Assembly: GCF_020400605.1 (NCBI RefSeq)
Contig: NZ_JAINRD010000002.1
Location: 62,001 to 126,000 of the forward strand
Source: Streptomyces aculeolatus
Lineage (GTDB): Bacteria > Actinomycetota > Actinomycetes > Streptomycetales > Streptomycetaceae
Direction of reading: 5' to 3'
Length of the DNA stretch: 64,000 nucleotides
Position numbers and translations under genes: made by a program. Position 1 is the stretch's first letter. Every line of letters starts with the position of its first letter. The notes beneath the pieces were generated by a model. That model did not search any database, had not been told where the DNA came from, and saw only the letters and a program-made list of their open reading frames with translations. This document shows, one piece after another, positions 1 through 64,000 of this stretch.

Positions 1-764
1 GCGCGTACTTCGGCCCTCCAGCGCAGATCGGCACCGGCTTCCGCCGCCGCATCGGCCATGGCGCGGGGGAGAGCGTGCACGCCGCCCTTCGGGAACCAGA
101 CGCCGCCCACGGTGTCCATGTACGCGATCACCGCGTACGCCGCGAGTGCGCGGGCCGGGGCCACCCCGGCGTACAGCGCCTGGAAGGAGAAGATGCGGCG
201 CAGGCGCTCGTCGGAGAGGAAGCGGCCGATGCGGCCGTCCAGCCGTCCGAAGCCGCCCAACGCCGCCAGCCGGGCCAGATCCGGGTGCAGCAGTTGGAAG
301 GGCGAGTCGAAGTTGGCGTCGATGAAACGGCTCATCTGTGCCCGGTACAGGCGTTCCAGCCACTGCCGCAGGTCGCGGTAGCCGGCCGCCTGTGCCGGTC
401 CGGCGAAGCGGCGTACCTCCGCCTCCATCGCCTCGCCGTCGGTGTGCACGTCGAGCGAGGATCCGTCCGCGAAGCAGGCCCGGTAGGCCGGATGCAGAGC
501 CGTCAGCTCCACGCGGCGGTGGAGGCTGTCGCCGACGGCGGCGAAGGCCTCGTCGGCCAGGTGCGGCATGGTCAGCACCGTGGGGCCGGTGTCCATCTCG
601 TAGCCGCCCTTCAGCACACGGCCGGCCCGGCCGCCGGGACCGGCGTCCCGTTCGACGACGGTGACGCGGCGGCCCGCACCCAGCAGGTGCAGGGCGCAGG
701 CCAGTCCGGACAGCCCGGCACCCACCACGACGACATGGCCGGTCGGTCCCGGCACCCTTTTCAC
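1..764 (-). CDS. crtI: Phytoene desaturase (CrtI family), N-terminal part; 3' end off the window
   Basis: Read on the minus strand from a GTG at 764, the protein opens with a dinucleotide-binding motif of the form VVVGAGLSGLACALHLL followed by an acidic strand end (VVERD) and PGGRAGR. This is the FAD-binding start of carotenoid desaturases/isomerases. Further on are the family signatures DTGPTVLTMP and, near residue 230, GGVWFPKGGVHALPRAMA. CrtI introduces double bonds into phytoene at the membrane. Only about 254 residues of roughly 500 are present because the gene runs off the left edge. The GTG overlaps the stop of the GGPP synthase gene (GTGA), so the two are translationally coupled and the desaturase follows the enzyme that makes its precursor. 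A crtB phytoene synthase is expected just outside the window (inference). Confidence 0.9.
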   Translation of the reverse strand, partial: MKRVPGPTGHVVVVGAGLSGLACALHLLGAGRRVTVVERDAGPGGRAGRVLKGGYEMDTGPTVLTMPHLADEAFAAVGDSLHRRVELTALHPAYRACFADGSSLDVHTDGEAMEAEVRRFAGPAQAAGYRDLRQWLERLYRAQMSRFIDANFDSPFQLLHPDLARLAALGGFGRLDGRIGRFLSDERLRRIFSFQALYAGVAPARALAAYAVIAYMDTVGGVWFPKGGVHALPRAMADAAAEAGADLRWRAEVR

Positions 765-1903
765 GCGGCCTCCTCCCCTCCGCGCGGGCCCACGCCTGTC
801 GCGCGCTCGACCAGCGCGGCGAACTCGTGCCGAGGGGCAGGGGGTGCGCCGGAGCGGTCGAAGTACGCGAGGCTCAAGTCCGTCAGCTCTTCGATCTTCG
901 CCTCCACCAGATCTCGGGCGCCGGTCCGGCGCAGTGCGGACCGCACCTGCCGCACGGCCTTCCCGGACCCCGGGGCCGCGTCCTGGGCCAGCGCCGCGGC
1001 GGCCTGGTGATCACCGGTTGCGTCGGCGAGCCGGACGGCAACGGCGAGGAGGTAGGTGAGCTTGCGGGAGCGGAGGTCGTCGTCGGCCGGTTTGCCGGTC
1101 AGCGCGGGGTCACCGAAGGTGCCCAGGAGGTCGTCACGCAGTTGGAAGGCCAGCCCGGCGCACCGGCCTGCCGCCCGCATCGCGTCCAGCGCGGGCGCGT
1201 CTGCCCCGGCCAGGGACGCTCCCAGCGCGAGGGGCCGCGCGACGGTGTACAGGGCGCTCTTCAGGGTGGCGATGGTCAGCGCCTCACCGACACCGGACGC
1301 ACGAGTGGCCTGGGCGTGCAGGTCCCGGTACTGTCCGGCGACCATCTCGGTGCGCATCGCACGCCACTCCTCGTACAGGCGCGGGCCGTGCGGCGTGCCG
1401 AGTGCCGTCTCGGTCAGCACGTCGTCCGCCCAGGCGAGCGCCAGATCACCGGTGAGGACGGCGGCCGACGTGCCGAAGGACTCCGAGGAGCCGTGCATGC
1501 CCGCTGCCCGGTGTCGGCGGGCCATGCGGACGTGCAGGGCCGGTGCGCCCCGTCGCCGCACGGATCCGTCCATCACGTCGTCGTGCACGAGGGCGCATGC
1601 CTGGAGCAGTTCGAGGGCGGCTCCCGTCCGCAGGAGGGCGGTGGCGTCCCCCGAGCCGCCTGCGGCGCGCCAGCCGCAGTGGGCGAACGCGGTGCGCAGC
1701 CGTTTGCCGCCCTGCACGGCCAGTGCGGCGAGGCGGTCGGCCAGCTCCCGGGCGAAGAGGGGATCGACGGCACGGGAGTGCCGCAGCCGTTCGCCGAGTA
1801 CCTGCTTGAGGACGGTGCCGACGGCGCTCGCCGCGTCGGTCGCGGTGAGAGGGGCGTCGACGCGTTCGGCCGGTGGGGCTGCCGTCTGCGGCAGTCCAGT
1901 CAT
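761..1903 (-). CDS. crtE: Geranylgeranyl diphosphate synthase (polyprenyl synthetase)
   Basis: 380 residues, the usual length for actinobacterial GGPP synthases. The first aspartate-rich motif is LVHDDVMD near residues 107-114, preceded by the GGKRLR substrate-binding block. The second Asp-rich motif is FQLRDDLLGTFGD near residues 250-262. These bind Mg-diphosphate and condense IPP with allylic diphosphates to C20. The ATG at 1903 is preceded by AGAAGGG. It lies first in the crtE-crtI pair with a 4-nt overlap. The C20 product would feed phytoene for carotenoids. The terpene synthase at 4544-5515 may use a shorter precursor instead. The 134 nt upstream separate it from the photolyase gene on the same strand, so co-transcription is possible but an internal promoter cannot be excluded. 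Confidence 0.93.
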   Translation of the reverse strand: MTGLPQTAAPPAERVDAPLTATDAASAVGTVLKQVLGERLRHSRAVDPLFARELADRLAALAVQGGKRLRTAFAHCGWRAAGGSGDATALLRTGAALELLQACALVHDDVMDGSVRRRGAPALHVRMARRHRAAGMHGSSESFGTSAAVLTGDLALAWADDVLTETALGTPHGPRLYEEWRAMRTEMVAGQYRDLHAQATRASGVGEALTIATLKSALYTVARPLALGASLAGADAPALDAMRAAGRCAGLAFQLRDDLLGTFGDPALTGKPADDDLRSRKLTYLLAVAVRLADATGDHQAAAALAQDAAPGSGKAVRQVRSALRRTGARDLVEAKIEELTDLSLAYFDRSGAPPAPRHEFAALVERATGVGPRGGEEAA

Positions 1904-2037
1904 GCAGAGCCCTTCTCACTCTTGGTTGTCCGGACCCCACTGCTTGCGCCGGGTGCCCTGTGGTGGATGCAGTGATTCCTGCCCGGTCCGGAGCTGAAGG
2001 CAGCGGAACTCACCTCAGTGGCGCAACGTCACGGGGG

Positions 2038-3534
2038 TCATGGCGGTATGTCGCCCCGCGCGTGTTCCTGTTCGCGTACGTCCGTGAGGTCGGCGAGCCG
2101 GTCCAACTGCCGCAGCGGCCGGGCGACGCGCTGGTTGCCGGCCAGCAGGGCCCGGTGGCGGTCGAGGAAAGCCCAGTAGCCGGCGGTGTACGGGCACGCG
2201 TGGTCGCCGGTGCGGTCGCCGGGCCGGTAGACGCAGGGGCCGCACAGGTCGCTCATGCGGTTCACGTAGGCGCCGCCCGACGTGTAGGGCTTCGTCGTCA
2301 TCCGGCCGCCGTCGGCGTACTGGGACATGCCGACGACATTGGGCAGCATCACCCAGTCGTAGCCGTCCACGAAGCAGCGGTGGAACCAGTCCGTGACGGC
2401 GGCGGGGTCCCAGCCGCGCTGGAGTGCGTGGCTGCCGAGGATCATCAGCCTGGGGATGTGGTGCGTCCAGCCGGTGTCACGCACCTGGGCCAGGACGGTG
2501 CGCAGGCAGTGCGCCCGGACGGCATCCGCGTCCAGGTCGTTCCACCAGTCGGGCGGCGGGGCGGTGTGCCGCAGCTCGTTGGAGCGCCGGTAGTCCTCGC
2601 CGAAGTACCAGTACACCTGCCAGACGTACTCGCGCCAGCCGGCGATCTGGCGCACGAAGCCCTCCACGCTGTTCAGCGGCGCCCGGCCCGCGCGCCACGC
2701 CTTCACGGCCTGCTCGACGCACTCGGCCGGGTCGAGCAGGCCGAGGTTGAGGGAGGAGGAGAGCAGGCTGTGGCTCATGACCGGGTCGGCGGCGAGCATG
2801 GCGTCCTCGTACGGCCCGAACGTGGCGAGCCGCTGCTCGACGAAGCGCCGCAGTGCGCGCCGTGCCTCCGCCCGGGTGGCGGGGAACAGGCGCGGCCCGT
2901 CCCGTCCGACGAAGGAGACGTCGCCGTCGCGTTCCCAGCGGTCGAGGTCGTGGCGGACTTCGTCGTCGATGTCGTCCTCACGGGGGCGGTAGGGGCGGGC
3001 GACCTGGAGGTCGGCGGTCTCGCGGGGCGGGGGCTCCCGGTTGTCGTGGTCGAGGTTCCACCGGCCCGCCGCGGGCTGATCGCCGTCCATGAGCAGGTCG
3101 TGTTCGCGACGGACCCAGTGGTAGAAGTGCTCCTGCCGCAGGCGCCTGCCGCCGCGACCGTCCGCCCAGGCGGCGAAGTCGGCCATCGGCACCAGGAAGC
3201 CACGGGCGGGGCCCACCGTCACCCGGGGCAGGTCGCGCACCAGGCGGAGGGCCGCGTACGAGGTGGGGTGGTGGACGCCGACCGGGCGGCCGCGAGCGGC
3301 CCGGTCCAGGCCCTGGCGGTAGGTGTCGGCACGTACATACGCGACGCGGTCGCCGAGTTCGGCCGCGCGGTGGCGCATCGCGGACAGCACGAGGTGTGCC
3401 TTGGCCCGGTGGAAGCGGCGCCGCCGGAACACGGAACGCGCCTCGATCATGAGGACGGGGGTGTCGCGAGCGGGTCCCTCCTCGCCCGGGGTGAGGAAGT
3501 GGGGGCCGAGTTGGTCGCCGAAGAGCCAGTGCAT
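2038..3534 (-). CDS. Fe-S cluster photolyase/cryptochrome (PhrB-like, possible (6-4) photolyase)
   Basis: 498 residues beginning MHWLFGDQLGPHFL. The ATG at 3534 has GAGGAGG seven nt upstream, so longer in-frame starts were rejected. This is the 'deoxyribodipyrimidine photolyase-related protein' family: an N-terminal alpha/beta domain followed by a helical FAD-binding domain with the block DWFHRCFVDGYDWVMLPNVVG. Four cysteines at roughly 343, 430, 433 and 446 (AHCLRT, DLCGPC, HACPY) have spacing about 87-3-13, matching the [4Fe-4S] ligands of Agrobacterium PhrB. A light-driven DNA repair or blue-light-sensing enzyme is inferred. It sits directly upstream of crtE-crtI on the same strand, which fits a light-response cluster as known for Streptomyces carotenoid genes. 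Which lesion is repaired cannot be read from sequence. Confidence 0.88.
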   Translation of the reverse strand: MHWLFGDQLGPHFLTPGEEGPARDTPVLMIEARSVFRRRRFHRAKAHLVLSAMRHRAAELGDRVAYVRADTYRQGLDRAARGRPVGVHHPTSYAALRLVRDLPRVTVGPARGFLVPMADFAAWADGRGGRRLRQEHFYHWVRREHDLLMDGDQPAAGRWNLDHDNREPPPRETADLQVARPYRPREDDIDDEVRHDLDRWERDGDVSFVGRDGPRLFPATRAEARRALRRFVEQRLATFGPYEDAMLAADPVMSHSLLSSSLNLGLLDPAECVEQAVKAWRAGRAPLNSVEGFVRQIAGWREYVWQVYWYFGEDYRRSNELRHTAPPPDWWNDLDADAVRAHCLRTVLAQVRDTGWTHHIPRLMILGSHALQRGWDPAAVTDWFHRCFVDGYDWVMLPNVVGMSQYADGGRMTTKPYTSGGAYVNRMSDLCGPCVYRPGDRTGDHACPYTAGYWAFLDRHRALLAGNQRVARPLRQLDRLADLTDVREQEHARGDIPP

Positions 3535-3547
3535 GACGGGTGCCTCC

Positions 3548-3703
3548 TCAGTCGCGGCCGCGGGCGTGCCCGGAGCGGGCGACCCTGTCGGCGAGGTCGG
3601 TGAGCGGTCCCGGGTGGTCGAGTCCCTCCGGCCCGCTGCCCGTGGCGCCACGGTCCTTCTTGTCCGGCTCGCTCCACGACACTCCGCCCTGTCGACCGAT
3701 CAT
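3548..3703 (-). CDS. Candidate small basic protein upstream of the photolyase (uncertain)
   Basis: A 51-residue frame starting MIGRQGGVSWSEPDKKD, ending 13 nt before the photolyase start on the same strand. Upstream of the ATG is a weak GGGG sequence. A longer frame reaches 3829. The composition (Lys/Asp/Glu-containing rather than only Arg/Pro/Ala) is more protein-like than a random GC-rich frame, but no family was recognised. It could equally be leader sequence of the photolyase mRNA. Confidence 0.25.
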   Translation of the reverse strand: MIGRQGGVSWSEPDKKDRGATGSGPEGLDHPGPLTDLADRVARSGHARGRD

Positions 3704-4052
3704 GCGCCCCGCAGCGTGCCGGCGCCTGTTGTGGAGAGGCGGCCCGGGACCCGTACCCCGCCACTGGTCCACTCCCTGCCGGCGGACAGCCCTCAGGTCT
3801 CCTGCCTTCTGTACCGGTCTGTGGTTCACCCGGTGGGGCTGTCACCTGCGCGTCGTACGGGAGGTGTGCCGTCCCGAGGACGGCGGTGCCGGATTCCCTG
3901 CGGACAGGGCCGCGGGTGGGCGGGGTTCCCCGCTCTGAACGCCCGCGGCGCCGGCGACCGTCACCGGAGCCGCCGGCACCGAGGCCTCCCGTTCGGCCCC
4001 GGTCGGCGATGGCGTAGCGCGGGGACGAGCCGGCCGGTGACGGGCGGTCCGC
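3704..4052. other. Non-coding stretch between photolyase leader and the ArsR/VOC remnant
   Basis: About 350 bases with no convincing gene on either strand. Frames that cross it are Arg/Pro-rich shadows. It contains a few short GC hairpins, such as CCGTCC-cga-GGACGG near 3870, but no clear terminator with a U-tract and no recognisable promoter. It may be spacer left by the deletion events seen in the neighbouring remnant. Confidence 0.4.
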
Positions 4053-4499
4053 CTACTTCTGCTGGTGGATCTGGATCAGGTTGCCGCAGGTGTCGTCCAG
4101 CACGGCCGTGGTCACCGGCCGGCTCCGTGAGCTCGGTGGGCTCCTGGCTGAACTGCACACCGAGCTCACGGAGCCGGCCGAACTCCGCGTGCGCGTCGTC
4201 CACCGCGAACGACGTGGCGGGAATACCGTCCTGGGCGAGCGCGTCCTTGTAGGGCCGTACGGCGGGGTGGGTGTCCGGTTCAAGGACTGGCGCCTGGTGC
4301 GGATCAGTCCGGCCGACTCCAGTACGGCAAGGTGCTGGCTGACGGCCTGCCGGGACGAGGCAAGCCCGTGCTTGGTGGCCAGCTGCGCACAGATCTCGAA
4401 GAGCGTCTGCCCGTCCCGCTCGGTCAGCTCGTCCAGGATCGTCCTGCGGGTGGGATCTGCCAGCGCCCTGAAGACATCGTCCGCCATGCCGATAGGCAA
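4053..4499 (-). pseudogene. Decayed locus: ArsR regulator N-terminus fused to the C-terminal half of a VOC (glyoxalase) gene
   Basis: The frame is open for 148 codons but is a patchwork. Residues 1-72 are a normal ArsR winged helix (FRALADPTRRTILDEL, then a recognition helix with SRQAVSQHLAVLESAGLIRTRR). The homology then stops. In another frame the DNA encodes the second half of a VOC protein (VLEPDTHPAVRPYKDALAQD, SFAVDDAHAEFGRLRELGVQF), and at a perfect inverted repeat the coding frame switches again to give the VOC C-terminus TTAVLDDTCGNLIQIHQQK. ArsR-VOC gene pairs are common in Streptomyces. Here a deletion appears to have removed the ArsR C-terminus, the intergenic gap and the VOC N-terminus. 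The regulator may still fold, but the VOC part cannot be made. Confidence 0.75.
4116..4180. repeat. Perfect 23-bp inverted repeat (19-nt spacer) inside the VOC remnant
   Basis: Left arm 4116-4138 (ending ...CCGTGAGCTCGGTG) and right arm 4158-4180 are exact reverse complements. On the coding strand the first arm encodes the conserved GRLRELGV segment and the second replaces what is normally TEMGPVT. The reading frame breaks exactly at the second arm, so this looks like an acquired inverted copy rather than a functional hairpin. Confidence 0.85.
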
Positions 4500-4543
4500 G
4501 TGCAGACTTGCCTGTCAACCCGGGCGCACCGTCGCGGTGCCGC

Positions 4544-5515
4544 TCAGATCGCCTCCTCCAGGGGGCGCAGGGCGATGCCGGGGGCCTCCTCGGGGGTGGC
4601 GAGATGGGGCTCGTTGCGGCTGGCCCAGGCTTCGTAGCCGTCACTGTGATTGAGGCAGTTGTTCGCCGCCACCCGTGCGACTGACCGTTCCTGCGGCGAC
4701 AGCTCCATCAGTTCGCTCTCGCGTTCGACGGCTGCCGGCATGCGGTGGAGCCGGTCGCTGTAGTCGAAGAGGAGGCTCTGGAAGTACGCGAACGCTTCCT
4801 CCTGGCCGACGTCCTGATGGCGCATGTGCTGGGCGACCGGATTGCGATGGTCGCCGACCTTGTGGTCGCGGAGCGCCGAATACAGGTCATTGGTCAGGAT
4901 GACGCAGTAGTAGGTCAGGCGCCGCATGGTCACCAGGGAGGGCATCCTGTAGAGGTGGGCCGGAATGTGGCGGGTGTTGGCGAGCTCTCCCTGTGAGATC
5001 GCCACATGCAGACCCCCGTTGTCGATGCGCAGACTCAGGTAATCCTCCAGATTCCAGGGATAGGCGGGCTTGCTCATCGCGTGGTAGGTGCTCTGCGTGG
5101 CGAAGTAGTGCCGCCAGTGACCTGCGGTGCGCGCAAGGAACTCGGGCGGGCACACCTGTTCGTGTTCCTGCCACAGGCTGTGGAACATCCACAGGACGGC
5201 GGCGTCAGCCGCGGGCTTCTCCCCGTCGAGGACGCGGATCATCTGATTGGCAACCCTGCGGCTGGTGTGCAGATCGTTGTGGAGCGAGTCGTTGAAATCG
5301 TCGTAGAAACGGTAGAAGGCATAGATCTTCGCAAGGATCGTCTGCCGCTCCGAGACGATGTCGGGGTGGACCCAGGGGAAGAAGGTCATGTATCGCAGGA
5401 CGCGAGGGTTGTCGGCGCCGAACCGGCGGATCCAGTTCGTAGCCGAAGCGATTGCGCGGGGATCCAGCACGCCAGGGACGAACCGCTGTGCGTGCGAGGT
5501 CAGAAGAGGGTGCAT
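4544..5515 (-). CDS. Class I terpene synthase
   Basis: 323 residues, the typical size of bacterial mono/sesquiterpene cyclases. The metal-binding aspartate motif is FYDDFNDS (DDxxD) near residues 70-76. The NSE-type motif reads NDLYSALRD near 207-215, with Asp in place of the final Glu. A GGAGG box lies eight nt before the ATG at 5515. It would cyclise a prenyl diphosphate (probably FPP or GPP) in the cytoplasm. It follows a P450 gene by 54 nt on the same strand, a gene pair that usually makes an oxidised terpenoid. The DDFND/NDLYSALRD pair differs from epi-isozizaene synthase (DDRHD), geosmin and 2-MIB synthases, so none of those products is claimed. The product is unknown. Confidence 0.85.
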   Translation of the reverse strand: MHPLLTSHAQRFVPGVLDPRAIASATNWIRRFGADNPRVLRYMTFFPWVHPDIVSERQTILAKIYAFYRFYDDFNDSLHNDLHTSRRVANQMIRVLDGEKPAADAAVLWMFHSLWQEHEQVCPPEFLARTAGHWRHYFATQSTYHAMSKPAYPWNLEDYLSLRIDNGGLHVAISQGELANTRHIPAHLYRMPSLVTMRRLTYYCVILTNDLYSALRDHKVGDHRNPVAQHMRHQDVGQEEAFAYFQSLLFDYSDRLHRMPAAVERESELMELSPQERSVARVAANNCLNHSDGYEAWASRNEPHLATPEEAPGIALRPLEEAI

Positions 5516-5569
5516 CGGGAGTCCTCCAGGATATTGGGCGTCGGCGGTGCCGAACCCTCCCCATGGCGC

Positions 5570-6910
5570 TCAGCGTGGTGCGACTGTGCAGTGCAATTCC
5601 GGAATCCGGGCGATCAGGCCGTAACGGAAACGCGCAGGTGCAGGGGGATTCTGTACCAGCTTCCAGCGGCGGCAGGCGGCCAGCAGAAAGGTGAAGATCT
5701 CCATTTCCGCGAACTGCGCGCCCATGCACACGTGCGGACCCAGTCCGAAAGGAATATAGGAACCCTTCGGCAGCCCTTTCGTGCTCCCGTCCCGCCAACG
5801 GTCCGGATCGAATGCATGAGGACGGGGGAACACGTCCGGCCGTCGGTGCAGCGCCATGGGGGCGATGATCAGTTCGGTCCCGGCGGGAACCACGACGCGC
5901 CCCAGTCGCACATCCCGCAGAGCGCGGCGAGGCAGCAGCCAGGTGGGGTTGTACAGCCGCAGCACTTCCCTGACGAACGACCGTGTGAAAGGTGCCTGCT
6001 CCAGCGTTTCCAGACGCACGGGTCCCTCGCCGACGGCGTCCACCTCATGATGTATGCGCTCCCGCATGTGCGCATGTCGGTCCATGAGCCAGAAGATGCT
6101 GGTCAACGCCGATGACGTGGTCTCGTGCCCGGCGATCATGAGTGACATCACCTCGTCCCGCATCAACTTCCGCGGAACCTTCTCGCCGGTCTCCGGAATC
6201 CGGTAGTCGAGCATGTGACTCAGAAGATCGAACCGGTCGCCCGGTCCGGGGGGATTCTCACAGTAGGAGGCAACGAGCTCCTCGATCGTACCCTTGAGCT
6301 GCTCGACAGCCAGACGCGCTCTCTTGTTCGCGGGAAGCGGTAACCGGAAGAGGAGTTCGGGAAGCACCAGGTACCGGATCAGCCCGTACAGAACCTCGGG
6401 TACGGCCTTTCGTACCCGGTCGGCCAGATCGGGGTGTGACTGAGCCGGCAGTAACGTGCCCACGATGACCCGGATCGTGTAGTCGACCATCGCCCGGTCC
6501 ACGCGGACTGTCTGCCCCCGGGGCCAGGCGTCGACGCAACGGAGCGCGAGATCATGCATGACCTCCCCGTACCGCTCCAGCCTGCTGGGCTGCAACGAGG
6601 GGCGCAGCATGCGGCGCTGCATTCGATGGTCATCGCCCGAAGTCAGTCCGACTCCCTCACCGGCGAGCGGCTTCATCTTCTCGAACAGGGCGCCCTTCTC
6701 GAACTCATCGTTCTGCACGTGCAGCACTTCGTGCACCAGCGCCGGGTCACTCACATAAAGAAACAGCCGGCTACCGAAATACATGCGCACCATGGGTCCG
6801 ACCGGTGCGAGTGACTCCATGAAACGGACCGGTTCCCGGAGAAACGCCGGCGCGTGCCCGACCACCGGAAACCGGCCTGGGGCAAGGGGAATGCGCACAG
6901 CGAACACCAT
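5570..6910 (-). CDS. Cytochrome P450, likely terpenoid oxidase
   Basis: A soluble bacterial P450 of about 446 residues starting MVFAVRIPLAPGRFPVVGH. A GTG 42 nt upstream is an alternative start; neither has a strong ribosome site. I-helix oxygen-activation motif is AGHETTS near residue 257, the K-helix is EVLR near 313, and the heme loop is PFGLGPHVCMG with the proximal Cys near 393. His replaces the commoner Arg in FGxGxRxC, as in many actinobacterial P450s. It lies immediately upstream of the terpene synthase and probably hydroxylates or oxidises that product, resembling the layout of albaflavenone genes (CYP170A1 with epi-isozizaene synthase). No ferredoxin gene is adjacent, so electrons must come from elsewhere. 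Confidence 0.9.
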   Translation of the reverse strand: MVFAVRIPLAPGRFPVVGHAPAFLREPVRFMESLAPVGPMVRMYFGSRLFLYVSDPALVHEVLHVQNDEFEKGALFEKMKPLAGEGVGLTSGDDHRMQRRMLRPSLQPSRLERYGEVMHDLALRCVDAWPRGQTVRVDRAMVDYTIRVIVGTLLPAQSHPDLADRVRKAVPEVLYGLIRYLVLPELLFRLPLPANKRARLAVEQLKGTIEELVASYCENPPGPGDRFDLLSHMLDYRIPETGEKVPRKLMRDEVMSLMIAGHETTSSALTSIFWLMDRHAHMRERIHHEVDAVGEGPVRLETLEQAPFTRSFVREVLRLYNPTWLLPRRALRDVRLGRVVVPAGTELIIAPMALHRRPDVFPRPHAFDPDRWRDGSTKGLPKGSYIPFGLGPHVCMGAQFAEMEIFTFLLAACRRWKLVQNPPAPARFRYGLIARIPELHCTVAPR

Positions 6911-7130
6911 CCCGAGTCGCGCTGACGAGGACCATGTCGAACTGGGCCGCACCGGTCCTTGCGGGCCGCATGCTCGCAGGTAACGCTACCGTCGCCGAGA
7001 GACCCTGTGTAGTGTGCATCCGGACGTTGCCCGGGGGCTGGGGATGACGTTCTCCGAACCAACACGCCGCTTGTCGATCTTTTTGAAACGTGCACGGCAG
7101 ACCCGGACCGGCGCCCGGCCGGGAAACCGC

Positions 7131-10100
7131 CTAAGAACGCGCGGATGAGACGTACGACGCCTTCACCGCCTCCCAGCGCTCCGTCTGCCGCGCCGTCAGC
7201 CGGCCGCGCAGTTCCGCGAGTTTCAGCAGGTTCGCCTCCGCGTCCTGCGCGAGCATCTGGGCCTCGCCCAGGTAGTGGTCGTCGATCAGCGCCTCCACCT
7301 CGTCGTCGTTCATCACCGGCATGATCCGCTCGGCGAGCTTGTTGGTGTTCCGGTACGAGCCCTGCAGCTTGAACGGCGGTTCCGTGCGCGAGGCGTCGGT
7401 CTGCGCCGCGGAGGCGATGTAGGCCGCGTTGACCGTGAGCACGGTCTGCCGCACGTGCAGCAGCCTGCGCAGCACGCCGAGGATCTGGTCCAGCTCGGCC
7501 GTGGCGTACGGGTGGGCGAGGCGGTCGGCGCGGGCGTCGGCGTCGCCGTGGGCGAGGCGGACCAGCAGGTCGATGTCGGTGCGCTCCCGGGACGCCAGCG
7601 GCGCCAGCACGGGGTTGGCGGTGAGCGCGTTCTCGATGTGGCTGAGGGCGAACAGCCGCTCCCTGCCGGACAGGACGTCGCCGAGGTTCCAGACGTCGGC
7701 GCGGTTGGCGAGCATGTCCGGTACCTGGAAGCGGGCGCCGGACTCGGTGAACGGATTGCCCGCCATGCACACCGCGAAGCGCTTCCCGCGCAGGTCGTAG
7801 ACGCGTGAGGCGCCGTCCCACACGCCCTCCATGCGGCGCTGCGCGTCGCAGAGCGAGACGAACCGCTGCAGCAGCTCCGGCGACGTGTGCTGGATGTCGT
7901 CGAGGTGGAGCAGGGTGTTGTTGCCCATGGCGAGGGCGAAGTTGATCTTCTCGACCTCCCGGCGGGCGGCGGCGTCCGGGGCCGCGGCCGGGTCGAGGGA
8001 GGTGGTGCCGGTGCCCAGCGCCGGGCCGTCGACCTTGACGAAGACCAGGCCGAGCCGCGCGGCGACGTACTCCATCAGCGACGTCTTGCCGTACCCCGGC
8101 GGGGAGAGCAGGAGCAGCAGCCCCTGGCTGTCGGTGCGGCGCGCGCCGGACTCGCCCCCGGCGGCGCCGAGCTGCCGGGCGAGGTTGTCGCCGACGAGCG
8201 GCAGGTACACCTCGTCCAGGAGGCGGTTGCGGACGAACGTCGGCATGACGCGCGGGCGGTACGCGTCCAGGCGCAGCCGCTCGCGTTCCGCGCCGACGAG
8301 GGCGGTGCGGCGGCGGAGGTACGCCCGGTAGGCCGGCACCCGTACGTCGCGGAACTCGCCGGTGCGGGTGAGGAACTCGTCCAGGCGCACCGCGAGCCGC
8401 CCGCCGTCGATGCGGCGGTGCGCGCCGAGCAGCCCGTCGACGGCCGTCCCGGTGGCGGCGTCGGAGTCCTGCCGGGCGAGGGCGTCGCCGGTGGCCTCCG
8501 CGGCCACGGCCTCCGCGAGGTACCAGGCGTCGGCGCCCGTGCCGGCCGCGTACGCGCCGAGCCAGGCGGCGGCGAGCTGGTGGCGGGCGGCGGGGTCGCC
8601 GGCGAGGGCGTCGAGGTCGTGCTCGTACTCCTTGGCGGCGCCCGCGCCGAGCGCGTCCCGGAAACCGGTGCGCAGGCCGCGGGCGGCGGGGCTGGTGACG
8701 AACGCGGGCGGGTCCGCGGCGCCCAGTTCCTCGAAGAGGTAGGCGCCGACGCCGGCCGGGGCCGGCGCGCCCGGGCAGGGGAGCCCCGCCGCGGCGAGGA
8801 ACTCCGCCGCGCGGGCGGCCAGTTCCGCCGCCGGCTCCGCCGCGGCGCCGTCGCCGCCGAACGTCGCCCGCGCGCGGGCCAGCGACCGGGCCCGCGTCGA
8901 CCAGCCGGCCCGCTCCTCCGCCCCGGTCCCGTACGCCCAGAACAGCTGCGCCGCGGCCCGGACCTCCGGCGTGAACCGCAGCAGGCCGCACTCCTCCCGC
9001 AGCCGCAGCAGCGCGCCGAGGATCGCGGCGGCGTCCCGGTCGTGGACCCCGCGGTCGTACCCCTCGTCGTACGCCTCCTCCGCCGCCCGGCGCGCCAGCT
9101 CCGGCAGGCCGCCGCCCGCGGCCGCCGCCGCCAGCTCCGCGGCCGGCGTGCCGGCGAGCAGCCGCGCCGCCAGGTACTCGCCGCGGTAGACCGCCGGCGA
9201 CTCGGAGACCAGCGGCTCGTCCCAGAAGGCGCGGGTCGCCGCGAAGCCGGGGTCCGCCACCGGCGCCCGGTAGTCCGTGCCGGTGATCACGAACACCGGC
9301 TGCCCGTCCTGCGGCACCAGCGTCAGCTCCGCCGGGCGGGTGTCGACGGCGAACCGGTGCCGCCCCAGGCGCAGCGTCCCCTGCCCGTCGTAGAGGTCGG
9401 TGCGGTCGCGCAGGGCCCGGGCCGCCTCCTGGCGGGCGGCCTTGAGCCGCCCCTCCAGCTCCTCGGCGTGCACCGTGCCGCCGAGCGTGCGCAGCTCCGC
9501 CGCGGTGCTACGGACCTTGGCCACCAACGGGTCGGAGGCGAAGAAGGTGTGGACGTCGTCCGCCGACGGCAGCGCCGCCGCCCGGCGGGAGACGGTGCCG
9601 AGGATCCGCCCGGCGGACCGCGCCAGCCGGTCGGCGTGCCGGGCACGCTCGTCGAGCTGCGTCTGCTTGCGGGCGGAGAACGCCTCGTAGACCTCCTCGC
9701 GCTTCGCGGCGATCTGCTCGGCGAAGTCCTCCGCGGAGCCGAACTTCGCCTCCAGGTTCTCCAGCCGCAGCATGAGCCGGCCCAGTTGGTCGTCGCAGTC
9801 CTCCGGCGTGCCGGCCGCGGCCAGCCCTCCGGTCACCGCCTGCCCCAGCAGCGCGAACTCGGCGGCGAACTCGGCCCTGCCCTCGCGCTCGTGCAGTTCG
9901 CGGCGGCGGCCGTCCAGCAGGGCGCGGGCCCGGTTGGCGGCGCCGAGCACCTCGCCGATACGGGCGAGGATCGAGGTCCGTACGGTCGCGTCCGCCAGGT
10001 CGAGCGTGCCGACGACCTCGGTGACCGCCTGCAGCGCGCCGGCCTGCTCGTCGATGCGCTCGGCGACCGGTGCCGCCGCCGCGGCCGTCCCGACCGTGGC

Positions 10101-12092
10101 GGCCTCGGCGGCAAGCTCGTCGACGGCCCGGTGGGCGGCGTCGAACGCGGTCTCCTCGCCGAGGAACGCCACCGCGCGGCGGCCGAAGGCCGCGACCGAC
10201 TCGGCGAGCTGCGCGTCGAGTTCGCCGATGCGGGCCAGGTCGGCGTAGCGCTGCTCGCGCAGTGTCTCCAGGCGGCCCTGGGAGCGGCGGAGCCCGGCGA
10301 GCCGGCGCACCCAGCCGTCGGCGGTGTCCGGGGCGGTGCCCCGGGCCCGGCGCACCTGGCCGGTGATCCGTTCGGCGGCCTCGGCGACCGCCGCGGCGGC
10401 CTGGGCACGCAGCTCCTCGACGCGCCCGAACTCGTCGATGACCTGCGCGGCGGTGGTACGGACGGCCGCCAGCGGCTCGGCGAGGTCCCCGCAGGCCGCC
10501 TCGCCCAGCCAGTGGTGGCGGTCGGCGACGCGGACGGCGGCGGCGACGATGGCCTCGAAGACGGCGCCGTTCGGCTCCATCCCGTCGGCCATCCGGGCCA
10601 CCGACAGGCAGTCGGAGACTCCCCGTACGAGTTCGGCGTTGCCGATCCGGGCGAGGGGCCCGGTGCCGGCGGGCCGGGCGGCGGCGTAGGCGTCCGAGAC
10701 GTACGGCGTGCGCCAGACCTGCACGGGGTGGACGCGGGTCGGCTCGCTGCCGGCCGCCGTCCTGAAGACGATCAGCGTGCCGTCGTCGAGGAGCGACCAG
10801 CCGCGCGTCTGCCAGAGGGTGGCGACCTCCTTGCGGATGACGTTGTACGGCAGCAGCAGGGTGCGGCCCTCGGTGCGGGCGTGGAAGACGTAGAGGACGT
10901 CCTCGCCGTTCGGGGAGCGGACGAGGCCCTCGTATGCGAGGTCCTTCGTCTCGGTGTCGAAGGTCCGCGCGGCGCTGCCCGCGGGGACGTCGGCGAGGTA
11001 GTAGCCGCCGGGGAAGACGACGCCCTGCTCGTCGGGCAGCCGGCGGCACCCCCGGCCGAGGCCGTCGAGCCGGACGACCTCCGCGGTGCGGGTGTTGTAG
11101 ACGAGGTGGCGGCGGGTCTTCTCGTTGTACGGGAGGATCCGCAGCAGGACGAGCGGGCCCACGACGGCGTACTCGATCTCGGCGTCCGCGAGCGACTGCA
11201 GCGGTTCGTCCACGGGCTCGCTGTGGATGCCGGTGCCGGTGTCGGTGCTGTCCTCGGCCTTGAGGGTGAGGGTGCCGCCGACGCACGCGACGAAGACCAG
11301 GCCGCGGACGGAGACGTGCGGGTGGCGGCCCTGCACATGGTCCGCGCGGGTGGTGGCCGTCCACTCGACGTCGTCGGCGGGCCGGACGGCGTGGTCGCGT
11401 TCGCCGCGGTCGTCGACGTAGGCGACGGAGCCGTCGGGGGCGAGGCGCCAGCGCAGCACGCGGATGTCGGTGGGCGCGTTGCCGGTCCGGAAGACGGCGA
11501 GGAGGTGGGAGCGGGCCAGGCGCAGCTGGAGGAGCCGGGTCTCGCGGTAGTAGCGGTACAGCTCGGCGAAGTCCCGGCGGAAGGCGGGGTCGTCGAGCAG
11601 ACCGGGTACGGAGTCCTGGGGCGCGGCGCGGAACCGTATCGCCGCGCCGTCCCCGCCGCCCCCGTCCGTGTCCGGGCCCGCGTCGCCGGCCCCGCTTCCG
11701 CCGCCTTCCGCGCCCTTCCCGCCGTCCTCGTCGGACCCGGTGGCCCCGGTGGACCCGGCGAACTCCAGGTGCTGCAACGAGAACACGTCGCCGACGCCCG
11801 TCCCGGGGCCGCGGCCGGCGGGGGCGTTGGAGCCGAACAGCAGCATGCCGCCGATCTGCACGATGTCGCGGGGCACGCAGTCGTGGTCGGTCCGGATGTG
11901 CCCGGTGCCCGCGAGCCGCGCCCCGGAGCCGCCGAACTCCGCCACGCGGCGGGCGTTGAGCGCCTCCGTCCGGCGGGCCAGCTCCTCGGCGGCGGTGCGC
12001 AGCCGGTCTCGCAGCACCTCGTACGTGCCGGCCGTCAGGGCGTCCGGGCTGCCGTGTACCTCCGGCGCGGGGGTCTCCACCTCGTCCTCCAC
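7131..12092 (-). CDS. Giant AAA+ 'DNA repair ATPase' (DUF3686-like) associated with flotillin
   Basis: 1653 residues. Residues about 60-480 are beta-rich, with repeated FVACVGG-, HLVYNTRTAEVV- and VLYVFHARTEG-like strands that suggest a propeller-like region. Residues about 530-900 are Ala/Glu/Arg-rich coiled coil. The C-terminal third is an AAA+ module with Walker A SPPGYGKTS near 1332, Walker B LLHLDDIQH near 1398 and sensor region MAGNPFTESG near 1444. The family is annotated as a DNA-repair ATPase, but no direct repair chemistry is visible. The gene follows flotillin and the NfeD/YqiJ-like gene in one operon (48-nt gap), suggesting an ATP-driven partner of a membrane microdomain. GTG start at 12092; a second GTG at 12080 with GGAGGA upstream is possible. 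Confidence 0.85.
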   Translation of the reverse strand: MEDEVETPAPEVHGSPDALTAGTYEVLRDRLRTAAEELARRTEALNARRVAEFGGSGARLAGTGHIRTDHDCVPRDIVQIGGMLLFGSNAPAGRGPGTGVGDVFSLQHLEFAGSTGATGSDEDGGKGAEGGGSGAGDAGPDTDGGGGDGAAIRFRAAPQDSVPGLLDDPAFRRDFAELYRYYRETRLLQLRLARSHLLAVFRTGNAPTDIRVLRWRLAPDGSVAYVDDRGERDHAVRPADDVEWTATTRADHVQGRHPHVSVRGLVFVACVGGTLTLKAEDSTDTGTGIHSEPVDEPLQSLADAEIEYAVVGPLVLLRILPYNEKTRRHLVYNTRTAEVVRLDGLGRGCRRLPDEQGVVFPGGYYLADVPAGSAARTFDTETKDLAYEGLVRSPNGEDVLYVFHARTEGRTLLLPYNVIRKEVATLWQTRGWSLLDDGTLIVFRTAAGSEPTRVHPVQVWRTPYVSDAYAAARPAGTGPLARIGNAELVRGVSDCLSVARMADGMEPNGAVFEAIVAAAVRVADRHHWLGEAACGDLAEPLAAVRTTAAQVIDEFGRVEELRAQAAAAVAEAAERITGQVRRARGTAPDTADGWVRRLAGLRRSQGRLETLREQRYADLARIGELDAQLAESVAAFGRRAVAFLGEETAFDAAHRAVDELAAEAATVGTAAAAAPVAERIDEQAGALQAVTEVVGTLDLADATVRTSILARIGEVLGAANRARALLDGRRRELHEREGRAEFAAEFALLGQAVTGGLAAAGTPEDCDDQLGRLMLRLENLEAKFGSAEDFAEQIAAKREEVYEAFSARKQTQLDERARHADRLARSAGRILGTVSRRAAALPSADDVHTFFASDPLVAKVRSTAAELRTLGGTVHAEELEGRLKAARQEAARALRDRTDLYDGQGTLRLGRHRFAVDTRPAELTLVPQDGQPVFVITGTDYRAPVADPGFAATRAFWDEPLVSESPAVYRGEYLAARLLAGTPAAELAAAAAGGGLPELARRAAEEAYDEGYDRGVHDRDAAAILGALLRLREECGLLRFTPEVRAAAQLFWAYGTGAEERAGWSTRARSLARARATFGGDGAAAEPAAELAARAAEFLAAAGLPCPGAPAPAGVGAYLFEELGAADPPAFVTSPAARGLRTGFRDALGAGAAKEYEHDLDALAGDPAARHQLAAAWLGAYAAGTGADAWYLAEAVAAEATGDALARQDSDAATGTAVDGLLGAHRRIDGGRLAVRLDEFLTRTGEFRDVRVPAYRAYLRRRTALVGAERERLRLDAYRPRVMPTFVRNRLLDEVYLPLVGDNLARQLGAAGGESGARRTDSQGLLLLLSPPGYGKTSLMEYVAARLGLVFVKVDGPALGTGTTSLDPAAAPDAAARREVEKINFALAMGNNTLLHLDDIQHTSPELLQRFVSLCDAQRRMEGVWDGASRVYDLRGKRFAVCMAGNPFTESGARFQVPDMLANRADVWNLGDVLSGRERLFALSHIENALTANPVLAPLASRERTDIDLLVRLAHGDADARADRLAHPYATAELDQILGVLRRLLHVRQTVLTVNAAYIASAAQTDASRTEPPFKLQGSYRNTNKLAERIMPVMNDDEVEALIDDHYLGEAQMLAQDAEANLLKLAELRGRLTARQTERWEAVKASYVSSARS

Positions 12093-12140
12093 CTCGTTCT
12101 CGTCGTCCGTTCCCGTCGTCCCCGTCCCCGTCGCCCGGAG

Positions 12141-14180
12141 CTACTCCTTGACCAGGGAAGGCGCCCCGTTGACCGCCGCCCGGCCGGCCAGTGCCGCGAC
12201 CGGGAGATCCGCCGCACCGCTCGCCCGGGCCGCCTCCAGCAGCCCCGTCAGTGCCGCGGTGTGCGGACCGTCCGCCGCGATGAGGCGGGTGAGCAGGCCG
12301 GCGAGGCTCAGGTCCCGCAGGCCCGTCGCGCCGAGGCCGGCCGTCATCGCCGTCAGGTCGGACGTGAACGTGCTGTCGGGCCGCAGCCACGGACCCGCCA
12401 GCGCCTGCACCGACTCGGAGCTGCCGACGAAGCCGTCGACGCTCTTGCCCATCGACACGGCGTTCACCAGCTTGTCGAAGAAGACGCTGTCGCCGCCGAC
12501 GATGCTGATGTCCGCGTTCTCCAGCCCGGTGGCGAGCACCGTCGCCTGCGCCTCGGCGATCTGGCGGCCCACGTCGACCTGCGCCAGCCGGATGTCCTTC
12601 TCCGCCTCCAGCCGCAGCCGGTACTCCTCGTGCTCCCTGCTGGCGGCGTCCAGCGCGGCCATCGCCGCGGCCTTCTCGTTGATGCCCGCGGCCTCCGCCC
12701 GGAACTTCTCCCGCATCCCCTCGGCGCCGGCGAGGGCCTTGTCCCGCTCCACGTCGGCCTCCGCCCTGCCGACCTTGGCGATGGCCTCCGCGCTGCGCTC
12801 CTGCACCTGGGCGGCGGCGAGCCCGGCGGCTGCCGCGTCCGCCTGCTTGCCCTCGGCCAGCCGGATGGCCGCCGCCGCGTCCAGCTCGGCGGCCTTGCGC
12901 CGGGCCTCCGCCATGGTGAGCTCCTCCGCGGCCCGGTGGTCCGCCGCCTGCTCGGCGGCCTCTGCGGCCTTGATGTCCTTGACCAGCCGCTCCTGCGCCT
13001 CCGCCTCCGCGGCGATGATCAGCGCCTGGCGCTCGCGCTCGGCCTCCTCGACCGTACGCAGCTTCTTGATCTCCTCCTCCTGCTGCGCCACGGTCTTCTC
13101 GACCGCGATCCTCTCGCGTACGACGTCGGCGATGTCCCGCTTCTCGCCCTCGACCTCCTTGTCCTTGGCGATCCGGGACAGTTCGGTCGCCCGCTCCCGG
13201 GCGATGACCTCCAGCAGCCGGTCCTTCTCGATCTTCTCGTTCTCGATGGCGACGACGCGCTCCCGGTTGAGCTGTGCGACGGCGATCTCGCGCTCGCGGT
13301 TCTCGTTCTGGATGCCGAGCTGCTCCTCGGTCCTGATGTGCGCGGTGTGCGCCTTGAGCCGCTCCTCGGCCTGGACCTTGGACGTCTCGGCCTCCTCCCG
13401 CGCCCGTACGATCCCGACCTCGCGCTGCTGCTTCGCCTCGGCGTCGGCCTGGCGGCGCTCCAGTTCGAGGACCGCCTCGCGGGCCTCGACGTTCTTGCGG
13501 GTGATCTCCTTCTCCTCGTCGCGCCGCAGCTCGTTGGTGCGCACGTTCTCCACCGCGGTCAGCTCGGTGATCTTCCGGATGCCCTGGGCGTCGAGGATGT
13601 TCTGGGCGTCGAGCTGGGCCATCGGGGTCTGCTCGAGGTAGTCGATGGCGGCGTCCTCGAGGCTGTAGCCGTTCAGGTCGGTGCCGATGACGCGGATGAT
13701 CCGGTCGCGGAACTCGTCGCGCTTGGTGTAGAGGTCGGCGAAGTCGAGCTGCTTGCCGACGGTCTTGAGGGCCTCCGAGAACTTGGCGTTGAACAGCTGC
13801 TGCAACGTGTCCTGGTCGCTGGCCCGCTCGGTGCCGATCGCCTGCGCCACCTTGATGACGTCCTCGACGGTCTTGTTGACCCGGACGAAGAACGAGATGC
13901 GGATGTCGGCGCGGATGTTGTCCTGGCAGATCAGCCCTTCCTTGCCGGTCCGCTCGATCTCCATGGTCTTCACGGAGATGTCCATCAGCTCGGCCTTGTG
14001 CAGCACCGGCAGCACCACGGTGCCGGTGAAGGTCACGTCGACCTTGCGCATCTTGGAGACGATGAGTGCGTGGCCCTGGCGCACCTTGCGGAACAGCCGG
14101 CTCACGGCGAACAGCAGCGCGAGGGCGATGAGCAGGACCACGGCTACGAGCACGCCGAGCCCCGTGGTGATGGCAGTCAT
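12141..14180 (-). CDS. Flotillin / SPFH-band 7 protein (YqiK-like)
   Basis: 679 residues. There is one N-terminal membrane segment at about 7-27. An SPFH domain (residues about 30-210) contains KVDVTFTGTVVLPVLHKAE and the block ADIRISFFVRVNKTVEDV. A roughly 300-residue Glu/Ala/Arg coiled coil with repeated EAEAQERL/AEARRKAAE heptads follows, then a flotillin C-terminal region (LENADISIVGGDSVFFDKL). Flotillins form oligomeric scaffolds on fluid-ordered membrane patches. The ATG at 14180 is preceded by AGAAGGAAG. The gene lies between the NfeD/YqiJ-like protein and the giant AAA+ ATPase, all on the minus strand with 48 and 34 nt gaps. E. coli yqiJ-yqiK is the known two-gene counterpart, and the ATPase is the third member here. 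Confidence 0.93.
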   Translation of the reverse strand: MTAITTGLGVLVAVVLLIALALLFAVSRLFRKVRQGHALIVSKMRKVDVTFTGTVVLPVLHKAELMDISVKTMEIERTGKEGLICQDNIRADIRISFFVRVNKTVEDVIKVAQAIGTERASDQDTLQQLFNAKFSEALKTVGKQLDFADLYTKRDEFRDRIIRVIGTDLNGYSLEDAAIDYLEQTPMAQLDAQNILDAQGIRKITELTAVENVRTNELRRDEEKEITRKNVEAREAVLELERRQADAEAKQQREVGIVRAREEAETSKVQAEERLKAHTAHIRTEEQLGIQNENREREIAVAQLNRERVVAIENEKIEKDRLLEVIARERATELSRIAKDKEVEGEKRDIADVVRERIAVEKTVAQQEEEIKKLRTVEEAERERQALIIAAEAEAQERLVKDIKAAEAAEQAADHRAAEELTMAEARRKAAELDAAAAIRLAEGKQADAAAAGLAAAQVQERSAEAIAKVGRAEADVERDKALAGAEGMREKFRAEAAGINEKAAAMAALDAASREHEEYRLRLEAEKDIRLAQVDVGRQIAEAQATVLATGLENADISIVGGDSVFFDKLVNAVSMGKSVDGFVGSSESVQALAGPWLRPDSTFTSDLTAMTAGLGATGLRDLSLAGLLTRLIAADGPHTAALTGLLEAARASGAADLPVAALAGRAAVNGAPSLVKE

Positions 14181-14214
14181 GGGTACTTCCTTCTCTGCGG
14201 TACGGACGTGCGTG

Positions 14215-14880
14215 TCAGCCGAAGGAGCCGGAGGCGTCGGGGACGCCGTCGGCGGGTGCGACGCGGAAGAACTCGCCTTCGGCGTCGTAGTCGAAGATCA
14301 GCGCGCGGCTGCCGGCGGCGAGGCCGTTGCCGGCGTCCGCCCTGACCTGGACGGTCGCGCTGGAGCCGTCGGCCGCGGTCACCTCCGCCTGGCCGTACGC
14401 GGGCGTGACGCCCGAGGTGCGCACGACGCAGGTGCGGCCGACGAAGTCGCGGCGGCCGACCGGCCTGCCGGTGCCGCCGAGGCGGCGCAGCGGGCGGGCC
14501 AGCAGCCAGGTGGCGTACCAGCCGGCGGCCAGGGCCAGCACCAGGCCCGCCGTCCTGGCCGGCCAGGCGAGCCACGCGGGCGGCCCGGCGGCGCCGACGG
14601 CCACTCCGGCGGCCAGGGCGGTGAACCAGGCCACCGCGACGACCAGCGACAGCACCACCGTCACCGGCACGCCGCCGAGCCCGAGGGCGGCCGGCAGGAG
14701 GGTGAACCCGCCCGCGCCGCGGCCGCCTGCCGCCATGTCGCCGTCCGCGCCGTCCGCGCCGACGGCGTCACCGACGAGGCCGGTCACCGCGGCGAGCAGC
14801 CAGTAGGCGATCACGACGAGCAGCGCGAAGCTGAAGACGACGGCCGGAAAGCCCAGCGCCGCATCCACGAAAGCACCCAT
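14215..14880 (-). CDS. NfeD/YqiJ-like membrane protein with C-terminal OB fold
   Basis: 221 residues from the ATG at 14880, with GGAGGGGG just upstream. Much longer frames through this stretch are shadows of the divergent gvp genes. Hydrophobic segments lie near residues 8-35, 70-95 and 102-122, giving about three membrane passes. A beta-rich C-terminal domain follows (RRDFVGRTCVVRTSGVTP... GQAEVTAADGSSATVQVRA... SRALIFDYDAEGEFFRV), typical of NfeD-type OB folds. Such proteins are encoded next to flotillins and are thought to partner them in membrane stress adaptation. It is the first gene of the flotillin-ATPase operon and is divergent from gvpO across about 276 nt. Confidence 0.85.
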   Translation of the reverse strand: MGAFVDAALGFPAVVFSFALLVVIAYWLLAAVTGLVGDAVGADGADGDMAAGGRGAGGFTLLPAALGLGGVPVTVVLSLVVAVAWFTALAAGVAVGAAGPPAWLAWPARTAGLVLALAAGWYATWLLARPLRRLGGTGRPVGRRDFVGRTCVVRTSGVTPAYGQAEVTAADGSSATVQVRADAGNGLAAGSRALIFDYDAEGEFFRVAPADGVPDASGSFG

Positions 14881-15156
14881 CACCGCCCCCCTCCACCACG
14901 CCGGACGGCGGCTCCCCCCGCCGTCGGCGTCGACGGAACTCACCTTGTCAGCAGGCGCGTTCGAAAACATTTCCTGGTTCCGGCAGGGTTTCTGCACCGT
15001 GACTGCACGGATACGGTGAGGCACGGCCGTTCCGGGTATCCCGGCCGGGGAGCGCACCCGCGGCGGCACCGGCGTCCGGGTGACGGAGCCGGGCCGCCCT
15101 TCCCGGATGGACCACCGCCGAGTGCGGGGACACCGATCCCGCCACAGACTGAGCGT
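14881..15156. promoter_or_regulatory. Divergent promoter region between the flotillin operon and the gas-vesicle operon
   Basis: 276 nt with no gene, so it must hold promoters for both operons. A 13-bp palindrome CCGGGTATCCCGG at 15032-15044 includes a GGGTAT that resembles a SigB -10 element. No GNNT -35 box was found at the right distance, so no promoter is assigned. Confidence 0.4.
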
Positions 15157-15495
15157 GTGTCCGAGCAACGCGAACGGCGGGCCCGCCCAGCCGCAAAGTC
15201 CACGTCGAAGCGCACCTCCGGAACGGGAGCCGACCACGCGGTCGACGGCCCCGAGGGGGCCGCCCGCCATGCGTGCCGCAGCCTGGCACGCCTCATCGGC
15301 CACCGGACCGAGGGCGTCTCGGCCGTGCGCCGGGCCGAGGAGGGCTGGCGGGTGGACGTGGACGTGCTCGAAGTGCCGCGGATCCCGGACACGACCAGCC
15401 TGCTGGCGACCTACACCGTGGAACTCGACAGCGGGGGCCGCCTCCTCGAGTACGAGCGGGTCAGGCGCTACCGGCGCGGCGATCGGGACGACTGA
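15157..15495 (+). CDS. gvpO: Gas vesicle protein GvpO
   Basis: 112 residues from a GTG. The N-terminal third is basic and low in complexity. The conserved domain begins at EGAARHACRSLARLIGH and continues EGVSAVRRAEEGWRVDVDVLEVPRIPDTTSLLATYTVELD, ending RYRRGDRDD. This is the GvpO family, a non-shell protein required in Streptomyces-type gvp operons. The start has no good ribosome site and could be shifted, but the domain is intact. It is the first gene of a ten-gene operon whose order matches the gvp1 operon described in Streptomyces coelicolor. Confidence 0.88.
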   Translation: MSEQRERRARPAAKSTSKRTSGTGADHAVDGPEGAARHACRSLARLIGHRTEGVSAVRRAEEGWRVDVDVLEVPRIPDTTSLLATYTVELDSGGRLLEYERVRRYRRGDRDD

Positions 15496-15534
15496 CGGCG
15501 ACAGCGCCGTCCCCCTGGAAGAGGAAGAGCCCCT

Positions 15535-16047
15535 ATGTCGACGACCACCACGTACAACGAGGCCGCAGTCTGCGTCCCGCGCGCCGGAACCCTCTACGAC
15601 GTCCTCGAACTGATCCTCGACCGCGGCATGGTCATCGACATCTTCGTCCGGGTGTCGCTCGTCGGCATCGAGATCCTCAAGATCGACGCCCGGATCGTGG
15701 TCGCCAGCGTCGACACCTACCTCCGCTTCGCCGAGGTCTGCAACCGACTCGACCTCAACGAGGACGCCTCCAGCAGGACGGTCCCCGACCTCTTCGCCAG
15801 CATGTCCCGCGGCGTCGCCACCGGCGGGGCCAGGAGGGCCGCCAAGTCCATCGGCGGCCGCGTCAAGGAAGCGGTCGGCATGGACGAGGACGACGACCGT
15901 GAGGACGAGGACGACGAGCGGTTCGAGGAGGAGGAGAAGGAGAAGGCGCCGGCCCGCAAACGCGGCTCGGGCACCCGCTCCACGTCCAGGAAGACCGCCT
16001 CCAAGAAGTCCTCCAGCCGTTCGAGCCGGCACTCCAAGGCGGCGTGA
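15535..16047 (+). CDS. gvpA: Gas vesicle major structural protein GvpA with long charged tail
   Basis: 170 residues. Residues about 18-72 are the GvpA core (DVLELILDRGMVIDIFVRVSLVG then DARIVVASVDTYLRFAEV), which forms the ribbed protein shell. The tail from about residue 85 is unusual for GvpA of cyanobacteria or archaea (about 70 residues total) but is seen in actinobacteria. It holds an amphipathic segment (GGRVKEAVGM), then an acidic run of Asp/Glu, then a Lys/Arg/Ser-rich end (KKSSSRSSRHSKAA). Ribosome site GAGGAAGAG precedes the ATG. Such a tail would project from the shell or affect assembly (inference). Confidence 0.93.
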   Translation: MSTTTTYNEAAVCVPRAGTLYDVLELILDRGMVIDIFVRVSLVGIEILKIDARIVVASVDTYLRFAEVCNRLDLNEDASSRTVPDLFASMSRGVATGGARRAAKSIGGRVKEAVGMDEDDDREDEDDERFEEEEKEKAPARKRGSGTRSTSRKTASKKSSSRSSRHSKAA

Positions 16048-16050
16048 GCG

Positions 16051-16824
16051 GTGGCCTCCCCTCCCCTGTACGTGTACGCCGTCGTCAACGCCGGCCTGGC
16101 CCTGCCGCCCGGCCTCCGGGGCGTGGGCAGGCCGCCCGTCCCGGTCCGGCTGCTGCCCGCGGGCGAACTGGCGGCGGTCGTCAGCGACGTACCTCCCGAC
16201 CTGCGGGCACGCAGGCGCGATCTCACCGGCCACCAGGAACTCCTGCTGGCCCTGTGCGCGGCGGCTCCTGTGCTGCCGATGCGGTTCGGGATGGTCGCCG
16301 ACGGCGCCGGGACGGTACGGCGCGCTCTCGACGCCGCGGCTCCGGCGCACCTCGCCACCCTGGAGCGGCTCGACCGCCGCACCGAGATGAACCTCAAGGC
16401 CATGCCGGCCCAGGACGGTGTGGCGGCCCTCGTACGGGACGACCCGGCCGTCCGGCGGCTGGCCGCGGACGTCCGCCGGCGGCCGTCCTACGAGGGCAAC
16501 GTCCGGCTCGGCTCGGCGATCGCCGAGGGCCTCGCCCGGCGGGCCGCCCAGGCCGCCGACGGTGTCGCGCAGGAGCTGGCGGCGCTCGCCGACGAGCGCG
16601 TTCAGGGCGCCGAGGTGCCCGGGTGCGTACTCAACACCTCCTATCTCCTGCCGCGTGCGCAGGCGGAACGCTGCAGGGAGCTGGTCGACCGCAGGGCCGC
16701 CGAGTTGCGGGACCGGGTGGAGCTGCGGCTGACGGGCCCGCTGCCCTGCTACAGCTTCGTTCCCGTGGAGGGCAGCCGTGTCGCCGCCGGAGCCGCCCCG
16801 CGGCCCGCCGTGGTGAGGAGCTGA
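16051..16824 (+). CDS. gvpF: Gas vesicle protein GvpF/GvpL family (GvpF)
   Basis: 257 residues from a GTG three nt after gvpA. The N-terminus PPLYVYAVVNAG and the block AAAPVLPMRFGMVADG, followed by ERLDRRTEMNLKA, are GvpF/L signatures. The C-terminal domain carries NTSYLLPRAQAERCRELVD and ELRLTGPLPCYSFV. GvpF is a minor protein involved in nucleating or capping the vesicle. It is the closer of two paralogues in this operon to gvpA; GvpL is at 19032-19871. Confidence 0.92.
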   Translation: MASPPLYVYAVVNAGLALPPGLRGVGRPPVPVRLLPAGELAAVVSDVPPDLRARRRDLTGHQELLLALCAAAPVLPMRFGMVADGAGTVRRALDAAAPAHLATLERLDRRTEMNLKAMPAQDGVAALVRDDPAVRRLAADVRRRPSYEGNVRLGSAIAEGLARRAAQAADGVAQELAALADERVQGAEVPGCVLNTSYLLPRAQAERCRELVDRRAAELRDRVELRLTGPLPCYSFVPVEGSRVAAGAAPRPAVVRS

Positions 16825-16825
16825 C

Positions 16826-17143
16826 ATGGGTCTGCTGAGCGGCGTGCTGCTGCTGCCGCTGATGCCGGTACGGGGCGTGGAGTGGGTCGCCGACCGGCTG
16901 CTCGAAGCCGCGGAGCGCGAGGTCTACGACCCGGGCACGCTGCGGGCCCGGCTCGGCGAGCTGAACCGGGCGTACGAGGCGGGGGAGATCGGCGAGGAGG
17001 AGTTCGAACGCGCGGAGGAGCACATTCTCGACCTGCTGGAGCAGCCCGCCGCTGCCCGCCCGGCGGCGCCCGCCCGTCTGGGCGGCACCGACCACCCCGA
17101 CCACCCTATGAGCCAGGAAGTGGGTCATGACAGACAGCCATAA
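16826..17143 (+). CDS. gvpG: Gas vesicle protein GvpG
   Basis: 105 residues. The family core is in the first 75: GLLSGVLLLPLMPVRGVEWVADRLLEAAE, then LGELNRAYEAGEIGEEEFERAEEHILDLL. The Pro/Ala tail is variable. GvpG is a small accessory protein of vesicle assembly. The gene starts 1 nt after gvpF and its 3' end overlaps the next gene by 17 nt, so translation is coupled. Confidence 0.9.
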   Translation: MGLLSGVLLLPLMPVRGVEWVADRLLEAAEREVYDPGTLRARLGELNRAYEAGEIGEEEFERAEEHILDLLEQPAAARPAAPARLGGTDHPDHPMSQEVGHDRQP

Positions 17144-17687
17144 AACGACCGTGCTCGCCGGAGTCGCCGGGGGCTATCTCCTCGGTCGGACGAAGAAGGC
17201 CAAGCTCGCCCTCACCCTCGCCGCGCTGGTGGCGGGGAAGCGGCTCGCCCCGCAGGACCTGCTGGGCAAGGGCGTCCGGAAGATCACCGACACGCCGCAG
17301 CCCGCAGGGCTGTCCGGCCAGGTCACGGACCAGATGATGACGGCCGCGCGGCAGGCGGCCTCCTCGCTCGTCGGCCGCCGGGTCGAGTCCCTCACCGACG
17401 CCCTGCGCGAGCGGACTGACCGCCTCGGCGAAGCGCGCGAGGAGCGCGAGGCCCGGGACACCGGCGAGGAACGGGATGAGGGCGAGGAGGACGAGGGCGG
17501 CGACCGCCGCGCCGAAGCCTCGAAGCGGAGGTCCTCGGCGCGCAGGAAGACGGCGGACAACGCCCGGTCCGCCACCTCCGGCCAGCGGAGGAAGACGGCC
17601 CCCGGCGACGGGCGCGGCAGCCGCGGCACCGCGAAGAGCTCCGGCGCGAAGGCCACCGACCGGCCGTCCAGGAGGCAGAGGTCATGA
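17127..17687 (+). CDS. gvpY: GvpY-type accessory protein
   Basis: 186 residues. The first 40 form a hydrophobic, Gly-rich segment (TTVLAGVAGGYLLGRTKKAKLALTLAALVAG). The middle has an amphipathic helix (LSGQVTDQMMTAARQAASSLVGRRVESLTDALRERTD). The C-terminal half is low-complexity acid then Arg/Lys/Ser-rich. No enzyme domain is visible. The name is assigned by position: in the S. coelicolor gvp operon the gene between gvpG and gvpZ is gvpY. It overlaps both neighbours. The function is unknown beyond membership of the gas-vesicle operon. Confidence 0.75.
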   Translation: MTDSHKTTVLAGVAGGYLLGRTKKAKLALTLAALVAGKRLAPQDLLGKGVRKITDTPQPAGLSGQVTDQMMTAARQAASSLVGRRVESLTDALRERTDRLGEAREEREARDTGEERDEGEEDEGGDRRAEASKRRSSARRKTADNARSATSGQRRKTAPGDGRGSRGTAKSSGAKATDRPSRRQRS

Positions 17688-18655
17688 CACCACAGCGCGA
17701 AGGTGCGCACACCGATGACAGCGGCGGCCCCTCGCCCCTCGAGCGCCTGCGTAGCGAGCTCCTCGAGTACGTGGGTGCGGTCGGCAGGCATGCGATCGGC
17801 AAGGCCACCGACAAGCTCACCGGCATCGCCGACCCAGGCAAGCTCGGGGACGGCGGCGGCGCTCTGGCCGAGACCGCCGCACGCGCCGTCAAGGGCGAGA
17901 GTCCCGTGAAGGCGCTGGCCACCGAGAAGGCGAAGGAGGCCAAGGACAAGGTCACGGGGAAGGCGAAGGAGGCCCTCGGCGCCGAAGACGGCCAGAGCAA
18001 GCCGGGGGACCTCAAGGCCATCAACATCATCGAGCACGTCGACATCGGCCGCCCGCTGCGCGTGGTCTACGACCACTTCACGCAGTTCGAGGAGTTCGGC
18101 GGCTTCATGAACGGCGTCAGCAACGTCACCCGGGACCCGGAGGACGAGACCAAGACCACCTGGAAGGTGCGGGTCTGGCCCTCCAGCCGCAGCTACGACG
18201 CGACGGTCTCGGAGCAGGTGCCGGACCAGCGGATCGTGTGGTCGTCCGAGGGCTCGAAGGGCACGACGAGCGGTGCCGTGAGCTTCCACCGCCTGGACGA
18301 CGAGTTGACGCGCGTGACCGTGGTCGTCGAGTACTACCCGTCCGGGTTCGTCGAGAAGACCGGCAACATCTGGCGCGCCCAGGGCCGCCGGCTCCGGCTC
18401 GACCTCAAGCACTTCCAGCGCTACGTCACGCTCCAGTCGGAGGAGGCGGAGGGCTGGCGCGGTGAGATCCGCGACGGCGAGGTCGTGCTCAGCCACGAGG
18501 ATGCCCTGGAGGAGGAGCGCGAGGAGGACGAGCAGTACGACGACGAGGACGGTGAGGAAGAGGACGAGGAGGAAGAGGACGAGGAGGAGGGCGAGGACGA
18601 GGAAGAAGAGGAGGACGAGGAGGACGGGCGGCGGCGAGGGGGCCGGCGAAAGTGA
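17684..18655 (+). CDS. gvpZ: GvpZ-type SRPBCC (polyketide cyclase/START-like) protein with acidic tail
   Basis: 323 residues in three parts. Residues 1-105 form an amphipathic Lys/Ala-rich region. Residues about 108-265 are an SRPBCC domain (IEHVDIGRPLRVVYDHFTQF, then NGVSNVTRDPEDETKTTWKV, and later IVWSSEGSKGTTSGAVSFH). The tail from about 278 is almost only Asp and Glu and ends in an Arg/Gly patch. SRPBCC domains form hydrophobic ligand pockets. The poly-acidic tail would make the end strongly negative, perhaps chaperoning shell proteins or binding the basic tail of GvpA (inference). Its ATG overlaps gvpY by 4 nt and its stop overlaps gvpJ by 4 nt. Confidence 0.82.
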   Translation: MTPQREGAHTDDSGGPSPLERLRSELLEYVGAVGRHAIGKATDKLTGIADPGKLGDGGGALAETAARAVKGESPVKALATEKAKEAKDKVTGKAKEALGAEDGQSKPGDLKAINIIEHVDIGRPLRVVYDHFTQFEEFGGFMNGVSNVTRDPEDETKTTWKVRVWPSSRSYDATVSEQVPDQRIVWSSEGSKGTTSGAVSFHRLDDELTRVTVVVEYYPSGFVEKTGNIWRAQGRRLRLDLKHFQRYVTLQSEEAEGWRGEIRDGEVVLSHEDALEEEREEDEQYDDEDGEEEDEEEEDEEEGEDEEEEEDEEDGRRRGGRRK

Positions 18656-19032
18656 CCGACCGCGTCGCCGAACGGCCCCTCACCCATTTGCCGTCCACCC
18701 CCTCGGGACCGGCCAACCTCGCCGACATCCTCGAACGCGTCCTCGACAAGGGCATCGTCATCGCCGGTGACATCAAGATCGACCTGCTCGACATCGAGTT
18801 GCTGACCATCCGCCTCCGCCTCTTCGTCGCGTCCGTCGAGACGGCCAGGAAGGCGGGCATCGACTGGTGGGAGACCGACCCGGCGCTCTCCACCCGCGCG
18901 CACCGCGACGCCGTCGACGAGGAGAACAAGCGGCTGCGCGAGCGGGTCGCGGAGCTCGAGGCGGGTACGGAGGACGAACCGCGCCGGCGGGGCCGTACGG
19001 GCTGGGAGTCCGTGCGGAAGGGGCGCGACTGA
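18652..19032 (+). CDS. gvpJ: Gas vesicle protein GvpJ (GvpA homologue)
   Basis: 126 residues from a GTG overlapping the gvpZ stop. The GvpA-like fold spans about residues 20-68 (NLADILERVLDKGIVIAGDIKIDLLDIELLTIRLRLFVASVETA). The IDWWETDP motif that follows is characteristic of GvpJ rather than GvpA. A coiled-coil ENKRLRERVAELE and a short basic tail follow. GvpJ is a minor shell-type protein thought to act at nucleation. Its stop TGA shares one base with the ATG of gvpL. Confidence 0.9.
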   Translation: MTDRVAERPLTHLPSTPSGPANLADILERVLDKGIVIAGDIKIDLLDIELLTIRLRLFVASVETARKAGIDWWETDPALSTRAHRDAVDEENKRLRERVAELEAGTEDEPRRRGRTGWESVRKGRD

Positions 19033-19871
19033 TGGCCGGGGCGGCGCCGCCGGGAGCGCCCGCGACCACGGCCACTTATGTCTACGCGGTCTGCCGCGGC
19101 GGTGACGAGTCCGCCCTTGCCGGGCTGCGGGGGCAGGCACCCGGTTCGCCGGTGCGGCTGCTGCGGTTCGGCGGCCTCGCCGCCGTGGTGCAGGACGTGC
19201 CGGCCGCGGAGTTCGGCGAGGACGCCCTGCGCGAGCGGCTGACGGACCGTACGGAGCTGGAACGCTGCGCCCGCGCCCACCACGCCGTCATCGCCGCCGC
19301 GGCCGGTGTCGCACCGGTCCTCCCCTTCCCGCTGGCGACGATCTACCGCGGCGACGCACGGGCCGAGGCCGCACTCGGCGCCGACCGCGCCCGCCTCACC
19401 GCGGCCCTGCGGCGGATCGCGGGCCGGGCGGAGTGGGGCGTGAAGGTCTACGCCCGGCAGGCCGACCGCCGGACCGCACCCGCCGCGGACAAGCCGGAGC
19501 GCCCGGACCGCGCGCGCGTGGCGGCCCGCCCCGGCCACGCGTATCTGGACCGGCTCCGCGGCCTGCGGCACGAGCGCGAGAGCCGGCAGGAGGCCGGCCT
19601 CCAGGCCGTCGAGGAGGTGGACCGGAGCTTCGCGCGACTCGCCGTCGCCGCACGGCGGCTGCGCCCGCACGACACCGGCCTCACCCCCGGTCGCGGCGCG
19701 CACCTGCTGAACGCCGCCTACCTGGTCGACGAGGCGCGCGGCGACGAGGTCGCCGATGCGGTACGGCGGCTGCGGCGGAGCCCGGAGTGCCGGGACGTCG
19801 AGATCGAACTGACCGGCCCGTGGGTGCCGTACTCGTTCGTGGAAGCGGGTGTGACCGGTGCCGGTGGGTGA
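19032..19871 (+). CDS. gvpL: Gas vesicle protein GvpL
   Basis: 279 residues from the ATG that overlaps the gvpJ stop. Family features are ATYVYAVCRGG, LRFGGLAAVVQDVPAAEF, the block GVAPVLPFPLATIYRGD, WGVKVYARQ, and C-terminal HLLNAAYLVDEARGDEVADAV with IELTGPWVPYSFVE. It is a paralogue of GvpF with an inserted charged segment near residues 145-175. It is a likely scaffold that contacts several other Gvp proteins. Confidence 0.9.
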   Translation: MAGAAPPGAPATTATYVYAVCRGGDESALAGLRGQAPGSPVRLLRFGGLAAVVQDVPAAEFGEDALRERLTDRTELERCARAHHAVIAAAAGVAPVLPFPLATIYRGDARAEAALGADRARLTAALRRIAGRAEWGVKVYARQADRRTAPAADKPERPDRARVAARPGHAYLDRLRGLRHERESRQEAGLQAVEEVDRSFARLAVAARRLRPHDTGLTPGRGAHLLNAAYLVDEARGDEVADAVRRLRRSPECRDVEIELTGPWVPYSFVEAGVTGAGG

Positions 19872-20097
19872 ACACGTGGGCGAGGTCGTCGCCTGGGAGG
19901 GACCGGACAGCGGCGCCCCCATCGGCGTACCGCTGGTGGACCTGCTCGATCGCGTGCTCAACACCGGCGTCGTGGTCAGCGGCGACCTCGTACTGGCGAT
20001 CGCGGAGGTGCCGCTCGTGCGCGTTTCCCTGCACGCCCTGTTGTCATCCGTCAACGAGCGTGTGGCCGCCCCGTGGGGAGACGGTGGTCCGCTGTGA
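19858..20097 (+). CDS. gvpS: Gas vesicle protein GvpS (GvpA family)
   Basis: 79 residues from a GTG overlapping gvpL by 14 nt. It contains the short GvpA-type core VPLVDLLDRVLNTGVVVSGDLVLAIAEVPLVRVSLHALLSSV. It is the third GvpA-fold paralogue in the operon after gvpA and gvpJ. Its minor shell role is inferred from the family and from operon position. Confidence 0.88.
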   Translation: MPVGEHVGEVVAWEGPDSGAPIGVPLVDLLDRVLNTGVVVSGDLVLAIAEVPLVRVSLHALLSSVNERVAAPWGDGGPL

Positions 20098-20402
20098 CGC
20101 TGACCTCGCACCAGCCGGCCCGCGCTCCGGCGGCCGGCCGGCTGGACCTCGACCCCGACCGGGTCGGCCGCGACCTGGTCTCTCTCGTGCTGACCGTCGT
20201 CGAGTTGCTCCGCCAGCTGATGGAGCGGCAGGCGCTCCGCCGCTGCGACCAGGACGACCTGACCGACGAGCAGGTGGAGCGGATCGGCACCACGCTGATG
20301 ATGCTCGACCAGCGCATGGACGAGCTCTGCGCGGAGCACGGGCTGAGCCGCGACGACCTGAACCTGGACCTCGGGCCGCTCGGCACCCTGCTCGAACGCT
20401 GA
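20094..20402 (+). CDS. gvpK: Gas vesicle protein GvpK
   Basis: 102 residues. The GTG at 20094 overlaps the gvpS stop (GTGA), so it is preferred over a start 21 nt upstream. Conserved GvpK parts are RLDLDPDRVGRDLVSLVLTVVELLRQLMERQA, the central DQDDLTDEQVERIGTTLMML, and the C-terminal AEHGLSRDDLNLDLGPLGTLLE. It is the last gene of the operon. The same C-terminal signature recurs in a remnant at 21104-21217. Confidence 0.92.
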   Translation: MTLTSHQPARAPAAGRLDLDPDRVGRDLVSLVLTVVELLRQLMERQALRRCDQDDLTDEQVERIGTTLMMLDQRMDELCAEHGLSRDDLNLDLGPLGTLLER

Positions 20403-20427
20403 GCAGGTCCGGAGGGCAACCGCGGGC

Positions 20428-20458
20428 GGACCGGACCCGGCGGTGACGGGTCCGGTCC
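20428..20458. terminator. Perfect 11-bp stem terminator after gvpK
   Basis: GGACCGGACCC at 20428-20438 and its exact reverse complement at 20448-20458 flank a 9-nt loop, 26 nt after the gvpK stop. There is no U-tract, as is usual in Streptomyces. It lies between the convergent gvpK and CBS genes and could serve both. Confidence 0.7.
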
Positions 20459-20494
20459 CGTGGCGTGCCGCGGCGGGGGCCGGCGCGGGGCGGG

Positions 20495-20920
20495 TCAGTT
20501 GTTGGGCGTCGCCATGCTGATGTCGCTGAGAGCCGACGTCGGGTCGCGTTCCACCGCCAGGTCGCCCAGGGAGACGACTCCGAGGACGCCGCCGCGGTCG
20601 TCGACGACGGGCAGCCGCCGCAGCGCGTGCTCGCGCATCAACTCCACCGCGCGGTCCACCGGCTCACCGGGCCCGACGCTGACCGGTTCCTGGCTGCAGG
20701 CGTCGGCGACGGTGCTGCTGCCGGGGTCCTGGCCGGCGGCGAGCACGCGTACGACGAGGTCCCGGTCGGTGACCACCCCGCGCAACTCGCCGCCGTCGGT
20801 GACGAGGACGGCGCCGATGTCCTCGTCGCGCATCCTGCGGGCGACCTCGGGCACCGCGGTGAGCGTGCCCACCGCGACCGGGGCGGCGGTCATGATCTCG
20901 TGAACCTGCTGGTCTGCCAT
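20495..20920 (-). CDS. Tandem CBS-domain protein
   Basis: 141 residues made of two CBS motifs. The first is at about 5-65 (IMTAAPVAVGTLTAVPEVARRM, then GAVLVTDGGELRGVVTDRDL). The second is at about 75-130 (EPVSVGPGEPVDRAVELMREH, LRRLPVVDDRGGVLGVVSLGDL). Such small proteins bind adenosine nucleotides and act as energy or redox sensors; no effector domain is attached. Ribosome site GGAGAAACCCC precedes the ATG. A SigB-like promoter sits about 60 nt upstream. It is one of several stress-type genes in this part of the window. Confidence 0.88.
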   Translation of the reverse strand: MADQQVHEIMTAAPVAVGTLTAVPEVARRMRDEDIGAVLVTDGGELRGVVTDRDLVVRVLAAGQDPGSSTVADACSQEPVSVGPGEPVDRAVELMREHALRRLPVVDDRGGVLGVVSLGDLAVERDPTSALSDISMATPNN

Positions 20921-20979
20921 GGGGTTTCTCCTTCGTCCACGGGCACGACGGCCCGGTGCCGTCGAGCGGGACTGTCCCG

Positions 20980-21004
20980 GTACCCGGCGGGAGGCGGTCC
21001 AGAC
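20980..21004 (-). promoter_or_regulatory. SigB-like promoter of the CBS gene
   Basis: On the minus strand the sequence GTCT-N15-GGGTAC fits the Streptomyces SigB consensus GNNT-N14-16-GGGTAC/T. The -10 element is 60 nt from the ATG. This is a pattern match only. Confidence 0.5.
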
Positions 21005-21103
21005 ACCCGTTCCCGCGTCAGGGGCAGGGGCGGCCGCTGACCGGATCCACCGGATTCGGCCACGTGCATGGAGGTTTGACCGCCGGGCAGGGGGTCACAC
21101 GGA

Positions 21104-21217
21104 GAGCAGCACGGCGTCCCGCGCAGCGACCTCGGGCTCGATCTCGGCCCGCTGGGCGGCCTCATCGAGGAGGTCGACGGCCCCGCCGACGCCCCGCGCC
21201 CCGGGGAGGAGCCGTAG
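21104..21217 (+). pseudogene. Remnant of a second gvpK (C-terminal 37 codons)
   Basis: In this frame the DNA reads EQHGVPRSDLGLDLGPLGG then LIEEVDG, ending EEP and TAG. It aligns directly with the C-terminus of the intact GvpK at 20094-20402 (EHGLSRDDLNLDLGPLGTLLE). No start codon, ribosome site or upstream GvpK sequence is present. The similarity is in protein more than DNA, so this is not a recent copy of the neighbouring gene. It is best read as the stump of another gas-vesicle operon lost by deletion, lying in the gap between the CBS and SRPBCC genes. Confidence 0.72.
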
Positions 21218-21366
21218 TGCGCTGCCCGGTTACCGGCCGGTTCCGCCCGCGGCGAAGCCTCTCCGGGCGGCCCGCCACCGCGGGGGATGTTGAGTCGCGC
21301 GGATCGGGGAACCCGGAGGTGACGGCAGGCCCGGCGCGGGCCGTGGCGGAGCACCGGGAGGACGGT

Positions 21367-21876
21367 ATGGCACGGCGGCATCGACTGATCAAGGCGGGCC
21401 CGGAGGAGGTCTGGGCGGTTCTCGCCGACGGCCGCCGGTATGCCGAGTGGGTGGTGGGGACGGCGTCGTCCGAGCCCGTACGCGGCCGGTGGCCCGCGGT
21501 CGGCGCGGCGATCGGGTACGAGGTGCGGCTCGGGCCGCTGCGGCTCGCCAACGAGACCGTCGTCCGCCGCCTCGTTGCGGGCTCCGTGCTGGAGCTGGAG
21601 GCGCACGCCGGTGCGCTGGGCACGGCCCGCATCGCGCTGGAGGTCCACCCGTGGGGCGAGTACACGCTGGTGACGGTGGACGAGCACCCGCTGCGCGGCA
21701 CGGCCGGAGCGCTGCACAACGCGGGTGCCGAGATGCTGATCCAGCTGCGGCACCGTACGATGCTCGCCCGCCTGGCCCGCATCTGCGAGTCCGAGGCCGG
21801 GGCCGGGCCCGCCGCGTCGCGCGAGGCGGCCTCCGGCGCCGCGCGGGGGAGCGGGGAGCCGGGGACCCGTGTCTGA
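21367..21876 (+). CDS. SRPBCC family protein
   Basis: 169 residues with GGGAGGACGGT upstream of the ATG. It begins MARRHRLIKAGPEEVWAVLADGRRYAEWVVGT, the usual opening of SRPBCC/CoxG-like domains in which a beta strand, a helix and an 'xxYxxWv' turn line a hydrophobic cavity. Further strands are GYEVRLGPLRLANETVV and ARIALEVHPWGEYTLVTV. The last 25 residues are a low-complexity Ala/Gly/Glu tail. It overlaps the FAD oxidoreductase start by 8 nt, so the two are coupled. A ligand-binding or small-molecule-delivery role is possible, but no substrate can be named. Confidence 0.82.
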   Translation: MARRHRLIKAGPEEVWAVLADGRRYAEWVVGTASSEPVRGRWPAVGAAIGYEVRLGPLRLANETVVRRLVAGSVLELEAHAGALGTARIALEVHPWGEYTLVTVDEHPLRGTAGALHNAGAEMLIQLRHRTMLARLARICESEAGAGPAASREAASGAARGSGEPGTRV

Positions 21877-24517
21877 CGCGGTCGTGGTCGGAGCTGGCCC
21901 CAACGGGCTGGTGGCGGCCAACGTCCTGGCGGACGCCGGCTGGAGCGTGACCGTGCTGGAGGAGCAGCCGGTGCCCGGCGGGGCGGTGCGCCACGACCGG
22001 GGCGTGCACCCCGACTTCGTCAGCGACGTGTTCAGCTCCTTCTACCCGCTGGCCGCCGCCTCCCCGGTCCTCGCCCGGCTCGGGCTGGAGGAGTACGGGC
22101 TGCGCTGGAGCCACGCGCCCGGCGTGGTGGCCCACCCCCTCACCGACGGCCGGTGCGCCGTGCTCGGCCGGAGTCCCGGGACCACCGCCGACTCGCTCGA
22201 CGCGTTCGCCCCCGGCGACGGCGCCGCGTGGCGGCGCCTGTACGACCTGTGGGAGGGCGTCCGCCCCGATGTCCTGGAGGCGCTGTTCACCCCCTTCCCG
22301 CCCGTCCGGGCGACGGCGCGGCTGGCCGGCCGGCTCCGTGCGGCGGGCGCGCTGCGCCTGGCCCGCACGCTGGCGCTGCCCGTGCGGCGGCTCGGGGAGG
22401 AGGAGTTCGGCGGCGAGGGCGGGCGGATCCTGCTGGCGGGCAACGCGCTGCACGCCGACCTCCCGCCCGAGGCCGCGGGCAGCGGCGGGTTCGGCTGGCT
22501 GATGGCGATGCTGGGCCAGTCGTACGGCTTCCCCGTCCCGGTCGGCGGCTCCGGCGAGCTTGCCCGCGCGCTGGTCGCGCGGCTCGCCGCGCGGGGCGGC
22601 AGGGTGCTGTGCGGCCGGCGCGTGACGGAGGTCGTGGTCCGCGGCGGGCGGGCGGTCGGGGTGCGTACCGCGGACGGCGGGTCCGTGGGGGCGGCCCGCG
22701 CCGTGCTCGCCGACGTGTCGGCGCCCGCGCTGTACGGCGGGCTGGTCGCGGCCGAGCACCTGCCCGCCCAACTCCTCGCGGACGTACGCCGCTTCCAGTG
22801 GGACTTCGGCACGTTCAAGGTGGACTGGGCCCTCGACGGGCCGGTGCCCTGGCAGTGCGCGGGCGCGGTGGGCGCCGGCACCGTGCACCTGGCCGACGGC
22901 GTGGACGAGCTGACGCGGTTCGCCGCCCAGCTCGCCATGGACCGGGTGCCCGACCGGCCCTTCCTGCTCTTCGGCCAGATGACCACCTCGGACGCCACCC
23001 GTTCCCCCGCCGGCACCGAGTCCGCCTGGGCGTACACCCACCTTCCGCAGCGCATCCGGTCCGATGCGGGCGACGAAGGGCTCCGCGGCACCTGGAGCGG
23101 GCGTGAACAGGACGTCATGGCCGACCGCGTCGAGCGGCAGGTCGAGCGCTTTGCGCCGGGCTTCCGCGCCCTCGTACGGGCCCGCCGCGTCCTGGCGCCG
23201 CCGACGCTCCAGTCGCTCGACCGCAACCTGCACGGCGGCGCGATCAACGGCGGCACGGCGTCCATGCACCAGCAGCTCTTCTTCAGGCCGGGCCCGGGCG
23301 CCGGCCGCCCGGAGACCCCCGTGCCCGGCCTGTTCCTCGCCTCCGCGGGCGCCCACCCCGGCGGCGGCGTCCACGGCGCCCCGGGCGCCAACGCCGCGCG
23401 GGCCGCGCTGCGGCGCCGGACGCCGGCGGCGCTGACGGCCGTCCGGCGCCGCGCGGGCCGCGCTGCGGCGCCGGACGCCGGCGGCGCTGACGGCCGTCCA
23501 GCGCTTCCTCACAGGCCGCGACCGTACGGGGAGCAAAGGGCGCCCGGCGCGGGCGGCGGGCACCGCGGCGACGAGGAGGCAACGGTGAGGCCGACAGCCG
23601 CGGGCAGGACGGGCAGGACGGGCAGGACGGGCAGGACGGGCGGGCCGCGTGGGCGGAGTCCGCTGGCCGGCCGCACCGTCGTGATCACCGGGGCGGCCCG
23701 CGGCGTGGGCGCGGCCCTGGCCCGGGAACTGGCCGGCCGCGGCGCCCGTATCGCCCTCATCGGCCACGAGGGCGCGGCGCTGGAAGCGGTCGCGAACACC
23801 CTGCCGACGCCGTCGCTCGCCCTCGAAGCGGACGTCACGGACGCGGACGCGCTGCGGGACGCGGCGCGGGCGGTACGGGGCCGGCTGGGCCGGGCGTCGG
23901 TCGTGGTCGCCAACGCGGGCATCGCGCAGGCCGGGCCCTTCGAGACGGCGGACCTCGGATCGTGGCGCCGCGTCGTCGACGTGAACCTCACCGGCAGCGC
24001 ACACACGGCGGCCGTGTTCCAGCAGGATCTGCTGCTCACCCGCGGCTACTTCCTGCAGATCGCGTCGACCGCCGCCCTCACGGGCATGCCCCTGATGAGT
24101 GCCTACTGCGCCGCCAAGGCAGGTGCCGAGGCGTTCGCGCACGCCCTGCGCGCCGAGACGGCGCACCGCGGGATGGCGGTGGGCATCGCCTACCTCCACT
24201 GGATCGGCACGGACATGATCGACCAGCCGGACCAGGTGCCCGCCCTGCGTGAGGTACGCACCCTCCTCCCGCCCCCCGCCCGCCACGTCTCCGCCGCCCA
24301 CAAGGCCGCCACCCGCCTCGCGCGGGCGGTCGAGGACCGCCGTGCCGCCGTCTACGTTCCCCCGTGGGTACGCGTCATCCAGGCCGGGCGGGTCGCATGG
24401 CCGCCCCTGGTCGCGCGCCGGGCGCGGCTCCGCTTCGGCGACACGGGGGAGAGGACGATCGGGCAGACGGGCCCGCTGGGCCCCGGCGGCGCAGCCGACC
24501 CGCCGCCCGCCCGATGA
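21869..24517 (+). CDS. FAD-dependent desaturase-like oxidoreductase, fused by a duplication frameshift to a downstream SDR
   Basis: One open frame of 882 codons, but it is two genes. Residues 1-520 are a phytoene-dehydrogenase-like (COG1233) oxidoreductase: SDAVVVGAGPNGLVAANVLADAG, then PGGAVRHD near 32, and a C-terminal FAD block LFLASAGAHPGGGVHGAPG. Residues about 573-882 are a complete SDR. Between them is a 55-bp tandem duplication (23393-23502). Because 55 is not a multiple of three, it shifts the frame, skips the native stop and runs into the SDR. Removing one copy restores an end ...VQRFLTGRDRTGSK... whose TGA overlaps the SDR GTG. The catalytic parts are upstream of the shift, so activity may survive as a fusion. 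Confidence 0.8.
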   Translation: MSDAVVVGAGPNGLVAANVLADAGWSVTVLEEQPVPGGAVRHDRGVHPDFVSDVFSSFYPLAAASPVLARLGLEEYGLRWSHAPGVVAHPLTDGRCAVLGRSPGTTADSLDAFAPGDGAAWRRLYDLWEGVRPDVLEALFTPFPPVRATARLAGRLRAAGALRLARTLALPVRRLGEEEFGGEGGRILLAGNALHADLPPEAAGSGGFGWLMAMLGQSYGFPVPVGGSGELARALVARLAARGGRVLCGRRVTEVVVRGGRAVGVRTADGGSVGAARAVLADVSAPALYGGLVAAEHLPAQLLADVRRFQWDFGTFKVDWALDGPVPWQCAGAVGAGTVHLADGVDELTRFAAQLAMDRVPDRPFLLFGQMTTSDATRSPAGTESAWAYTHLPQRIRSDAGDEGLRGTWSGREQDVMADRVERQVERFAPGFRALVRARRVLAPPTLQSLDRNLHGGAINGGTASMHQQLFFRPGPGAGRPETPVPGLFLASAGAHPGGGVHGAPGANAARAALRRRTPAALTAVRRRAGRAAAPDAGGADGRPALPHRPRPYGEQRAPGAGGGHRGDEEATVRPTAAGRTGRTGRTGRTGGPRGRSPLAGRTVVITGAARGVGAALARELAGRGARIALIGHEGAALEAVANTLPTPSLALEADVTDADALRDAARAVRGRLGRASVVVANAGIAQAGPFETADLGSWRRVVDVNLTGSAHTAAVFQQDLLLTRGYFLQIASTAALTGMPLMSAYCAAKAGAEAFAHALRAETAHRGMAVGIAYLHWIGTDMIDQPDQVPALREVRTLLPPPARHVSAAHKAATRLARAVEDRRAAVYVPPWVRVIQAGRVAWPPLVARRARLRFGDTGERTIGQTGPLGPGGAADPPPAR
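23393..23502 (+). repeat. 55-bp tandem duplication, two copies
   Basis: Copy 1 is 23393-23447 and copy 2 is 23448-23502, each starting GCCGCGCGGGCCGCGCTGCG and ending GGCCGTCC(G/A)GC. They differ by a single base near the end. The unit covers the 3' part of the FAD oxidoreductase gene and shifts its frame by +1. Confidence 0.9.
23585..24517 (+). CDS. Short-chain dehydrogenase/reductase (native start inside the fused frame)
   Basis: Read from the GTG at 23585, this is 310 residues. It has the NAD(P)-binding motif TGAARGVG after LAGRTVVI, the acidic DVTDAD turn, the VANAG motif, a catalytic Ser in IASTAAL and the YxxxK pair in YCAAKAG. The first 15 residues after the start include a 9-bp DNA repeat giving GRTGRTGRTG. 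In the unduplicated ancestor the upstream stop TGA would overlap this GTG, so this was a separate coupled gene. The end PPWVRVIQAGRVAWPP is typical of classical SDRs that form membrane-associated dimers. The substrate is unknown, but pairing with the FAD enzyme suggests a lipid or terpenoid-like compound. Confidence 0.78.
   Translation: MRPTAAGRTGRTGRTGRTGGPRGRSPLAGRTVVITGAARGVGAALARELAGRGARIALIGHEGAALEAVANTLPTPSLALEADVTDADALRDAARAVRGRLGRASVVVANAGIAQAGPFETADLGSWRRVVDVNLTGSAHTAAVFQQDLLLTRGYFLQIASTAALTGMPLMSAYCAAKAGAEAFAHALRAETAHRGMAVGIAYLHWIGTDMIDQPDQVPALREVRTLLPPPARHVSAAHKAATRLARAVEDRRAAVYVPPWVRVIQAGRVAWPPLVARRARLRFGDTGERTIGQTGPLGPGGAADPPPAR
23602..23637 (+). repeat. Four tandem 9-bp units (GGGCAGGAC)
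   Basis: Four exact copies encode repeated Gly-Arg-Thr in the N-terminal leader of the SDR, before the first beta strand. The in-frame unit length makes copy-number change neutral for frame. Confidence 0.85.
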
Positions 24518-24623
24518 CCCCCCTCCGTTCCCGAGCCCCGGCCAAGGACGCCCGCCGGTGGGGGGCGGGGCCCGGGCCGGTTCCTCCGGAGTGCGGCTCA
24601 CCCGAGCGCAAGGCTCCTGCGCG

Positions 24624-26443
24624 TCACCGCTCCCCGTCGGCATCCCGGTTCTCGCGGCGGCCGCCGCCGGGGAGCATCTCCTGGACCTTGGACTTGACGC
24701 CCTGGCGGACCATGGCGGCGCGGTCGCTGTCGCCCTTGAGCACGGAGGCCGCGGCCGCCTCGATCTGGTCGAGGGAGGCATGCGGCGGGATGGGGGGCAC
24801 GGCCGGGTCGGTGCGGAAGTCGAGGACGTAGGGCCGGTCGGCGGACAGCGCCGTCTCCCAGGCGTCCTGCACCTGCTCCGGCTTCTCCACCCGCACGCCG
24901 CCCAGGCCGAGGGAGCGGGCGAAGTCCGCGTACCCGACGTCCGGCAGCGACTGGGAGGGCAGGAACTGGGGCGCGCCGTTCATGGCGCGCATCTCCCAGG
25001 TGACCTGGTTGAGGTCCTGGTTGTTGAACACCGCCACGATGAGCCGGGGGTCCTCCCAGTCCTGCTGGTACTTCTGGATCGTGATCAGCTCGGCGAGGCC
25101 GTTCATCTGCATCGCGCCGTCGCCGACCAGGGCGATCGCGGGGCGGTCGCCGTGGGCGAACTTCGCCCCGATCGCGTAGGGGACGCCCGGGCCCATGGTG
25201 GCCAGCGTGCCGGACAGCGATCCGCGCATGCCGTCGCGCAGCCGCAGGTGGCGGGCGTACCAGTTGGCGGCGGAGCCGGAGTCGGCGGTGAGGATGACGT
25301 CGTCCGGCAGCAGGCCGTTCAGGCAGTGCACCACGTACTCGGGGTTGACCGGGTCGGCCTCGACCGCGGCGCGCCGTTCCATGACCTCCCACCAGCGCGC
25401 GTTCTTCCGCTCGATGTCAGTACGCCAGCCGCCGTCCCCGGCCGGCCGCAGCTGCGGCGGAGCCGTTGCAGCGTCGCGCGCGCGTCGCCGACGAGGTTGA
25501 CCTCGAACGGATAGCGCAGGCCGACCATGTGCGGGTCGACGTCGATCTGCACCGCGCGCGCCTGGCCGAACTCGGGGAGGAACTGGGTGTAGGGAAAGCT
25601 GGAGCCGATGACCAGCAGGGTGTCGCAGTCCTGCATCAGCTCGTACGAGGGCCGCGTGCCCAGCAGGCCGATCGCACCGGTGACGTAGGGGAGTTCGTCG
25701 TCGAGTACGTCCTTGCCGAGGAGCGCCTTGGCCACGCCGGCCCCCAACCGGTCCGCGACCTCCATGACCTCCCGCCGGGCGCCGCGCGCGCCCTGGCCGA
25801 CGAGGACGGCGACCTTCTCGCCGGCGTTCAGCAGGTCCGCGGCACGCACGATGTCGTCCTCGGCCGGGACCGGCGCGTAGTGCGACATGTCCAGGCTGGA
25901 GGGCACCATCTTGAACGCGTGCCCGGGCGCGGAGTATGCGAGCTCCTGCACGTCGGCGGGGATGATGAGGGCGGTCACCGTGCGGCGGGCGATGGCGGTG
26001 CGCATGGCCCGGTCGAGGACGTTGGGCAGTTGCTCCGGGACGGTGACCATCTCGCAGAAGTCGGAGGCGACGTCCTTGTAGAGGCTGAGGAGGTCGACCT
26101 CCTGCTGGTAGGAGCCGCCCATGGCGCTGCGGTCGGTCTGGCCGACGAGGGCGACGACGGGCACGTGGTCGAGCTTGGCGTCGTACAGGCCGTTGAGGAG
26201 GTGGATCGCGCCGGGACCCGAGGTGGCCGCGCACACGCCGACCCGGCCGGAGAACTTGGCGTAGCCGACGGCCTGGAAGGCGGACATCTCCTCGTGCCGT
26301 GCCTGGATGAACCGCGGGTCGTTGCCGGCCCGGCCCCAGGCGGCGAGGAGGTCGTTGATGCCGTCACCGGGATAGGCGAAGACGTGCTCGACCTGCCACG
26401 CGCGCAGCCGTTCGAGGATGTGGTCGGAGACTCTGGTCGACAT
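24624..26443 (-). pseudogene. poxB: Pyruvate oxidase/dehydrogenase (ThDP-dependent, PoxB-like) with a single-base frameshift
   Basis: The N-terminal 355 codons run from the ATG at 26443 (VSDHILERLRAWQVEHVFAYPGDGINDLL; active-site Glu in ARHEEMSAFQAVGYAKF) through the central FAD/nucleotide domain (GQGARGARREVMEVADRLGAG). Near 25453-25462 the frame changes. The rest, starting LRPAGDGGWRTDIERKN and carrying the ThDP motif GDGAMQMNGLAEL...FNNQDLN, is in the next frame. Adding one C in CTCCGCCGCAG restores ...RLRPQLRPAG.... The complete enzyme would be about 605 residues, decarboxylating pyruvate to acetate and passing electrons to quinone at the membrane. It is either a recent frameshift mutation or a base-call error, because both halves are otherwise perfectly conserved. 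Confidence 0.85.
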
Positions 26444-26582
26444 GCTGCCGCCTTTCGGTCGTGCGGGAGGGGCCGGCGGCCGCCCTCGGCTGCGCGCCCG
26501 CGACGGGCGGGCAGGGGCGCGATGCGCGGCCGGACGCCGGTACTCGGCCGTGCGGGTGACGGCCGGGCCCCCGCCGCGGCTC

Positions 26583-26906
26583 TCAGTGCCCGAGCTTGCG
26601 CTTGAGCTGGGCCTTGTTCATGGACGAGCGGCCGCGGATGTTGCGGCGCCTGGCCTCCGCGTAGAGCTGGTCGTACGTGGGGCCGCCGGCGCCGGAGTGG
26701 GAGCGCAGGCCGCCCCGCCTGCCGGAGGAGATGTCCCGGGTGGAGGTACGGCTCGCGGTGCGCGCCTCGCCGGTGCGGGCCCGCTCCTTGTTCACCGTAC
26801 GGGCGGCGATCTCCTTCGCCCGCCCGGTGCCGGTGCCGCGCTTCTGCGCGCTGTCCTTGATGTGCCCGTACCGGCGTTCCCGTTTGCGGCTGGATCCGCT
26901 CGGCAT
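26583..26906 (-). CDS. Small SAP/Rho-N-like DNA-binding protein (annotated elsewhere as plasmid stabilisation protein)
   Basis: 107 residues from the ATG at 26906 with GAGGAGG upstream. It begins MPSGSSRKRERRYGHIKDSAQKRG, has the conserved EIAARTVNKERARTGEA and DISSGRRGGLRSHSGAGGPTYDQLYAEARRR, and ends in a helix-extended-loop-helix (GRSSMNKAQLKRKLGH) resembling Rho N-terminal/SAP domains. Such domains bind nucleic acid. The protein is very basic and widespread in Streptomyces; the 'plasmid stabilisation' label has no visible basis here. It is divergent from the LLM oxidoreductase. Confidence 0.8.
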   Translation of the reverse strand: MPSGSSRKRERRYGHIKDSAQKRGTGTGRAKEIAARTVNKERARTGEARTASRTSTRDISSGRRGGLRSHSGAGGPTYDQLYAEARRRNIRGRSSMNKAQLKRKLGH

Positions 26907-27018
26907 GGTGCCTCCTCGCGGCTCGTACGGTCGGATCACACTTCCGGGTGCCACGCCCGGGGCGGCGTCAAACGGGCCGGAGATGCCCTCCCCGCGGCTA
27001 CCGAGGAAACTGGACTCC

Positions 27019-27990
27019 ATGGTGCAAATCGGATACACGATGATGACCGAGCAGGCGGGACCGAGGGAACTGGTCGAGCACGTGGTCGGCGCCGAGGAAG
27101 CGGGGTTCGACTTCTCGGTCACCTCCGACCACTACTTTCCGTGGCTGCGCTCCCAGGGGCACAGCCCGTACGCCTGGAGCGTCCTCGGCGCCGCCGCGTA
27201 CGCGACCTCGCGTATCCCCCTCATGACCTACGTGACCTGCCCCCTCATGCGCTACCACCCCGCGGTCGTGGCGCAGAAGGCGGCGACGCTGCACCTGCTC
27301 GCCCAGGGCCGCTTCCGGCTCGGGCTTGGTGCGGGGGAGAACCTCAACGAGCACGTCGTGGGCCGCGGCTGGCCGAGCGCGGACGTCCGGCACGAGATGC
27401 TCGAGGAGGCGGTCGGCATCATCCGCGACCTCTTCGGCGGCGGCCACGTCACCCGGTACGGCAAGCACTTCTCCGTCGACTCCGCGCGCCTGTGGGACCT
27501 GCCCGACCGGCCCCCGCAGATCGGCATCGCGGTCTCGGGCGAGCAGTCCTGCGCGCTGGCCGGACGGCTCGCCGACCTCGTCATCGCCACGGAGCCCAGG
27601 GCCGCGCTGCTGGAGTCCTTCGACCGGCACGGCGGTGCGGGCAAGCCGCGCGTCGGGCAGTTGCCCGTCAGCTACGACCCGGACCGCGAGGCGGCGGTGG
27701 AGCGCGCGCACGACCAGTTCCGCTGGTTCGGCAGCGGCTGGAAGGTGAACGCGGAACTCCCCCACCCCGACTCGTTCGCCGGCGCCACCCAGTTCGTCAC
27801 CCGCGACGACGTCGCCGCGTCCATCCCGTGCGGCGCCGACCCGGCGGTGTTCGTCGAGGCCGTCCGGCCCTACGTGGAGGCCGGCTTCACGGAGGTGGCG
27901 CTCGTCCAGATCGGCGGCGAGGCGCAGCCGGCGTACCTGCGCTGGGCGTCGAAGACGCTCCTGCCGGCGCTCCGCGAGGAGTTCGGCTGA
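27019..27990 (+). CDS. LLM-class F420-dependent oxidoreductase
   Basis: 323 residues, a luciferase-like TIM barrel. Key blocks are MVQIGYTMMTEQAGPRELVE, FDFSVTSDHYFPWL, the family signature LHLLAQGRFRLGLGAGENLNEHV, and the C-terminal RPYVEAGFTEVALVQIGG. This subfamily (TIGR03557-like, related to F420-dependent glucose-6-phosphate dehydrogenase) uses the deazaflavin F420 made by actinobacteria. The ATG is preceded by GAGGA about 12 nt away. It stands alone between a divergent small gene and the molybdoenzyme. The substrate is unknown, but a role in redox stress is plausible given its neighbours. Confidence 0.88.
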   Translation: MVQIGYTMMTEQAGPRELVEHVVGAEEAGFDFSVTSDHYFPWLRSQGHSPYAWSVLGAAAYATSRIPLMTYVTCPLMRYHPAVVAQKAATLHLLAQGRFRLGLGAGENLNEHVVGRGWPSADVRHEMLEEAVGIIRDLFGGGHVTRYGKHFSVDSARLWDLPDRPPQIGIAVSGEQSCALAGRLADLVIATEPRAALLESFDRHGGAGKPRVGQLPVSYDPDREAAVERAHDQFRWFGSGWKVNAELPHPDSFAGATQFVTRDDVAASIPCGADPAVFVEAVRPYVEAGFTEVALVQIGGEAQPAYLRWASKTLLPALREEFG

Positions 27991-28136
27991 CGGGACCCGG
28001 GCCGCGCCCCCGGCCGCGGCACGCGGCCGGCGCGGTCCACCGGCGTGTGCTGAGCGGGGGCCGAGGTACCCGTGGTGCCGGCGAAGGTCGGCGGTGTCCC
28101 CGTGGACCGGCGGGACGGACAGGGCAGGGAGGCGTC

Positions 28137-30485
28137 ATGGCGGGCAGCAGGATCGAAGACGTGTGGGGCGTGCGTACTCCGTACGCCGCCGGCGTGAGGT
28201 GGCCGGAGCGGGTGGACCGGTTCCTGACGGTCGGCGAGGACCGGGTGGAGCACTGGGTGCCCTCCGCATGTGTGCTGTGCTCCAACGGGTGCGGCATGGA
28301 CGTGGCCGTCACCGGCGGCCGGATCGTGGGCGTACGGGGCCGTGCCGGGGACCGGATCAACCACGGCCGGCTCGGTCCCAAGAGCCTGTACGGCTGGCAG
28401 GCGAACCACGCCCCCGACCGGCTGACCGACCCCCTCGTCCGCCAGAGCGACGGCGAACTGCGGCCCACCGACTGGGACACCGCCATGGCCGCCGTGGCCG
28501 CCCGCTCCGCCCGGGTACTCGCCGACCACGGTCCCCGCGGGCTCGCGTTCTACACCTCCGGCCAGCTCTTCGCCGAGGAGTACTACACGCAGGCCGTCAT
28601 CGCCCGCGGCGGCATCGGCACCCCGCACCTGGACGGCAACACCCGGCTGTGCACCGCGACCGCGGAATGGGCGCTCATCGAGAGCTTCGGCTGCGACGGC
28701 AACCCCGGCTCGTACCGGGACGTCGACCTGTGCGACACCCTCTTCCTCGTCGGCCACAACGCGGCCGAGACGCAGACCGTCCTGTGGTCGAGGATGCTCG
28801 ACCGGCGGCGCGGCCCGGACGCACCCCGCCTGGTGGTGGCCGACCCGCGCGCCACCCCGACGGCCCGCGAGGCCGACGTCCACCTCGCGCTGCGCCCCGG
28901 CACCAACGTCGCGCTGCTGAACGCGCTGCTCCACGAACTGATCGCGAACGGCTGGACGGACGAGGACTTCCTCGCCTCCCACACCGTCGGCTACGACGCG
29001 CTGCGCACGGTCGTCGCGGACTGCCCGCCCGAGCGGGCGGCCGGCATCTGCGGGGTGGACGCGGCACTGATCCGCGAGGCCGCCGGGATCCTCGGCACCG
29101 GCCGGCGGCTGGTCTCCACCGTGCTGCAGGGCGTCTACCAGTCCCACCAGGCCACCGCCGCCGCCGTCCAGGTCAACAACATCCACCTGCTGCGCGGCAT
29201 GATCGGCCGGCCCGGCTGCACGGTCTTCCAGATGAACGGCCAGCCCACCGCGGAGAACACCCGCGAGACCGGCGCCGACGGCACCCTGCCGGCCTTCATG
29301 AACTGGCAGAACGAGGCACACGTGCGCCGCATCGCCGAAGCCTGGAACCTCGACGTGGAGAAGATCCCCCACCACGCGCCGCCCACCCACGCGATGGACA
29401 TCTTCCGCCGCTGTGAGGAGGGGGAGGTCAGGTTCCTGTGGGTGACCGGCACCAACCCGGCGGTCTCCCTGCCGGACCTGCACCGCATCCGGGCCGTGTA
29501 CGGGCAGGACCGGCTCTTCCTCGTCGTCTCCGACGCCTTCCGCACCGAGACCACCGAACTCGCCGACGTCGTCCTGCCCGCCGCCCTGTGGGGGGAGAAG
29601 ACCGGCTGCCACACCAACGCCGACCGCACCGTGCACCTCTCGACGCAGGCCGTCGACCCGCCCGGGCAGGCCCGCTCCGACTTCGCCATCCTCCTCGACT
29701 ACGCCCGCCGCATGGACCTCCGCGACCGCGACGGGCGCCCGCTGCCGCCCTGGACCGAACCCGAGGAAGCCTGGCGGGCGTTCACCGCACTGACCGCCGG
29801 CCGGCCGTGCGACCAGAGCGCGCTGACGTACGAGCGGCTCCGCGATGCCGACGGCATCCAGTGGCCGGTGACCGGTGCGGCCCCGGACGGCACCGAGCGC
29901 CTGTACGCCGACCACCGCTTCCCCACCCGGGCCGGCGTCTGCGAGGACTACGGCCACGACCTGGCCACCGGCGAGCAGCACGGGCCCGCCGAATACGCCG
30001 CCCACGACCCCGGCGGCCGCGCCTTCCTCAAGGCCGCGGCCTACGAGCCGCCGGAGGAGCCGGTCGACGACGACTACCCGCTGCACCTGACCACCGGCCG
30101 CCGGGTCCACCACTGGCACACCCGCACCAAGACCGCCCGCGTCCCCGAACTCGACGCGGCGGCACCGGAGGTGTGGGTCGAGCTGTGCCCCGACGACGCC
30201 CGGGCCCGGGGCATTCGCGACGGCGACCTCGTCCGCGTCACGTCCCGCCGCGGCGAGGTCGTGGCCCCGGCCCTGCTCACGGGCAGCCGCCCCGGCACCG
30301 TCTTCGTACCCTTCCACTACGGCTACTTCGACCTGCCCACCCCGCACCGCCGCACCCGCGCCGCCAACGAACTCACCCGCACCGCCTGGGACCCCGTCTC
30401 CAAACAGCCCCTGTTCAAGACCGCCGCGGTCCGCGTCGACAAGGCCGGCCCCCGGGCCGCACCCGTGGCCGGGGCCGGGACGTGA
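28137..30485 (+). CDS. Molybdopterin oxidoreductase (NasA/FdhF-like) lacking the fourth Fe-S cysteine
   Basis: 782 residues with AGGGAGGCGTC before the ATG. The N-terminal iron-sulfur motif is CVLCSNGCGMD (residues about 42-52). The usual fourth cysteine, in a motif like GxLCxKG, is replaced by Gly in NHGRLGPKSLYGWQ near 80. A probable molybdenum-ligand Cys is in GNTRLCTATAEW. The bis-MGD binding regions are present: VTGTNPAVSLPD, VLPAALWGEKTGCHTNADR, and the C-terminal domain with LHLTTGRRVHHWHTRTKT and VRVTSRRGEVVAPA. It would be a cytoplasmic single-subunit enzyme of the nitrate reductase/formate dehydrogenase superfamily. No Tat signal and no partner subunits are present. The substrate cannot be assigned. 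Confidence 0.85.
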   Translation: MAGSRIEDVWGVRTPYAAGVRWPERVDRFLTVGEDRVEHWVPSACVLCSNGCGMDVAVTGGRIVGVRGRAGDRINHGRLGPKSLYGWQANHAPDRLTDPLVRQSDGELRPTDWDTAMAAVAARSARVLADHGPRGLAFYTSGQLFAEEYYTQAVIARGGIGTPHLDGNTRLCTATAEWALIESFGCDGNPGSYRDVDLCDTLFLVGHNAAETQTVLWSRMLDRRRGPDAPRLVVADPRATPTAREADVHLALRPGTNVALLNALLHELIANGWTDEDFLASHTVGYDALRTVVADCPPERAAGICGVDAALIREAAGILGTGRRLVSTVLQGVYQSHQATAAAVQVNNIHLLRGMIGRPGCTVFQMNGQPTAENTRETGADGTLPAFMNWQNEAHVRRIAEAWNLDVEKIPHHAPPTHAMDIFRRCEEGEVRFLWVTGTNPAVSLPDLHRIRAVYGQDRLFLVVSDAFRTETTELADVVLPAALWGEKTGCHTNADRTVHLSTQAVDPPGQARSDFAILLDYARRMDLRDRDGRPLPPWTEPEEAWRAFTALTAGRPCDQSALTYERLRDADGIQWPVTGAAPDGTERLYADHRFPTRAGVCEDYGHDLATGEQHGPAEYAAHDPGGRAFLKAAAYEPPEEPVDDDYPLHLTTGRRVHHWHTRTKTARVPELDAAAPEVWVELCPDDARARGIRDGDLVRVTSRRGEVVAPALLTGSRPGTVFVPFHYGYFDLPTPHRRTRAANELTRTAWDPVSKQPLFKTAAVRVDKAGPRAAPVAGAGT

Positions 30486-30585
30486 ACCGGCGCGGTGTCT
30501 TCGCACGTGGCGCCCCTGTGGGTGACTGAGTACGCTACGGCCGACCATCACGGGCAGGGAAACGGGCTGAGAGCGGGGGACGTCG

Positions 30586-31803
30586 GTGGAGGAGACACGG
30601 CCGGAGCGGATCGTCGGGGGGCGCTACCGGCTTGTCGGAGAACTCGGCGTCGGCGGGTTCGGGCGGGTGTGGAAGGCGCACGACGAGGCGCTGGGCGTGG
30701 AGGTCGCGGTCAAGGAGGTGTGGCTGCCGCAACAGGGGGGCTCGGCGGGGGAGCACCAGGAGCGGGTGGTCCGCGCCGCCCGTGAGGCCCGCAACGCGGC
30801 CCGCCTGCGCGACCATCCGCATGTCGTCGCGGTCCACGACGTGGTGGTCGAGGACGGCGCGCCCTGGATCGTGATGCGCCTGGTCGACGGGCGCTCCCTG
30901 GAGGAGCGGCTGCGCGCGGACGGGCGGCTGCCCGAGCCGCTCGTGACCGAGACGGCCGTCGCCCTCCTCAAGGCGCTGAAGGCCGCCCACGCGGCCGGGA
31001 TCGTGCACCGCGACCTGAAGCCCGCGAACGTGATGCTCACCGACGACGACCAGATCCTCCTCGCCGACTTCGGCATCGCCGTGCACGAGACCGACACCCG
31101 CCTCACCACCACGGGCGGAGTCATCGGCTCCGTCGAGTACATGGCCCCCGAGCGCCTCAACGGCCTTCAGGACCAGGCCGCCGGCGACCTGTTCTCCCTC
31201 GGAGTCACCCTGTACGAGGCGATCGAGGGCACGTCCCCGTTCCGCCGGGAGACGCCCACGGCCACCCTCGCCGCCGTGGCCCTCCACGATCCGCCGCCGA
31301 TGCGCCACGCCGGCCCCGTCCTCGCCTCGCTCGTCACCGCCCTGCTGGCCAAGAAGCCCGAGGACCGCCCGAGCGTGGACAGCACCCTGGCGGTGCTCCG
31401 CGCCGCCGTACCCACGGCCACGGCGCCGGCGCCCGGGCCGCCCCAGCGGGGACGCGGCGCATCGGCCGGGCCCCCTGCCCCCACGGCGGTGCTGCCCGAG
31501 CCCGTGACCAGCCTTGCGCGTGCCGGGCGGGTGATCACGGGGAGCTGGTTCCTGCTCGCCGGGATCGCCCTGATCGTGTTCGGCTGCTACATGTTCAGCA
31601 CCGAGGGCGGCTGGGAGGGCGCCTACCCCATCAGCGTGGCCACCGCCGCCCTGGTCGCGGCGTTCTTCGGGCTGGCGGCGGTGTTCTTCCGGTGGAAGCA
31701 ACCGGGCGGGCCGCCCTTCCGGGGGATGGCCGGACTCTTCTTCCCCGTCTTCCTCCCGCTGACCGCGGTCTGGGTGGTGTGGAACGCGGTGCTGCTCGCC
31801 TAG
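30586..31803 (+). CDS. Hanks-type Ser/Thr protein kinase with C-terminal membrane domain
   Basis: 405 residues from a GTG. The kinase domain occupies about 12-270: Gly-loop GELGVGGFGRVW, ATP-Lys in VAVKEVWLP, catalytic loop IVHRDLKPANVML near 140-153, DFG near 158, activation loop with LTTTGGVIGSVEYMAPE, and the domain end KKPEDRPSVDSTL. A Pro/Ala linker (275-305) leads to three hydrophobic segments at about 309-331, 345-363 and 378-402. There are no PASTA repeats or other extracellular sensor, so the signal is probably sensed in the membrane or in the cytoplasm. It is a single gene with its own upstream region, and its targets are unknown. Confidence 0.92.
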   Translation: MEETRPERIVGGRYRLVGELGVGGFGRVWKAHDEALGVEVAVKEVWLPQQGGSAGEHQERVVRAAREARNAARLRDHPHVVAVHDVVVEDGAPWIVMRLVDGRSLEERLRADGRLPEPLVTETAVALLKALKAAHAAGIVHRDLKPANVMLTDDDQILLADFGIAVHETDTRLTTTGGVIGSVEYMAPERLNGLQDQAAGDLFSLGVTLYEAIEGTSPFRRETPTATLAAVALHDPPPMRHAGPVLASLVTALLAKKPEDRPSVDSTLAVLRAAVPTATAPAPGPPQRGRGASAGPPAPTAVLPEPVTSLARAGRVITGSWFLLAGIALIVFGCYMFSTEGGWEGAYPISVATAALVAAFFGLAAVFFRWKQPGGPPFRGMAGLFFPVFLPLTAVWVVWNAVLLA

Positions 31804-31836
31804 CGACGCGGCGTCCTCAGGGGACGGCCGGCGGGT

Positions 31837-32361
31837 TCAGGGGGACGGCGGGGAGTTGCCGTCCAGGCGGCGGTAGTCGTCCAGCAGTACGACGGCCACG
31901 GCGCCGGCCGCGGTGGCGCACCGCTCGTACTCCTCCTCCGACAGGGCGCCGGGCGTGTTCCTGATCAGGCCGACCGCTCCCAGGACCCGGCCGCGGAACC
32001 GCAGCGGGAAGGCGTACAGCGCGCCGGTCTCCGGCGGCGGCGTCCGCGTCAGCGGCCGGAACGCCGGCCGGCGCCAGCGGTGGCCGCGCAGGTCGGGGAC
32101 GACGACGGGGCGGCCCAGGGCGGCCGCGCGTACGGACGGTCCCTCGTCCAGCGCGAACTGCAGCGCCTCCAGGCCCAGCGCCGCGACGTCGGAGGCGTAG
32201 CACACGTGCTGGTGCGGGCCCCGGCCGAGCAGCGAGATCGTCACGGCGTCCATGCCGAGGTCGCGGCGGAGCAGCCGGCACAGCCGGCCGGGCAGCCCGC
32301 CCGGTCCGCCGCCGAGGGCGGTGTCGAAGACCGATTGCCTGACGGTGAAACGGTCGTCCAT
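31837..32361 (-). CDS. GAF-domain protein
   Basis: 174 residues from the ATG at 32361. A start at 32427 is possible and would add 22 residues of unlikely sequence. A single GAF domain spans about 20-150 with MDAVTISLLGRG, ALQFALDEGPSVRAAALGRPVVVPDL, and ALYAFPLRFRGRVLGAVGL. Unlike many Streptomyces GAF-ANTAR proteins it ends soon after the domain (VAVVLLDDYRRLDG), with no RNA-binding ANTAR helix bundle. It is probably a sensor or partner subunit. It is convergent with the kinase gene. Confidence 0.8.
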   Translation of the reverse strand: MDDRFTVRQSVFDTALGGGPGGLPGRLCRLLRRDLGMDAVTISLLGRGPHQHVCYASDVAALGLEALQFALDEGPSVRAAALGRPVVVPDLRGHRWRRPAFRPLTRTPPPETGALYAFPLRFRGRVLGAVGLIRNTPGALSEEEYERCATAAGAVAVVLLDDYRRLDGNSPPSP

Positions 32362-32549
32362 CCCTCTCACTCGATACGGAGACGATGTGTGCTGCTGGTC
32401 ACGGCACAAGTACCCGCGATACGGCATTCAGTCACCCCGCTTTTCCACCGGACGCGGGCCCGCCCGGCCGCGGGGGGTTGGCGTGCGCCGAGCGGGGCAC
32501 TCGGCGTGTGTCACGCCGACACCGAGGAGCCGACATCGAGGAGGCCGTC

Positions 32550-32924
32550 ATGCCCGTCGCCACGTTCTGCCTGGTCGCGGTGGACTGCCCGGAGCCGCGC
32601 AGGCTGGCCGAGTTCTACCGCGGGCTGCTCGGGGGCGAGGTGAAGGCGTACAGCGACGACTGGTACGACCTCTTCGCGCCGGACGGCACCCGGCTCGCCT
32701 TCCAGCGCGCCCCCGGCCTGCGCCCGCCGGACTGGCCGCGGGCCGACGACAACTCGCAGCAGCTCCACCTCGACCTGCGGGTCACCGACGTCGAGGCGGC
32801 GGAGCGCGAGGCCCTGGCGCTGGGCGCCCGGCCGCTGGACACGGACGACGACGGGGGCAGGCGGGAGTTCCGCGTGTACGCGGACCCGGCGGGCCACCCG
32901 TTCTGCTTCGTCTACGGGTCGTGA
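32550..32924 (+). CDS. VOC (glyoxalase/bleomycin-resistance-like) domain protein
   Basis: 124 residues with GAGGAGGCCGTC upstream. It shows two beta-alpha-beta-beta-beta modules: FCLVAVDCPEPRRLAEFYRGLLGGEV, and LHLDLRVTDVEAAEREALALGARPL, ending ADPAGHPFCFVYG. The metal-site His/Glu of glyoxalases are only partly recognisable, so an enzyme activity is not claimed. It lies 53 nt upstream of the zinc dehydrogenase on the same strand and may share its transcript. Confidence 0.82.
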   Translation: MPVATFCLVAVDCPEPRRLAEFYRGLLGGEVKAYSDDWYDLFAPDGTRLAFQRAPGLRPPDWPRADDNSQQLHLDLRVTDVEAAEREALALGARPLDTDDDGGRREFRVYADPAGHPFCFVYGS

Positions 32925-32977
32925 GCGCCGGGCGGGTACCCGGGCGAGGCACGGGCACCGACCCCGGAGGTGAGTCG

Positions 32978-34159
32978 ATGAAGGCCGCGGTATGGCACGG
33001 CAAGCGGGACGTACGCGTCGAGGAGGTGCCCGATCCGTCGCTGAAGCACCCCACCGACGCGGTGGTACGGATCACCTCGTCCGGACTGTGCGGCTCCGAC
33101 CTGCACCTCTACGAGATCCTCGCCCCGTTCATGACCCCCGGGGACATCCTGGGGCACGAGCCGATGGGCGTGGTCGAGGAGGTCGGCGGCGAGGTCGCGA
33201 ACCTCGCGCCCGGCGACCGCGTCGTCGTGCCCTTCCAGATCGCCTGCGGCGACTGCCGCATGTGCCGGGAGGGGCTGCAGACCCAGTGCGAGACGACCCA
33301 GGTGCGCGAGCACGGCATGGGTGCCCGGCTCTTCGGCTACACCAAGCTCTACGGCGCCGTCCCCGGGGCGCAGGCCGAGTACCTGCGGGTGCCGCAGGCG
33401 CACTACGGCCCCGTGAAGGTGCCCGAGGGACCGGCGGACGACCGCTATCTGTTCCTGTCCGACGTGCTGCCCACCGCGTGGCAGGCCGTGGCGTACGCCG
33501 GCATCCCCGAGGGCGGCAGCGTCGCGGTCATCGGCCTCGGCCCGATCGGCGACATGTGCTGCCGTATCGCGCTGCACCGGGGCGCCGGACAGGTCATCGG
33601 CGTGGACCTCGTCGACGAGCGGCTGCGGCGCGTCCGCGAGCGCGGCGCCGAGACGGTCGACCTGCGGGCCGAGAATGACGTGGCCGCCGCCGTCCGCGAC
33701 CGGACCGAGGGGCGCGGCCCCGACGCCGTCATCGACGCGGTCGGCGCGGAGGCGCACGGCAGCCCCGTGGGCAAGCTGATGCAGACCATCGGCGGGCTGC
33801 TGCCCGGCAGGCTGGCGGAACAGGCGGCCGGCAAGGCGGGCGTGGACCGGATGTCCGCCCTCTACACGGCCCTGGACATGGTGCGCCGCGGCGGCACGGT
33901 CTCGGTGATCGGCGTGTACGGCGGCGCGGTCGACCCGATGCCGCTGCTGACGATTTTCGACAAGCAGCTCCAGCTCCGCTTCGGCCAGGCCAATGTCCGC
34001 CGCTGGGTGCCGGACATCCTGCCGCTGCTGGAGGGCGAGGACGTCCTCGGCGTCGACTCGTTCGCCACCCACCACCTGCCGCTGGAGCGGACTCCCGAGG
34101 CGTACGAGATGTTCCAGAAGAAGGCGGACGGAGCGGTGAAGGTCGTGCTCGAACCCTGA
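32978..34159 (+). CDS. Zinc-dependent alcohol dehydrogenase (MDR family)
   Basis: 393 residues with GGAGGTGAGTCG before the ATG. The catalytic zinc ligands lie in SSGLCGSDLH (Cys about 38) and GHEPMGVVEEVG (His/Glu about 62-63). The structural-zinc cysteines form CGDCRMCREGLQTQCE. The Rossmann motif is VIGLGPIGDMC with an acidic GVDLVDERL strand. Length and the long loop near residues 270-290 resemble glutathione-independent formaldehyde dehydrogenase-like members, but cofactor recycling residues cannot be judged. It oxidises an alcohol or aldehyde with NAD(P). It ends at a strong bidirectional hairpin. Confidence 0.88.
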   Translation: MKAAVWHGKRDVRVEEVPDPSLKHPTDAVVRITSSGLCGSDLHLYEILAPFMTPGDILGHEPMGVVEEVGGEVANLAPGDRVVVPFQIACGDCRMCREGLQTQCETTQVREHGMGARLFGYTKLYGAVPGAQAEYLRVPQAHYGPVKVPEGPADDRYLFLSDVLPTAWQAVAYAGIPEGGSVAVIGLGPIGDMCCRIALHRGAGQVIGVDLVDERLRRVRERGAETVDLRAENDVAAAVRDRTEGRGPDAVIDAVGAEAHGSPVGKLMQTIGGLLPGRLAEQAAGKAGVDRMSALYTALDMVRRGGTVSVIGVYGGAVDPMPLLTIFDKQLQLRFGQANVRRWVPDILPLLEGEDVLGVDSFATHHLPLERTPEAYEMFQKKADGAVKVVLEP

Positions 34160-34174
34160 GCCGCCGCGCAGCCG

Positions 34175-34213
34175 GCGTCCGCGCTCCCGTTCTCCGGGCG
34201 GGAGCGCGGACGC
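34175..34213. terminator. Perfect 15-bp stem bidirectional terminator
   Basis: GCGTCCGCGCTCCCG at 34175-34189 pairs exactly with 34199-34213 across a 9-nt loop. It sits between the convergent dehydrogenase (+) and catalase (-) genes, five nt from the catalase stop codon. Confidence 0.8.
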
Positions 34214-34217
34214 GTAC

Positions 34218-36404
<2,187 letters not shown>

Positions 36405-36445
36405 CGCTGTTCCTCGTTCCTGTCGGACCTCGGGCACCGCCCGGG

Positions 36446-36471
36446 GTAGCCCCCGTATCGCGGCTCCAAAC
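36446..36471 (-). promoter_or_regulatory. SigB-like promoter of the catalase gene
   Basis: On the minus strand GTTT-N15-GGGCTAC lies 42 nt before the catalase ATG. It fits the SigB consensus GNNT-N14-16-GGGTAC except for one inserted C. It would start transcription about 35 nt before the ATG. Confidence 0.4.
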
Positions 36472-36815
36472 GCCGTCAGGTCCAGACTTCCATGATTTGT
36501 ACGAGTCCATCCCGATCGGTTCCCCCGGCAGAGGCACGTGAGGCGTCCGGTCGTGCGATGTGCCGCGGCGGCGTAATCTGAAGACGTCGTCGGGCGCATC
36601 CCCGTTTGCGCCGCCCGGTGGCGGGCAGGCGGACATACGTGCTTCGGACCAGAGGCACGCCGCGGGAGTCATCGGCTTCGCAGCCGTCCGCGCTCCGGCC
36701 GCCCGGCGGTCCGGAGCGTCGTCGTTTCCGGCCCGGCCGCCCCTGACGCGGCGCGGCGCCGCCGCCGTCCTCCCGCGAGAACTGAACGTTTGCAACTCGC
36801 CCGAGGGAGGCCCCC
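36472..36815. promoter_or_regulatory. Divergent intergenic region, catalase / sigma factor
   Basis: About 344 nt with no gene on either strand. It should hold the promoter of the sigma-factor gene. A GTTT at 36606-36609 is followed 15 nt later by GGGCAG, a weak SigB-like match. No operator palindrome was recognised. Confidence 0.35.
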
Positions 36816-37622
36816 GTGGCGTACATCCGGGCAAGGACCAGGAAACACCCCCACGACGACGCACCCGACACCTCCGCGGAGTTCCGCCGGCTCGCCGGCA
36901 TGCCGGAAGGGCCGGAGAAGAAGGCGCTGCGACAGGAGGTCGTACGCGCCTGGATGCCGATGGCCGAGCGGCTCGCCCGCCGGTTCAGGAACCGCGGCGA
37001 GGCGCTGGAGGACCTGGAGCAGGTCGCACACCTCGGCCTGGTCAAGGCCGTCGGACGCTACGACCCGGAGCGCGGCAACGCCTTCGAGAGCTTCGCCGTG
37101 CCGACGATCGTCGGCGAGCTGAAGCGGCACTTCCGCGACCACATGTGGGGCGTGCACGTGCCCCGCCGGGTCCAGGAGCTGCGCAACCGCGTCCGCAGCG
37201 CGAGCATGGCGCTGGCCACGACCGCCGACGACCGCTTCCCGCCGACCGCGGACCTCGCCGAGGAGGCCGGGCTGACCGAGGACGAGGTACGCACGGGCCT
37301 CCAGGCCCTGGAGAGCTACGCCACCCTCTCCCTCGACGCCACCCTGACCGACACCGGCGACGGCTACTCGCTCGCCGACACCGTCGCCAGCACCGAACCC
37401 GGCTTCGACCAGGCCGTCGACCGCGAAGCCGCCCGGCCCCACCTGAGCAGCCTGCCGGAACGCGAACGCGAGATCCTCTACCTGCGCTTCTTCTGCGACA
37501 TGACGCAGAGCAGCATCGCCGAGCACCTCGGCATCTCGCAGATGCACGTCTCCCGTCTGATCAGCAACACCTGCGCACGCGTCTGCGAACGCGTGCAGGC
37601 CGACCGGGCCGCGGCCGCGTAG
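36816..37622 (+). CDS. Group 3 RNA polymerase sigma factor (SigB/SigF/SigG type)
   Basis: 268 residues from a GTG with GAGGGAGG upstream. Region 2 contains ERLARRFRNRGEALEDLEQVAHLGLVKAVGRYDPERGNAFESFAVPTIVGELKRHFRD, the hallmark of SigB/F/G-type stress and sporulation sigmas. Region 3 is VHVPRRVQELRNRV through LAEEAGLTEDEVRTGL. Region 4 has REREILYLRFFCDMTQSSIAEHLGISQMHVSRLI. These sigma factors are held by RsbW-type anti-sigma kinases, but none is adjacent here. It is divergent from the catalase gene and is a candidate controller of the surrounding stress genes. Region 2 shadow frames in the same DNA are not genes. Confidence 0.92.
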   Translation: MAYIRARTRKHPHDDAPDTSAEFRRLAGMPEGPEKKALRQEVVRAWMPMAERLARRFRNRGEALEDLEQVAHLGLVKAVGRYDPERGNAFESFAVPTIVGELKRHFRDHMWGVHVPRRVQELRNRVRSASMALATTADDRFPPTADLAEEAGLTEDEVRTGLQALESYATLSLDATLTDTGDGYSLADTVASTEPGFDQAVDREAARPHLSSLPEREREILYLRFFCDMTQSSIAEHLGISQMHVSRLISNTCARVCERVQADRAAAA

Positions 37623-37814
37623 GACCGGCGGCAGCGCCCCGTCGCTCCCGGCACCGTACTGGAGGCCGGCCACAGGCCGGGGTCCCCAGGAGTGTGTGCC
37701 GCATCCGATGGCGCGGGGGCGGTTCGTGCCTAGCGTGCGGGACCAGGCGCCCGTCGCGGGGAAGGATGCCGGGCCGGGTGCCCGGCCATCCCCCCCCCAC
37801 GACGGGAGAACCCC

Positions 37815-38816
37815 ATGGCGGTTCGTGACCGCACCCGTGCTCGTCCCCGGGCCGTGCTGTGCGCGCTGCTGGCGCCGCTCGCCCTGGTCGCCGCGATGCT
37901 CGCGGCGCCCGCGCCGGCGAGCGCCTCGTCGGCCGGCCTCACGCCGGTCACCGGCTTCGGCTCCAACCCCGGCAACCTCGGCATGTACGCCTACGTCCCC
38001 GACGGCCTGCCCGCCGGTGCGCCGCTCGTGCTCGCGCTGCACGGGTGCACGCAGAGCGCGAGCGACTACCACGGCCACTCCGGCTGGGCCGAGCTGGCCG
38101 ACGCACACGGCTTCGCCGTGGTCTACCCGCAGACCACCGGCGCGAACAACGCCAACTCCTGCTTCAACTGGTTCCAGTCGGGCGACACCGCGCGCGGCCG
38201 GGGCGAGGCGCTGTCCGTCAAGCAGATGGCCGACCACGCCGCCGCGCTCTACGGCACGGACCCCGAGCGCGTCTTCGTCACCGGCCTCTCGGCCGGCGGC
38301 GCCATGACCGCGGAGCTGCTGGCCGCGTACCCCGACGTCTTCGCCGGCGGTTCCGTCGCCGCGGGGGTACCGGCCGGCTGCGCGCGCAGCCTCGTCGACG
38401 CCTACATGTGCATGTACGTCCAGTCCGGGAAGACGCCGCGGCAGTGGGGCGACCTGGCGCGCGCCGCCTCCGGCGGCTGGGGCGGGCCGTGGCCGCGGGT
38501 CGCCGTCTGGCACGGCACGGCCGACACCACGGTGGTGCCGGCGAACGCAGCCGAGTCACGTGATCAGTGGACCGACGTCCACGGCACGGGGCAGACGCCC
38601 GCGGAGACGACGACGCTGCCGGGCGGCACGACGCGGGCCTCGTACGAGGACGCGACCGGCCGCTCCGTGGTGGAGACGTACACGGTCTCCGGCATGGGCC
38701 ACGGCCTGCCCGTCGACCCGGGTACGGCGTCCGGGCAGTGCGGCACCGCGGGCACGTACTACCCGGACCGCCTCTGCGCCGGCCACTACACCGCGCAGTT
38801 CTGGGGCCTGCTGTGA
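37815..38816 (+). CDS. Secreted PHB-depolymerase-family esterase
   Basis: 333 residues. A Sec signal peptide (Arg-rich n-region, hydrophobic ALLAPLALVAAMLAA, cleavage after ASAS near 38) leads into an alpha/beta hydrolase of the LpqC/PHB depolymerase family: LVLALHGCTQSASDYHGHSGWAELAD, nucleophile elbow TGLSAGGAM near 157, and late His in SGMGHGLPV. Paired cysteines (CTQS, SCFNWFQ, CARS, CMYV, QCGTAGTYYPDRLC) fit an exported protein. Family members cleave polyhydroxyalkanoate, feruloyl or acetyl-xylan esters; the exact ester is not determinable. It has a separate promoter region and a strong terminator. Confidence 0.88.
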   Translation: MAVRDRTRARPRAVLCALLAPLALVAAMLAAPAPASASSAGLTPVTGFGSNPGNLGMYAYVPDGLPAGAPLVLALHGCTQSASDYHGHSGWAELADAHGFAVVYPQTTGANNANSCFNWFQSGDTARGRGEALSVKQMADHAAALYGTDPERVFVTGLSAGGAMTAELLAAYPDVFAGGSVAAGVPAGCARSLVDAYMCMYVQSGKTPRQWGDLARAASGGWGGPWPRVAVWHGTADTTVVPANAAESRDQWTDVHGTGQTPAETTTLPGGTTRASYEDATGRSVVETYTVSGMGHGLPVDPGTASGQCGTAGTYYPDRLCAGHYTAQFWGLL

Positions 38817-38828
38817 CACCGGCGCCCC

Positions 38829-38857
38829 GACGGGCCCGGCCGCCGGCCGGGCCCGTC
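38829..38857. terminator. Perfect 13-bp stem bidirectional terminator
   Basis: GACGGGCCCGGCC at 38829-38841 and its exact complement at 38845-38857 enclose a 3-nt loop between the convergent esterase and PucR-type genes. The right arm overlaps the PucR stop codon by two bases. Confidence 0.75.
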
Positions 38858-40850
38858 ACCCCGGCGCAGCGGGCGGGGAGAGCATGGCGTGCACCTTCAC
38901 CGCCAGGTGCGCCTGGAGCCCGTGGTCGCCGTGCCGCCACTGCGGGCCCAGCAGGGCGGTGATGCGGTCGATGCGCTGGTAGAGGGTGTTGACGTGGACG
39001 TAGAGCTCGGCGGCGGTGCGGGTGAGGTTGGCGTCGCAGGCGAAGTACGTCGTCATGGTGCGGGCCAGGTCGCCGCCGCGGCGCTCGTCGTAGTCGAGCA
39101 CCGGGCCGAGGGTGCGGCGGACGAAGCGGCGCAGCTCCTCGCGGCCGGTCTGGTGGAACAGCAGGCCGTAGACGCCGAGTTCGTCGGGTGAGGCGCCCTC
39201 GCCGTCGCGGTCCAGGGCGAGCAGCACGTCCAGGCAGCGCACCGCGTCCGGGTGGGCCTCGACGATGGTCTCCAGCCCGGCGGACGCGGCCGCGGCGCCG
39301 ACGGTGACCGCCGTGTCCAGGGTGCGCCCCAGGTGCTCGGCCAGCGCGCGGGCCTGCCCGCCGGGGTCCGCGTCGCCGGACAGCAGGACCACGACGTCGC
39401 CGTGGTGCTCGCCGGCCAGCCCGCCGTGGCGGGCCGCGTACGGTGCCGCGGCGTCCGCGATGCGCCGGCGGGACGCGCCGTTGCGGGAGCGGGCGGTGAG
39501 CACGGTGTGCGGGCGGCCGTGGGCGATGCCCATCAGAGCGGCCCGGCGGCGCAGCCCCTCGGGGTCGCGGTGGGGCGACGACAGCAGGTCGTCGAGGAAC
39601 TCGCCGCGCAGCCGGTGCTCCGCCTCGGCCACGGTCCGCTCCCCGAGCAGCAGCAGCGCGGTGACCATCGCCGCCCGCTCCAGCAGCCGCACGTCGTCGG
39701 CGCCGATGCGGCGGCAGAGCAGCAGCAGCACGCCCTGCACCTCGCCGCCCGCGACCACGGGGGTGGCGCAGGCGGCGGACCCGCCGCCGGCCGCCGGCAC
39801 GCGGCGCGTCCTGCGCGCGTCGGTGCTGAGCACGCGTGCCTCGCGTACGGCACGCGCCGCCGGACAGGAGTCGGGCAGCGCGCCCTCGGCGCGGGCCTGT
39901 TCGACGACCGGGTCGGTGCCGGCCGCCGCCATGGTGCGCCCGCGCGGGTCGAGGACCAGCAGACCACCGCCGAGCACCTCCGCGAGGGTGTCGGCGACGT
40001 CCGCGAGGCCGCCGCCGTCCAGGACGATCCTGGTCAGCCGCTCGTGCAGGGCCGCGGCCCGCTCGATGGACTCGCTGTGCGCCTGGATGACCGCGTTGGC
40101 CTCGGTGAGTTCCTCGACGGTGCGGCGCACGTCCTGGAAGAGGGTGGCGTTCTCGATGGCGATGGCCGCGTGGTTGGCGAGGGAGACCAGCAGCGCCACC
40201 TCGGCCGGCGAGAAGGGGCGGGCGCGGCGGTTGGCGGCGAAGAGCACGCCGATGACCCGGTCGCCCAGGGACAGCGGAACGCCCTGGATCGCGGTGACGC
40301 CCTCGCCGCCGACGGTGTCGTCGATGGTGTGGTCGAAGCGCGGGTCGTTGAGGTAGTCCGGGGTGTGGTACGGCACGCCCGTCTTGGCGACGAGGCCGCC
40401 GAGCCCCGCGCCCATCGCGAGCCGCACCTGCTTGAAGGCGTCGGTGCGGATGCCGTCGGTGACGCGCATGTACGTGTCGCCGCGGTCGTCGTCGTTGAGC
40501 ATGAGGTACGCGGCGTCGGTGCCGATGAGCTGGCGGACGCGGCGGACGATCGCCTGCAGCACCGCCTCCAGGTCGCGCAGCGAGGACAGGTCGCCCGCCG
40601 TCTCGTACAGCGCGGCCAGCTCCGCCTCGCGGCGGCGGCGCTCCTCCAACTGCGCGCGTACCGCCAGCGCGTCGTCGACCAGCGGGCGCAGCGCCTCGGC
40701 GGTCTCACCCTGCGCGCCGGCGAGCAGTTCCTCGTAGTCCGCCCCGGAGGCGCCTTCGCGCAGCAGGCGCAGCAGGCGTTCGGCCGCCGGTCCGGCCGCC
40801 CCGCCTGCGGACCCCGCGCCGTGGGCGGTGCGGGGCGGGTCTGCGCCCAT
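38856..40850 (-). CDS. GAF-containing PucR/CdaR-type transcriptional regulator
   Basis: About 664 residues from the ATG at 40850, which has AGGAGG six nt upstream. A GTG at 40868 is possible. A coiled segment (EERRRREAELAALYETAGDL) leads into a GAF domain at about 90-240 (LQAIVRRVRQLIGTDAAYLML, GVPYHTPDYLNDPRF, FSPAEVALLVSLANHAAIAIENA). A second ligand-like region follows. The C-terminus is a PucR helix-turn-helix: MTTYFACDANLTRTAAELYVHVNTLYQRIDRIT. Such regulators sense small molecules and control adjacent catabolic operons. It is the last gene after livM (coupled), so it probably controls uptake by the Liv transporter. The inducer is unknown. Confidence 0.88.
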   Translation of the reverse strand: MGADPPRTAHGAGSAGGAAGPAAERLLRLLREGASGADYEELLAGAQGETAEALRPLVDDALAVRAQLEERRRREAELAALYETAGDLSSLRDLEAVLQAIVRRVRQLIGTDAAYLMLNDDDRGDTYMRVTDGIRTDAFKQVRLAMGAGLGGLVAKTGVPYHTPDYLNDPRFDHTIDDTVGGEGVTAIQGVPLSLGDRVIGVLFAANRRARPFSPAEVALLVSLANHAAIAIENATLFQDVRRTVEELTEANAVIQAHSESIERAAALHERLTRIVLDGGGLADVADTLAEVLGGGLLVLDPRGRTMAAAGTDPVVEQARAEGALPDSCPAARAVREARVLSTDARRTRRVPAAGGGSAACATPVVAGGEVQGVLLLLCRRIGADDVRLLERAAMVTALLLLGERTVAEAEHRLRGEFLDDLLSSPHRDPEGLRRRAALMGIAHGRPHTVLTARSRNGASRRRIADAAAPYAARHGGLAGEHHGDVVVLLSGDADPGGQARALAEHLGRTLDTAVTVGAAAASAGLETIVEAHPDAVRCLDVLLALDRDGEGASPDELGVYGLLFHQTGREELRRFVRRTLGPVLDYDERRGGDLARTMTTYFACDANLTRTAAELYVHVNTLYQRIDRITALLGPQWRHGDHGLQAHLAVKVHAMLSPPAAPG

Positions 40851-40864
40851 CGCGGCCTCCTGAC

Positions 40865-41920
40865 TCACGGCTCCTTGACCAGAGAGCGCTCCGGCCGGTC
40901 GCCGGCGGCGGGATCACGCACCGTACCGTTCCCGGACTCGGCGGACCGCATGCCCGCGCCGCCCCCGCGCCGCTGGAGCAGGTACGACACGGTGCCCCAG
41001 ATGCCGCGGCGGAACAGCAGGACGACGAGGATGAACAGGCTGCCGGTGACGATCCCTACCTCGTCGAACCCGGACGTGGACAGCCAGTCCTCCAGCCGCA
41101 CGACGGCCGCGGCCCCCAGCAGGCTGCCCCACAGGGTGCCGATGCCGCCGAGCACCGTCATGACGACGACCTTGCCCGACGTCGTCCAGTACACCTCCTG
41201 CAGCGAGGCGAACCCGTGGTTGACGGCGTACAGCCCGCCCGCGAGCCCGGAGAGGAACGCGGAGGCGGTGAAGACGACCACCTTGTAGCGGTCGACGGAG
41301 TAGCCGAGCGCCCGGGCGCGCGCCGGGTTGTCCCGGATCGCGGCGACGACGCGGCCGAACGGCGAGTGCACGATGCGCCAGGCGGCGGCCAGCCCGGCCA
41401 GGACCAGCGGCAGCGCCGCGTAGTAGTAGACGAAGGAGTCCGACAGGTCGAGGCCCGGCAGTTCGCGCGGGATGCCCTGCAGCCCGTTCTCGCCGCCGGT
41501 GAGGTCCCCCCACTGGTTGGCGATGAAGTAGATCATCTGCGCGAAGGCCAGGGTGACCATGGCGAAGTAGATGCCGCTGCGGCGTACCGCGAGCAGGCCG
41601 ATCGGCACGGCGACCACCGCGGCGGCCACCGCGCCGCCCGCGACCGCGAGCGGGAAGGGCACGCCGGCGTGGATGGCGACGAGCCCGGTGGCGTACGCCG
41701 AGGTGCCCCAGAACGCGGCGTGGCCGAACGACAGCAGCCCGGCGTGCCCCAGCAGCAGGTCGAACGCGACCGCGAACAGGCCCCAGCAGAGGATGTCGGC
41801 GGCCACCGGCGGATACAGGACCCACGGCAGTCCGAGGACGGCCACCAGGCCGGCGGCCAGCAGCCCCCAGCGCAGCCACGCGGGCCTGGCGCCGAGGCGG
41901 TCGAGCAGGGCGAGGATCAT
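40865..41920 (-). CDS. livM: Branched-chain amino acid-type ABC permease (LivM)
   Basis: 351 residues with about ten membrane segments. Typical blocks are LLLGHAGLLSFGHAAFWGTSAY, SGIYFAMVTLAFAQMIYFI, FGRVVAAIRDNPARARALGYSVDRYK and TSGKVVVMTVLGGIGTLWG. The ATG overlaps the livH stop (ATGA). The cytoplasmic tail is Gly/Arg-rich. It forms the channel with LivH; the substrate is set by the binding protein. Confidence 0.9.
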   Translation of the reverse strand: MILALLDRLGARPAWLRWGLLAAGLVAVLGLPWVLYPPVAADILCWGLFAVAFDLLLGHAGLLSFGHAAFWGTSAYATGLVAIHAGVPFPLAVAGGAVAAAVVAVPIGLLAVRRSGIYFAMVTLAFAQMIYFIANQWGDLTGGENGLQGIPRELPGLDLSDSFVYYYAALPLVLAGLAAAWRIVHSPFGRVVAAIRDNPARARALGYSVDRYKVVVFTASAFLSGLAGGLYAVNHGFASLQEVYWTTSGKVVVMTVLGGIGTLWGSLLGAAAVVRLEDWLSTSGFDEVGIVTGSLFILVVLLFRRGIWGTVSYLLQRRGGGAGMRSAESGNGTVRDPAAGDRPERSLVKEP

Positions 41921-42786
41921 AGGGCGTGCTCCTCCTTGCCGAAGAGTCCGGCCGGCCGGACCAGCAGCACCACGGCCATCAGCACGAAGACCGACGTCTG
42001 CGAGAGGACGGGGACGTAGAGGTTGCCGAGGGCCTGGAGCATGCCGATGGCGAAGCCCGCGACCACGGCGCCGGGGATGGAGCCGAGCCCGCCGATGACC
42101 ACGACCGCGAAGACCGCGATGATCAGGTCCGCGCCCATGCCCGAGTTGACCGCGCGCATCGGCGCGGCGAGCACCCCGGCCAGCGCGGCGAGCGCGACGC
42201 CGAAGCCGAACACGGGCGTGACCCAGCGGCCGGTGTCGATGCCCAGCGCACGCGTCAGCTCGGGCCGTTCGGTCGCGGCGCGCACCACCGTGCCCGTGCG
42301 GGTGCGGGTCAGCAGGAGCCACACGGCGAGGCAGACGACGGCCGCGGCGCCCAGGACGAAGACCTGGTACGCGGGGTAGTCGAAGAGCCCGAGGTCGACG
42401 GAGCCGGGGAAGGGGCCCTCGTCGTACGGTCGGGACTGGGCCCCGTACTTCATGCGCAGCAGGTCCTGGCAGACCAGCGCGATGCCGAAGGTGAGCAGGA
42501 AGTTGTAGAGCGGGTCGAGGGCGGCGAGGCGGTGGATGAAGAGCCGCTCCAGCACCATGCCGGCCAGCGCCGCGGTCAGCGGCACCAGCAGCAGCGCCCA
42601 CCAGAACCCGAGTCCGGCGGTGTCCTGGAGGACCACCGCGCCGAACGCGCCGAGCATGTAGATGGCGCCGTGCGCGAAGTTGACGACGTGGAGCATGCCG
42701 AAGATGACGGCGAGGCCGAGGGCGAGCAGCGCGTAGAAGCCGCCGGAGACCAGGCCGTTGAACGCCTGTTGCAGGAAGGAGGTCAT
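41917..42786 (-). CDS. livH: Branched-chain amino acid-type ABC permease (LivH)
   Basis: 289 residues and about eight membrane segments. Signatures are FLQQAFNGLVSGGFYALLALGLAVIFGMLHVVNFAHGAIYMLGA at the N-terminus and the EAA-like loop AATERPELTRALGIDTGRW, ending with GLGSIPGAVVAGFAIGML. It is the heterodimer partner of LivM, with the genes overlapping by 4 nt. It lies 63 nt after the binding protein gene. Confidence 0.9.
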   Translation of the reverse strand: MTSFLQQAFNGLVSGGFYALLALGLAVIFGMLHVVNFAHGAIYMLGAFGAVVLQDTAGLGFWWALLLVPLTAALAGMVLERLFIHRLAALDPLYNFLLTFGIALVCQDLLRMKYGAQSRPYDEGPFPGSVDLGLFDYPAYQVFVLGAAAVVCLAVWLLLTRTRTGTVVRAATERPELTRALGIDTGRWVTPVFGFGVALAALAGVLAAPMRAVNSGMGADLIIAVFAVVVIGGLGSIPGAVVAGFAIGMLQALGNLYVPVLSQTSVFVLMAVVLLVRPAGLFGKEEHAL

Positions 42787-42849
42787 GGTGGTTCCGTCCG
42801 TCCGCCGCAGCCCGGGCGGGGTCCGCGGGCTGCGGCCGCTGGTCGCCGG

Positions 42850-44106
42850 TCAGGACATCGAGCAGTCGGGTGAGGGGGGTCCGAACGCCTCGTCGGCGGG
42901 GATGGTCTCCACCTTCTCGGTGAAGTCGCCTTCGGTCTCGCTGTCCGCGGGGTCCTTGACCCGGGCCAGGTAGGCGTCGTGCACGACCCGGTGGTCGGCC
43001 GCGCGCACCTCGGCGTTGCGGGCGAAGAAGTCGTCGAACTCCATGCCCTCCAGCTCCTTGTTGACCTCCTCCGGGTCGTCTGTTCCGGCGCGCTGCACGG
43101 CCTCCAGGTAGTGCGTGGCGGCCGAGTAGTTGGCGGCGTGGTCGAAGGTCGGCCACGTGCCCGATTCCTTCCGGAACCGCTCGGCCCACGCCCGCGACTC
43201 CTCGTCGACGTTCCAGAACCAGGCGGAGGTGAACATCGTCCCGGCGAGCTTGTCCTGCCCGATGGCCTTGATGTCGGTGTCGAACATCAGGCCGATGGCG
43301 AGCTGGATGCCCTTCTCCTTGAGCTTGAACTGCTGGTACTGCTTCACGACGTTGACCAGGTCGCCGCCCGCCTGCAGCGTGCCGAGCACGGCGGGCGCGG
43401 GCTTCTTCGCGGACGCCTTGAGCAGGAACGTGGAGAAGTTGTCGTTCGGGAACGGCGTCGGGTCCTTGCCCACCACCTCGCCGCCGGCCTCCTCGATGGC
43501 GGAGCTGAACTCCTTCTCCATGTCCTGGCCGAAGGCGTAGTCGGGGTAGATGAGGTACCAGCTCTCGCCGCCCTGCTTGGTCACCTCGGTCCCGGTGCCG
43601 TTGGCCAGCATGTAAGTGTCGTACGCCCAGGCGTAGGTGTACGGGTTGCAGGACTCGCCGGTCAGCTCCGTGGTGGCGGCGCCGATGTTGAAGTACAGCT
43701 TCTTCGACTGCTCCGCGACGTTCCCCACGGCGAGCGCCGCGGAGGACGTCGGCACGTCGAAGACGGCGTCGGCCTTCTCGCGCTCGTACATGTTCCGCGC
43801 CTGGGTGTTGGCGACGTCGGGCTTGTTCTGGTGGTCCGCCGAGATGACGTCGATGTCGTCGGTGACCGCGTCGTCGCCGTGCTTCTTCTCGAAGTCGGCG
43901 ACGGCCATCTCCACCGCCGTGACCGCGTCCTCGCCGGCCAGCTCCGCGTACACGCCGGAGAGGTCGGTGAGCACCCCCAGCGTGACCCCGTCGTCGCTGA
44001 TCTTCCCGCCGCCGGAGCCCGGTCCGCCGCCGCCGCACCCTGCCAGCAGCGATCCCGCGACCACCGTGGCCGTGGCGACCGCGGCTTTCGACCATGTGTG
44101 TCCCAT
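42850..44106 (-). CDS. livK: ABC transporter substrate-binding lipoprotein (LivK-like)
   Basis: 418 residues from the ATG at 44106 with AAGGAGG upstream. A lipoprotein signal ends at LLAGC (Cys24), followed by a Gly-rich linker. The periplasmic-binding-protein type 1 fold is visible: VTLGVLTDLSGVYAELAGEDAVTAVEMAV, then SADHQNKPDVANTQARNMYE, and WYLIYPDYAFGQDMEKEF. The family includes binding proteins for branched-chain amino acids, amides/urea and aromatic acids. A short-chain or aromatic acid is suggested by the neighbouring acyl-CoA synthetase, but this is inference. Confidence 0.88.
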   Translation of the reverse strand: MGHTWSKAAVATATVVAGSLLAGCGGGGPGSGGGKISDDGVTLGVLTDLSGVYAELAGEDAVTAVEMAVADFEKKHGDDAVTDDIDVISADHQNKPDVANTQARNMYEREKADAVFDVPTSSAALAVGNVAEQSKKLYFNIGAATTELTGESCNPYTYAWAYDTYMLANGTGTEVTKQGGESWYLIYPDYAFGQDMEKEFSSAIEEAGGEVVGKDPTPFPNDNFSTFLLKASAKKPAPAVLGTLQAGGDLVNVVKQYQQFKLKEKGIQLAIGLMFDTDIKAIGQDKLAGTMFTSAWFWNVDEESRAWAERFRKESGTWPTFDHAANYSAATHYLEAVQRAGTDDPEEVNKELEGMEFDDFFARNAEVRAADHRVVHDAYLARVKDPADSETEGDFTEKVETIPADEAFGPPSPDCSMS

Positions 44107-44159
44107 GCTTCCTCCTTGAAGTGGTCGACGTGGCCGATACGGCCCTTGCGATGGCCGGT

Positions 44160-44852
44160 CTACAGGCCCAGGTAGCCGAGGAGTTCGTGCTCGCGCTCCC
44201 GCACGTCGTCGTTGGCCAGCGACTCGGCGATCCGGCCGCGGTCCAGCAGGTAGTGGCGGTCGGCGACGGTGGTGGCGAAGCGCAGGTTCTGCTCCACCAG
44301 CAGCACCGCCGTCCCGTGCCGCTTGGCCTCGCGCAGGATCTCGCCGATGCGCTCGACGACGATCGGCGCCAGGCCCTCGGTCGGCTCGTCGCACAGCAGC
44401 ACCCGCGCGCCGGTGCGCAGGACCCGGGCGAGGGCCAGCATCTGCTGCTCGCCGCCGGAGAGCTTGCCGCCGGGGCTGCGCCGGCGTTCTGCGAGCACCG
44501 GGAACTCCTCGTAGACCCGCGCCAGCGGCCAGGGCGAAGCCCCCTTCGCCGGGGCCAGCGTGAGGTTCTCCTCCACGCTCAGCCCCGCGTAGATGCCCCG
44601 GTCGTCGGGGACGTACCCGAGGCCGCGGCGGGCCCTGCGGTGGGGCGGCACGGCGCTGAGGTCCCGGCCGTCCAGGAGGACGGTTCCGGAGGCGCGCCGG
44701 TGCAGGCCCATCACGCAGCGCAGGAGCGTCGTCTTCCCCGCCCCGTTGCGGCCCACGAGGGTCACGACCTCGCCCGCCCCGACCTCCAGGGACACCTCGC
44801 GCAGCACCTCGGCCTCGTCGTAGTGGGCGGTCACGCCCCGCACCTCAAGCAA
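44160..44852 (-). CDS. livF: ABC transporter ATP-binding protein (LivF)
   Basis: 230 residues. Walker A is GRNGAGKTT near 34-42, the signature motif is LSGGEQQMLALAR, and Walker B is VLLCDEPTEGLAP. The switch His is replaced by Gln in VLLVEQNL, as is typical of LivF. It is the second ATPase of the transporter, overlapping livG by 8 nt. Confidence 0.9.
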   Translation of the reverse strand: MLEVRGVTAHYDEAEVLREVSLEVGAGEVVTLVGRNGAGKTTLLRCVMGLHRRASGTVLLDGRDLSAVPPHRRARRGLGYVPDDRGIYAGLSVEENLTLAPAKGASPWPLARVYEEFPVLAERRRSPGGKLSGGEQQMLALARVLRTGARVLLCDEPTEGLAPIVVERIGEILREAKRHGTAVLLVEQNLRFATTVADRHYLLDRGRIAESLANDDVREREHELLGYLGL

Positions 44853-45639
44853 CGCCGGCCCCCAGGTACGCCTCGACGACCCGCGGGTCGGTGCGGACGG
44901 TGCGGTACGGGCCCTCGACGAGCACCCGGCCGCGCTGGAGCACCGTGACGGTGTTCGCGAGCGAGCCGACGACGCTCATGTTGTGCTCGACCAGCACCAC
45001 GGTGCGGCCGGCGCGGATGCGGTCCACCAGCGCGACCGTGCGGTCCACGTCCTCCAGGCCCATGCCGGCCGTCGGCTCGTCGAGCAGCAGCACCCGGGGG
45101 TCGAGGGCGAGGGCGAGCGCCAGTTCCAGCGCGCGCTTCTGCCCGTACGGCAGGCTGCCCGCCGGCGCCTCGGCCCGCTCGGCCAGGCCCACCTGGTCCA
45201 GCAGCTCCAGCGCCCGGCCGGTGAACCGCGCCAGCAGCCGGTCGGAACGCCAGAACCTGCGGCCCAGGTCGGTGCCGGCCTGCAGCGCGAGTTCCAGGTG
45301 GGCGCGCGCCGTCACCGCCGGGAAGAGGCTGGTGACCTGGAAGGAGCGCGCCACACCGAGGCGCGCCACCTTCTCGGGCGGCAGCCCGGTGACGTCCTGC
45401 CCCGCCACTTCGATCCGCCCCGCCGACGCCGGCAGGAAGCCCGTCAGCAGGTTGAACAGCGTGGTCTTCCCGGCGCCGTTGGGGCCGACCAGGGCGTGGA
45501 CGGTGCCCTCGGCGACGGCCAGGTCCACCTCGTCGACGGCGCGGAAGCCGCCGAACGTCTTGGTCAGGCCGTGGGTGGACAGGATGGCGCGCGGGAGTGC
45601 GGCGGTGCCGCCGCTCGTCGTACTCGTCGTGCTCGTCAT
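44845..45639 (-). CDS. livG: ABC transporter ATP-binding protein (LivG)
   Basis: 264 residues from the ATG at 45639 with GAGGTCGGC upstream. A Thr/Ser-rich leader precedes the domain. Walker A is GPNGAGKTT. The signature motif is degenerate (SLPYGQKRALELA), as is usual in LivG. Walker B is VLLLDEPTAGM and the switch is VLVEHNM. It is the first gene of the livG-F-K-H-M-pucR series, divergent from the acyl-CoA synthetase across about 158 nt. Confidence 0.9.
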   Translation of the reverse strand: MTSTTSTTSGGTAALPRAILSTHGLTKTFGGFRAVDEVDLAVAEGTVHALVGPNGAGKTTLFNLLTGFLPASAGRIEVAGQDVTGLPPEKVARLGVARSFQVTSLFPAVTARAHLELALQAGTDLGRRFWRSDRLLARFTGRALELLDQVGLAERAEAPAGSLPYGQKRALELALALALDPRVLLLDEPTAGMGLEDVDRTVALVDRIRAGRTVVLVEHNMSVVGSLANTVTVLQRGRVLVEGPYRTVRTDPRVVEAYLGAGVA

Positions 45640-45797
45640 GCCGACCTCGGATGCCGCGGGATGGGTGGCCGACAGGGCGTCGGCGTCGGGGAGAACGTAG
45701 AAGCGGACGGCAGTCGCGACTACAGAGAACATCTCCACAAGAAGGCGGTGCGGAGTGTGGGATTCATCCGTGGTCCGGGTCCTGGGCCCCGGTCAAC

Positions 45798-47420
<1,623 letters not shown>

Positions 47421-47553
47421 CCCCCCGCCGCGGAGGCCGCCGGGGGTCTTGTGGCGGACCTAGGACCACCGCCCGATGGGCGGCCGGGGGGCCGCTGCCT
47501 AGGCTGCGTGACACCGCCGTTCCCCGGCGACCGCACCGCTCAGGAGGCAGCAC

Positions 47554-47973
47554 GTGCCGGCCGACGCCACCGCTCACGTACGCATCGCCCGCCCCTCCCG
47601 CGACCTCGCGGCGGCGGAGCGCTTCTGGCACTCGGGCCTCGGCCTCGACGTCCAGTACCGGCACGAGGCGGACGGTACCCCCGGCGACCACTCGCTCCTC
47701 ATGGTCGGCTGGCCGGAAGCCGCCTGGCACCTGGAACTCGTCCACGACCCCGCCGCCCCCGTCGCCCCGCGGCCCACCGCCGAGGACCTGCTGGTCGTCT
47801 ACCTCGGCGAACCGGTCCCCGACTCCCTGGTGGGACGGCTCGAACAGCACGGCGGGAAGCGGGTACCGGCGCACAACCCGTACTGGGACACCTGGGGCGT
47901 AACCCTCCAGGACCCCGACGGCTACCTACTGGTGCTCTCCACCCGCCACTGGCCCGGCAAAAACCGCAGCTAG
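47554..47973 (+). CDS. VOC family protein
   Basis: 139 residues from a GTG with CAGGAGGCAGC upstream. It shows two modules: AHVRIARPSRDLAAAERFWHSGLGLDVQYRHE, and LLVVYLGEPVPDSLVGRLEQHGGKRV, ending TLQDPDGYLLVLST. Similar small VOC proteins are common orphans in Streptomyces. Metal-site residues (His near 7, Glu in HLELVHD) are partly present. It is 133 nt after the acyl-CoA synthetase on the same strand and is probably transcribed separately. The function is unknown. Confidence 0.8.
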   Translation: MPADATAHVRIARPSRDLAAAERFWHSGLGLDVQYRHEADGTPGDHSLLMVGWPEAAWHLELVHDPAAPVAPRPTAEDLLVVYLGEPVPDSLVGRLEQHGGKRVPAHNPYWDTWGVTLQDPDGYLLVLSTRHWPGKNRS

Positions 47974-48042
47974 CCACCGGAAGCGCGAGTACGGTCAGCC
48001 ACCCTCCCGCCGTGACGGACAGCGATGGAGCGTCGGCAGGGA

Positions 48043-48056
48043 TGTTTACGTAACCA
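48043..48056. promoter_or_regulatory. LacI-type operator (TGTTTACGTAACCA), orphan position
   Basis: One mismatch from the palindrome TGTTTACGTAAACA found at four other promoters. It is downstream of both flanking genes (VOC and lacI), with no gene start nearby on either strand. Confidence 0.55.
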
Positions 48057-48135
48057 TCGCAGGTTCGCACCACCGAAGCGAGGGCGTCAAGCGCGGGGAA
48101 GCGACTTTCCGGCGGGATTCAGCGGGTGAACCGGG

Positions 48136-48164
48136 GCATCCCGGACGTGCGGGGCCCGGGATGC
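48136..48164 (-). terminator. Hairpin after the LacI gene
   Basis: GCATCCCGG at 48136-48144 pairs with 48156-48164 across an 11-nt loop, two nt beyond the lacI stop codon on the minus strand. Confidence 0.55.
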
Positions 48165-48165
48165 G

Positions 48166-49206
48166 TCACGCGGGCGGCGGCGCCGTGCTGGCCCGCACCA
48201 CGAGTGTCGGCTCCACCGCGAGGCGCCGCGGGCTGCTGCCGCGGTGCTCGATCTGCTCCAGCAGCAGGGTCACGCAGTGCCGGCCCACCACGTCGAAGTC
48301 CTGGTGGACCGTGGTCAGCGGCGGCTCGAAGAACGAGGCTTCCGGGATGTCGTCGAAGCCCGCCACGCTGATGTCGTCCGGCACCGACCGCCCCGCCTCG
48401 TTCATGGCGCGCAGGACGCCCAGCGCCATCTGGTCGTTCGCGGCGAACACCGCCGTGACGTCGGGGATCTGCACCAGGGTCCGCCCGGCGAGGTAGCCGG
48501 ACCTGGCGGTCCAGTCCCCCCACAGTGCGGGAGCCACCGGGGCGCCGGCCGCGACGAGCGTCCGCTCCCAGGCCTCGGCGCGCCGCCGGGCGGCGAAGGA
48601 GTCGGGCGGCCCGCTGACGTGGTGGACGCTGCGGTGGCCCAGCTCCAGCAGGTGGTTGACCACGCTCTGGGTGCCGCGGGCCTGGGCGAAGTCGACGGTC
48701 GCGTACTCGTGTCCGGTGTCGCCGTCGGCGACGACCACCGGCATCGTGGACGGCAGGTGCAGCGACGGGGTGTCGAGGACCCGCGACTCGACCAGCACGA
48801 TGCCGTCGACGGACTGGAGCATGAGGTGCTGGAACGCCTGCCGCACCGCGGCTTCGGTCTGCGCCCTGATGCCCATGAAGTTGACGGAGAAGCCCGCCTC
48901 CCGCGCCGCGTCGGCGATGGCGCCGAGCGTACGGGCGTTGCCGTGCGCGCCCACGTCGAAGCTGACCACGCCGATCGCCCCGAACTTGCCCGTGACCAGC
49001 GCGCGCGCCGCGGCATTGGGGCGGTAGCCCAGCTCCTGCATCGAGGCCAGCACCTTCGCGCGCGTCGTCTCGTCGACGTTGTCGTGGTTGTTGGCCACGC
49101 GCGAGACGGTCTGCGAGGACACCCCGGCGTGCGCCGCGACCTCCGCCATGGACGGCCATTTGCGGGGCGGGCGTGAGCGGGGTGTCCTCGTGACCTTGTC
49201 CGCCAC
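48166..49206 (-). CDS. LacI-family repressor of the glycan locus
   Basis: 346 residues from the GTG at 49206 with AAGGAGCGG upstream. The helix-turn-helix is SMAEVAAHAGVSSQTVSRVANNHDNVDETTRAKVLASMQELGYRPN near residues 17-62, including the minor-groove hinge end PNAAARAL. The effector domain has FGAIGVVSFDVG, VDGIVLVESRVL, VVVADGDTGHEYATVDF and AVFAANDQMALGVLRAM. It would repress until a sugar (likely a galacto-oligosaccharide or galactose derivative) binds. Its own promoter carries an operator overlapping the -10 box, so it is autoregulated. Related operators precede GH43, GH16 and the transporter. Confidence 0.9.
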   Translation of the reverse strand: MADKVTRTPRSRPPRKWPSMAEVAAHAGVSSQTVSRVANNHDNVDETTRAKVLASMQELGYRPNAAARALVTGKFGAIGVVSFDVGAHGNARTLGAIADAAREAGFSVNFMGIRAQTEAAVRQAFQHLMLQSVDGIVLVESRVLDTPSLHLPSTMPVVVADGDTGHEYATVDFAQARGTQSVVNHLLELGHRSVHHVSGPPDSFAARRRAEAWERTLVAAGAPVAPALWGDWTARSGYLAGRTLVQIPDVTAVFAANDQMALGVLRAMNEAGRSVPDDISVAGFDDIPEASFFEPPLTTVHQDFDVVGRHCVTLLLEQIEHRGSSPRRLAVEPTLVVRASTAPPPA

Positions 49207-49267
49207 CTTCGACCGCTCCTTCCCCGAAGCCTCGGGAGCGCGCCCGCGGCGCGCCCCACCCTCGTGA

Positions 49268-49296
49268 ATGTTGACGCAAACAAGGTTCGCGGTCAA
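49268..49296 (-). promoter_or_regulatory. lacI promoter with overlapping operator
   Basis: On the minus strand TTGACC (49291-49296), a 17-nt spacer and CAACAT (49268-49273). The operator TGTTGACGCAAACA at 49269-49282 covers the -10 and part of the spacer, the classic position for autorepression. Confidence 0.6.
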
Positions 49297-49323
49297 AAAC
49301 GGCGACTGCCGCTGTCCGGATCC

Positions 49324-49379
49324 TTGACATGCTCGCACCCCCGCCGCAAACTTCCGGCTACGCCATGTTTACGAAAACA
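49324..49379 (+). promoter_or_regulatory. GH43 promoter and downstream operator
   Basis: TTGACA (49324-49329), 17-nt spacer, CAAACT (49347-49352). Operator TGTTTACGAAAACA at 49366-49379 lies just after the expected transcription start. The 5' leader to the ATG is about 155 nt, with nothing else recognised in it. Confidence 0.6.
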
Positions 49380-49517
49380 TTTCGTGATCATGACGCTCGC
49401 CACGGCCTCACGACCGACCCCCCACCAGGCCATTCACCGCTCCGGACACCCGGCGCGGTCCGCCGCGCTGCCCGACAGCGCGCCCTGGTCCGACGCAACC
49501 CCACGAGGTATCGCGCC

Positions 49518-50954
49518 ATGCGACGCACACTCTCCGGGACGGCGGCACTCCTCTGCGCCGTCGTCATATCCCTGATCCCCGGTGCCGGCAGCGCTCACGC
49601 CGAACCGGTGACCATCGACAACGCCACCCAGTTCACCGATCCGGCCGGCGACCCCGTGCACGCCCACGGCGGCGGCGTGGTCAAGGTGGACGGGTACTAC
49701 TACTGGTTCGGCGAGAACCGGAACACCGACAACACCTTCCGCTACGTCTCCGCCTACCGCTCCACCGACCTCAAGAACTGGGAGTTCCGCAACCACGTCC
49801 TGACCGAGCAGTCCGACCCGGAGCTCGACCGGGCCAACATCGAGCGCCCCAAGGTCGTGTACAACAGCGCCACCAAGCAGTTCGTCATGTGGATGCACAA
49901 GGAGAACGGCTCCGACTACGGGGAGGCGCGCGCCGCCGTCGCCGTCTCGTCCACGGTGGACGGCGACTACACCTGGCGCGGCAGCTTCCGGCCCCTGGGC
50001 CACATGTCCCGGGACATCACCACCTTCGTCGACACCGACGGCACCGGCTACATGATCTCCGCCGCCAACGAGAACGCCGACCTGCACGTCTACCGGCTGA
50101 CTCCCAACTACACCAACGTCGAGGAGCAGGTCCAGAAACTGTGGTCCGGTCAGTGGCGGGAGGCTCCCGCGATGTTCAAGCGCGGCGACGTCTACTTCCT
50201 CCTGACCTCCGGGGCCACCGGCTGGTCCCCGAACCAGCAGAAGTACGCCACCGCCGGCAGCATCACCGGCACGTGGAGCGACCTGAAGGACGTCGGCGAC
50301 GGCACGGCGTACCGCAGCCAGACCGCGTACGTCCTGCCGGTGCAGGGCACCGAGGGTACCGACTACCTCTACATGGGAGACCGCTGGGGCAACTCCATGG
50401 GCGGCATGGTCAACGACTCCCGGTACGTGTGGCTGCCGCTGACCTTCCCCACCAGCACCACCATGACCATGGACTACTCCCCGCAGCTCACCGTCGACAC
50501 CGCGGCGGGCACCGTCAGGGGCATGGCAGGTCCCTGGGAGACGCTGACCGCGCGCAACAGCGGAAAGTGCGCCGACGTCGCGAACTTCGACATGGCGGAC
50601 GACGTGCAGCTGATCCAGTGGGGCTGCGGCAACGGCGTGAACCAGCACTTCTGGTTCAAGGAACTGGATTCCGGCTACGTCCAGATCATGGCCCGGCACA
50701 GCGGCAAATGCCTCGACGTCGCCGGGGCTTCGACCGCGGACGGCGCGCTCGCCGTGCAGAACACCTGCGACGGCTCGTCCTCCCAGCAGTGGAAGGCGGA
50801 GGAGACCGACGTCTCCGGCCACGTCCGGCTCGTCGCCCGCCACAGCGGCAAGTGCCTCGACGTCGTCAACCAGTCGACGGCCGACGGCACGGCCCTCGAA
50901 CAGTGGACCTGCAACGCGGGCGACAACCAGAAGTGGGCCCGCTCGCCGGCCTGA
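49518..50954 (+). CDS. Secreted GH43 exo-beta-1,3-galactanase-like enzyme with CBM13 (ricin-type) domain
   Basis: 478 residues. A signal peptide ends at SAHA (about 28). A five-bladed GH43 catalytic domain spans about 30-330: DPVHAHGGGVVKVDGYYYWFGE, then RANIERPKVVYN, TFVDTDGTGYMISAANEN, SGQWREAPAMFKRGD, and TAYRSQTAYVLP. The HGGG opening with IERPK, REAP and YRSQ resembles subfamily 24, whose members release galactose from beta-1,3-galactan and can use Gln rather than Asp as base. Residues about 345-478 are a three-repeat ricin-type lectin (SGKCADV, SGKCLDV twice, with QxW ends) that anchors to galactan. It carries a LacI-type operator upstream. Confidence 0.87.
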   Translation: MRRTLSGTAALLCAVVISLIPGAGSAHAEPVTIDNATQFTDPAGDPVHAHGGGVVKVDGYYYWFGENRNTDNTFRYVSAYRSTDLKNWEFRNHVLTEQSDPELDRANIERPKVVYNSATKQFVMWMHKENGSDYGEARAAVAVSSTVDGDYTWRGSFRPLGHMSRDITTFVDTDGTGYMISAANENADLHVYRLTPNYTNVEEQVQKLWSGQWREAPAMFKRGDVYFLLTSGATGWSPNQQKYATAGSITGTWSDLKDVGDGTAYRSQTAYVLPVQGTEGTDYLYMGDRWGNSMGGMVNDSRYVWLPLTFPTSTTMTMDYSPQLTVDTAAGTVRGMAGPWETLTARNSGKCADVANFDMADDVQLIQWGCGNGVNQHFWFKELDSGYVQIMARHSGKCLDVAGASTADGALAVQNTCDGSSSQQWKAEETDVSGHVRLVARHSGKCLDVVNQSTADGTALEQWTCNAGDNQKWARSPA

Positions 50955-51047
50955 CCGAGGCGGCTCCGGAGGGCGACTCGTCGGTCTCTGACCGAGTACG
51001 CCCCCGGGCGGCCCGGCTTCGCGGGGCATGAATCGTGTCAGCACGTA

Positions 51048-51108
51048 TTGACGCGTGATTTCAAGCGCCATACGGTTCCGCTACATCCATGAATTGAAAC
51101 GTTTCAAT
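51048..51108 (+). promoter_or_regulatory. GH78 promoter with a distinct palindromic operator
   Basis: TTGACG (51048-51053), 17-nt spacer, TACGGT (51071-51076). A perfect 16-bp palindrome ATTGAAACGTTTCAAT at 51093-51108 follows the expected start site and precedes the ATG by 18 nt. It has the LacI-family central CG but differs from TGTTTACGTAAACA. Confidence 0.6.
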
Positions 51109-51125
51109 CAGCGATGGAGCCACGT

Positions 51126-54100
51126 ATGAGACTTGGGAGAAGGAGACCCCGGCCCTGGCGCGCCGCCACCGTCCTGGCCGCGGTGCTCGCCTCGGTCGCC
51201 GCCCTCACCGCGCCGGCCGCCGGGACCACGGACGGGCAGGGGGCGTCCCGCGCTCCCGAGCGGCCCTCGGCGCCGACCGGGCTGCGGACGAACTCGCTGC
51301 CGGCCCCCGCGGACGTGGACGCCGCGGGGCCGGTCGAGTTCGGCTGGCAGTCGGCGCTGCGCAGGCAGGGCGCGTACAAGATCGAGGTGACGCGCGCCGG
51401 TGCGGACCGCCCGGTGTGGGCGACCGGCAAGGTCGACTCGGCGCAGTCGTCGGCGGTGCGCTACGCCGGGCCCGCGCTCCGGACGGGCGAGCGGTACGAG
51501 TGGCGCGTGCAGGTCTGGGACGAGGACCGCCGGCCCTCCGGGTGGTCCGGGCCCGCCTCGTTCGGCACCGGTCCCGGTGCCGACTGGGGCGGTTCCGCGC
51601 CCGTGTGGCCCCGCCCGCCGGCCGGTGAGAAGTGGACCGACTACCGCGTCGACGTGACGATCACCGTCACCCGTACCGCGCTCGGCGTGCGCTTCCGGTC
51701 GCCCGACGCGAAGAACGGCTACATGTGGCAGTTCCGGGCCGCCGGCGCCGCCAACCCCAACACCCTGGTGCCGCACGTCCAGACGAACGGCCGCTTCAGC
51801 GCCGGCGACCCGGTGCCGCTCGGTGCCGAACTGCGGCCCGGCACCGAGCACCGGGTCGGCATCGAAGCCGTCGGCTCCACCCTCACCACCACCCTCGACG
51901 GCCGCGTCGTGGACCGCCGCACCGACACCGCCCACGCCGAGGGCGTCATCGGCTTCCGCAACGGCGGCAGCGAGTCGGGCGTCGTGGACGACGTCCGCGT
52001 CACCGACCTGACCGGCTCCGGCGACGGTGCCGAGCTGTACCGCAACGACTTCGACGACCCCGCGGCGGGCTTCCCGTGCGGGACCGTGGCGGACGGGGCG
52101 CTCAGCCTCGGGACCGGCGTCGACTGCCTCAACGCCAACCTCGCCAACGACTGGGCGCTGTTCCGGAACGACTTCTCGCTCGCGCCGGGGAAGAAGGTCG
52201 CCTGGGCCACCGTCTTCGCCACCGGCTCCGCGTTCTCCAGTGCCAAGCAGTACGTGTACAAGATGTACCTGGACGGGGAGTTCGTCGGGCTGGGCCCCAC
52301 GAGCCCGACCGGCGACGAGGTCCGCTACGACGGCTTCGACCTCACGGACCGGCTCCGCGAACGCGGCCCGCACACGCTCTCCGCGATCGCCTACGCCTCC
52401 GAGGACCGGCGCTTCCAGGCCCACGTGATCGTGCGCTACACCGACGGCACCACCCAGACCCTCGGCACCGGGGCCGACTGGCAGGCCCGTACCGGAAACG
52501 ACATCTGGACCTCGACGGACAGCATCGGCACGAACTACTGGTACGCGCCCCAGGAGGACGTCGCCATGGCCGCGTTCCCGGACGGGTTCGACAAGCCGGG
52601 CTACACCGGCCCCGGCTGGGCCGCACCCGAGGTCAAGGAGCCGTTCCGGAAGCTCGCCCCCACGCCGTTCGCGAAGGTCGAGGAGCAGACGCACGCCCCC
52701 GCGGAGATCGTCGACCTCGGCGGCGGGGACTACTTCGTCGACTTCGGCCGCACCTGGATGGGCGGCGTCCGGCTCACCCTCGACGGCCGGCAGGGACAGC
52801 AGGTACGGCTGCGGTTCGGCGAGGAGTTGGAGGCTCCGCACACCGCCCGCCACCGGATGCGTACCGGCAACACGTACGAGGACGTCCTCACCCTCCGGGA
52901 CGGCCGGCAGACCGCCGGCACCTGGGGCATGCGCGTCTTCCGCTACCTGAACATCGTCGACTCGCCCGTCCCGATCACGAAGGAGAACCTGGGCGCGCTC
53001 GCCATGGTCTACCCCTTCGACCGGGACGCGGCGGAGCTGACCTCCTCCGACCCCGGCCTCGTCAAGGTCTGGCAGTTCACCAAGGACACCATCGAGACCG
53101 CCAACCAGAACTTCTTCACCGACTCCTGGACCCGCGAGCGCACCAACTACGAGGCCGACGCCTACATCCAGCTCCTCGCCAACCTCCACCTCACCGAGGA
53201 CCCGACGCTCAGCCAGTACTCCATGGACTACTTCGAGGAGAACCGCACCTGGCCGACCGAATGGCCGATGTACGTGATCAGCGCCGTGTACGACACCTGG
53301 CAGCGCACGGGATCCACCGCCCAGATCGAGCGCGCCTACGACACGCTCAAGCCCAAGCTGCTCGACGAGGACTACGACCCGGCCACCGGCACCATCGTCC
53401 AGCGCGACGCCATCGTCGACTGGCCCGACAGCCAGCGCGACGGCTACCGGTTCACCGACCAGAACACCGTCCTCAACGCCCTCGCGTACAGCAACTACCG
53501 GCAGATGGAGACCATCGCCCGCGAACTCGGCCACGCCCAGGACGCCGCGGACTTCCGGGCGAAGGCCCGGACGATCCGCGACGCCCTGAACACCAGGTTC
53601 TACGACGCGGAGCAGGGCGCCTACGACGACGGGCTGGACAAGGACGGCGTCCCGACCGGTCACCGCGCCGTGCACGCGAGCGTCTTCCCCGCCGCCTTCG
53701 GAGTCCCCGCCGACGCCGGCCGGCGCGGCGCCGTAGCGGACTACATCGCCTCCCGTGGCATGGCGTGCAGCGTCTACTGCTCCGGGTTCCTGCTGGAGGC
53801 CCTGTACGACGCCGACCACGGTCAGGACGCGCTCGACCTGCTGACCTCCACCGGCACGAACGGCTGGCTGCACATGCTCGACATCGGCGCCGGCGCCACC
53901 GGCGAAGCCTGGGACCCCGGCCAGAAGCCCAACATGACCTGGTCGCACCCCTGGGCGACGGCTCCCGCCTACGTCATCCCGCGCGACATGTACGGCATCG
54001 AGCCCACCTCGCCGGGCTACGCGACCTTCCGGGTCCGGCCCCAGACCGGCGACCAGCGGTTCGGCTCCGTCACGCTGCCCACGGTCAAGGGCACGATCGG

Positions 54101-54362
54101 GGTCTCCTTCCACCGCTCCGGCGGCCGGCAGGATCTCGGCGTCCGCGTACCCGGCAACACGACCGGGACCGTCGGGGTGCTCGCACCCGAGGGCCACGGG
54201 GGAGCGGTGGTGTTCGTCGACGGCAGGCCGGTCCGGGGCGAACGCGACGGCGACCGCATCACCGTGCGGGTGGGCGCCGGCTGCCACGTCCTCAGCACCT
54301 CGTGGACGGCGAGCGTGGGCGGTGACGAGCGCCTGACGGGCATCTGCCGCAAGGGGGACTGA
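51126..54362 (+). CDS. Secreted GH78 alpha-L-rhamnosidase
   Basis: 1078 residues from the ATG at 51126 (ATGGAGCC upstream; an ATG 12 nt earlier is possible). Signal peptide ends near AGTTDG. Domains: an N-terminal Fn3-like sandwich (about 50-150); an inserted jelly-roll (about 175-310, WTDYRVDVTITVTRTALGVRF...GVIGFRNGGSE); beta-sandwiches; and the (alpha/alpha)6 barrel with the conserved acid region FFTDSWTRERTNYEADAYIQ near 660-680 and the later base region with GATGEAWD and WSHPWATAPAYVIPRDMYG. Length and layout match S. avermitilis-type rhamnosidases that remove terminal rhamnose from gum arabic. It ends at a strong terminator shared with GH16. Confidence 0.92.
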   Translation: MRLGRRRPRPWRAATVLAAVLASVAALTAPAAGTTDGQGASRAPERPSAPTGLRTNSLPAPADVDAAGPVEFGWQSALRRQGAYKIEVTRAGADRPVWATGKVDSAQSSAVRYAGPALRTGERYEWRVQVWDEDRRPSGWSGPASFGTGPGADWGGSAPVWPRPPAGEKWTDYRVDVTITVTRTALGVRFRSPDAKNGYMWQFRAAGAANPNTLVPHVQTNGRFSAGDPVPLGAELRPGTEHRVGIEAVGSTLTTTLDGRVVDRRTDTAHAEGVIGFRNGGSESGVVDDVRVTDLTGSGDGAELYRNDFDDPAAGFPCGTVADGALSLGTGVDCLNANLANDWALFRNDFSLAPGKKVAWATVFATGSAFSSAKQYVYKMYLDGEFVGLGPTSPTGDEVRYDGFDLTDRLRERGPHTLSAIAYASEDRRFQAHVIVRYTDGTTQTLGTGADWQARTGNDIWTSTDSIGTNYWYAPQEDVAMAAFPDGFDKPGYTGPGWAAPEVKEPFRKLAPTPFAKVEEQTHAPAEIVDLGGGDYFVDFGRTWMGGVRLTLDGRQGQQVRLRFGEELEAPHTARHRMRTGNTYEDVLTLRDGRQTAGTWGMRVFRYLNIVDSPVPITKENLGALAMVYPFDRDAAELTSSDPGLVKVWQFTKDTIETANQNFFTDSWTRERTNYEADAYIQLLANLHLTEDPTLSQYSMDYFEENRTWPTEWPMYVISAVYDTWQRTGSTAQIERAYDTLKPKLLDEDYDPATGTIVQRDAIVDWPDSQRDGYRFTDQNTVLNALAYSNYRQMETIARELGHAQDAADFRAKARTIRDALNTRFYDAEQGAYDDGLDKDGVPTGHRAVHASVFPAAFGVPADAGRRGAVADYIASRGMACSVYCSGFLLEALYDADHGQDALDLLTSTGTNGWLHMLDIGAGATGEAWDPGQKPNMTWSHPWATAPAYVIPRDMYGIEPTSPGYATFRVRPQTGDQRFGSVTLPTVKGTIGVSFHRSGGRQDLGVRVPGNTTGTVGVLAPEGHGGAVVFVDGRPVRGERDGDRITVRVGAGCHVLSTSWTASVGGDERLTGICRKGD

Positions 54363-54374
54363 GGCGCGCGCTGC

Positions 54375-54413
54375 TGCGCGGGAGCCGGCGGCCAGGGCCG
54401 GCTCCCGCGCAGG
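54375..54413. terminator. Perfect 16-bp stem bidirectional terminator
   Basis: CTGCGCGGGAGCCGGC at 54375-54390 pairs exactly with 54398-54413 around a 7-nt loop, between the convergent GH78 (+) and GH16 (-) genes. Confidence 0.82.
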
Positions 54414-54415
54414 GC

Positions 54416-55237
54416 TCACCCGTTGTTGCTGCGGCCCACGTAGACGTTGCGGGCGCGGTAGTACGTGTCGCCGGACGGTCCCGACGACCCGGACGAGCCT
54501 TCCATCTGCAGGTTGAGGATGAGGTGCATCGGGGACCCGGCGAAGTTCGAGCCGCGGTGCTGCCCGACCCAGGTGCCGTCGAGGTAGTAGTGGATGTCGA
54601 CGTCGGTGCCGTTCACCTTGGCGATCCAGGCCCGGTACTCGTGCCAGGCCCCGGGGTCCGAGACCGGGACGACGGTGTTCTCCCAGCCGCCGTCGTAGGT
54701 GTTGAACCAGTTGCGGGCGTCGCCCTTGTACTCCAGGATGTCGCTCTCCGGCGGCCAGCTGTCGGCGCCGGTCAGCCAGAACGCGGGCCAGGTGCCGCCC
54801 GCGGACGGCGCCTGGAACTCGCCCTTGACCTCCCATTGCGGGTACTGGTCGGTCACCGTCAGCCGCATCTTCGAGTGGATCGCCCCGGAGTGGTAGCGGA
54901 TCGGCAGGTAGGGGTCGGAGCTGCTGTTGCCCTCGTCCCAGCCGATGCGCGACGCCTTGAGTACGAGGACGCCGGACTCCAGGTAGGCGTGGTTGTGGTC
55001 GGAGGGGCTCGCGTACATCCGGGCGGTGCCGTTGTGGTCGGAGCCCCACGGATAGCGGTAGTTCCAGGCGGACTCCAGCGCGCCGTAGTCGGCGAAGGTG
55101 CCGGTGCCGATCACGGTCTCCCACGCGCGCGGGGCGGCGGGTCGGGCCACGGCGGGAGGGCCGGCGGCGGCCAGGCCGGCGCCGCCGGCGAGCACGGCGC
55201 CGGAGGAGAGCAGGAACGTGCGGCGGTCGAGCGGCAT
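54416..55237 (-). CDS. Tat-exported GH16 family glycoside hydrolase
   Basis: 273 residues. The N-terminus DRRTFLLSSGAVLAGGAG is a twin-arginine signal. The jelly-roll carries the GH16 catalytic motif ESDILE within SWPPESDILEYKGD near 163-168 (nucleophile Glu, helper Asp, acid Glu), plus substrate-cleft residues in QWEVKGEFQAPSAGGTWPAFWL. GH16 enzymes cleave beta-1,3/1,4-glucans or galactans endo-wise. In this locus an endo-beta-galactanase role is possible but unproven. No CBM is attached. A perfect TGTTTACGTAAACA operator lies 72 nt upstream, so it belongs to the LacI regulon. Confidence 0.85.
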   Translation of the reverse strand: MPLDRRTFLLSSGAVLAGGAGLAAAGPPAVARPAAPRAWETVIGTGTFADYGALESAWNYRYPWGSDHNGTARMYASPSDHNHAYLESGVLVLKASRIGWDEGNSSSDPYLPIRYHSGAIHSKMRLTVTDQYPQWEVKGEFQAPSAGGTWPAFWLTGADSWPPESDILEYKGDARNWFNTYDGGWENTVVPVSDPGAWHEYRAWIAKVNGTDVDIHYYLDGTWVGQHRGSNFAGSPMHLILNLQMEGSSGSSGPSGDTYYRARNVYVGRSNNG

Positions 55238-55309
55238 GGGGGTACCTCTCTTGCGGGTTCCGGACAGGTCTTGTCGTACGCGGCGCGGAGGTGCGGGGTG
55301 CCATGGTGA

Positions 55310-55365
55310 TGTTTACGTAAACACTTGGCGGGGAGGAGTGTGCTCGCTCATCGGATGCCCGTCAA
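55310..55365 (-). promoter_or_regulatory. GH16 promoter and operator
   Basis: On the minus strand TTGACG (55360-55365), 17-nt spacer, CACACT (55337-55342), then the perfect operator TGTTTACGTAAACA at 55310-55323, just downstream of the expected start. Confidence 0.62.
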
Positions 55366-55421
55366 GCCCCGCCGATCCGGGCGCCGTCGGCCTGCCGGCC
55401 TCGTAAGGATCTGCACGACTC

Positions 55422-55522
55422 TTGACGCCCGTGATGGCGGAGTGTAGACATCTGCCATGCGCTGTTTACGTAAACATTGCAAGCGGGGCTCTTTTTTCGG
55501 GCCCGAAATGTTTACGTAAACA
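55422..55522 (+). promoter_or_regulatory. Sugar-transporter promoter with two perfect operators
   Basis: TTGACG (55422-55427), 17-nt spacer, TAGACA (55445-55450). Two exact TGTTTACGTAAACA sites lie at 55463-55476 and 55509-55522, with starts 46 bp apart (about 4.4 helical turns), allowing co-operative binding or looping. The second ends 45 nt before the first permease ATG. Confidence 0.68.
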
Positions 55523-55567
55523 ATCATGCTGTGGCGGCCGTCCGGCGCCACGGAGAAAGGGACCGCC

Positions 55568-56488
55568 ATGGCCACGCCGCAATCGGTGTACGCGGGACGC
55601 ACTGCTTCACCCCCGGCACGCCGAGCGCGGCGCTCGTGGACCGGCTGGGGTTTCATCGGCCCGTTCACGCTCGTCTTCGCCCTGGTCTTCCTCGCCCCCA
55701 TCGCCTACTCGGTCCACCTCAGCCTCTTCCAGGACCGGCTGGTCGGCGGCACGACGTTCGTCGGCCTCGACAACTACGAGCAGGCGCTCCGGGACTCCGA
55801 GTTCTGGGCCGGCCTCGGACGGGTGTCGCTCTTCCTGGCCGTGCAGGTGCCCGTCATGCTCTTCCTCGCCCTGCTCATGGCGCTCGCGCTCGACAGCGGC
55901 CGGCTGTACGGCAAGGGCTTCTTCCGCGTCACGATCTTCCTGCCGTACGCGGTGCCCGCCGTCGTCGCCACCCTCATGTGGGGCTTCATGTACGGCACCC
56001 GCTTCGGCCTGCTGGGCGACGTCAACGAGGCGCTGGGCACCTCGCTGCCCGACCCGCTCTCCCCGGACCTCGTACTCGCCTCCATCGGCACCATCGTCAC
56101 CTGGGAGTTCGTGGGCTACAACATGCTGATCTTCTACGCCGCGCTGCGCGTGATCCCGCACTCCCTCTACGAGGCCGCGGAGATCGACGGCGCCGGCCAG
56201 TTGCGCGTCATCACCGCCATCAAGCTCCCCGCCATCCGCGGCGCGCTGGTCATCGCCACCATCTTCTCGATCATCGGCAGCTTCCAGCTCTTCAACGAGC
56301 CGAGCATCCTGCAGAGCCTCGCGCCGAACGCGATCACCACCTCGTACACCCCCAACCTCTACACCTACGCGCTGTCCTTCTCCGGGCAGCAGCACAACTA
56401 CGCCGCCACGGTCGCCATCGTCATGGGCCTGGTCACGATGGTCATCGCCTACGTCGTCCAGCTCCGCGGCATGCGAAAGGCAGCGTGA
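55568..56488 (+). CDS. Sugar ABC transporter permease 1 (MalF/LacF type)
   Basis: 306 residues with GAGAAAGGGACC upstream. Six membrane segments; the first is at about 25-47. Conserved blocks are FVGLDNYEQALRDSEFW, VTIFLPYAVPAVVATLMWGFMY and the EAA loop YEAAEIDGAGQLRVITAIKLPAIRGAL. It pairs with the next gene as a CUT1-family importer for di- or oligosaccharides. There is no ATPase gene here; in Streptomyces a shared MsiK usually energises such systems (established knowledge). Confidence 0.9.
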   Translation: MATPQSVYAGRTASPPARRARRSWTGWGFIGPFTLVFALVFLAPIAYSVHLSLFQDRLVGGTTFVGLDNYEQALRDSEFWAGLGRVSLFLAVQVPVMLFLALLMALALDSGRLYGKGFFRVTIFLPYAVPAVVATLMWGFMYGTRFGLLGDVNEALGTSLPDPLSPDLVLASIGTIVTWEFVGYNMLIFYAALRVIPHSLYEAAEIDGAGQLRVITAIKLPAIRGALVIATIFSIIGSFQLFNEPSILQSLAPNAITTSYTPNLYTYALSFSGQQHNYAATVAIVMGLVTMVIAYVVQLRGMRKAA

Positions 56489-56491
56489 CGC

Positions 56492-57445
56492 ATGGGCACC
56501 CCCGCCACCACCACCGCCCGTCCGGCGCCCGCCCGCCGCTCGCGCCCCGCCCCGCCGCCCCGGCTGCGCACCCCGCGCCGGCGCCGCGGCGGCAGCCCCG
56601 CCCGCCCGCGGCGCAGCGTCCTGCTGACCGCGCTCTCCGCCCTGGTCGTGCTCTACACCCTGGTGCCGCTGGCCTGGCTGGTCATCAGCGCCACCAAGAC
56701 GCAGTCGGGCCTCGCCGGCTCCTTCGGCCTCTGGTTCGACGGCGACTTCGCCTTCTTCGGCAACATCGCCGACACCTTCACCTACGACGACGGCGTCTTC
56801 ACCCGCTGGCTGCTGAACACCCTGCTGTACGTCGTGCTCGGCGCCGGCGGCGCGACCTTCCTCGCCGTCCTCGGCGGCTACGCGCTGGCCAAGTTCGACT
56901 TCCCCGGCAGGCGCGGTGTCTTCGCCGTCGTCATCGGCGCGGTGGCCGTACCCGGCACCGCGCTCGCGGTCCCCACGTTCCTGATGTTCAGCGAGATGGG
57001 CCTGACCAACACCCCCTGGGCCGTGATCATCCCGTCTCTCATCTCGCCCTTCGGCCTCTACCTGATGTGGGTCTTCGCGACCGAGGCCATCCCCGCCGAG
57101 CTGATGGAGGCCGCCAGGGTCGACGGGGCCGGCGAGATCCGCACCTTCTTCCAGGTCTGCCTGCCGCTGCTCGCACCCGGCACCGTGACCGTGCTGCTGT
57201 TCACGATGGTGCAGACCTGGAACAACTACTTCCTGCCGCTGATCATGATCAAGGACCCCGACTGGTACCCGCTGACGCTCGGCCTGAAGAGCTGGAACGA
57301 CCAGGCGTCCACGGCCGGCGGGGAGCCCGTCTTCCACCTGGTGATCACCGGATCGCTGCTCACCATCGTCCCGCTCGTCGCGGCGTTCCTGCTGCTCCAG
57401 AGGTTCTGGCAGTCCGGGCTCGCCGCCGGAAGCGTCAAGCAGTAG
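56492..57445 (+). CDS. Sugar ABC transporter permease 2 (MalG/LacG type)
   Basis: 317 residues, starting 3 nt after permease 1. The first ~40 residues are an Arg/Pro-rich cytoplasmic extension. Six membrane segments follow, with WLLNTLLYVVLGAGGATFLAVLGGYALAKFDFPG, and the EAA loop MEAARVDGAGEIRTFFQVCLPLLAPG. QTWNNYFLPLIMI is typical of oligosaccharide permeases. The N-terminal extension is longer than usual and its start is not certain. Confidence 0.9.
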   Translation: MGTPATTTARPAPARRSRPAPPPRLRTPRRRRGGSPARPRRSVLLTALSALVVLYTLVPLAWLVISATKTQSGLAGSFGLWFDGDFAFFGNIADTFTYDDGVFTRWLLNTLLYVVLGAGGATFLAVLGGYALAKFDFPGRRGVFAVVIGAVAVPGTALAVPTFLMFSEMGLTNTPWAVIIPSLISPFGLYLMWVFATEAIPAELMEAARVDGAGEIRTFFQVCLPLLAPGTVTVLLFTMVQTWNNYFLPLIMIKDPDWYPLTLGLKSWNDQASTAGGEPVFHLVITGSLLTIVPLVAAFLLLQRFWQSGLAAGSVKQ

Positions 57446-57510
57446 CCGCCCCGCCGCCCGCCGGCACCCTCGTACGCCCGCCCGCACTCCCGAGAAGTGG
57501 AAGCACCCTC

Positions 57511-58851
57511 ATGCACAAGAACACTGCACGCGCACTGCGCGGCCTCGCACTCGCGTGCGCCCTCGCCCTGGGGGCGTCCGCCTGCGGCTCCGACGACGAC
57601 GGCGGCAGCGGGGAGCAGGTCTCCGCCGACGACGTACAGGCCGCCCTGGACAAGGGCGGCAAGATCACGGTGTGGGCCTGGGAGCCCACCCTGGAGCAGG
57701 TCGCGAAGGACTTCGAGAAGGAGCACGAGGGCGTCGAGGTCGACCTCGTCAACGCGGGTACGGGCAACGACCAGTACACCGCGCTGCAGAACGCCGTCTC
57801 CGCGGGCAAGGGCGTACCCGACGTCGCCCAGATCGAGTACTACGCCCTGGGCCAGTTCGCCCTCGACGAGTCGGTCACCGACCTCTCCGGGTTCGGCGCC
57901 GGCGAGTTCGCCGACGCCTACTCGCCCGGCCCGTGGAACGCCGTCACCCAGGGCGGCGACGCCGTCCACGCGTTGCCCATGGACTCCGGCCCGATGGCGA
58001 TGTTCTACAACAAGAAGGTCTTCGACAAGCACGGCATCGACGTCCCCACCACCTGGGACCAGTACGTCGACGCCGCCCGGAAGCTGCACGGGGCCGACCC
58101 GGACGCGTACATCACCAGCGACACCGGCGACGCCGGGTTCGCCACCAGCCTGCTGTGGCAGGCGGGCTCGCGCCCGTACAAGGTGAAGGACGGCACCGAC
58201 GTCACCATCGACTTCGGCGACGCGGGCGCGAAGACCTACACCGACACCTGGCAGCAGCTCATCGACGACGACCTCCTCGCGGACACCGCCGGGTGGAGCG
58301 ACGAGTGGTACCAGGGCCTGGGCGACGGCAGCATCGCCACGCTGGTGACCGGCGCCTGGATGCCCGCCAACTTCGAGTCCGGCGTCAAGGACGCGGCGGG
58401 GGACTGGCGCGTGGCCCCGATGCCGCAGTGGACCGAGGGCGAGGAGGTCACCGCCGAGAACGGCGGCAGCTCCCTGGCCCTGCCCGCGGCCGGCGGCAAC
58501 CAGGCCCTCGCGTACGCCTTCGCCGAGTACGCGAACCACGGCGACGGCGTGCAGACCCGCATCGACAGCGGCGCCTTCCCGGCCACCGCGGCGGACCTCA
58601 AGTCGAAGGAGTTCCAGGCCAGCCGGTTCGAGTACTTCGGCGGCCAGCAGGCCAACAAGATCTTCGCCGAGTCCGCCGCGAACGTCCCGGGCGACTGGAC
58701 CTACCTGCCGTACCAGGTGTACGCCAACTCCGTCTTCAACGACACCGCGGGCAAGGCGTACGTCTCCGGCACCCCCCTCGCCGACGGGCTGAAGTCCTGG
58801 CAGCGCAAGTCCGCCGACTACGGCTCACAGCAGGGCTTCACCGTCCACTAG
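57511..58851 (+). CDS. Sugar-binding lipoprotein of the CUT1 ABC transporter
   Basis: 446 residues. The lipobox LGASAC places the lipidated Cys at 25. The type 2 binding fold shows ITVWAWEPTLEQVAKDFEKEHEGVEVDLVN, then GKGVPDVAQIEYYALGQF, MDSGPMAMFYNKKVF and GDGSIATLVTGAWM. It delivers an oligosaccharide, probably a galactoside in this locus, to the two permeases upstream. The stop codon TAG shares its last bases with the left end of a palindromic MITE-like element, so the natural 3' end and terminator may have been displaced. Confidence 0.9.
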   Translation: MHKNTARALRGLALACALALGASACGSDDDGGSGEQVSADDVQAALDKGGKITVWAWEPTLEQVAKDFEKEHEGVEVDLVNAGTGNDQYTALQNAVSAGKGVPDVAQIEYYALGQFALDESVTDLSGFGAGEFADAYSPGPWNAVTQGGDAVHALPMDSGPMAMFYNKKVFDKHGIDVPTTWDQYVDAARKLHGADPDAYITSDTGDAGFATSLLWQAGSRPYKVKDGTDVTIDFGDAGAKTYTDTWQQLIDDDLLADTAGWSDEWYQGLGDGSIATLVTGAWMPANFESGVKDAAGDWRVAPMPQWTEGEEVTAENGGSSLALPAAGGNQALAYAFAEYANHGDGVQTRIDSGAFPATAADLKSKEFQASRFEYFGGQQANKIFAESAANVPGDWTYLPYQVYANSVFNDTAGKAYVSGTPLADGLKSWQRKSADYGSQQGFTVH

Positions 58852-59026
58852 GCCCTGTCTGACAAATCCCGCCTGTGTCGCGACGCCTGGCACGCACGCT
58901 CGCTGCGTTGTCGGGCTCGACCGAATAGGCCCACTATGCGGTCGACCCTCCGCCTTGCGATCGCACGCACCAGACGCCGCGACACCCGCCCTGCGGGCGG
59001 ACGGCGCCATTTGTCAGACAGGGCCT
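58850..59026. mobile_element. MITE-like palindromic element, 177 bp with 18-bp terminal inverted repeats
   Basis: The ends AGGCCCTGTCTGACAAAT (58850-58867) and its exact reverse complement (59009-59026) flank an interior that is itself an imperfect palindrome: GTGTCGCG...CTGG near the left matches CCAG...CGCGACAC on the right, and a centre GGCTCGACCGAATAG/CTATGCGGTCGACC. No open frame is present, so it depends on a transposase elsewhere. No target-site duplication is evident. It separates the transporter genes from GH42. As RNA it would form a very long hairpin and may terminate or stabilise transcripts. Confidence 0.78.
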
Positions 59027-59125
59027 GGTGACCGGCCCGGCCGCCGCGCGCCGTCCCGCGCGGCGGCCGGCGCCCACCACCGCCCGACCCCGGCGCGTAC
59101 GCGCCCCGGCATCCGAAGGACAGCC

Positions 59126-61195
59126 ATGACCCGCTCCACCATGCCCCGGCTGCTGCCGGCCCCCGACGGCACGAGCCGCCCCCGGCTCGGCTACGGCGCC
59201 GACTACAACCCCGAGCAGTGGCCCAGGGAGGTGTGGGAGGAGGACGTCCGGCTGATGCGCGAGGCCGGGGTCAACATCGTCTCCCTGGCGATCTTCTCCT
59301 GGGCGCGCATCCAGCCGAGCCGGGACGTCTGGGACTTCGGCTGGCTCGACGACGCCATGGACCTGCTGTACGCCCACGGCATCGCCGTCGACCTCGCCAC
59401 CGCCACTGCGTCCCCGCCGCCCTGGCTCACCACGGCCCATCCGGAGATCCTGCCGGTCACCGCGAACGGCGAGACCGTCTGGCCCGGCGCACGGCAGCAC
59501 TGGCGGCCCACCTCACCGGTCTTCCGTGAGCACGCGCTGAAACTCGTGACCGCCATGGCCGAGCGGTACGCGGACCACCCCGCCCTCGTCGCCTGGCACA
59601 TCAGCAACGAGCTGGGCTGCCACAACATCTACGACTACTCCGACGACGCCGCCGCGGCCTTCCGCGACTGGCTGCGCGCCCGCTACGGCAGCCTCGACGG
59701 ACTCAACCACGCCTGGGGCACCGCCTTCTGGGCGCAGCGCTACAGCGGGTGGGACCAGATCCTGCCGCCCCGCCTCACGACCTCGTACCCGAACCCCACC
59801 CAGCAACTCGACTTCAAGCGGTTCTCCTCCGACGCGCTCAAGGAGCATCTGCGCGCCGAGCGCGACGTGCTGCGCCGCATCACCCCCGACGTGCCCATCA
59901 CGTCCAACTTCCTCGTCACCGAGGGGACCGGGGGGATGAACTACGCCGACTGGGCCGGCGAGGTCGACTTCGTCTCCATCGACCACTACGTCGAACCCGG
60001 GCCGCAGGACCGCGACGAGCTGTCCTTCACCGCCAACCTGACCGGCGGCATTGCGGGGGGCCTGCCCTGGTTCCTGATGGAGCACTCCACCAGCGCCGTC
60101 AACTGGCAGCCCGTCAACCTCGCCAAGCGCACCGGCGACCTCGCCCGCGACTCCCTGCTGCACGTCGCGCACGGCGCCGACGCCGTCTGCTTCTTCCAGT
60201 GGCGGCAGTCCGCGGCCGGCGCCGAGAAGTACCACTCGGCGATGGTCCCGCACGCCGGCACCGACTCCGCCGTCTTCCGTGCCGTGACCGGCCTCGGCCG
60301 CACGCTGGCGGCCCTCGCGCCGGTCGCCGGCGCCGAGCGCGAGCCGGCCGCGGCCGCCGTCCTCTTCGACTGGGACTCCTGGTGGACCAGCGAGCTGGAC
60401 TCCCACCCCACCTCCCTGCTGCGCTACCGGCAGGAGGCGCTCGACTGGTACACCGCGCTGCTGGACCTCGGCATACGCGCGGACGTCGTCACCCCGGACA
60501 CCGACCTCGACGGCTACCGCATGGTCGTCGCACCGATCCTGCACGTGGTCCCGCAGGACCTCGCCAAGCGGCTCACCCGCTACGCGGAGGCCGGCGGCCA
60601 CCTCGTCACCACGTACTTCTCCGGCGTCGTCGACGAGAACGACCACGTCTGGCTCGGCGGCTACCCCGGCGCCCTGCGCGACCTCCTCGGCATCCGCATC
60701 GAGGAGTTCGCACCCCTGCTCGCCGGCGCCGGTGTGGCGCTGGACGGCGGTCTGACCGGCACCCTCTGGTCCGACGGCATCACGCTCACCGACCCCGCCG
60801 CCGAGGTCCTCGCCCACTACCGCTCGGGCGACTTCGCGGGCCTGCCCGCCGTCACCCGCCGCCGCACAGCGGCCGGCTCGGCCTCCTACGTCTCCACCCG
60901 CCTCGGCCCCGCCGGCCTCGCCGGACTGCTGCCGCGGCTGCTGGAGCCGGCGAGCGTACGCAGCGAGCTGCCGGAGGCGGCGCGCGGCCGGGTCGAGCTG
61001 GCCGTACGGCGCAGCGCCACCGACCGCTACCTGTTCCTCGTCAACCGCACCGACGAGCCGGTGCCCCTGGCGGGCCTCACCGGGGAGGTGCTGACCGGGG
61101 ACCTCGGCGGCGGGGACGGAGCGGCGGACGGCCGCACGCTGCCACCGCGCGGCGTAACGGTCCTGCACGCCCCCGGAGCTGACACGCCCGCATGA
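59126..61195 (+). CDS. GH42 beta-galactosidase
   Basis: 689 residues with GAAGGACAGCC before the ATG and no signal peptide, so it is cytoplasmic. The TIM barrel begins LGYGADYNPEQWPREVWEEDVRLM. The acid/base Glu is in WHISNELGCHN near 163 and the nucleophile Glu in PWFLMEHSTSAVNWQ near 319. The trimerisation domain (about 395-610, VAPILHVVPQDLAKRLTRYAEAGGHLV) and a small C-terminal beta domain are present. It would split galactosides brought in by the ABC transporter. Its promoter is unclear because the MITE-like element lies just upstream. Confidence 0.92.
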   Translation: MTRSTMPRLLPAPDGTSRPRLGYGADYNPEQWPREVWEEDVRLMREAGVNIVSLAIFSWARIQPSRDVWDFGWLDDAMDLLYAHGIAVDLATATASPPPWLTTAHPEILPVTANGETVWPGARQHWRPTSPVFREHALKLVTAMAERYADHPALVAWHISNELGCHNIYDYSDDAAAAFRDWLRARYGSLDGLNHAWGTAFWAQRYSGWDQILPPRLTTSYPNPTQQLDFKRFSSDALKEHLRAERDVLRRITPDVPITSNFLVTEGTGGMNYADWAGEVDFVSIDHYVEPGPQDRDELSFTANLTGGIAGGLPWFLMEHSTSAVNWQPVNLAKRTGDLARDSLLHVAHGADAVCFFQWRQSAAGAEKYHSAMVPHAGTDSAVFRAVTGLGRTLAALAPVAGAEREPAAAAVLFDWDSWWTSELDSHPTSLLRYRQEALDWYTALLDLGIRADVVTPDTDLDGYRMVVAPILHVVPQDLAKRLTRYAEAGGHLVTTYFSGVVDENDHVWLGGYPGALRDLLGIRIEEFAPLLAGAGVALDGGLTGTLWSDGITLTDPAAEVLAHYRSGDFAGLPAVTRRRTAAGSASYVSTRLGPAGLAGLLPRLLEPASVRSELPEAARGRVELAVRRSATDRYLFLVNRTDEPVPLAGLTGEVLTGDLGGGDGAADGRTLPPRGVTVLHAPGADTPA

Positions 61196-62052
61196 ACGCC
61201 ACTCCCCATCGCATCGACGCGCACCACCACGTCTGGGACCTGTCCGTCCGCGATCAGGAGTGGCTCACCGGTCCCGAACTCTCCGCGCTGCGCCGGGACT
61301 TCGGGATCGGTGAGCTGGCTGTGCTGGCGGGGGCGGAGCGGGTGGGTGCCACCGTCGTCGTCCAGACCGTCGCCGCCGCCGGGGAGACGCCGGAGTTGCT
61401 GGGGCTGGCGGCGGAGCAGGATCTCGTCGGTGGCGTCGTCGGCTGGACCGATCTGACCGCCCCCGACGTCGCCGAGCAGCTCGCCCGGCTGCGTGAACTG
61501 CCCGGTGGCTCGTACCTCGCGGGCATCCGTCACCAGGTCCAGAGTGAGGAGGATCCGGACTGGCTCGTCCGGCCGCAGGTGTTGCGTGGGCTGCGCGCGG
61601 TGGCCGCCGCCGGTCTGGCCTTCGATCTCCTGGTCCTGCCGCACCAGTTGCGGGCCGCCGTGCGTGCGGCCGGCGAGCTGCCGGAGCTGGTCTTCGTCCT
61701 CGACCATCTGGGCAAGCCCCCGGTCGCCACGGGTGCCACCGAGCCCTGGGCGGACGAGGTGTGCAGACTCGCCTCGCGGCCCAACGTCACGTGCAAGCTG
61801 TCCGGCCTGGTCACCGAGGCCGACCGGGCCGCATGGCAGATCGACGACCTGCGCCCCTACGCCGACACCGTCCTGGCCGCCTTCGGCCCCGACCGGCTGA
61901 TGTTCGGCTCCGACTGGCCCGCGTGCACCCTCGCCGCCACCTACGGCGAAGTCGTCGCCTCCGCCCGGGCACTCACCATGGCGCTGAGCCCCTCCGAGCA
62001 GACGGCCTTCTGGTCCGGCACGGCCACGCGCGTCTACGGACTGCCCGGCTGA
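61192..62052 (+). CDS. Amidohydrolase-2 family sugar lactonase (fuconolactonase-like)
   Basis: 286 residues; the ATG overlaps the GH42 stop (ATGA). The N-terminal metal motif is RIDAHHHVWDL. Further residues are in GVVGWTDLTAPDV, GIRHQVQSEEDPDWL, FVLDHLGKPPV and MFGSDWPACTLAATY, the last Asp being catalytic. This layout matches L-fucono-, L-rhamnono- and galactonolactonases of non-phosphorylated sugar oxidation pathways. Coupling to a beta-galactosidase, in a locus with a rhamnosidase, makes galactonolactone or rhamnonolactone the likeliest substrate. The corresponding sugar dehydrogenase is not in the window. Confidence 0.85.
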   Translation: MNATPHRIDAHHHVWDLSVRDQEWLTGPELSALRRDFGIGELAVLAGAERVGATVVVQTVAAAGETPELLGLAAEQDLVGGVVGWTDLTAPDVAEQLARLRELPGGSYLAGIRHQVQSEEDPDWLVRPQVLRGLRAVAAAGLAFDLLVLPHQLRAAVRAAGELPELVFVLDHLGKPPVATGATEPWADEVCRLASRPNVTCKLSGLVTEADRAAWQIDDLRPYADTVLAAFGPDRLMFGSDWPACTLAATYGEVVASARALTMALSPSEQTAFWSGTATRVYGLPG

Positions 62053-62219
62053 GTGCGTGGGCGAGTACCCCGGAGACGCAGGTCGTCGCCGCCTCGTGAC
62101 CGGCGGGCAAGGCCGCCGGCGGAACACACCGGGAGCGACGCCATGTTGACTTGAGCATGACCAAATGGAAGCGTGTGTTCGGCTCATGGGTCTAGACCTC
62201 TCAGGCGCAGGAGGACGGC

Positions 62220-64000
62220 ATGCCGCAGCTGCACCACGCCCGGATGCTCACCGGACTCGTCGCGCTCGTCCTGCTGCTGAGTACGGCCCTCGGCGCGGCC
62301 CCCGCGCCGGCCGCCGCCCGGTCGGTGCCGTCGGCGGCCGTCGATCCGCTGGAAGCCGTGGTTCCCAAGCCCGACTCCTGGGCGCCCGGCCACGGGACCA
62401 CGCGGCTGCGCGACACCGCGCGGCTGGAGGTGGACCGGCGCACCGCCCGTGCGTGGACGGCCGTGCCGGGGATGACCCGGGAGAGCGATCCGGCGGTGTT
62501 CCACCGCCCGTTGGAGGCCGTGGCCCGGCACGCCGCGGGTGACGTGGAGACGGCGACCGGGCTGCGGATGCCGGTCACCACCACCCCCGGCACCCCGCGA
62601 GCCGCCGTCCGCGTCGGCCTCGACGGGGGAATGGCGGGCGGCCTCGGACCCGACGGCTACCGGCTGGAGATCGGGGACGGCGTCCGGATCACCGCCACCA
62701 CCGCGGGAGGCGTCTACTACGGGACGCGCACGCTGATCCAGCTCCTGCGCGCCGGCGCCGACGGCCGTACGCTGCCGCGCGGCGTGCTGGTCGACGACCC
62801 GGACACCGAGCTGCGCATGAACACCGTCGACGTCTCCCGGGAGTACTGGAGTCCGCGCGAACTCACCGACGTGATCCGGCAGATGGGATACCTCAAGCAG
62901 AACTTCCTGGTGCTGCACCTCGACGACGCCGAGGGCTTCCGGCTCGACAGCCCGCGCTGGCCCGGCCTCGCCGAACCCGGCTACAGCTACGACCGGCGCA
63001 CCATCGAGAAGCTGGACCGGACCGCCGCCGAGAACAACGTGTCCCTCGTACCGGCCTTCGAGTTCCCGGCGCACGTCTCGCCCAAGTCGGCCTACTTCCA
63101 CGTCGGCATGGCGGACGGGCCGCGCGAAGTGCCGCCCGGCTTCGGCGAACGCGACACCGGCGCCACCCGCGGGAACACCTGCACCGGCTACTCCTACTCC
63201 CACCTCACCGACGACTTCACCTTCAACCTGATGAACGACAAGGCGCTGCGGGTCTCCCAGCGCATGCTCGACGAGTTCCTGCCCTGGTTCACCTCGCCCT
63301 GGGTGCACCTCGGCGGCGACGAACTCCCGCCCGGCATGGCGGACTGCCCGGCCCTCCAGCAGTTCCTGGCGCGCTCCGAGGAGTACGGGAACGTCTCCGA
63401 CGCGGCGATCGACTTCCTCAACACCCTCGACGACCGGGTCGACGCGGCCGGACGCCGCTCGATCATCTACGACGGGTCCGAAGGCTCCACCGACCGCGTC
63501 GAACTCGACCGCGACATCGTCGTCATGGACTGGACCGGCGACGGCACCGCCGACCACCTGGCCGGATACGACGTCATCGTCGCCGACTCGAAGTACTTCT
63601 ACGCCGTACCCGCGCGCGACATCCGGCCCCGGGAGGAGGAGATCGCCCGGAGCTGGCAGCCCCCGCCGTCCGACGCCGTACTCGGGTGGGGGATGCACGT
63701 GTGGGGCGACGACCTCGGCTGGGCCGAGGGCCAGTGGCTGGAGTCCCTGACCTGGCGCCCCCGGGCCGTGGTGGCCGACCGGCAGTGGAACACCACCCCG
63801 CGCAGTGCGCAGGAGTTCGCCACCCTGCCCGCCCGGCTCGCCGTCGTCGGCAAGGCCCCCGGATACACCGGCACGCTGTTGCCCCGCCCCACCGGCAACG
63901 CCCGCCCCATCCACCAGTACGTCATGGACCCCGCCTTCCCGCCCGGCACCTACGACGCGCACACCCCCACGAGCAGGCGGGGCCTGCGCGACATGTGCGA
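62220..64000 (+). CDS. Secreted GH20 beta-N-acetylhexosaminidase-like enzyme, 3' truncated by the window edge
   Basis: At least 593 residues, still open at 64000. AGGAGGACGGC precedes the ATG. A signal peptide (LVALVLLLSTALGAAPAPAAA) ends near 33. A GH20b domain (about 60-190, GYRLEIGDGVRITATTAGGVYYGTRTLIQLL) is followed by the TIM barrel: NTVDVSREYWSPRELTDVIRQMGYLKQNFLVLHLDDAEGFRL, then FEFPAHVSP, and the catalytic Asp-Glu pair in WVHLGGDELPPG near 367-368. It would remove terminal GlcNAc/GalNAc (or a related sugar) outside the cell. No LacI-type operator was found upstream, so membership of the regulon is uncertain. Confidence 0.87.
   Translation, partial: MPQLHHARMLTGLVALVLLLSTALGAAPAPAAARSVPSAAVDPLEAVVPKPDSWAPGHGTTRLRDTARLEVDRRTARAWTAVPGMTRESDPAVFHRPLEAVARHAAGDVETATGLRMPVTTTPGTPRAAVRVGLDGGMAGGLGPDGYRLEIGDGVRITATTAGGVYYGTRTLIQLLRAGADGRTLPRGVLVDDPDTELRMNTVDVSREYWSPRELTDVIRQMGYLKQNFLVLHLDDAEGFRLDSPRWPGLAEPGYSYDRRTIEKLDRTAAENNVSLVPAFEFPAHVSPKSAYFHVGMADGPREVPPGFGERDTGATRGNTCTGYSYSHLTDDFTFNLMNDKALRVSQRMLDEFLPWFTSPWVHLGGDELPPGMADCPALQQFLARSEEYGNVSDAAIDFLNTLDDRVDAAGRRSIIYDGSEGSTDRVELDRDIVVMDWTGDGTADHLAGYDVIVADSKYFYAVPARDIRPREEEIARSWQPPPSDAVLGWGMHVWGDDLGWAEGQWLESLTWRPRAVVADRQWNTTPRSAQEFATLPARLAVVGKAPGYTGTLLPRPTGNARPIHQYVMDPAFPPGTYDAHTPTSRRGLRDMC

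Follow-up and report, generated by a model that had tools for sequence, protein, structure and literature searches.

Strict pairing of a flotillin gene with the gene for a giant DUF3686 AAA+ ATPase, and cation antiporter genes near the pair in Streptomyces

Results

Three head-to-tail genes code for a small membrane protein, a flotillin and a giant ATPase

The DNA inspected (the window) is a 64,000 nt stretch of Streptomyces aculeolatus contig NZ_JAINRD010000002.1 (assembly GCF_020400605.1). Three genes lie head to tail on its minus strand between positions 7131 and 14880 (Table 1). The gaps are 34 bases (small protein/flotillin) and 48 bases (flotillin/ATPase), which confirmed the tight spacing on one strand noted in an earlier reading of the sequence alone (the sequence-only reading). 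A 2152-aa ORF on the strand opposite the triad was read as a high-GC shadow, and a scan for promoter and terminator consensus sequences revealed nothing above chance. The host assembly (9.0 Mb, 137 contigs) contains a single DUF3686 gene. It also has eight Band_7 matches, the triad flotillin among them, two PF01957 NfeD genes and three PspA genes; the seven other Band_7 matches and all the NfeD and PspA genes lie on contigs other than that of the triad.

Table 1. Features of the triad (nt positions in the window; residue numbers refer to the ATPase)
Feature	Position	Residues	Strand	Basis
YqiJ/NfeD-like small membrane protein gene	14215..14880		-	ORF, 221 aa
Flotillin gene (SPFH/Band_7, ATPase-linked branch)	12141..14180		-	ORF, 679 aa
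DUF3686 AAA+ ATPase gene	7131..12092		-	ORF, 1653 aa, GTG start; PF12458, E 7e-175
N-terminal beta-propeller region (predicted)	10704..11930	~55-463	-	Predicted model and WD40 propeller fold matches
Long helical region, including DUF7902 (predicted)	9393..10655	~480-900	-	Pfam and predicted model
Conserved G(V/I)HDxD motif	9033..9050	1015-1020	-	Alignment of non-redundant homologues
C-terminal AAA+ module, MoxR-like fold (predicted)	7134..8255	~1280-1653	-	Predicted model and fold matches
Walker A, SPPGYGKT	8082..8105	1330-1337	-	Homologue alignment
Walker B, LHLDDIQH	7887..7910	1395-1402	-	Homologue alignment

The flotillin gave a Band_7 match in Pfam (E 2e-8) and, as judged by eye, has an N-terminal hydrophobic stretch and a long, charged, helix-like tail. 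The small protein alone had no Pfam match. A profile built from 27 sequences of its family aligned with eight proteins from other flotillin operons, annotated as YqiJ or 'OB-fold', with 98.7% probability (hhalign, E 3e-16), while PF01957 NfeD matched weakly in two of the 27 family members (best E 0.0023). We read the protein as YqiJ/NfeD-like, with a putative OB fold.

The ATPase combines a predicted propeller, a helical arm and a MoxR-like AAA+ module

Pfam assigned residues 37-527 of the ATPase to DUF3686 (PF12458, E 7e-175), residues 649-732 to PF25472 and residues 1326-1449 to AAA_5. AAA_5 was found in all eight family members scanned, as were AAA_22, AAA and RuvB_N. AlphaFold models were built from alignments of 32 sequences; that of residues 22-960 reached a mean pLDDT of 83 and a pTM of 0.58, and that of residues 900-1653 a mean pLDDT of 89 and a pTM of 0.78. 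The N-terminal model resembled WD40 beta-propellers modestly, in the part spanning model residues 37-442; the best match, to DCAF1, reached a Z of 9.9 with an rmsd of 5.6 for 205 aligned residues. Clathrin heavy chain headed the Foldseek list for this model with low TM-scores, and the propeller alone was relied on. Pfam and the predicted models together bear out a protein with a beta-rich N-terminal part, long helices and a C-terminal AAA+ module, as described from the sequence.

Walker A was identical in all 147 non-redundant homologues; in the same set, little variation was seen at Walker B, at sensor 1 and at two arginine positions.

Among solved structures, the AAA+ model was closest to CbbQ2 (Z 17.1, rmsd 3.9 over 251 residues) and NorQ (Z 14.8–16.1), the CbbQ/NorQ alignments spanning 225–251 residues. 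Dynein followed with Z up to 14.1, a near-tie with the lowest NorQ match (14.8), and ClpA with Z up to 13.5 (ClpA/Hsp104 modules, Z ~13). The predicted fold of the module is therefore nearest to that of MoxR ATPases. Foldseek ranked RuvB first, however, and a profile of the module run against solved structures matched, mainly around Walker A, VCP/Rix7-like proteins and RuvB but no MoxR protein among the 60 of 78 matches listed. In addition, Pfam identified no VWA-domain partner among the triad proteins and their neighbours, ten in all. For these reasons the ATPase is classed as MoxR-like in its predicted fold, and not as a member of the MoxR family. Pfam detected no protease domain in it.

The ATPase gene is strictly accompanied by a flotillin gene

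The distribution of the two genes was examined in 121 genomes of the genus. Both were present in the same 62 genomes and both absent from 59, none having one alone; presence of the ATPase meant a match above the family cut-off, and one further genome had a DUF3686 fragment of 23.7 bits, below it. These counts indicate a flotillin–ATPase linkage beyond chance. In a sample of the phylum, DUF3686 was found in eight of 296 genomes, seven of them from this same genus.

A total of 157 loci was collected. Genome sampling contributed 64, and a search of named genomes another 80, which were the best of 578 relatives and came exclusively from actinobacteria; to these were added the window and 12 records from a plasmid collection, the sole source of other phyla. 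These loci are not independent, since some of those from named genomes appear to coincide with genus loci. Far from occurring mostly without flotillin/NfeD neighbours in other genomes, the outcome that the sequence-only reading had named as counting against it, the ATPase gene had a flotillin gene upstream on the same strand at 154 of the 157 loci, in four phyla, with aligned ends 3–1292 bases apart; the three exceptions (L081, L105 and L137) are loci cut by contig ends. Full ATPase sequences were available for 153 loci, after L137 and three loci whose ATPase did not have its two ends within a single ORF had been left out; 147 of them were distinct at 97% identity, and flotillin lay beside 146, the missing one again being a contig cut. 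The gene order was kept in records from Deinococcus, Proteus, Halomonas, Pseudomonas, Vibrio, Photobacterium and Hymenobacter. When part of the Proteus ATPase gene was compared with Escherichia coli at the DNA level, nothing matched.

An NfeD-like gene was detected by HMM at 133 of the 157 loci, directly upstream of flotillin in 132. Seven of the 24 loci without a match lie at or near contig ends; in the other 17, all from Streptomyces, inspection by eye revealed no NfeD-like membrane ORF. The strict core unit is thus flotillin plus ATPase, and the NfeD-like gene seems dispensable in some loci. The sequence-only reading of three genes as one machine is partly supported. That flotillin and ATPase constitute one functional unit is strongly supported by the 62 genomes with both and the 154 of 157 loci.

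This pairing is not reciprocal, since flotillins at large also occur without the ATPase: a flotillin was matched in 55 plasmid records, and the ATPase was present in none of these but the 12 ranked highest. In a flotillin tree, 24 ATPase-linked and 10 unlinked sequences fell on the two sides of a branch with 100/100 support, in a tree that carried a long-branch warning. The ATPase-linked flotillins would thus form a branch of their own, seemingly not described before.

In Streptomyces the pair often lies among cation transport genes

Clustering of the proteins encoded in the flanks of the Streptomyces loci recovered five kinds of transport protein assigned by Pfam and NCBIfam hits: NhaA, a TrkA-N protein, a transporter resembling ArsB/NhaD and two exchangers of family PF00999, one of which adjoins a TrkA_C gene. 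KhtT, KhtU, NhaP and CASTOR serve as labels among these neighbours. The clusters below the twelfth are mostly unnamed, and statements on neighbours cover the named ones. Six cation-transport families were picked after being seen near the ATPase. One or more of them occurred at 41 of 63 genus loci (L022, which lies outside the genus, was excluded) but in just one of 60 control windows, each 20 kb long. The controls (58 random, two placed by hand) came from 31 genomes, and within these same genomes 19 of 32 loci had at least one of the six families. NhaA lay within 20 kb of the ATPase at 17 or more of 64 loci, counted among the NhaA matches listed, versus 0.42 expected, and a TrkA-N gene at 27 of 64 versus 0.35 expected, both expectations being based on rounded genome sizes. 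The Poisson and Fisher values for neighbours ignore kinship. When mapped on an ATPase tree built with FastTree, the presence of NhaA (20 loci among the 137 of 153 rows whose loci exceed 18 kb) required at least 12 changes, and the position and strand of the ion-transport neighbours relative to the ATPase vary; the clustering with antiporters is therefore recurrent. KdpA and MnhE, two families added to the comparison later, showed no clear excess, each lying within 20 kb at one of 64 loci (KdpA in G342, at 19 kb, 0.27 expected, P 0.24; MnhE in G401, at 9 kb, 0.14 expected, P 0.13).

A PucR-type regulator was near 49 of the 63 genus loci versus none of the 60 control windows, and in 51 of the 75 loci having one it was divergent and directly upstream. 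Two other recurrent neighbours, TrpRS (17 of 18 loci in one close group) and an LLM oxidoreductase (15 of 17), were read as products of shared descent, and a flank cluster of 24 loci was set aside as a likely antisense shadow. Outside the Streptomyces sampling the six transporter families were rare (four of 54 loci, two being Streptomyces plasmids and two Nocardia). The window itself contains none of the ion-transporter families searched for and no PucR-type regulator.

In the window, the triad has gas vesicle genes, in a cluster, and paired genes for a P450 and a terpene synthase as its neighbours. As candidate parts of the module these were rejected: the gas vesicle, P450 and terpene synthase genes found no match at any of the 64 genus loci; gvpA and gvpF found none in a further 92 loci (named-genome scan and plasmid records), where the P450 matched two at 26–27% identity and so was not the same gene.

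In summary of these neighbours, the module often lies in Streptomyces among Na+(K+)/H+ antiporter and TrkA-N genes, an association that is seemingly new. A search for literature on NhaA together with flotillin returned no antiporter link to the module in the text available; a study of the pH response of Corynebacterium glutamicum lists a putative flotillin-like protein in a table and, in the portions consulted, treats NhaA as background only (PMC2807442).

The window triad fits an abbreviated form of a published operon type

The sequence-only reading held that no function was established for this combination of genes. This holds in the literature searched, where no paper was found on DUF3686, or linking a 'DNA repair ATPase' to flotillin or SPFH; the combination itself, however, is already in print. 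The operons described by Ravi et al. (2024) encode a band-7/flotillin protein, a YqiJ/YuaF protein and a novel AAA+ ATPase that has both a coiled coil and a beta-propeller; a CesT/Tir-PspA dyad accompanies them in some cases. For these operons the authors propose that the products act in the manner of chaperones when membrane complexes are assembled; abbreviated operons may, in their account, cooperate with PspA encoded elsewhere (PMC11237479). We infer that their ATPase is DUF3686 from the shared architecture and from two gene runs: a Hymenobacter operon has, in a row, genes for a Tir chaperone, PspA, DUF1449, flotillin and the DUF3686 ATPase, and pQBR103 has PspA in the same gene run as the module. 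The window agrees with this description in having Band-7 beside the ATPase, propeller and AAA+ regions in the predicted models, and a YqiJ/YuaF-like protein. Unlike the full form it lacks the CesT/Tir-PspA dyad, and Pfam found no PspA among ten window proteins scanned. The triad is hence filed as an abbreviated operon of this type, sharing the three parts, the domain anatomy and the PspA-less form. Section 19 of that paper, for its part, gives no MoxR-like fold, co-occurrence counts or antiporter neighbours.

Discussion

Several known systems resemble the module in part. Flotillin–NfeD operons of the SPFH2-NfeD2 type (YuaG-YuaF, YqiK-YqiJ) were defined by Hinderhofer et al. (2009); the yuaFGI operon is under the control of sigma-W, itself inducible by alkaline or osmotic shock, yet yuaG mutants had no growth defect under high salt or alkali (PMC2636767). 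As in the window, a gene for a small YqiJ-type membrane protein precedes flotillin in these operons, but the sections of that report consulted mention no ATPase for them, and the ATPase-linked flotillins of the module branch apart from the 10 unlinked ones. PspA adjoining FloT and NfeD has also been noted (PMC9239133). MoxR ATPases are described as maturing or modulating protein complexes, often with VWA partners. The module ATPase would share the AAA+ fold with this group (CbbQ, NorQ, RavA), as the Z-scores of 14.8–17.1 for CbbQ/NorQ suggest; it differs in carrying a propeller and a helical arm in the same chain and in being paired with flotillin, no VWA protein having been found alongside. 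FtsH is a membrane-anchored protease, whereas the module ATPase has no protease domain in Pfam. In HflKC-FtsH, among other systems, an SPFH scaffold works with an AAA+ protein at the membrane (PMC2636767), as it would in the module.

The strict pairing, the gene order, the predicted anatomy, the ATPase motifs and the antiporter enrichment in Streptomyces form the computed basis for a reading of the module as a flotillin-anchored, MoxR-like, ATP-driven motor acting on membrane complexes by remodelling or activating them, to which we assign a probability of about 0.5. The flotillin would build a membrane scaffold, aided where present by the YqiJ/NfeD-like protein, and the giant ATPase would dock on it. 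Its AAA+ modules probably form a ring, while the propeller and the long helical arm may bind client proteins. The use of ATP might then lead to the remodelling or activation of membrane complexes, by analogy with maturation by MoxR-type ATPases. A role at membrane microdomains, as first suggested, is plausible by association. In Streptomyces, Na+, K+ and proton transport would provide the likeliest clients or stress setting. A bolder version is speculative: the module would represent a new class of activase, a MoxR-like motor without the VWA adaptor, scaffolded by flotillin to membrane clients (in Streptomyces, Na+/K+/proton antiporters) and tuning ion and pH balance.

Other roles have to be weighed against this. 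In a PspA-linked, ESCRT-like repair of membranes, similar to what Ravi et al. propose, the ATPase would drive the assembly or turnover of PspA at flotillin patches, using PspA from elsewhere in the genome. The suggested cooperation of abbreviated operons with distant PspA (PMC11237479), the PspA genes in the Hymenobacter and pQBR103 gene runs and the three unlinked PspA genes of the host are in line with it. The Hymenobacter PspA, however, matched nothing in 80 actinobacterial loci (the best 80 of 578 relatives). Vps4-type ATPases act on ESCRT-III, and the predicted AAA+ fold is nearest to MoxR ATPases, not to that type; on balance we regard this role as unlikely, though a live rival. Much the same standing is given to quality control of membrane proteins, with flotillin holding unfolded proteins and the ATPase adding ATP-driven unfolding or refolding. 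In Staphylococcus aureus, FloA-NfeD stabilises unfolded proteins without ATP (PMC11222466), and the AAA+ module also matches ClpA/Hsp104 modules; no protease domain was seen by Pfam, though, and no result of this analysis connects the module with misfolded clients, which leaves this explanation doubtful.

The patchy distribution (62 of 121 genomes) and the 12 copies on plasmid-collection records would fit an anti-phage defence system, one of the roles raised in the sequence-only reading. This role went unsupported and appears very improbable: PADLOC matches were weak and partial (E 7e-4 or worse), no relative was found in phages or viral contigs, and no defence gene was recognised among the named neighbour clusters. 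Least credible of all is an ATPase for DNA repair. The database name of PF12458 and a weak RuvB similarity of the AAA+ module speak for it; against it stand the membrane scaffold paired with the ATPase at every uncut locus examined and the named recurrent neighbour clusters, which comprise transporters, a regulator and metabolic genes but no repair gene. It is suggested that the 'DNA repair' label of DUF3686 misleads annotation.

The module may offer an entry into flotillin function. Mutants of several bacterial flotillins (YuaG and YqiK, PMC2636767; the PaFlo proteins, PMC13086221) showed little phenotype. A branch of flotillins in which each has its own giant ATPase provides a concrete partner for the study of these proteins, and the antiporter neighbourhood in Streptomyces is a first specific pointer to conditions, namely salt and pH.

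Genes around the DUF3686 ATPase

The triad (a YqiJ/NfeD-like gene, a flotillin and the DUF3686 AAA+ ATPase) is flanked on both sides by genes of other kinds. The proteins of the adjacent gas vesicle cluster had no match at any of the 64 loci compared. The cytochrome P450 and terpene synthase genes on the other side possibly form a small terpenoid cluster. Within the ATPase itself, a conserved G(V/I)HDxD motif lying outside the AAA+ module is a possible metal or active site.

Coordinates of the features discussed
Feature	Location	Strand	Remark
P450 and terpene synthase genes	window 4544-6952	-	same strand as ATPase, directly downstream
G(V/I)HDxD motif	window 9033-9050		conserved among ATPase homologues
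Gas vesicle cluster (gvpA-like, gvpF/L, gvpG, others)	window 15535-18655	+	divergent start relative to triad
PucR-type regulator	L134:1175-2293		example from another locus
Yoonia plasmid flotillin	L179:5992-9381		1129 residues

Plasmid loci and a genome with two DUF3686 copies

The stretch upstream of the module on plasmid pQBR103 (L166) carries, in the same orientation, genes for PspA, a rhomboid protease, DUF2491, DUF350 and DUF1190 proteins and glutathionylspermidine synthase. The Yoonia plasmid flotillin is about twice as long as the other flotillins in the set that are unlinked to the ATPase, and is followed by SRPBCC and FAD/molybdopterin-binding genes. One genome (G128) holds two DUF3686 copies, of which one (L024) is broken across open frames: either this copy is decaying or its sequence contains an error.

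NhaA antiporters and a candidate regulator

With a query taken from an ATPase locus with NhaA nearby, the matches listed fell into two NhaA classes, of 76-100% and about 61-72% identity to that query. Of 18 ATPase loci that have NhaA no more than 30 kb away, 13 have the first class as the nearest copy among these matches, as read from a comparison of the lists. A PucR-type regulator (PF13556) was found at 75 of the 156 other loci, while the same search in the window found none. In 51 of these 75 it lay just upstream of the operon and divergent from it. The PucR-type protein is a candidate regulator in Streptomyces.
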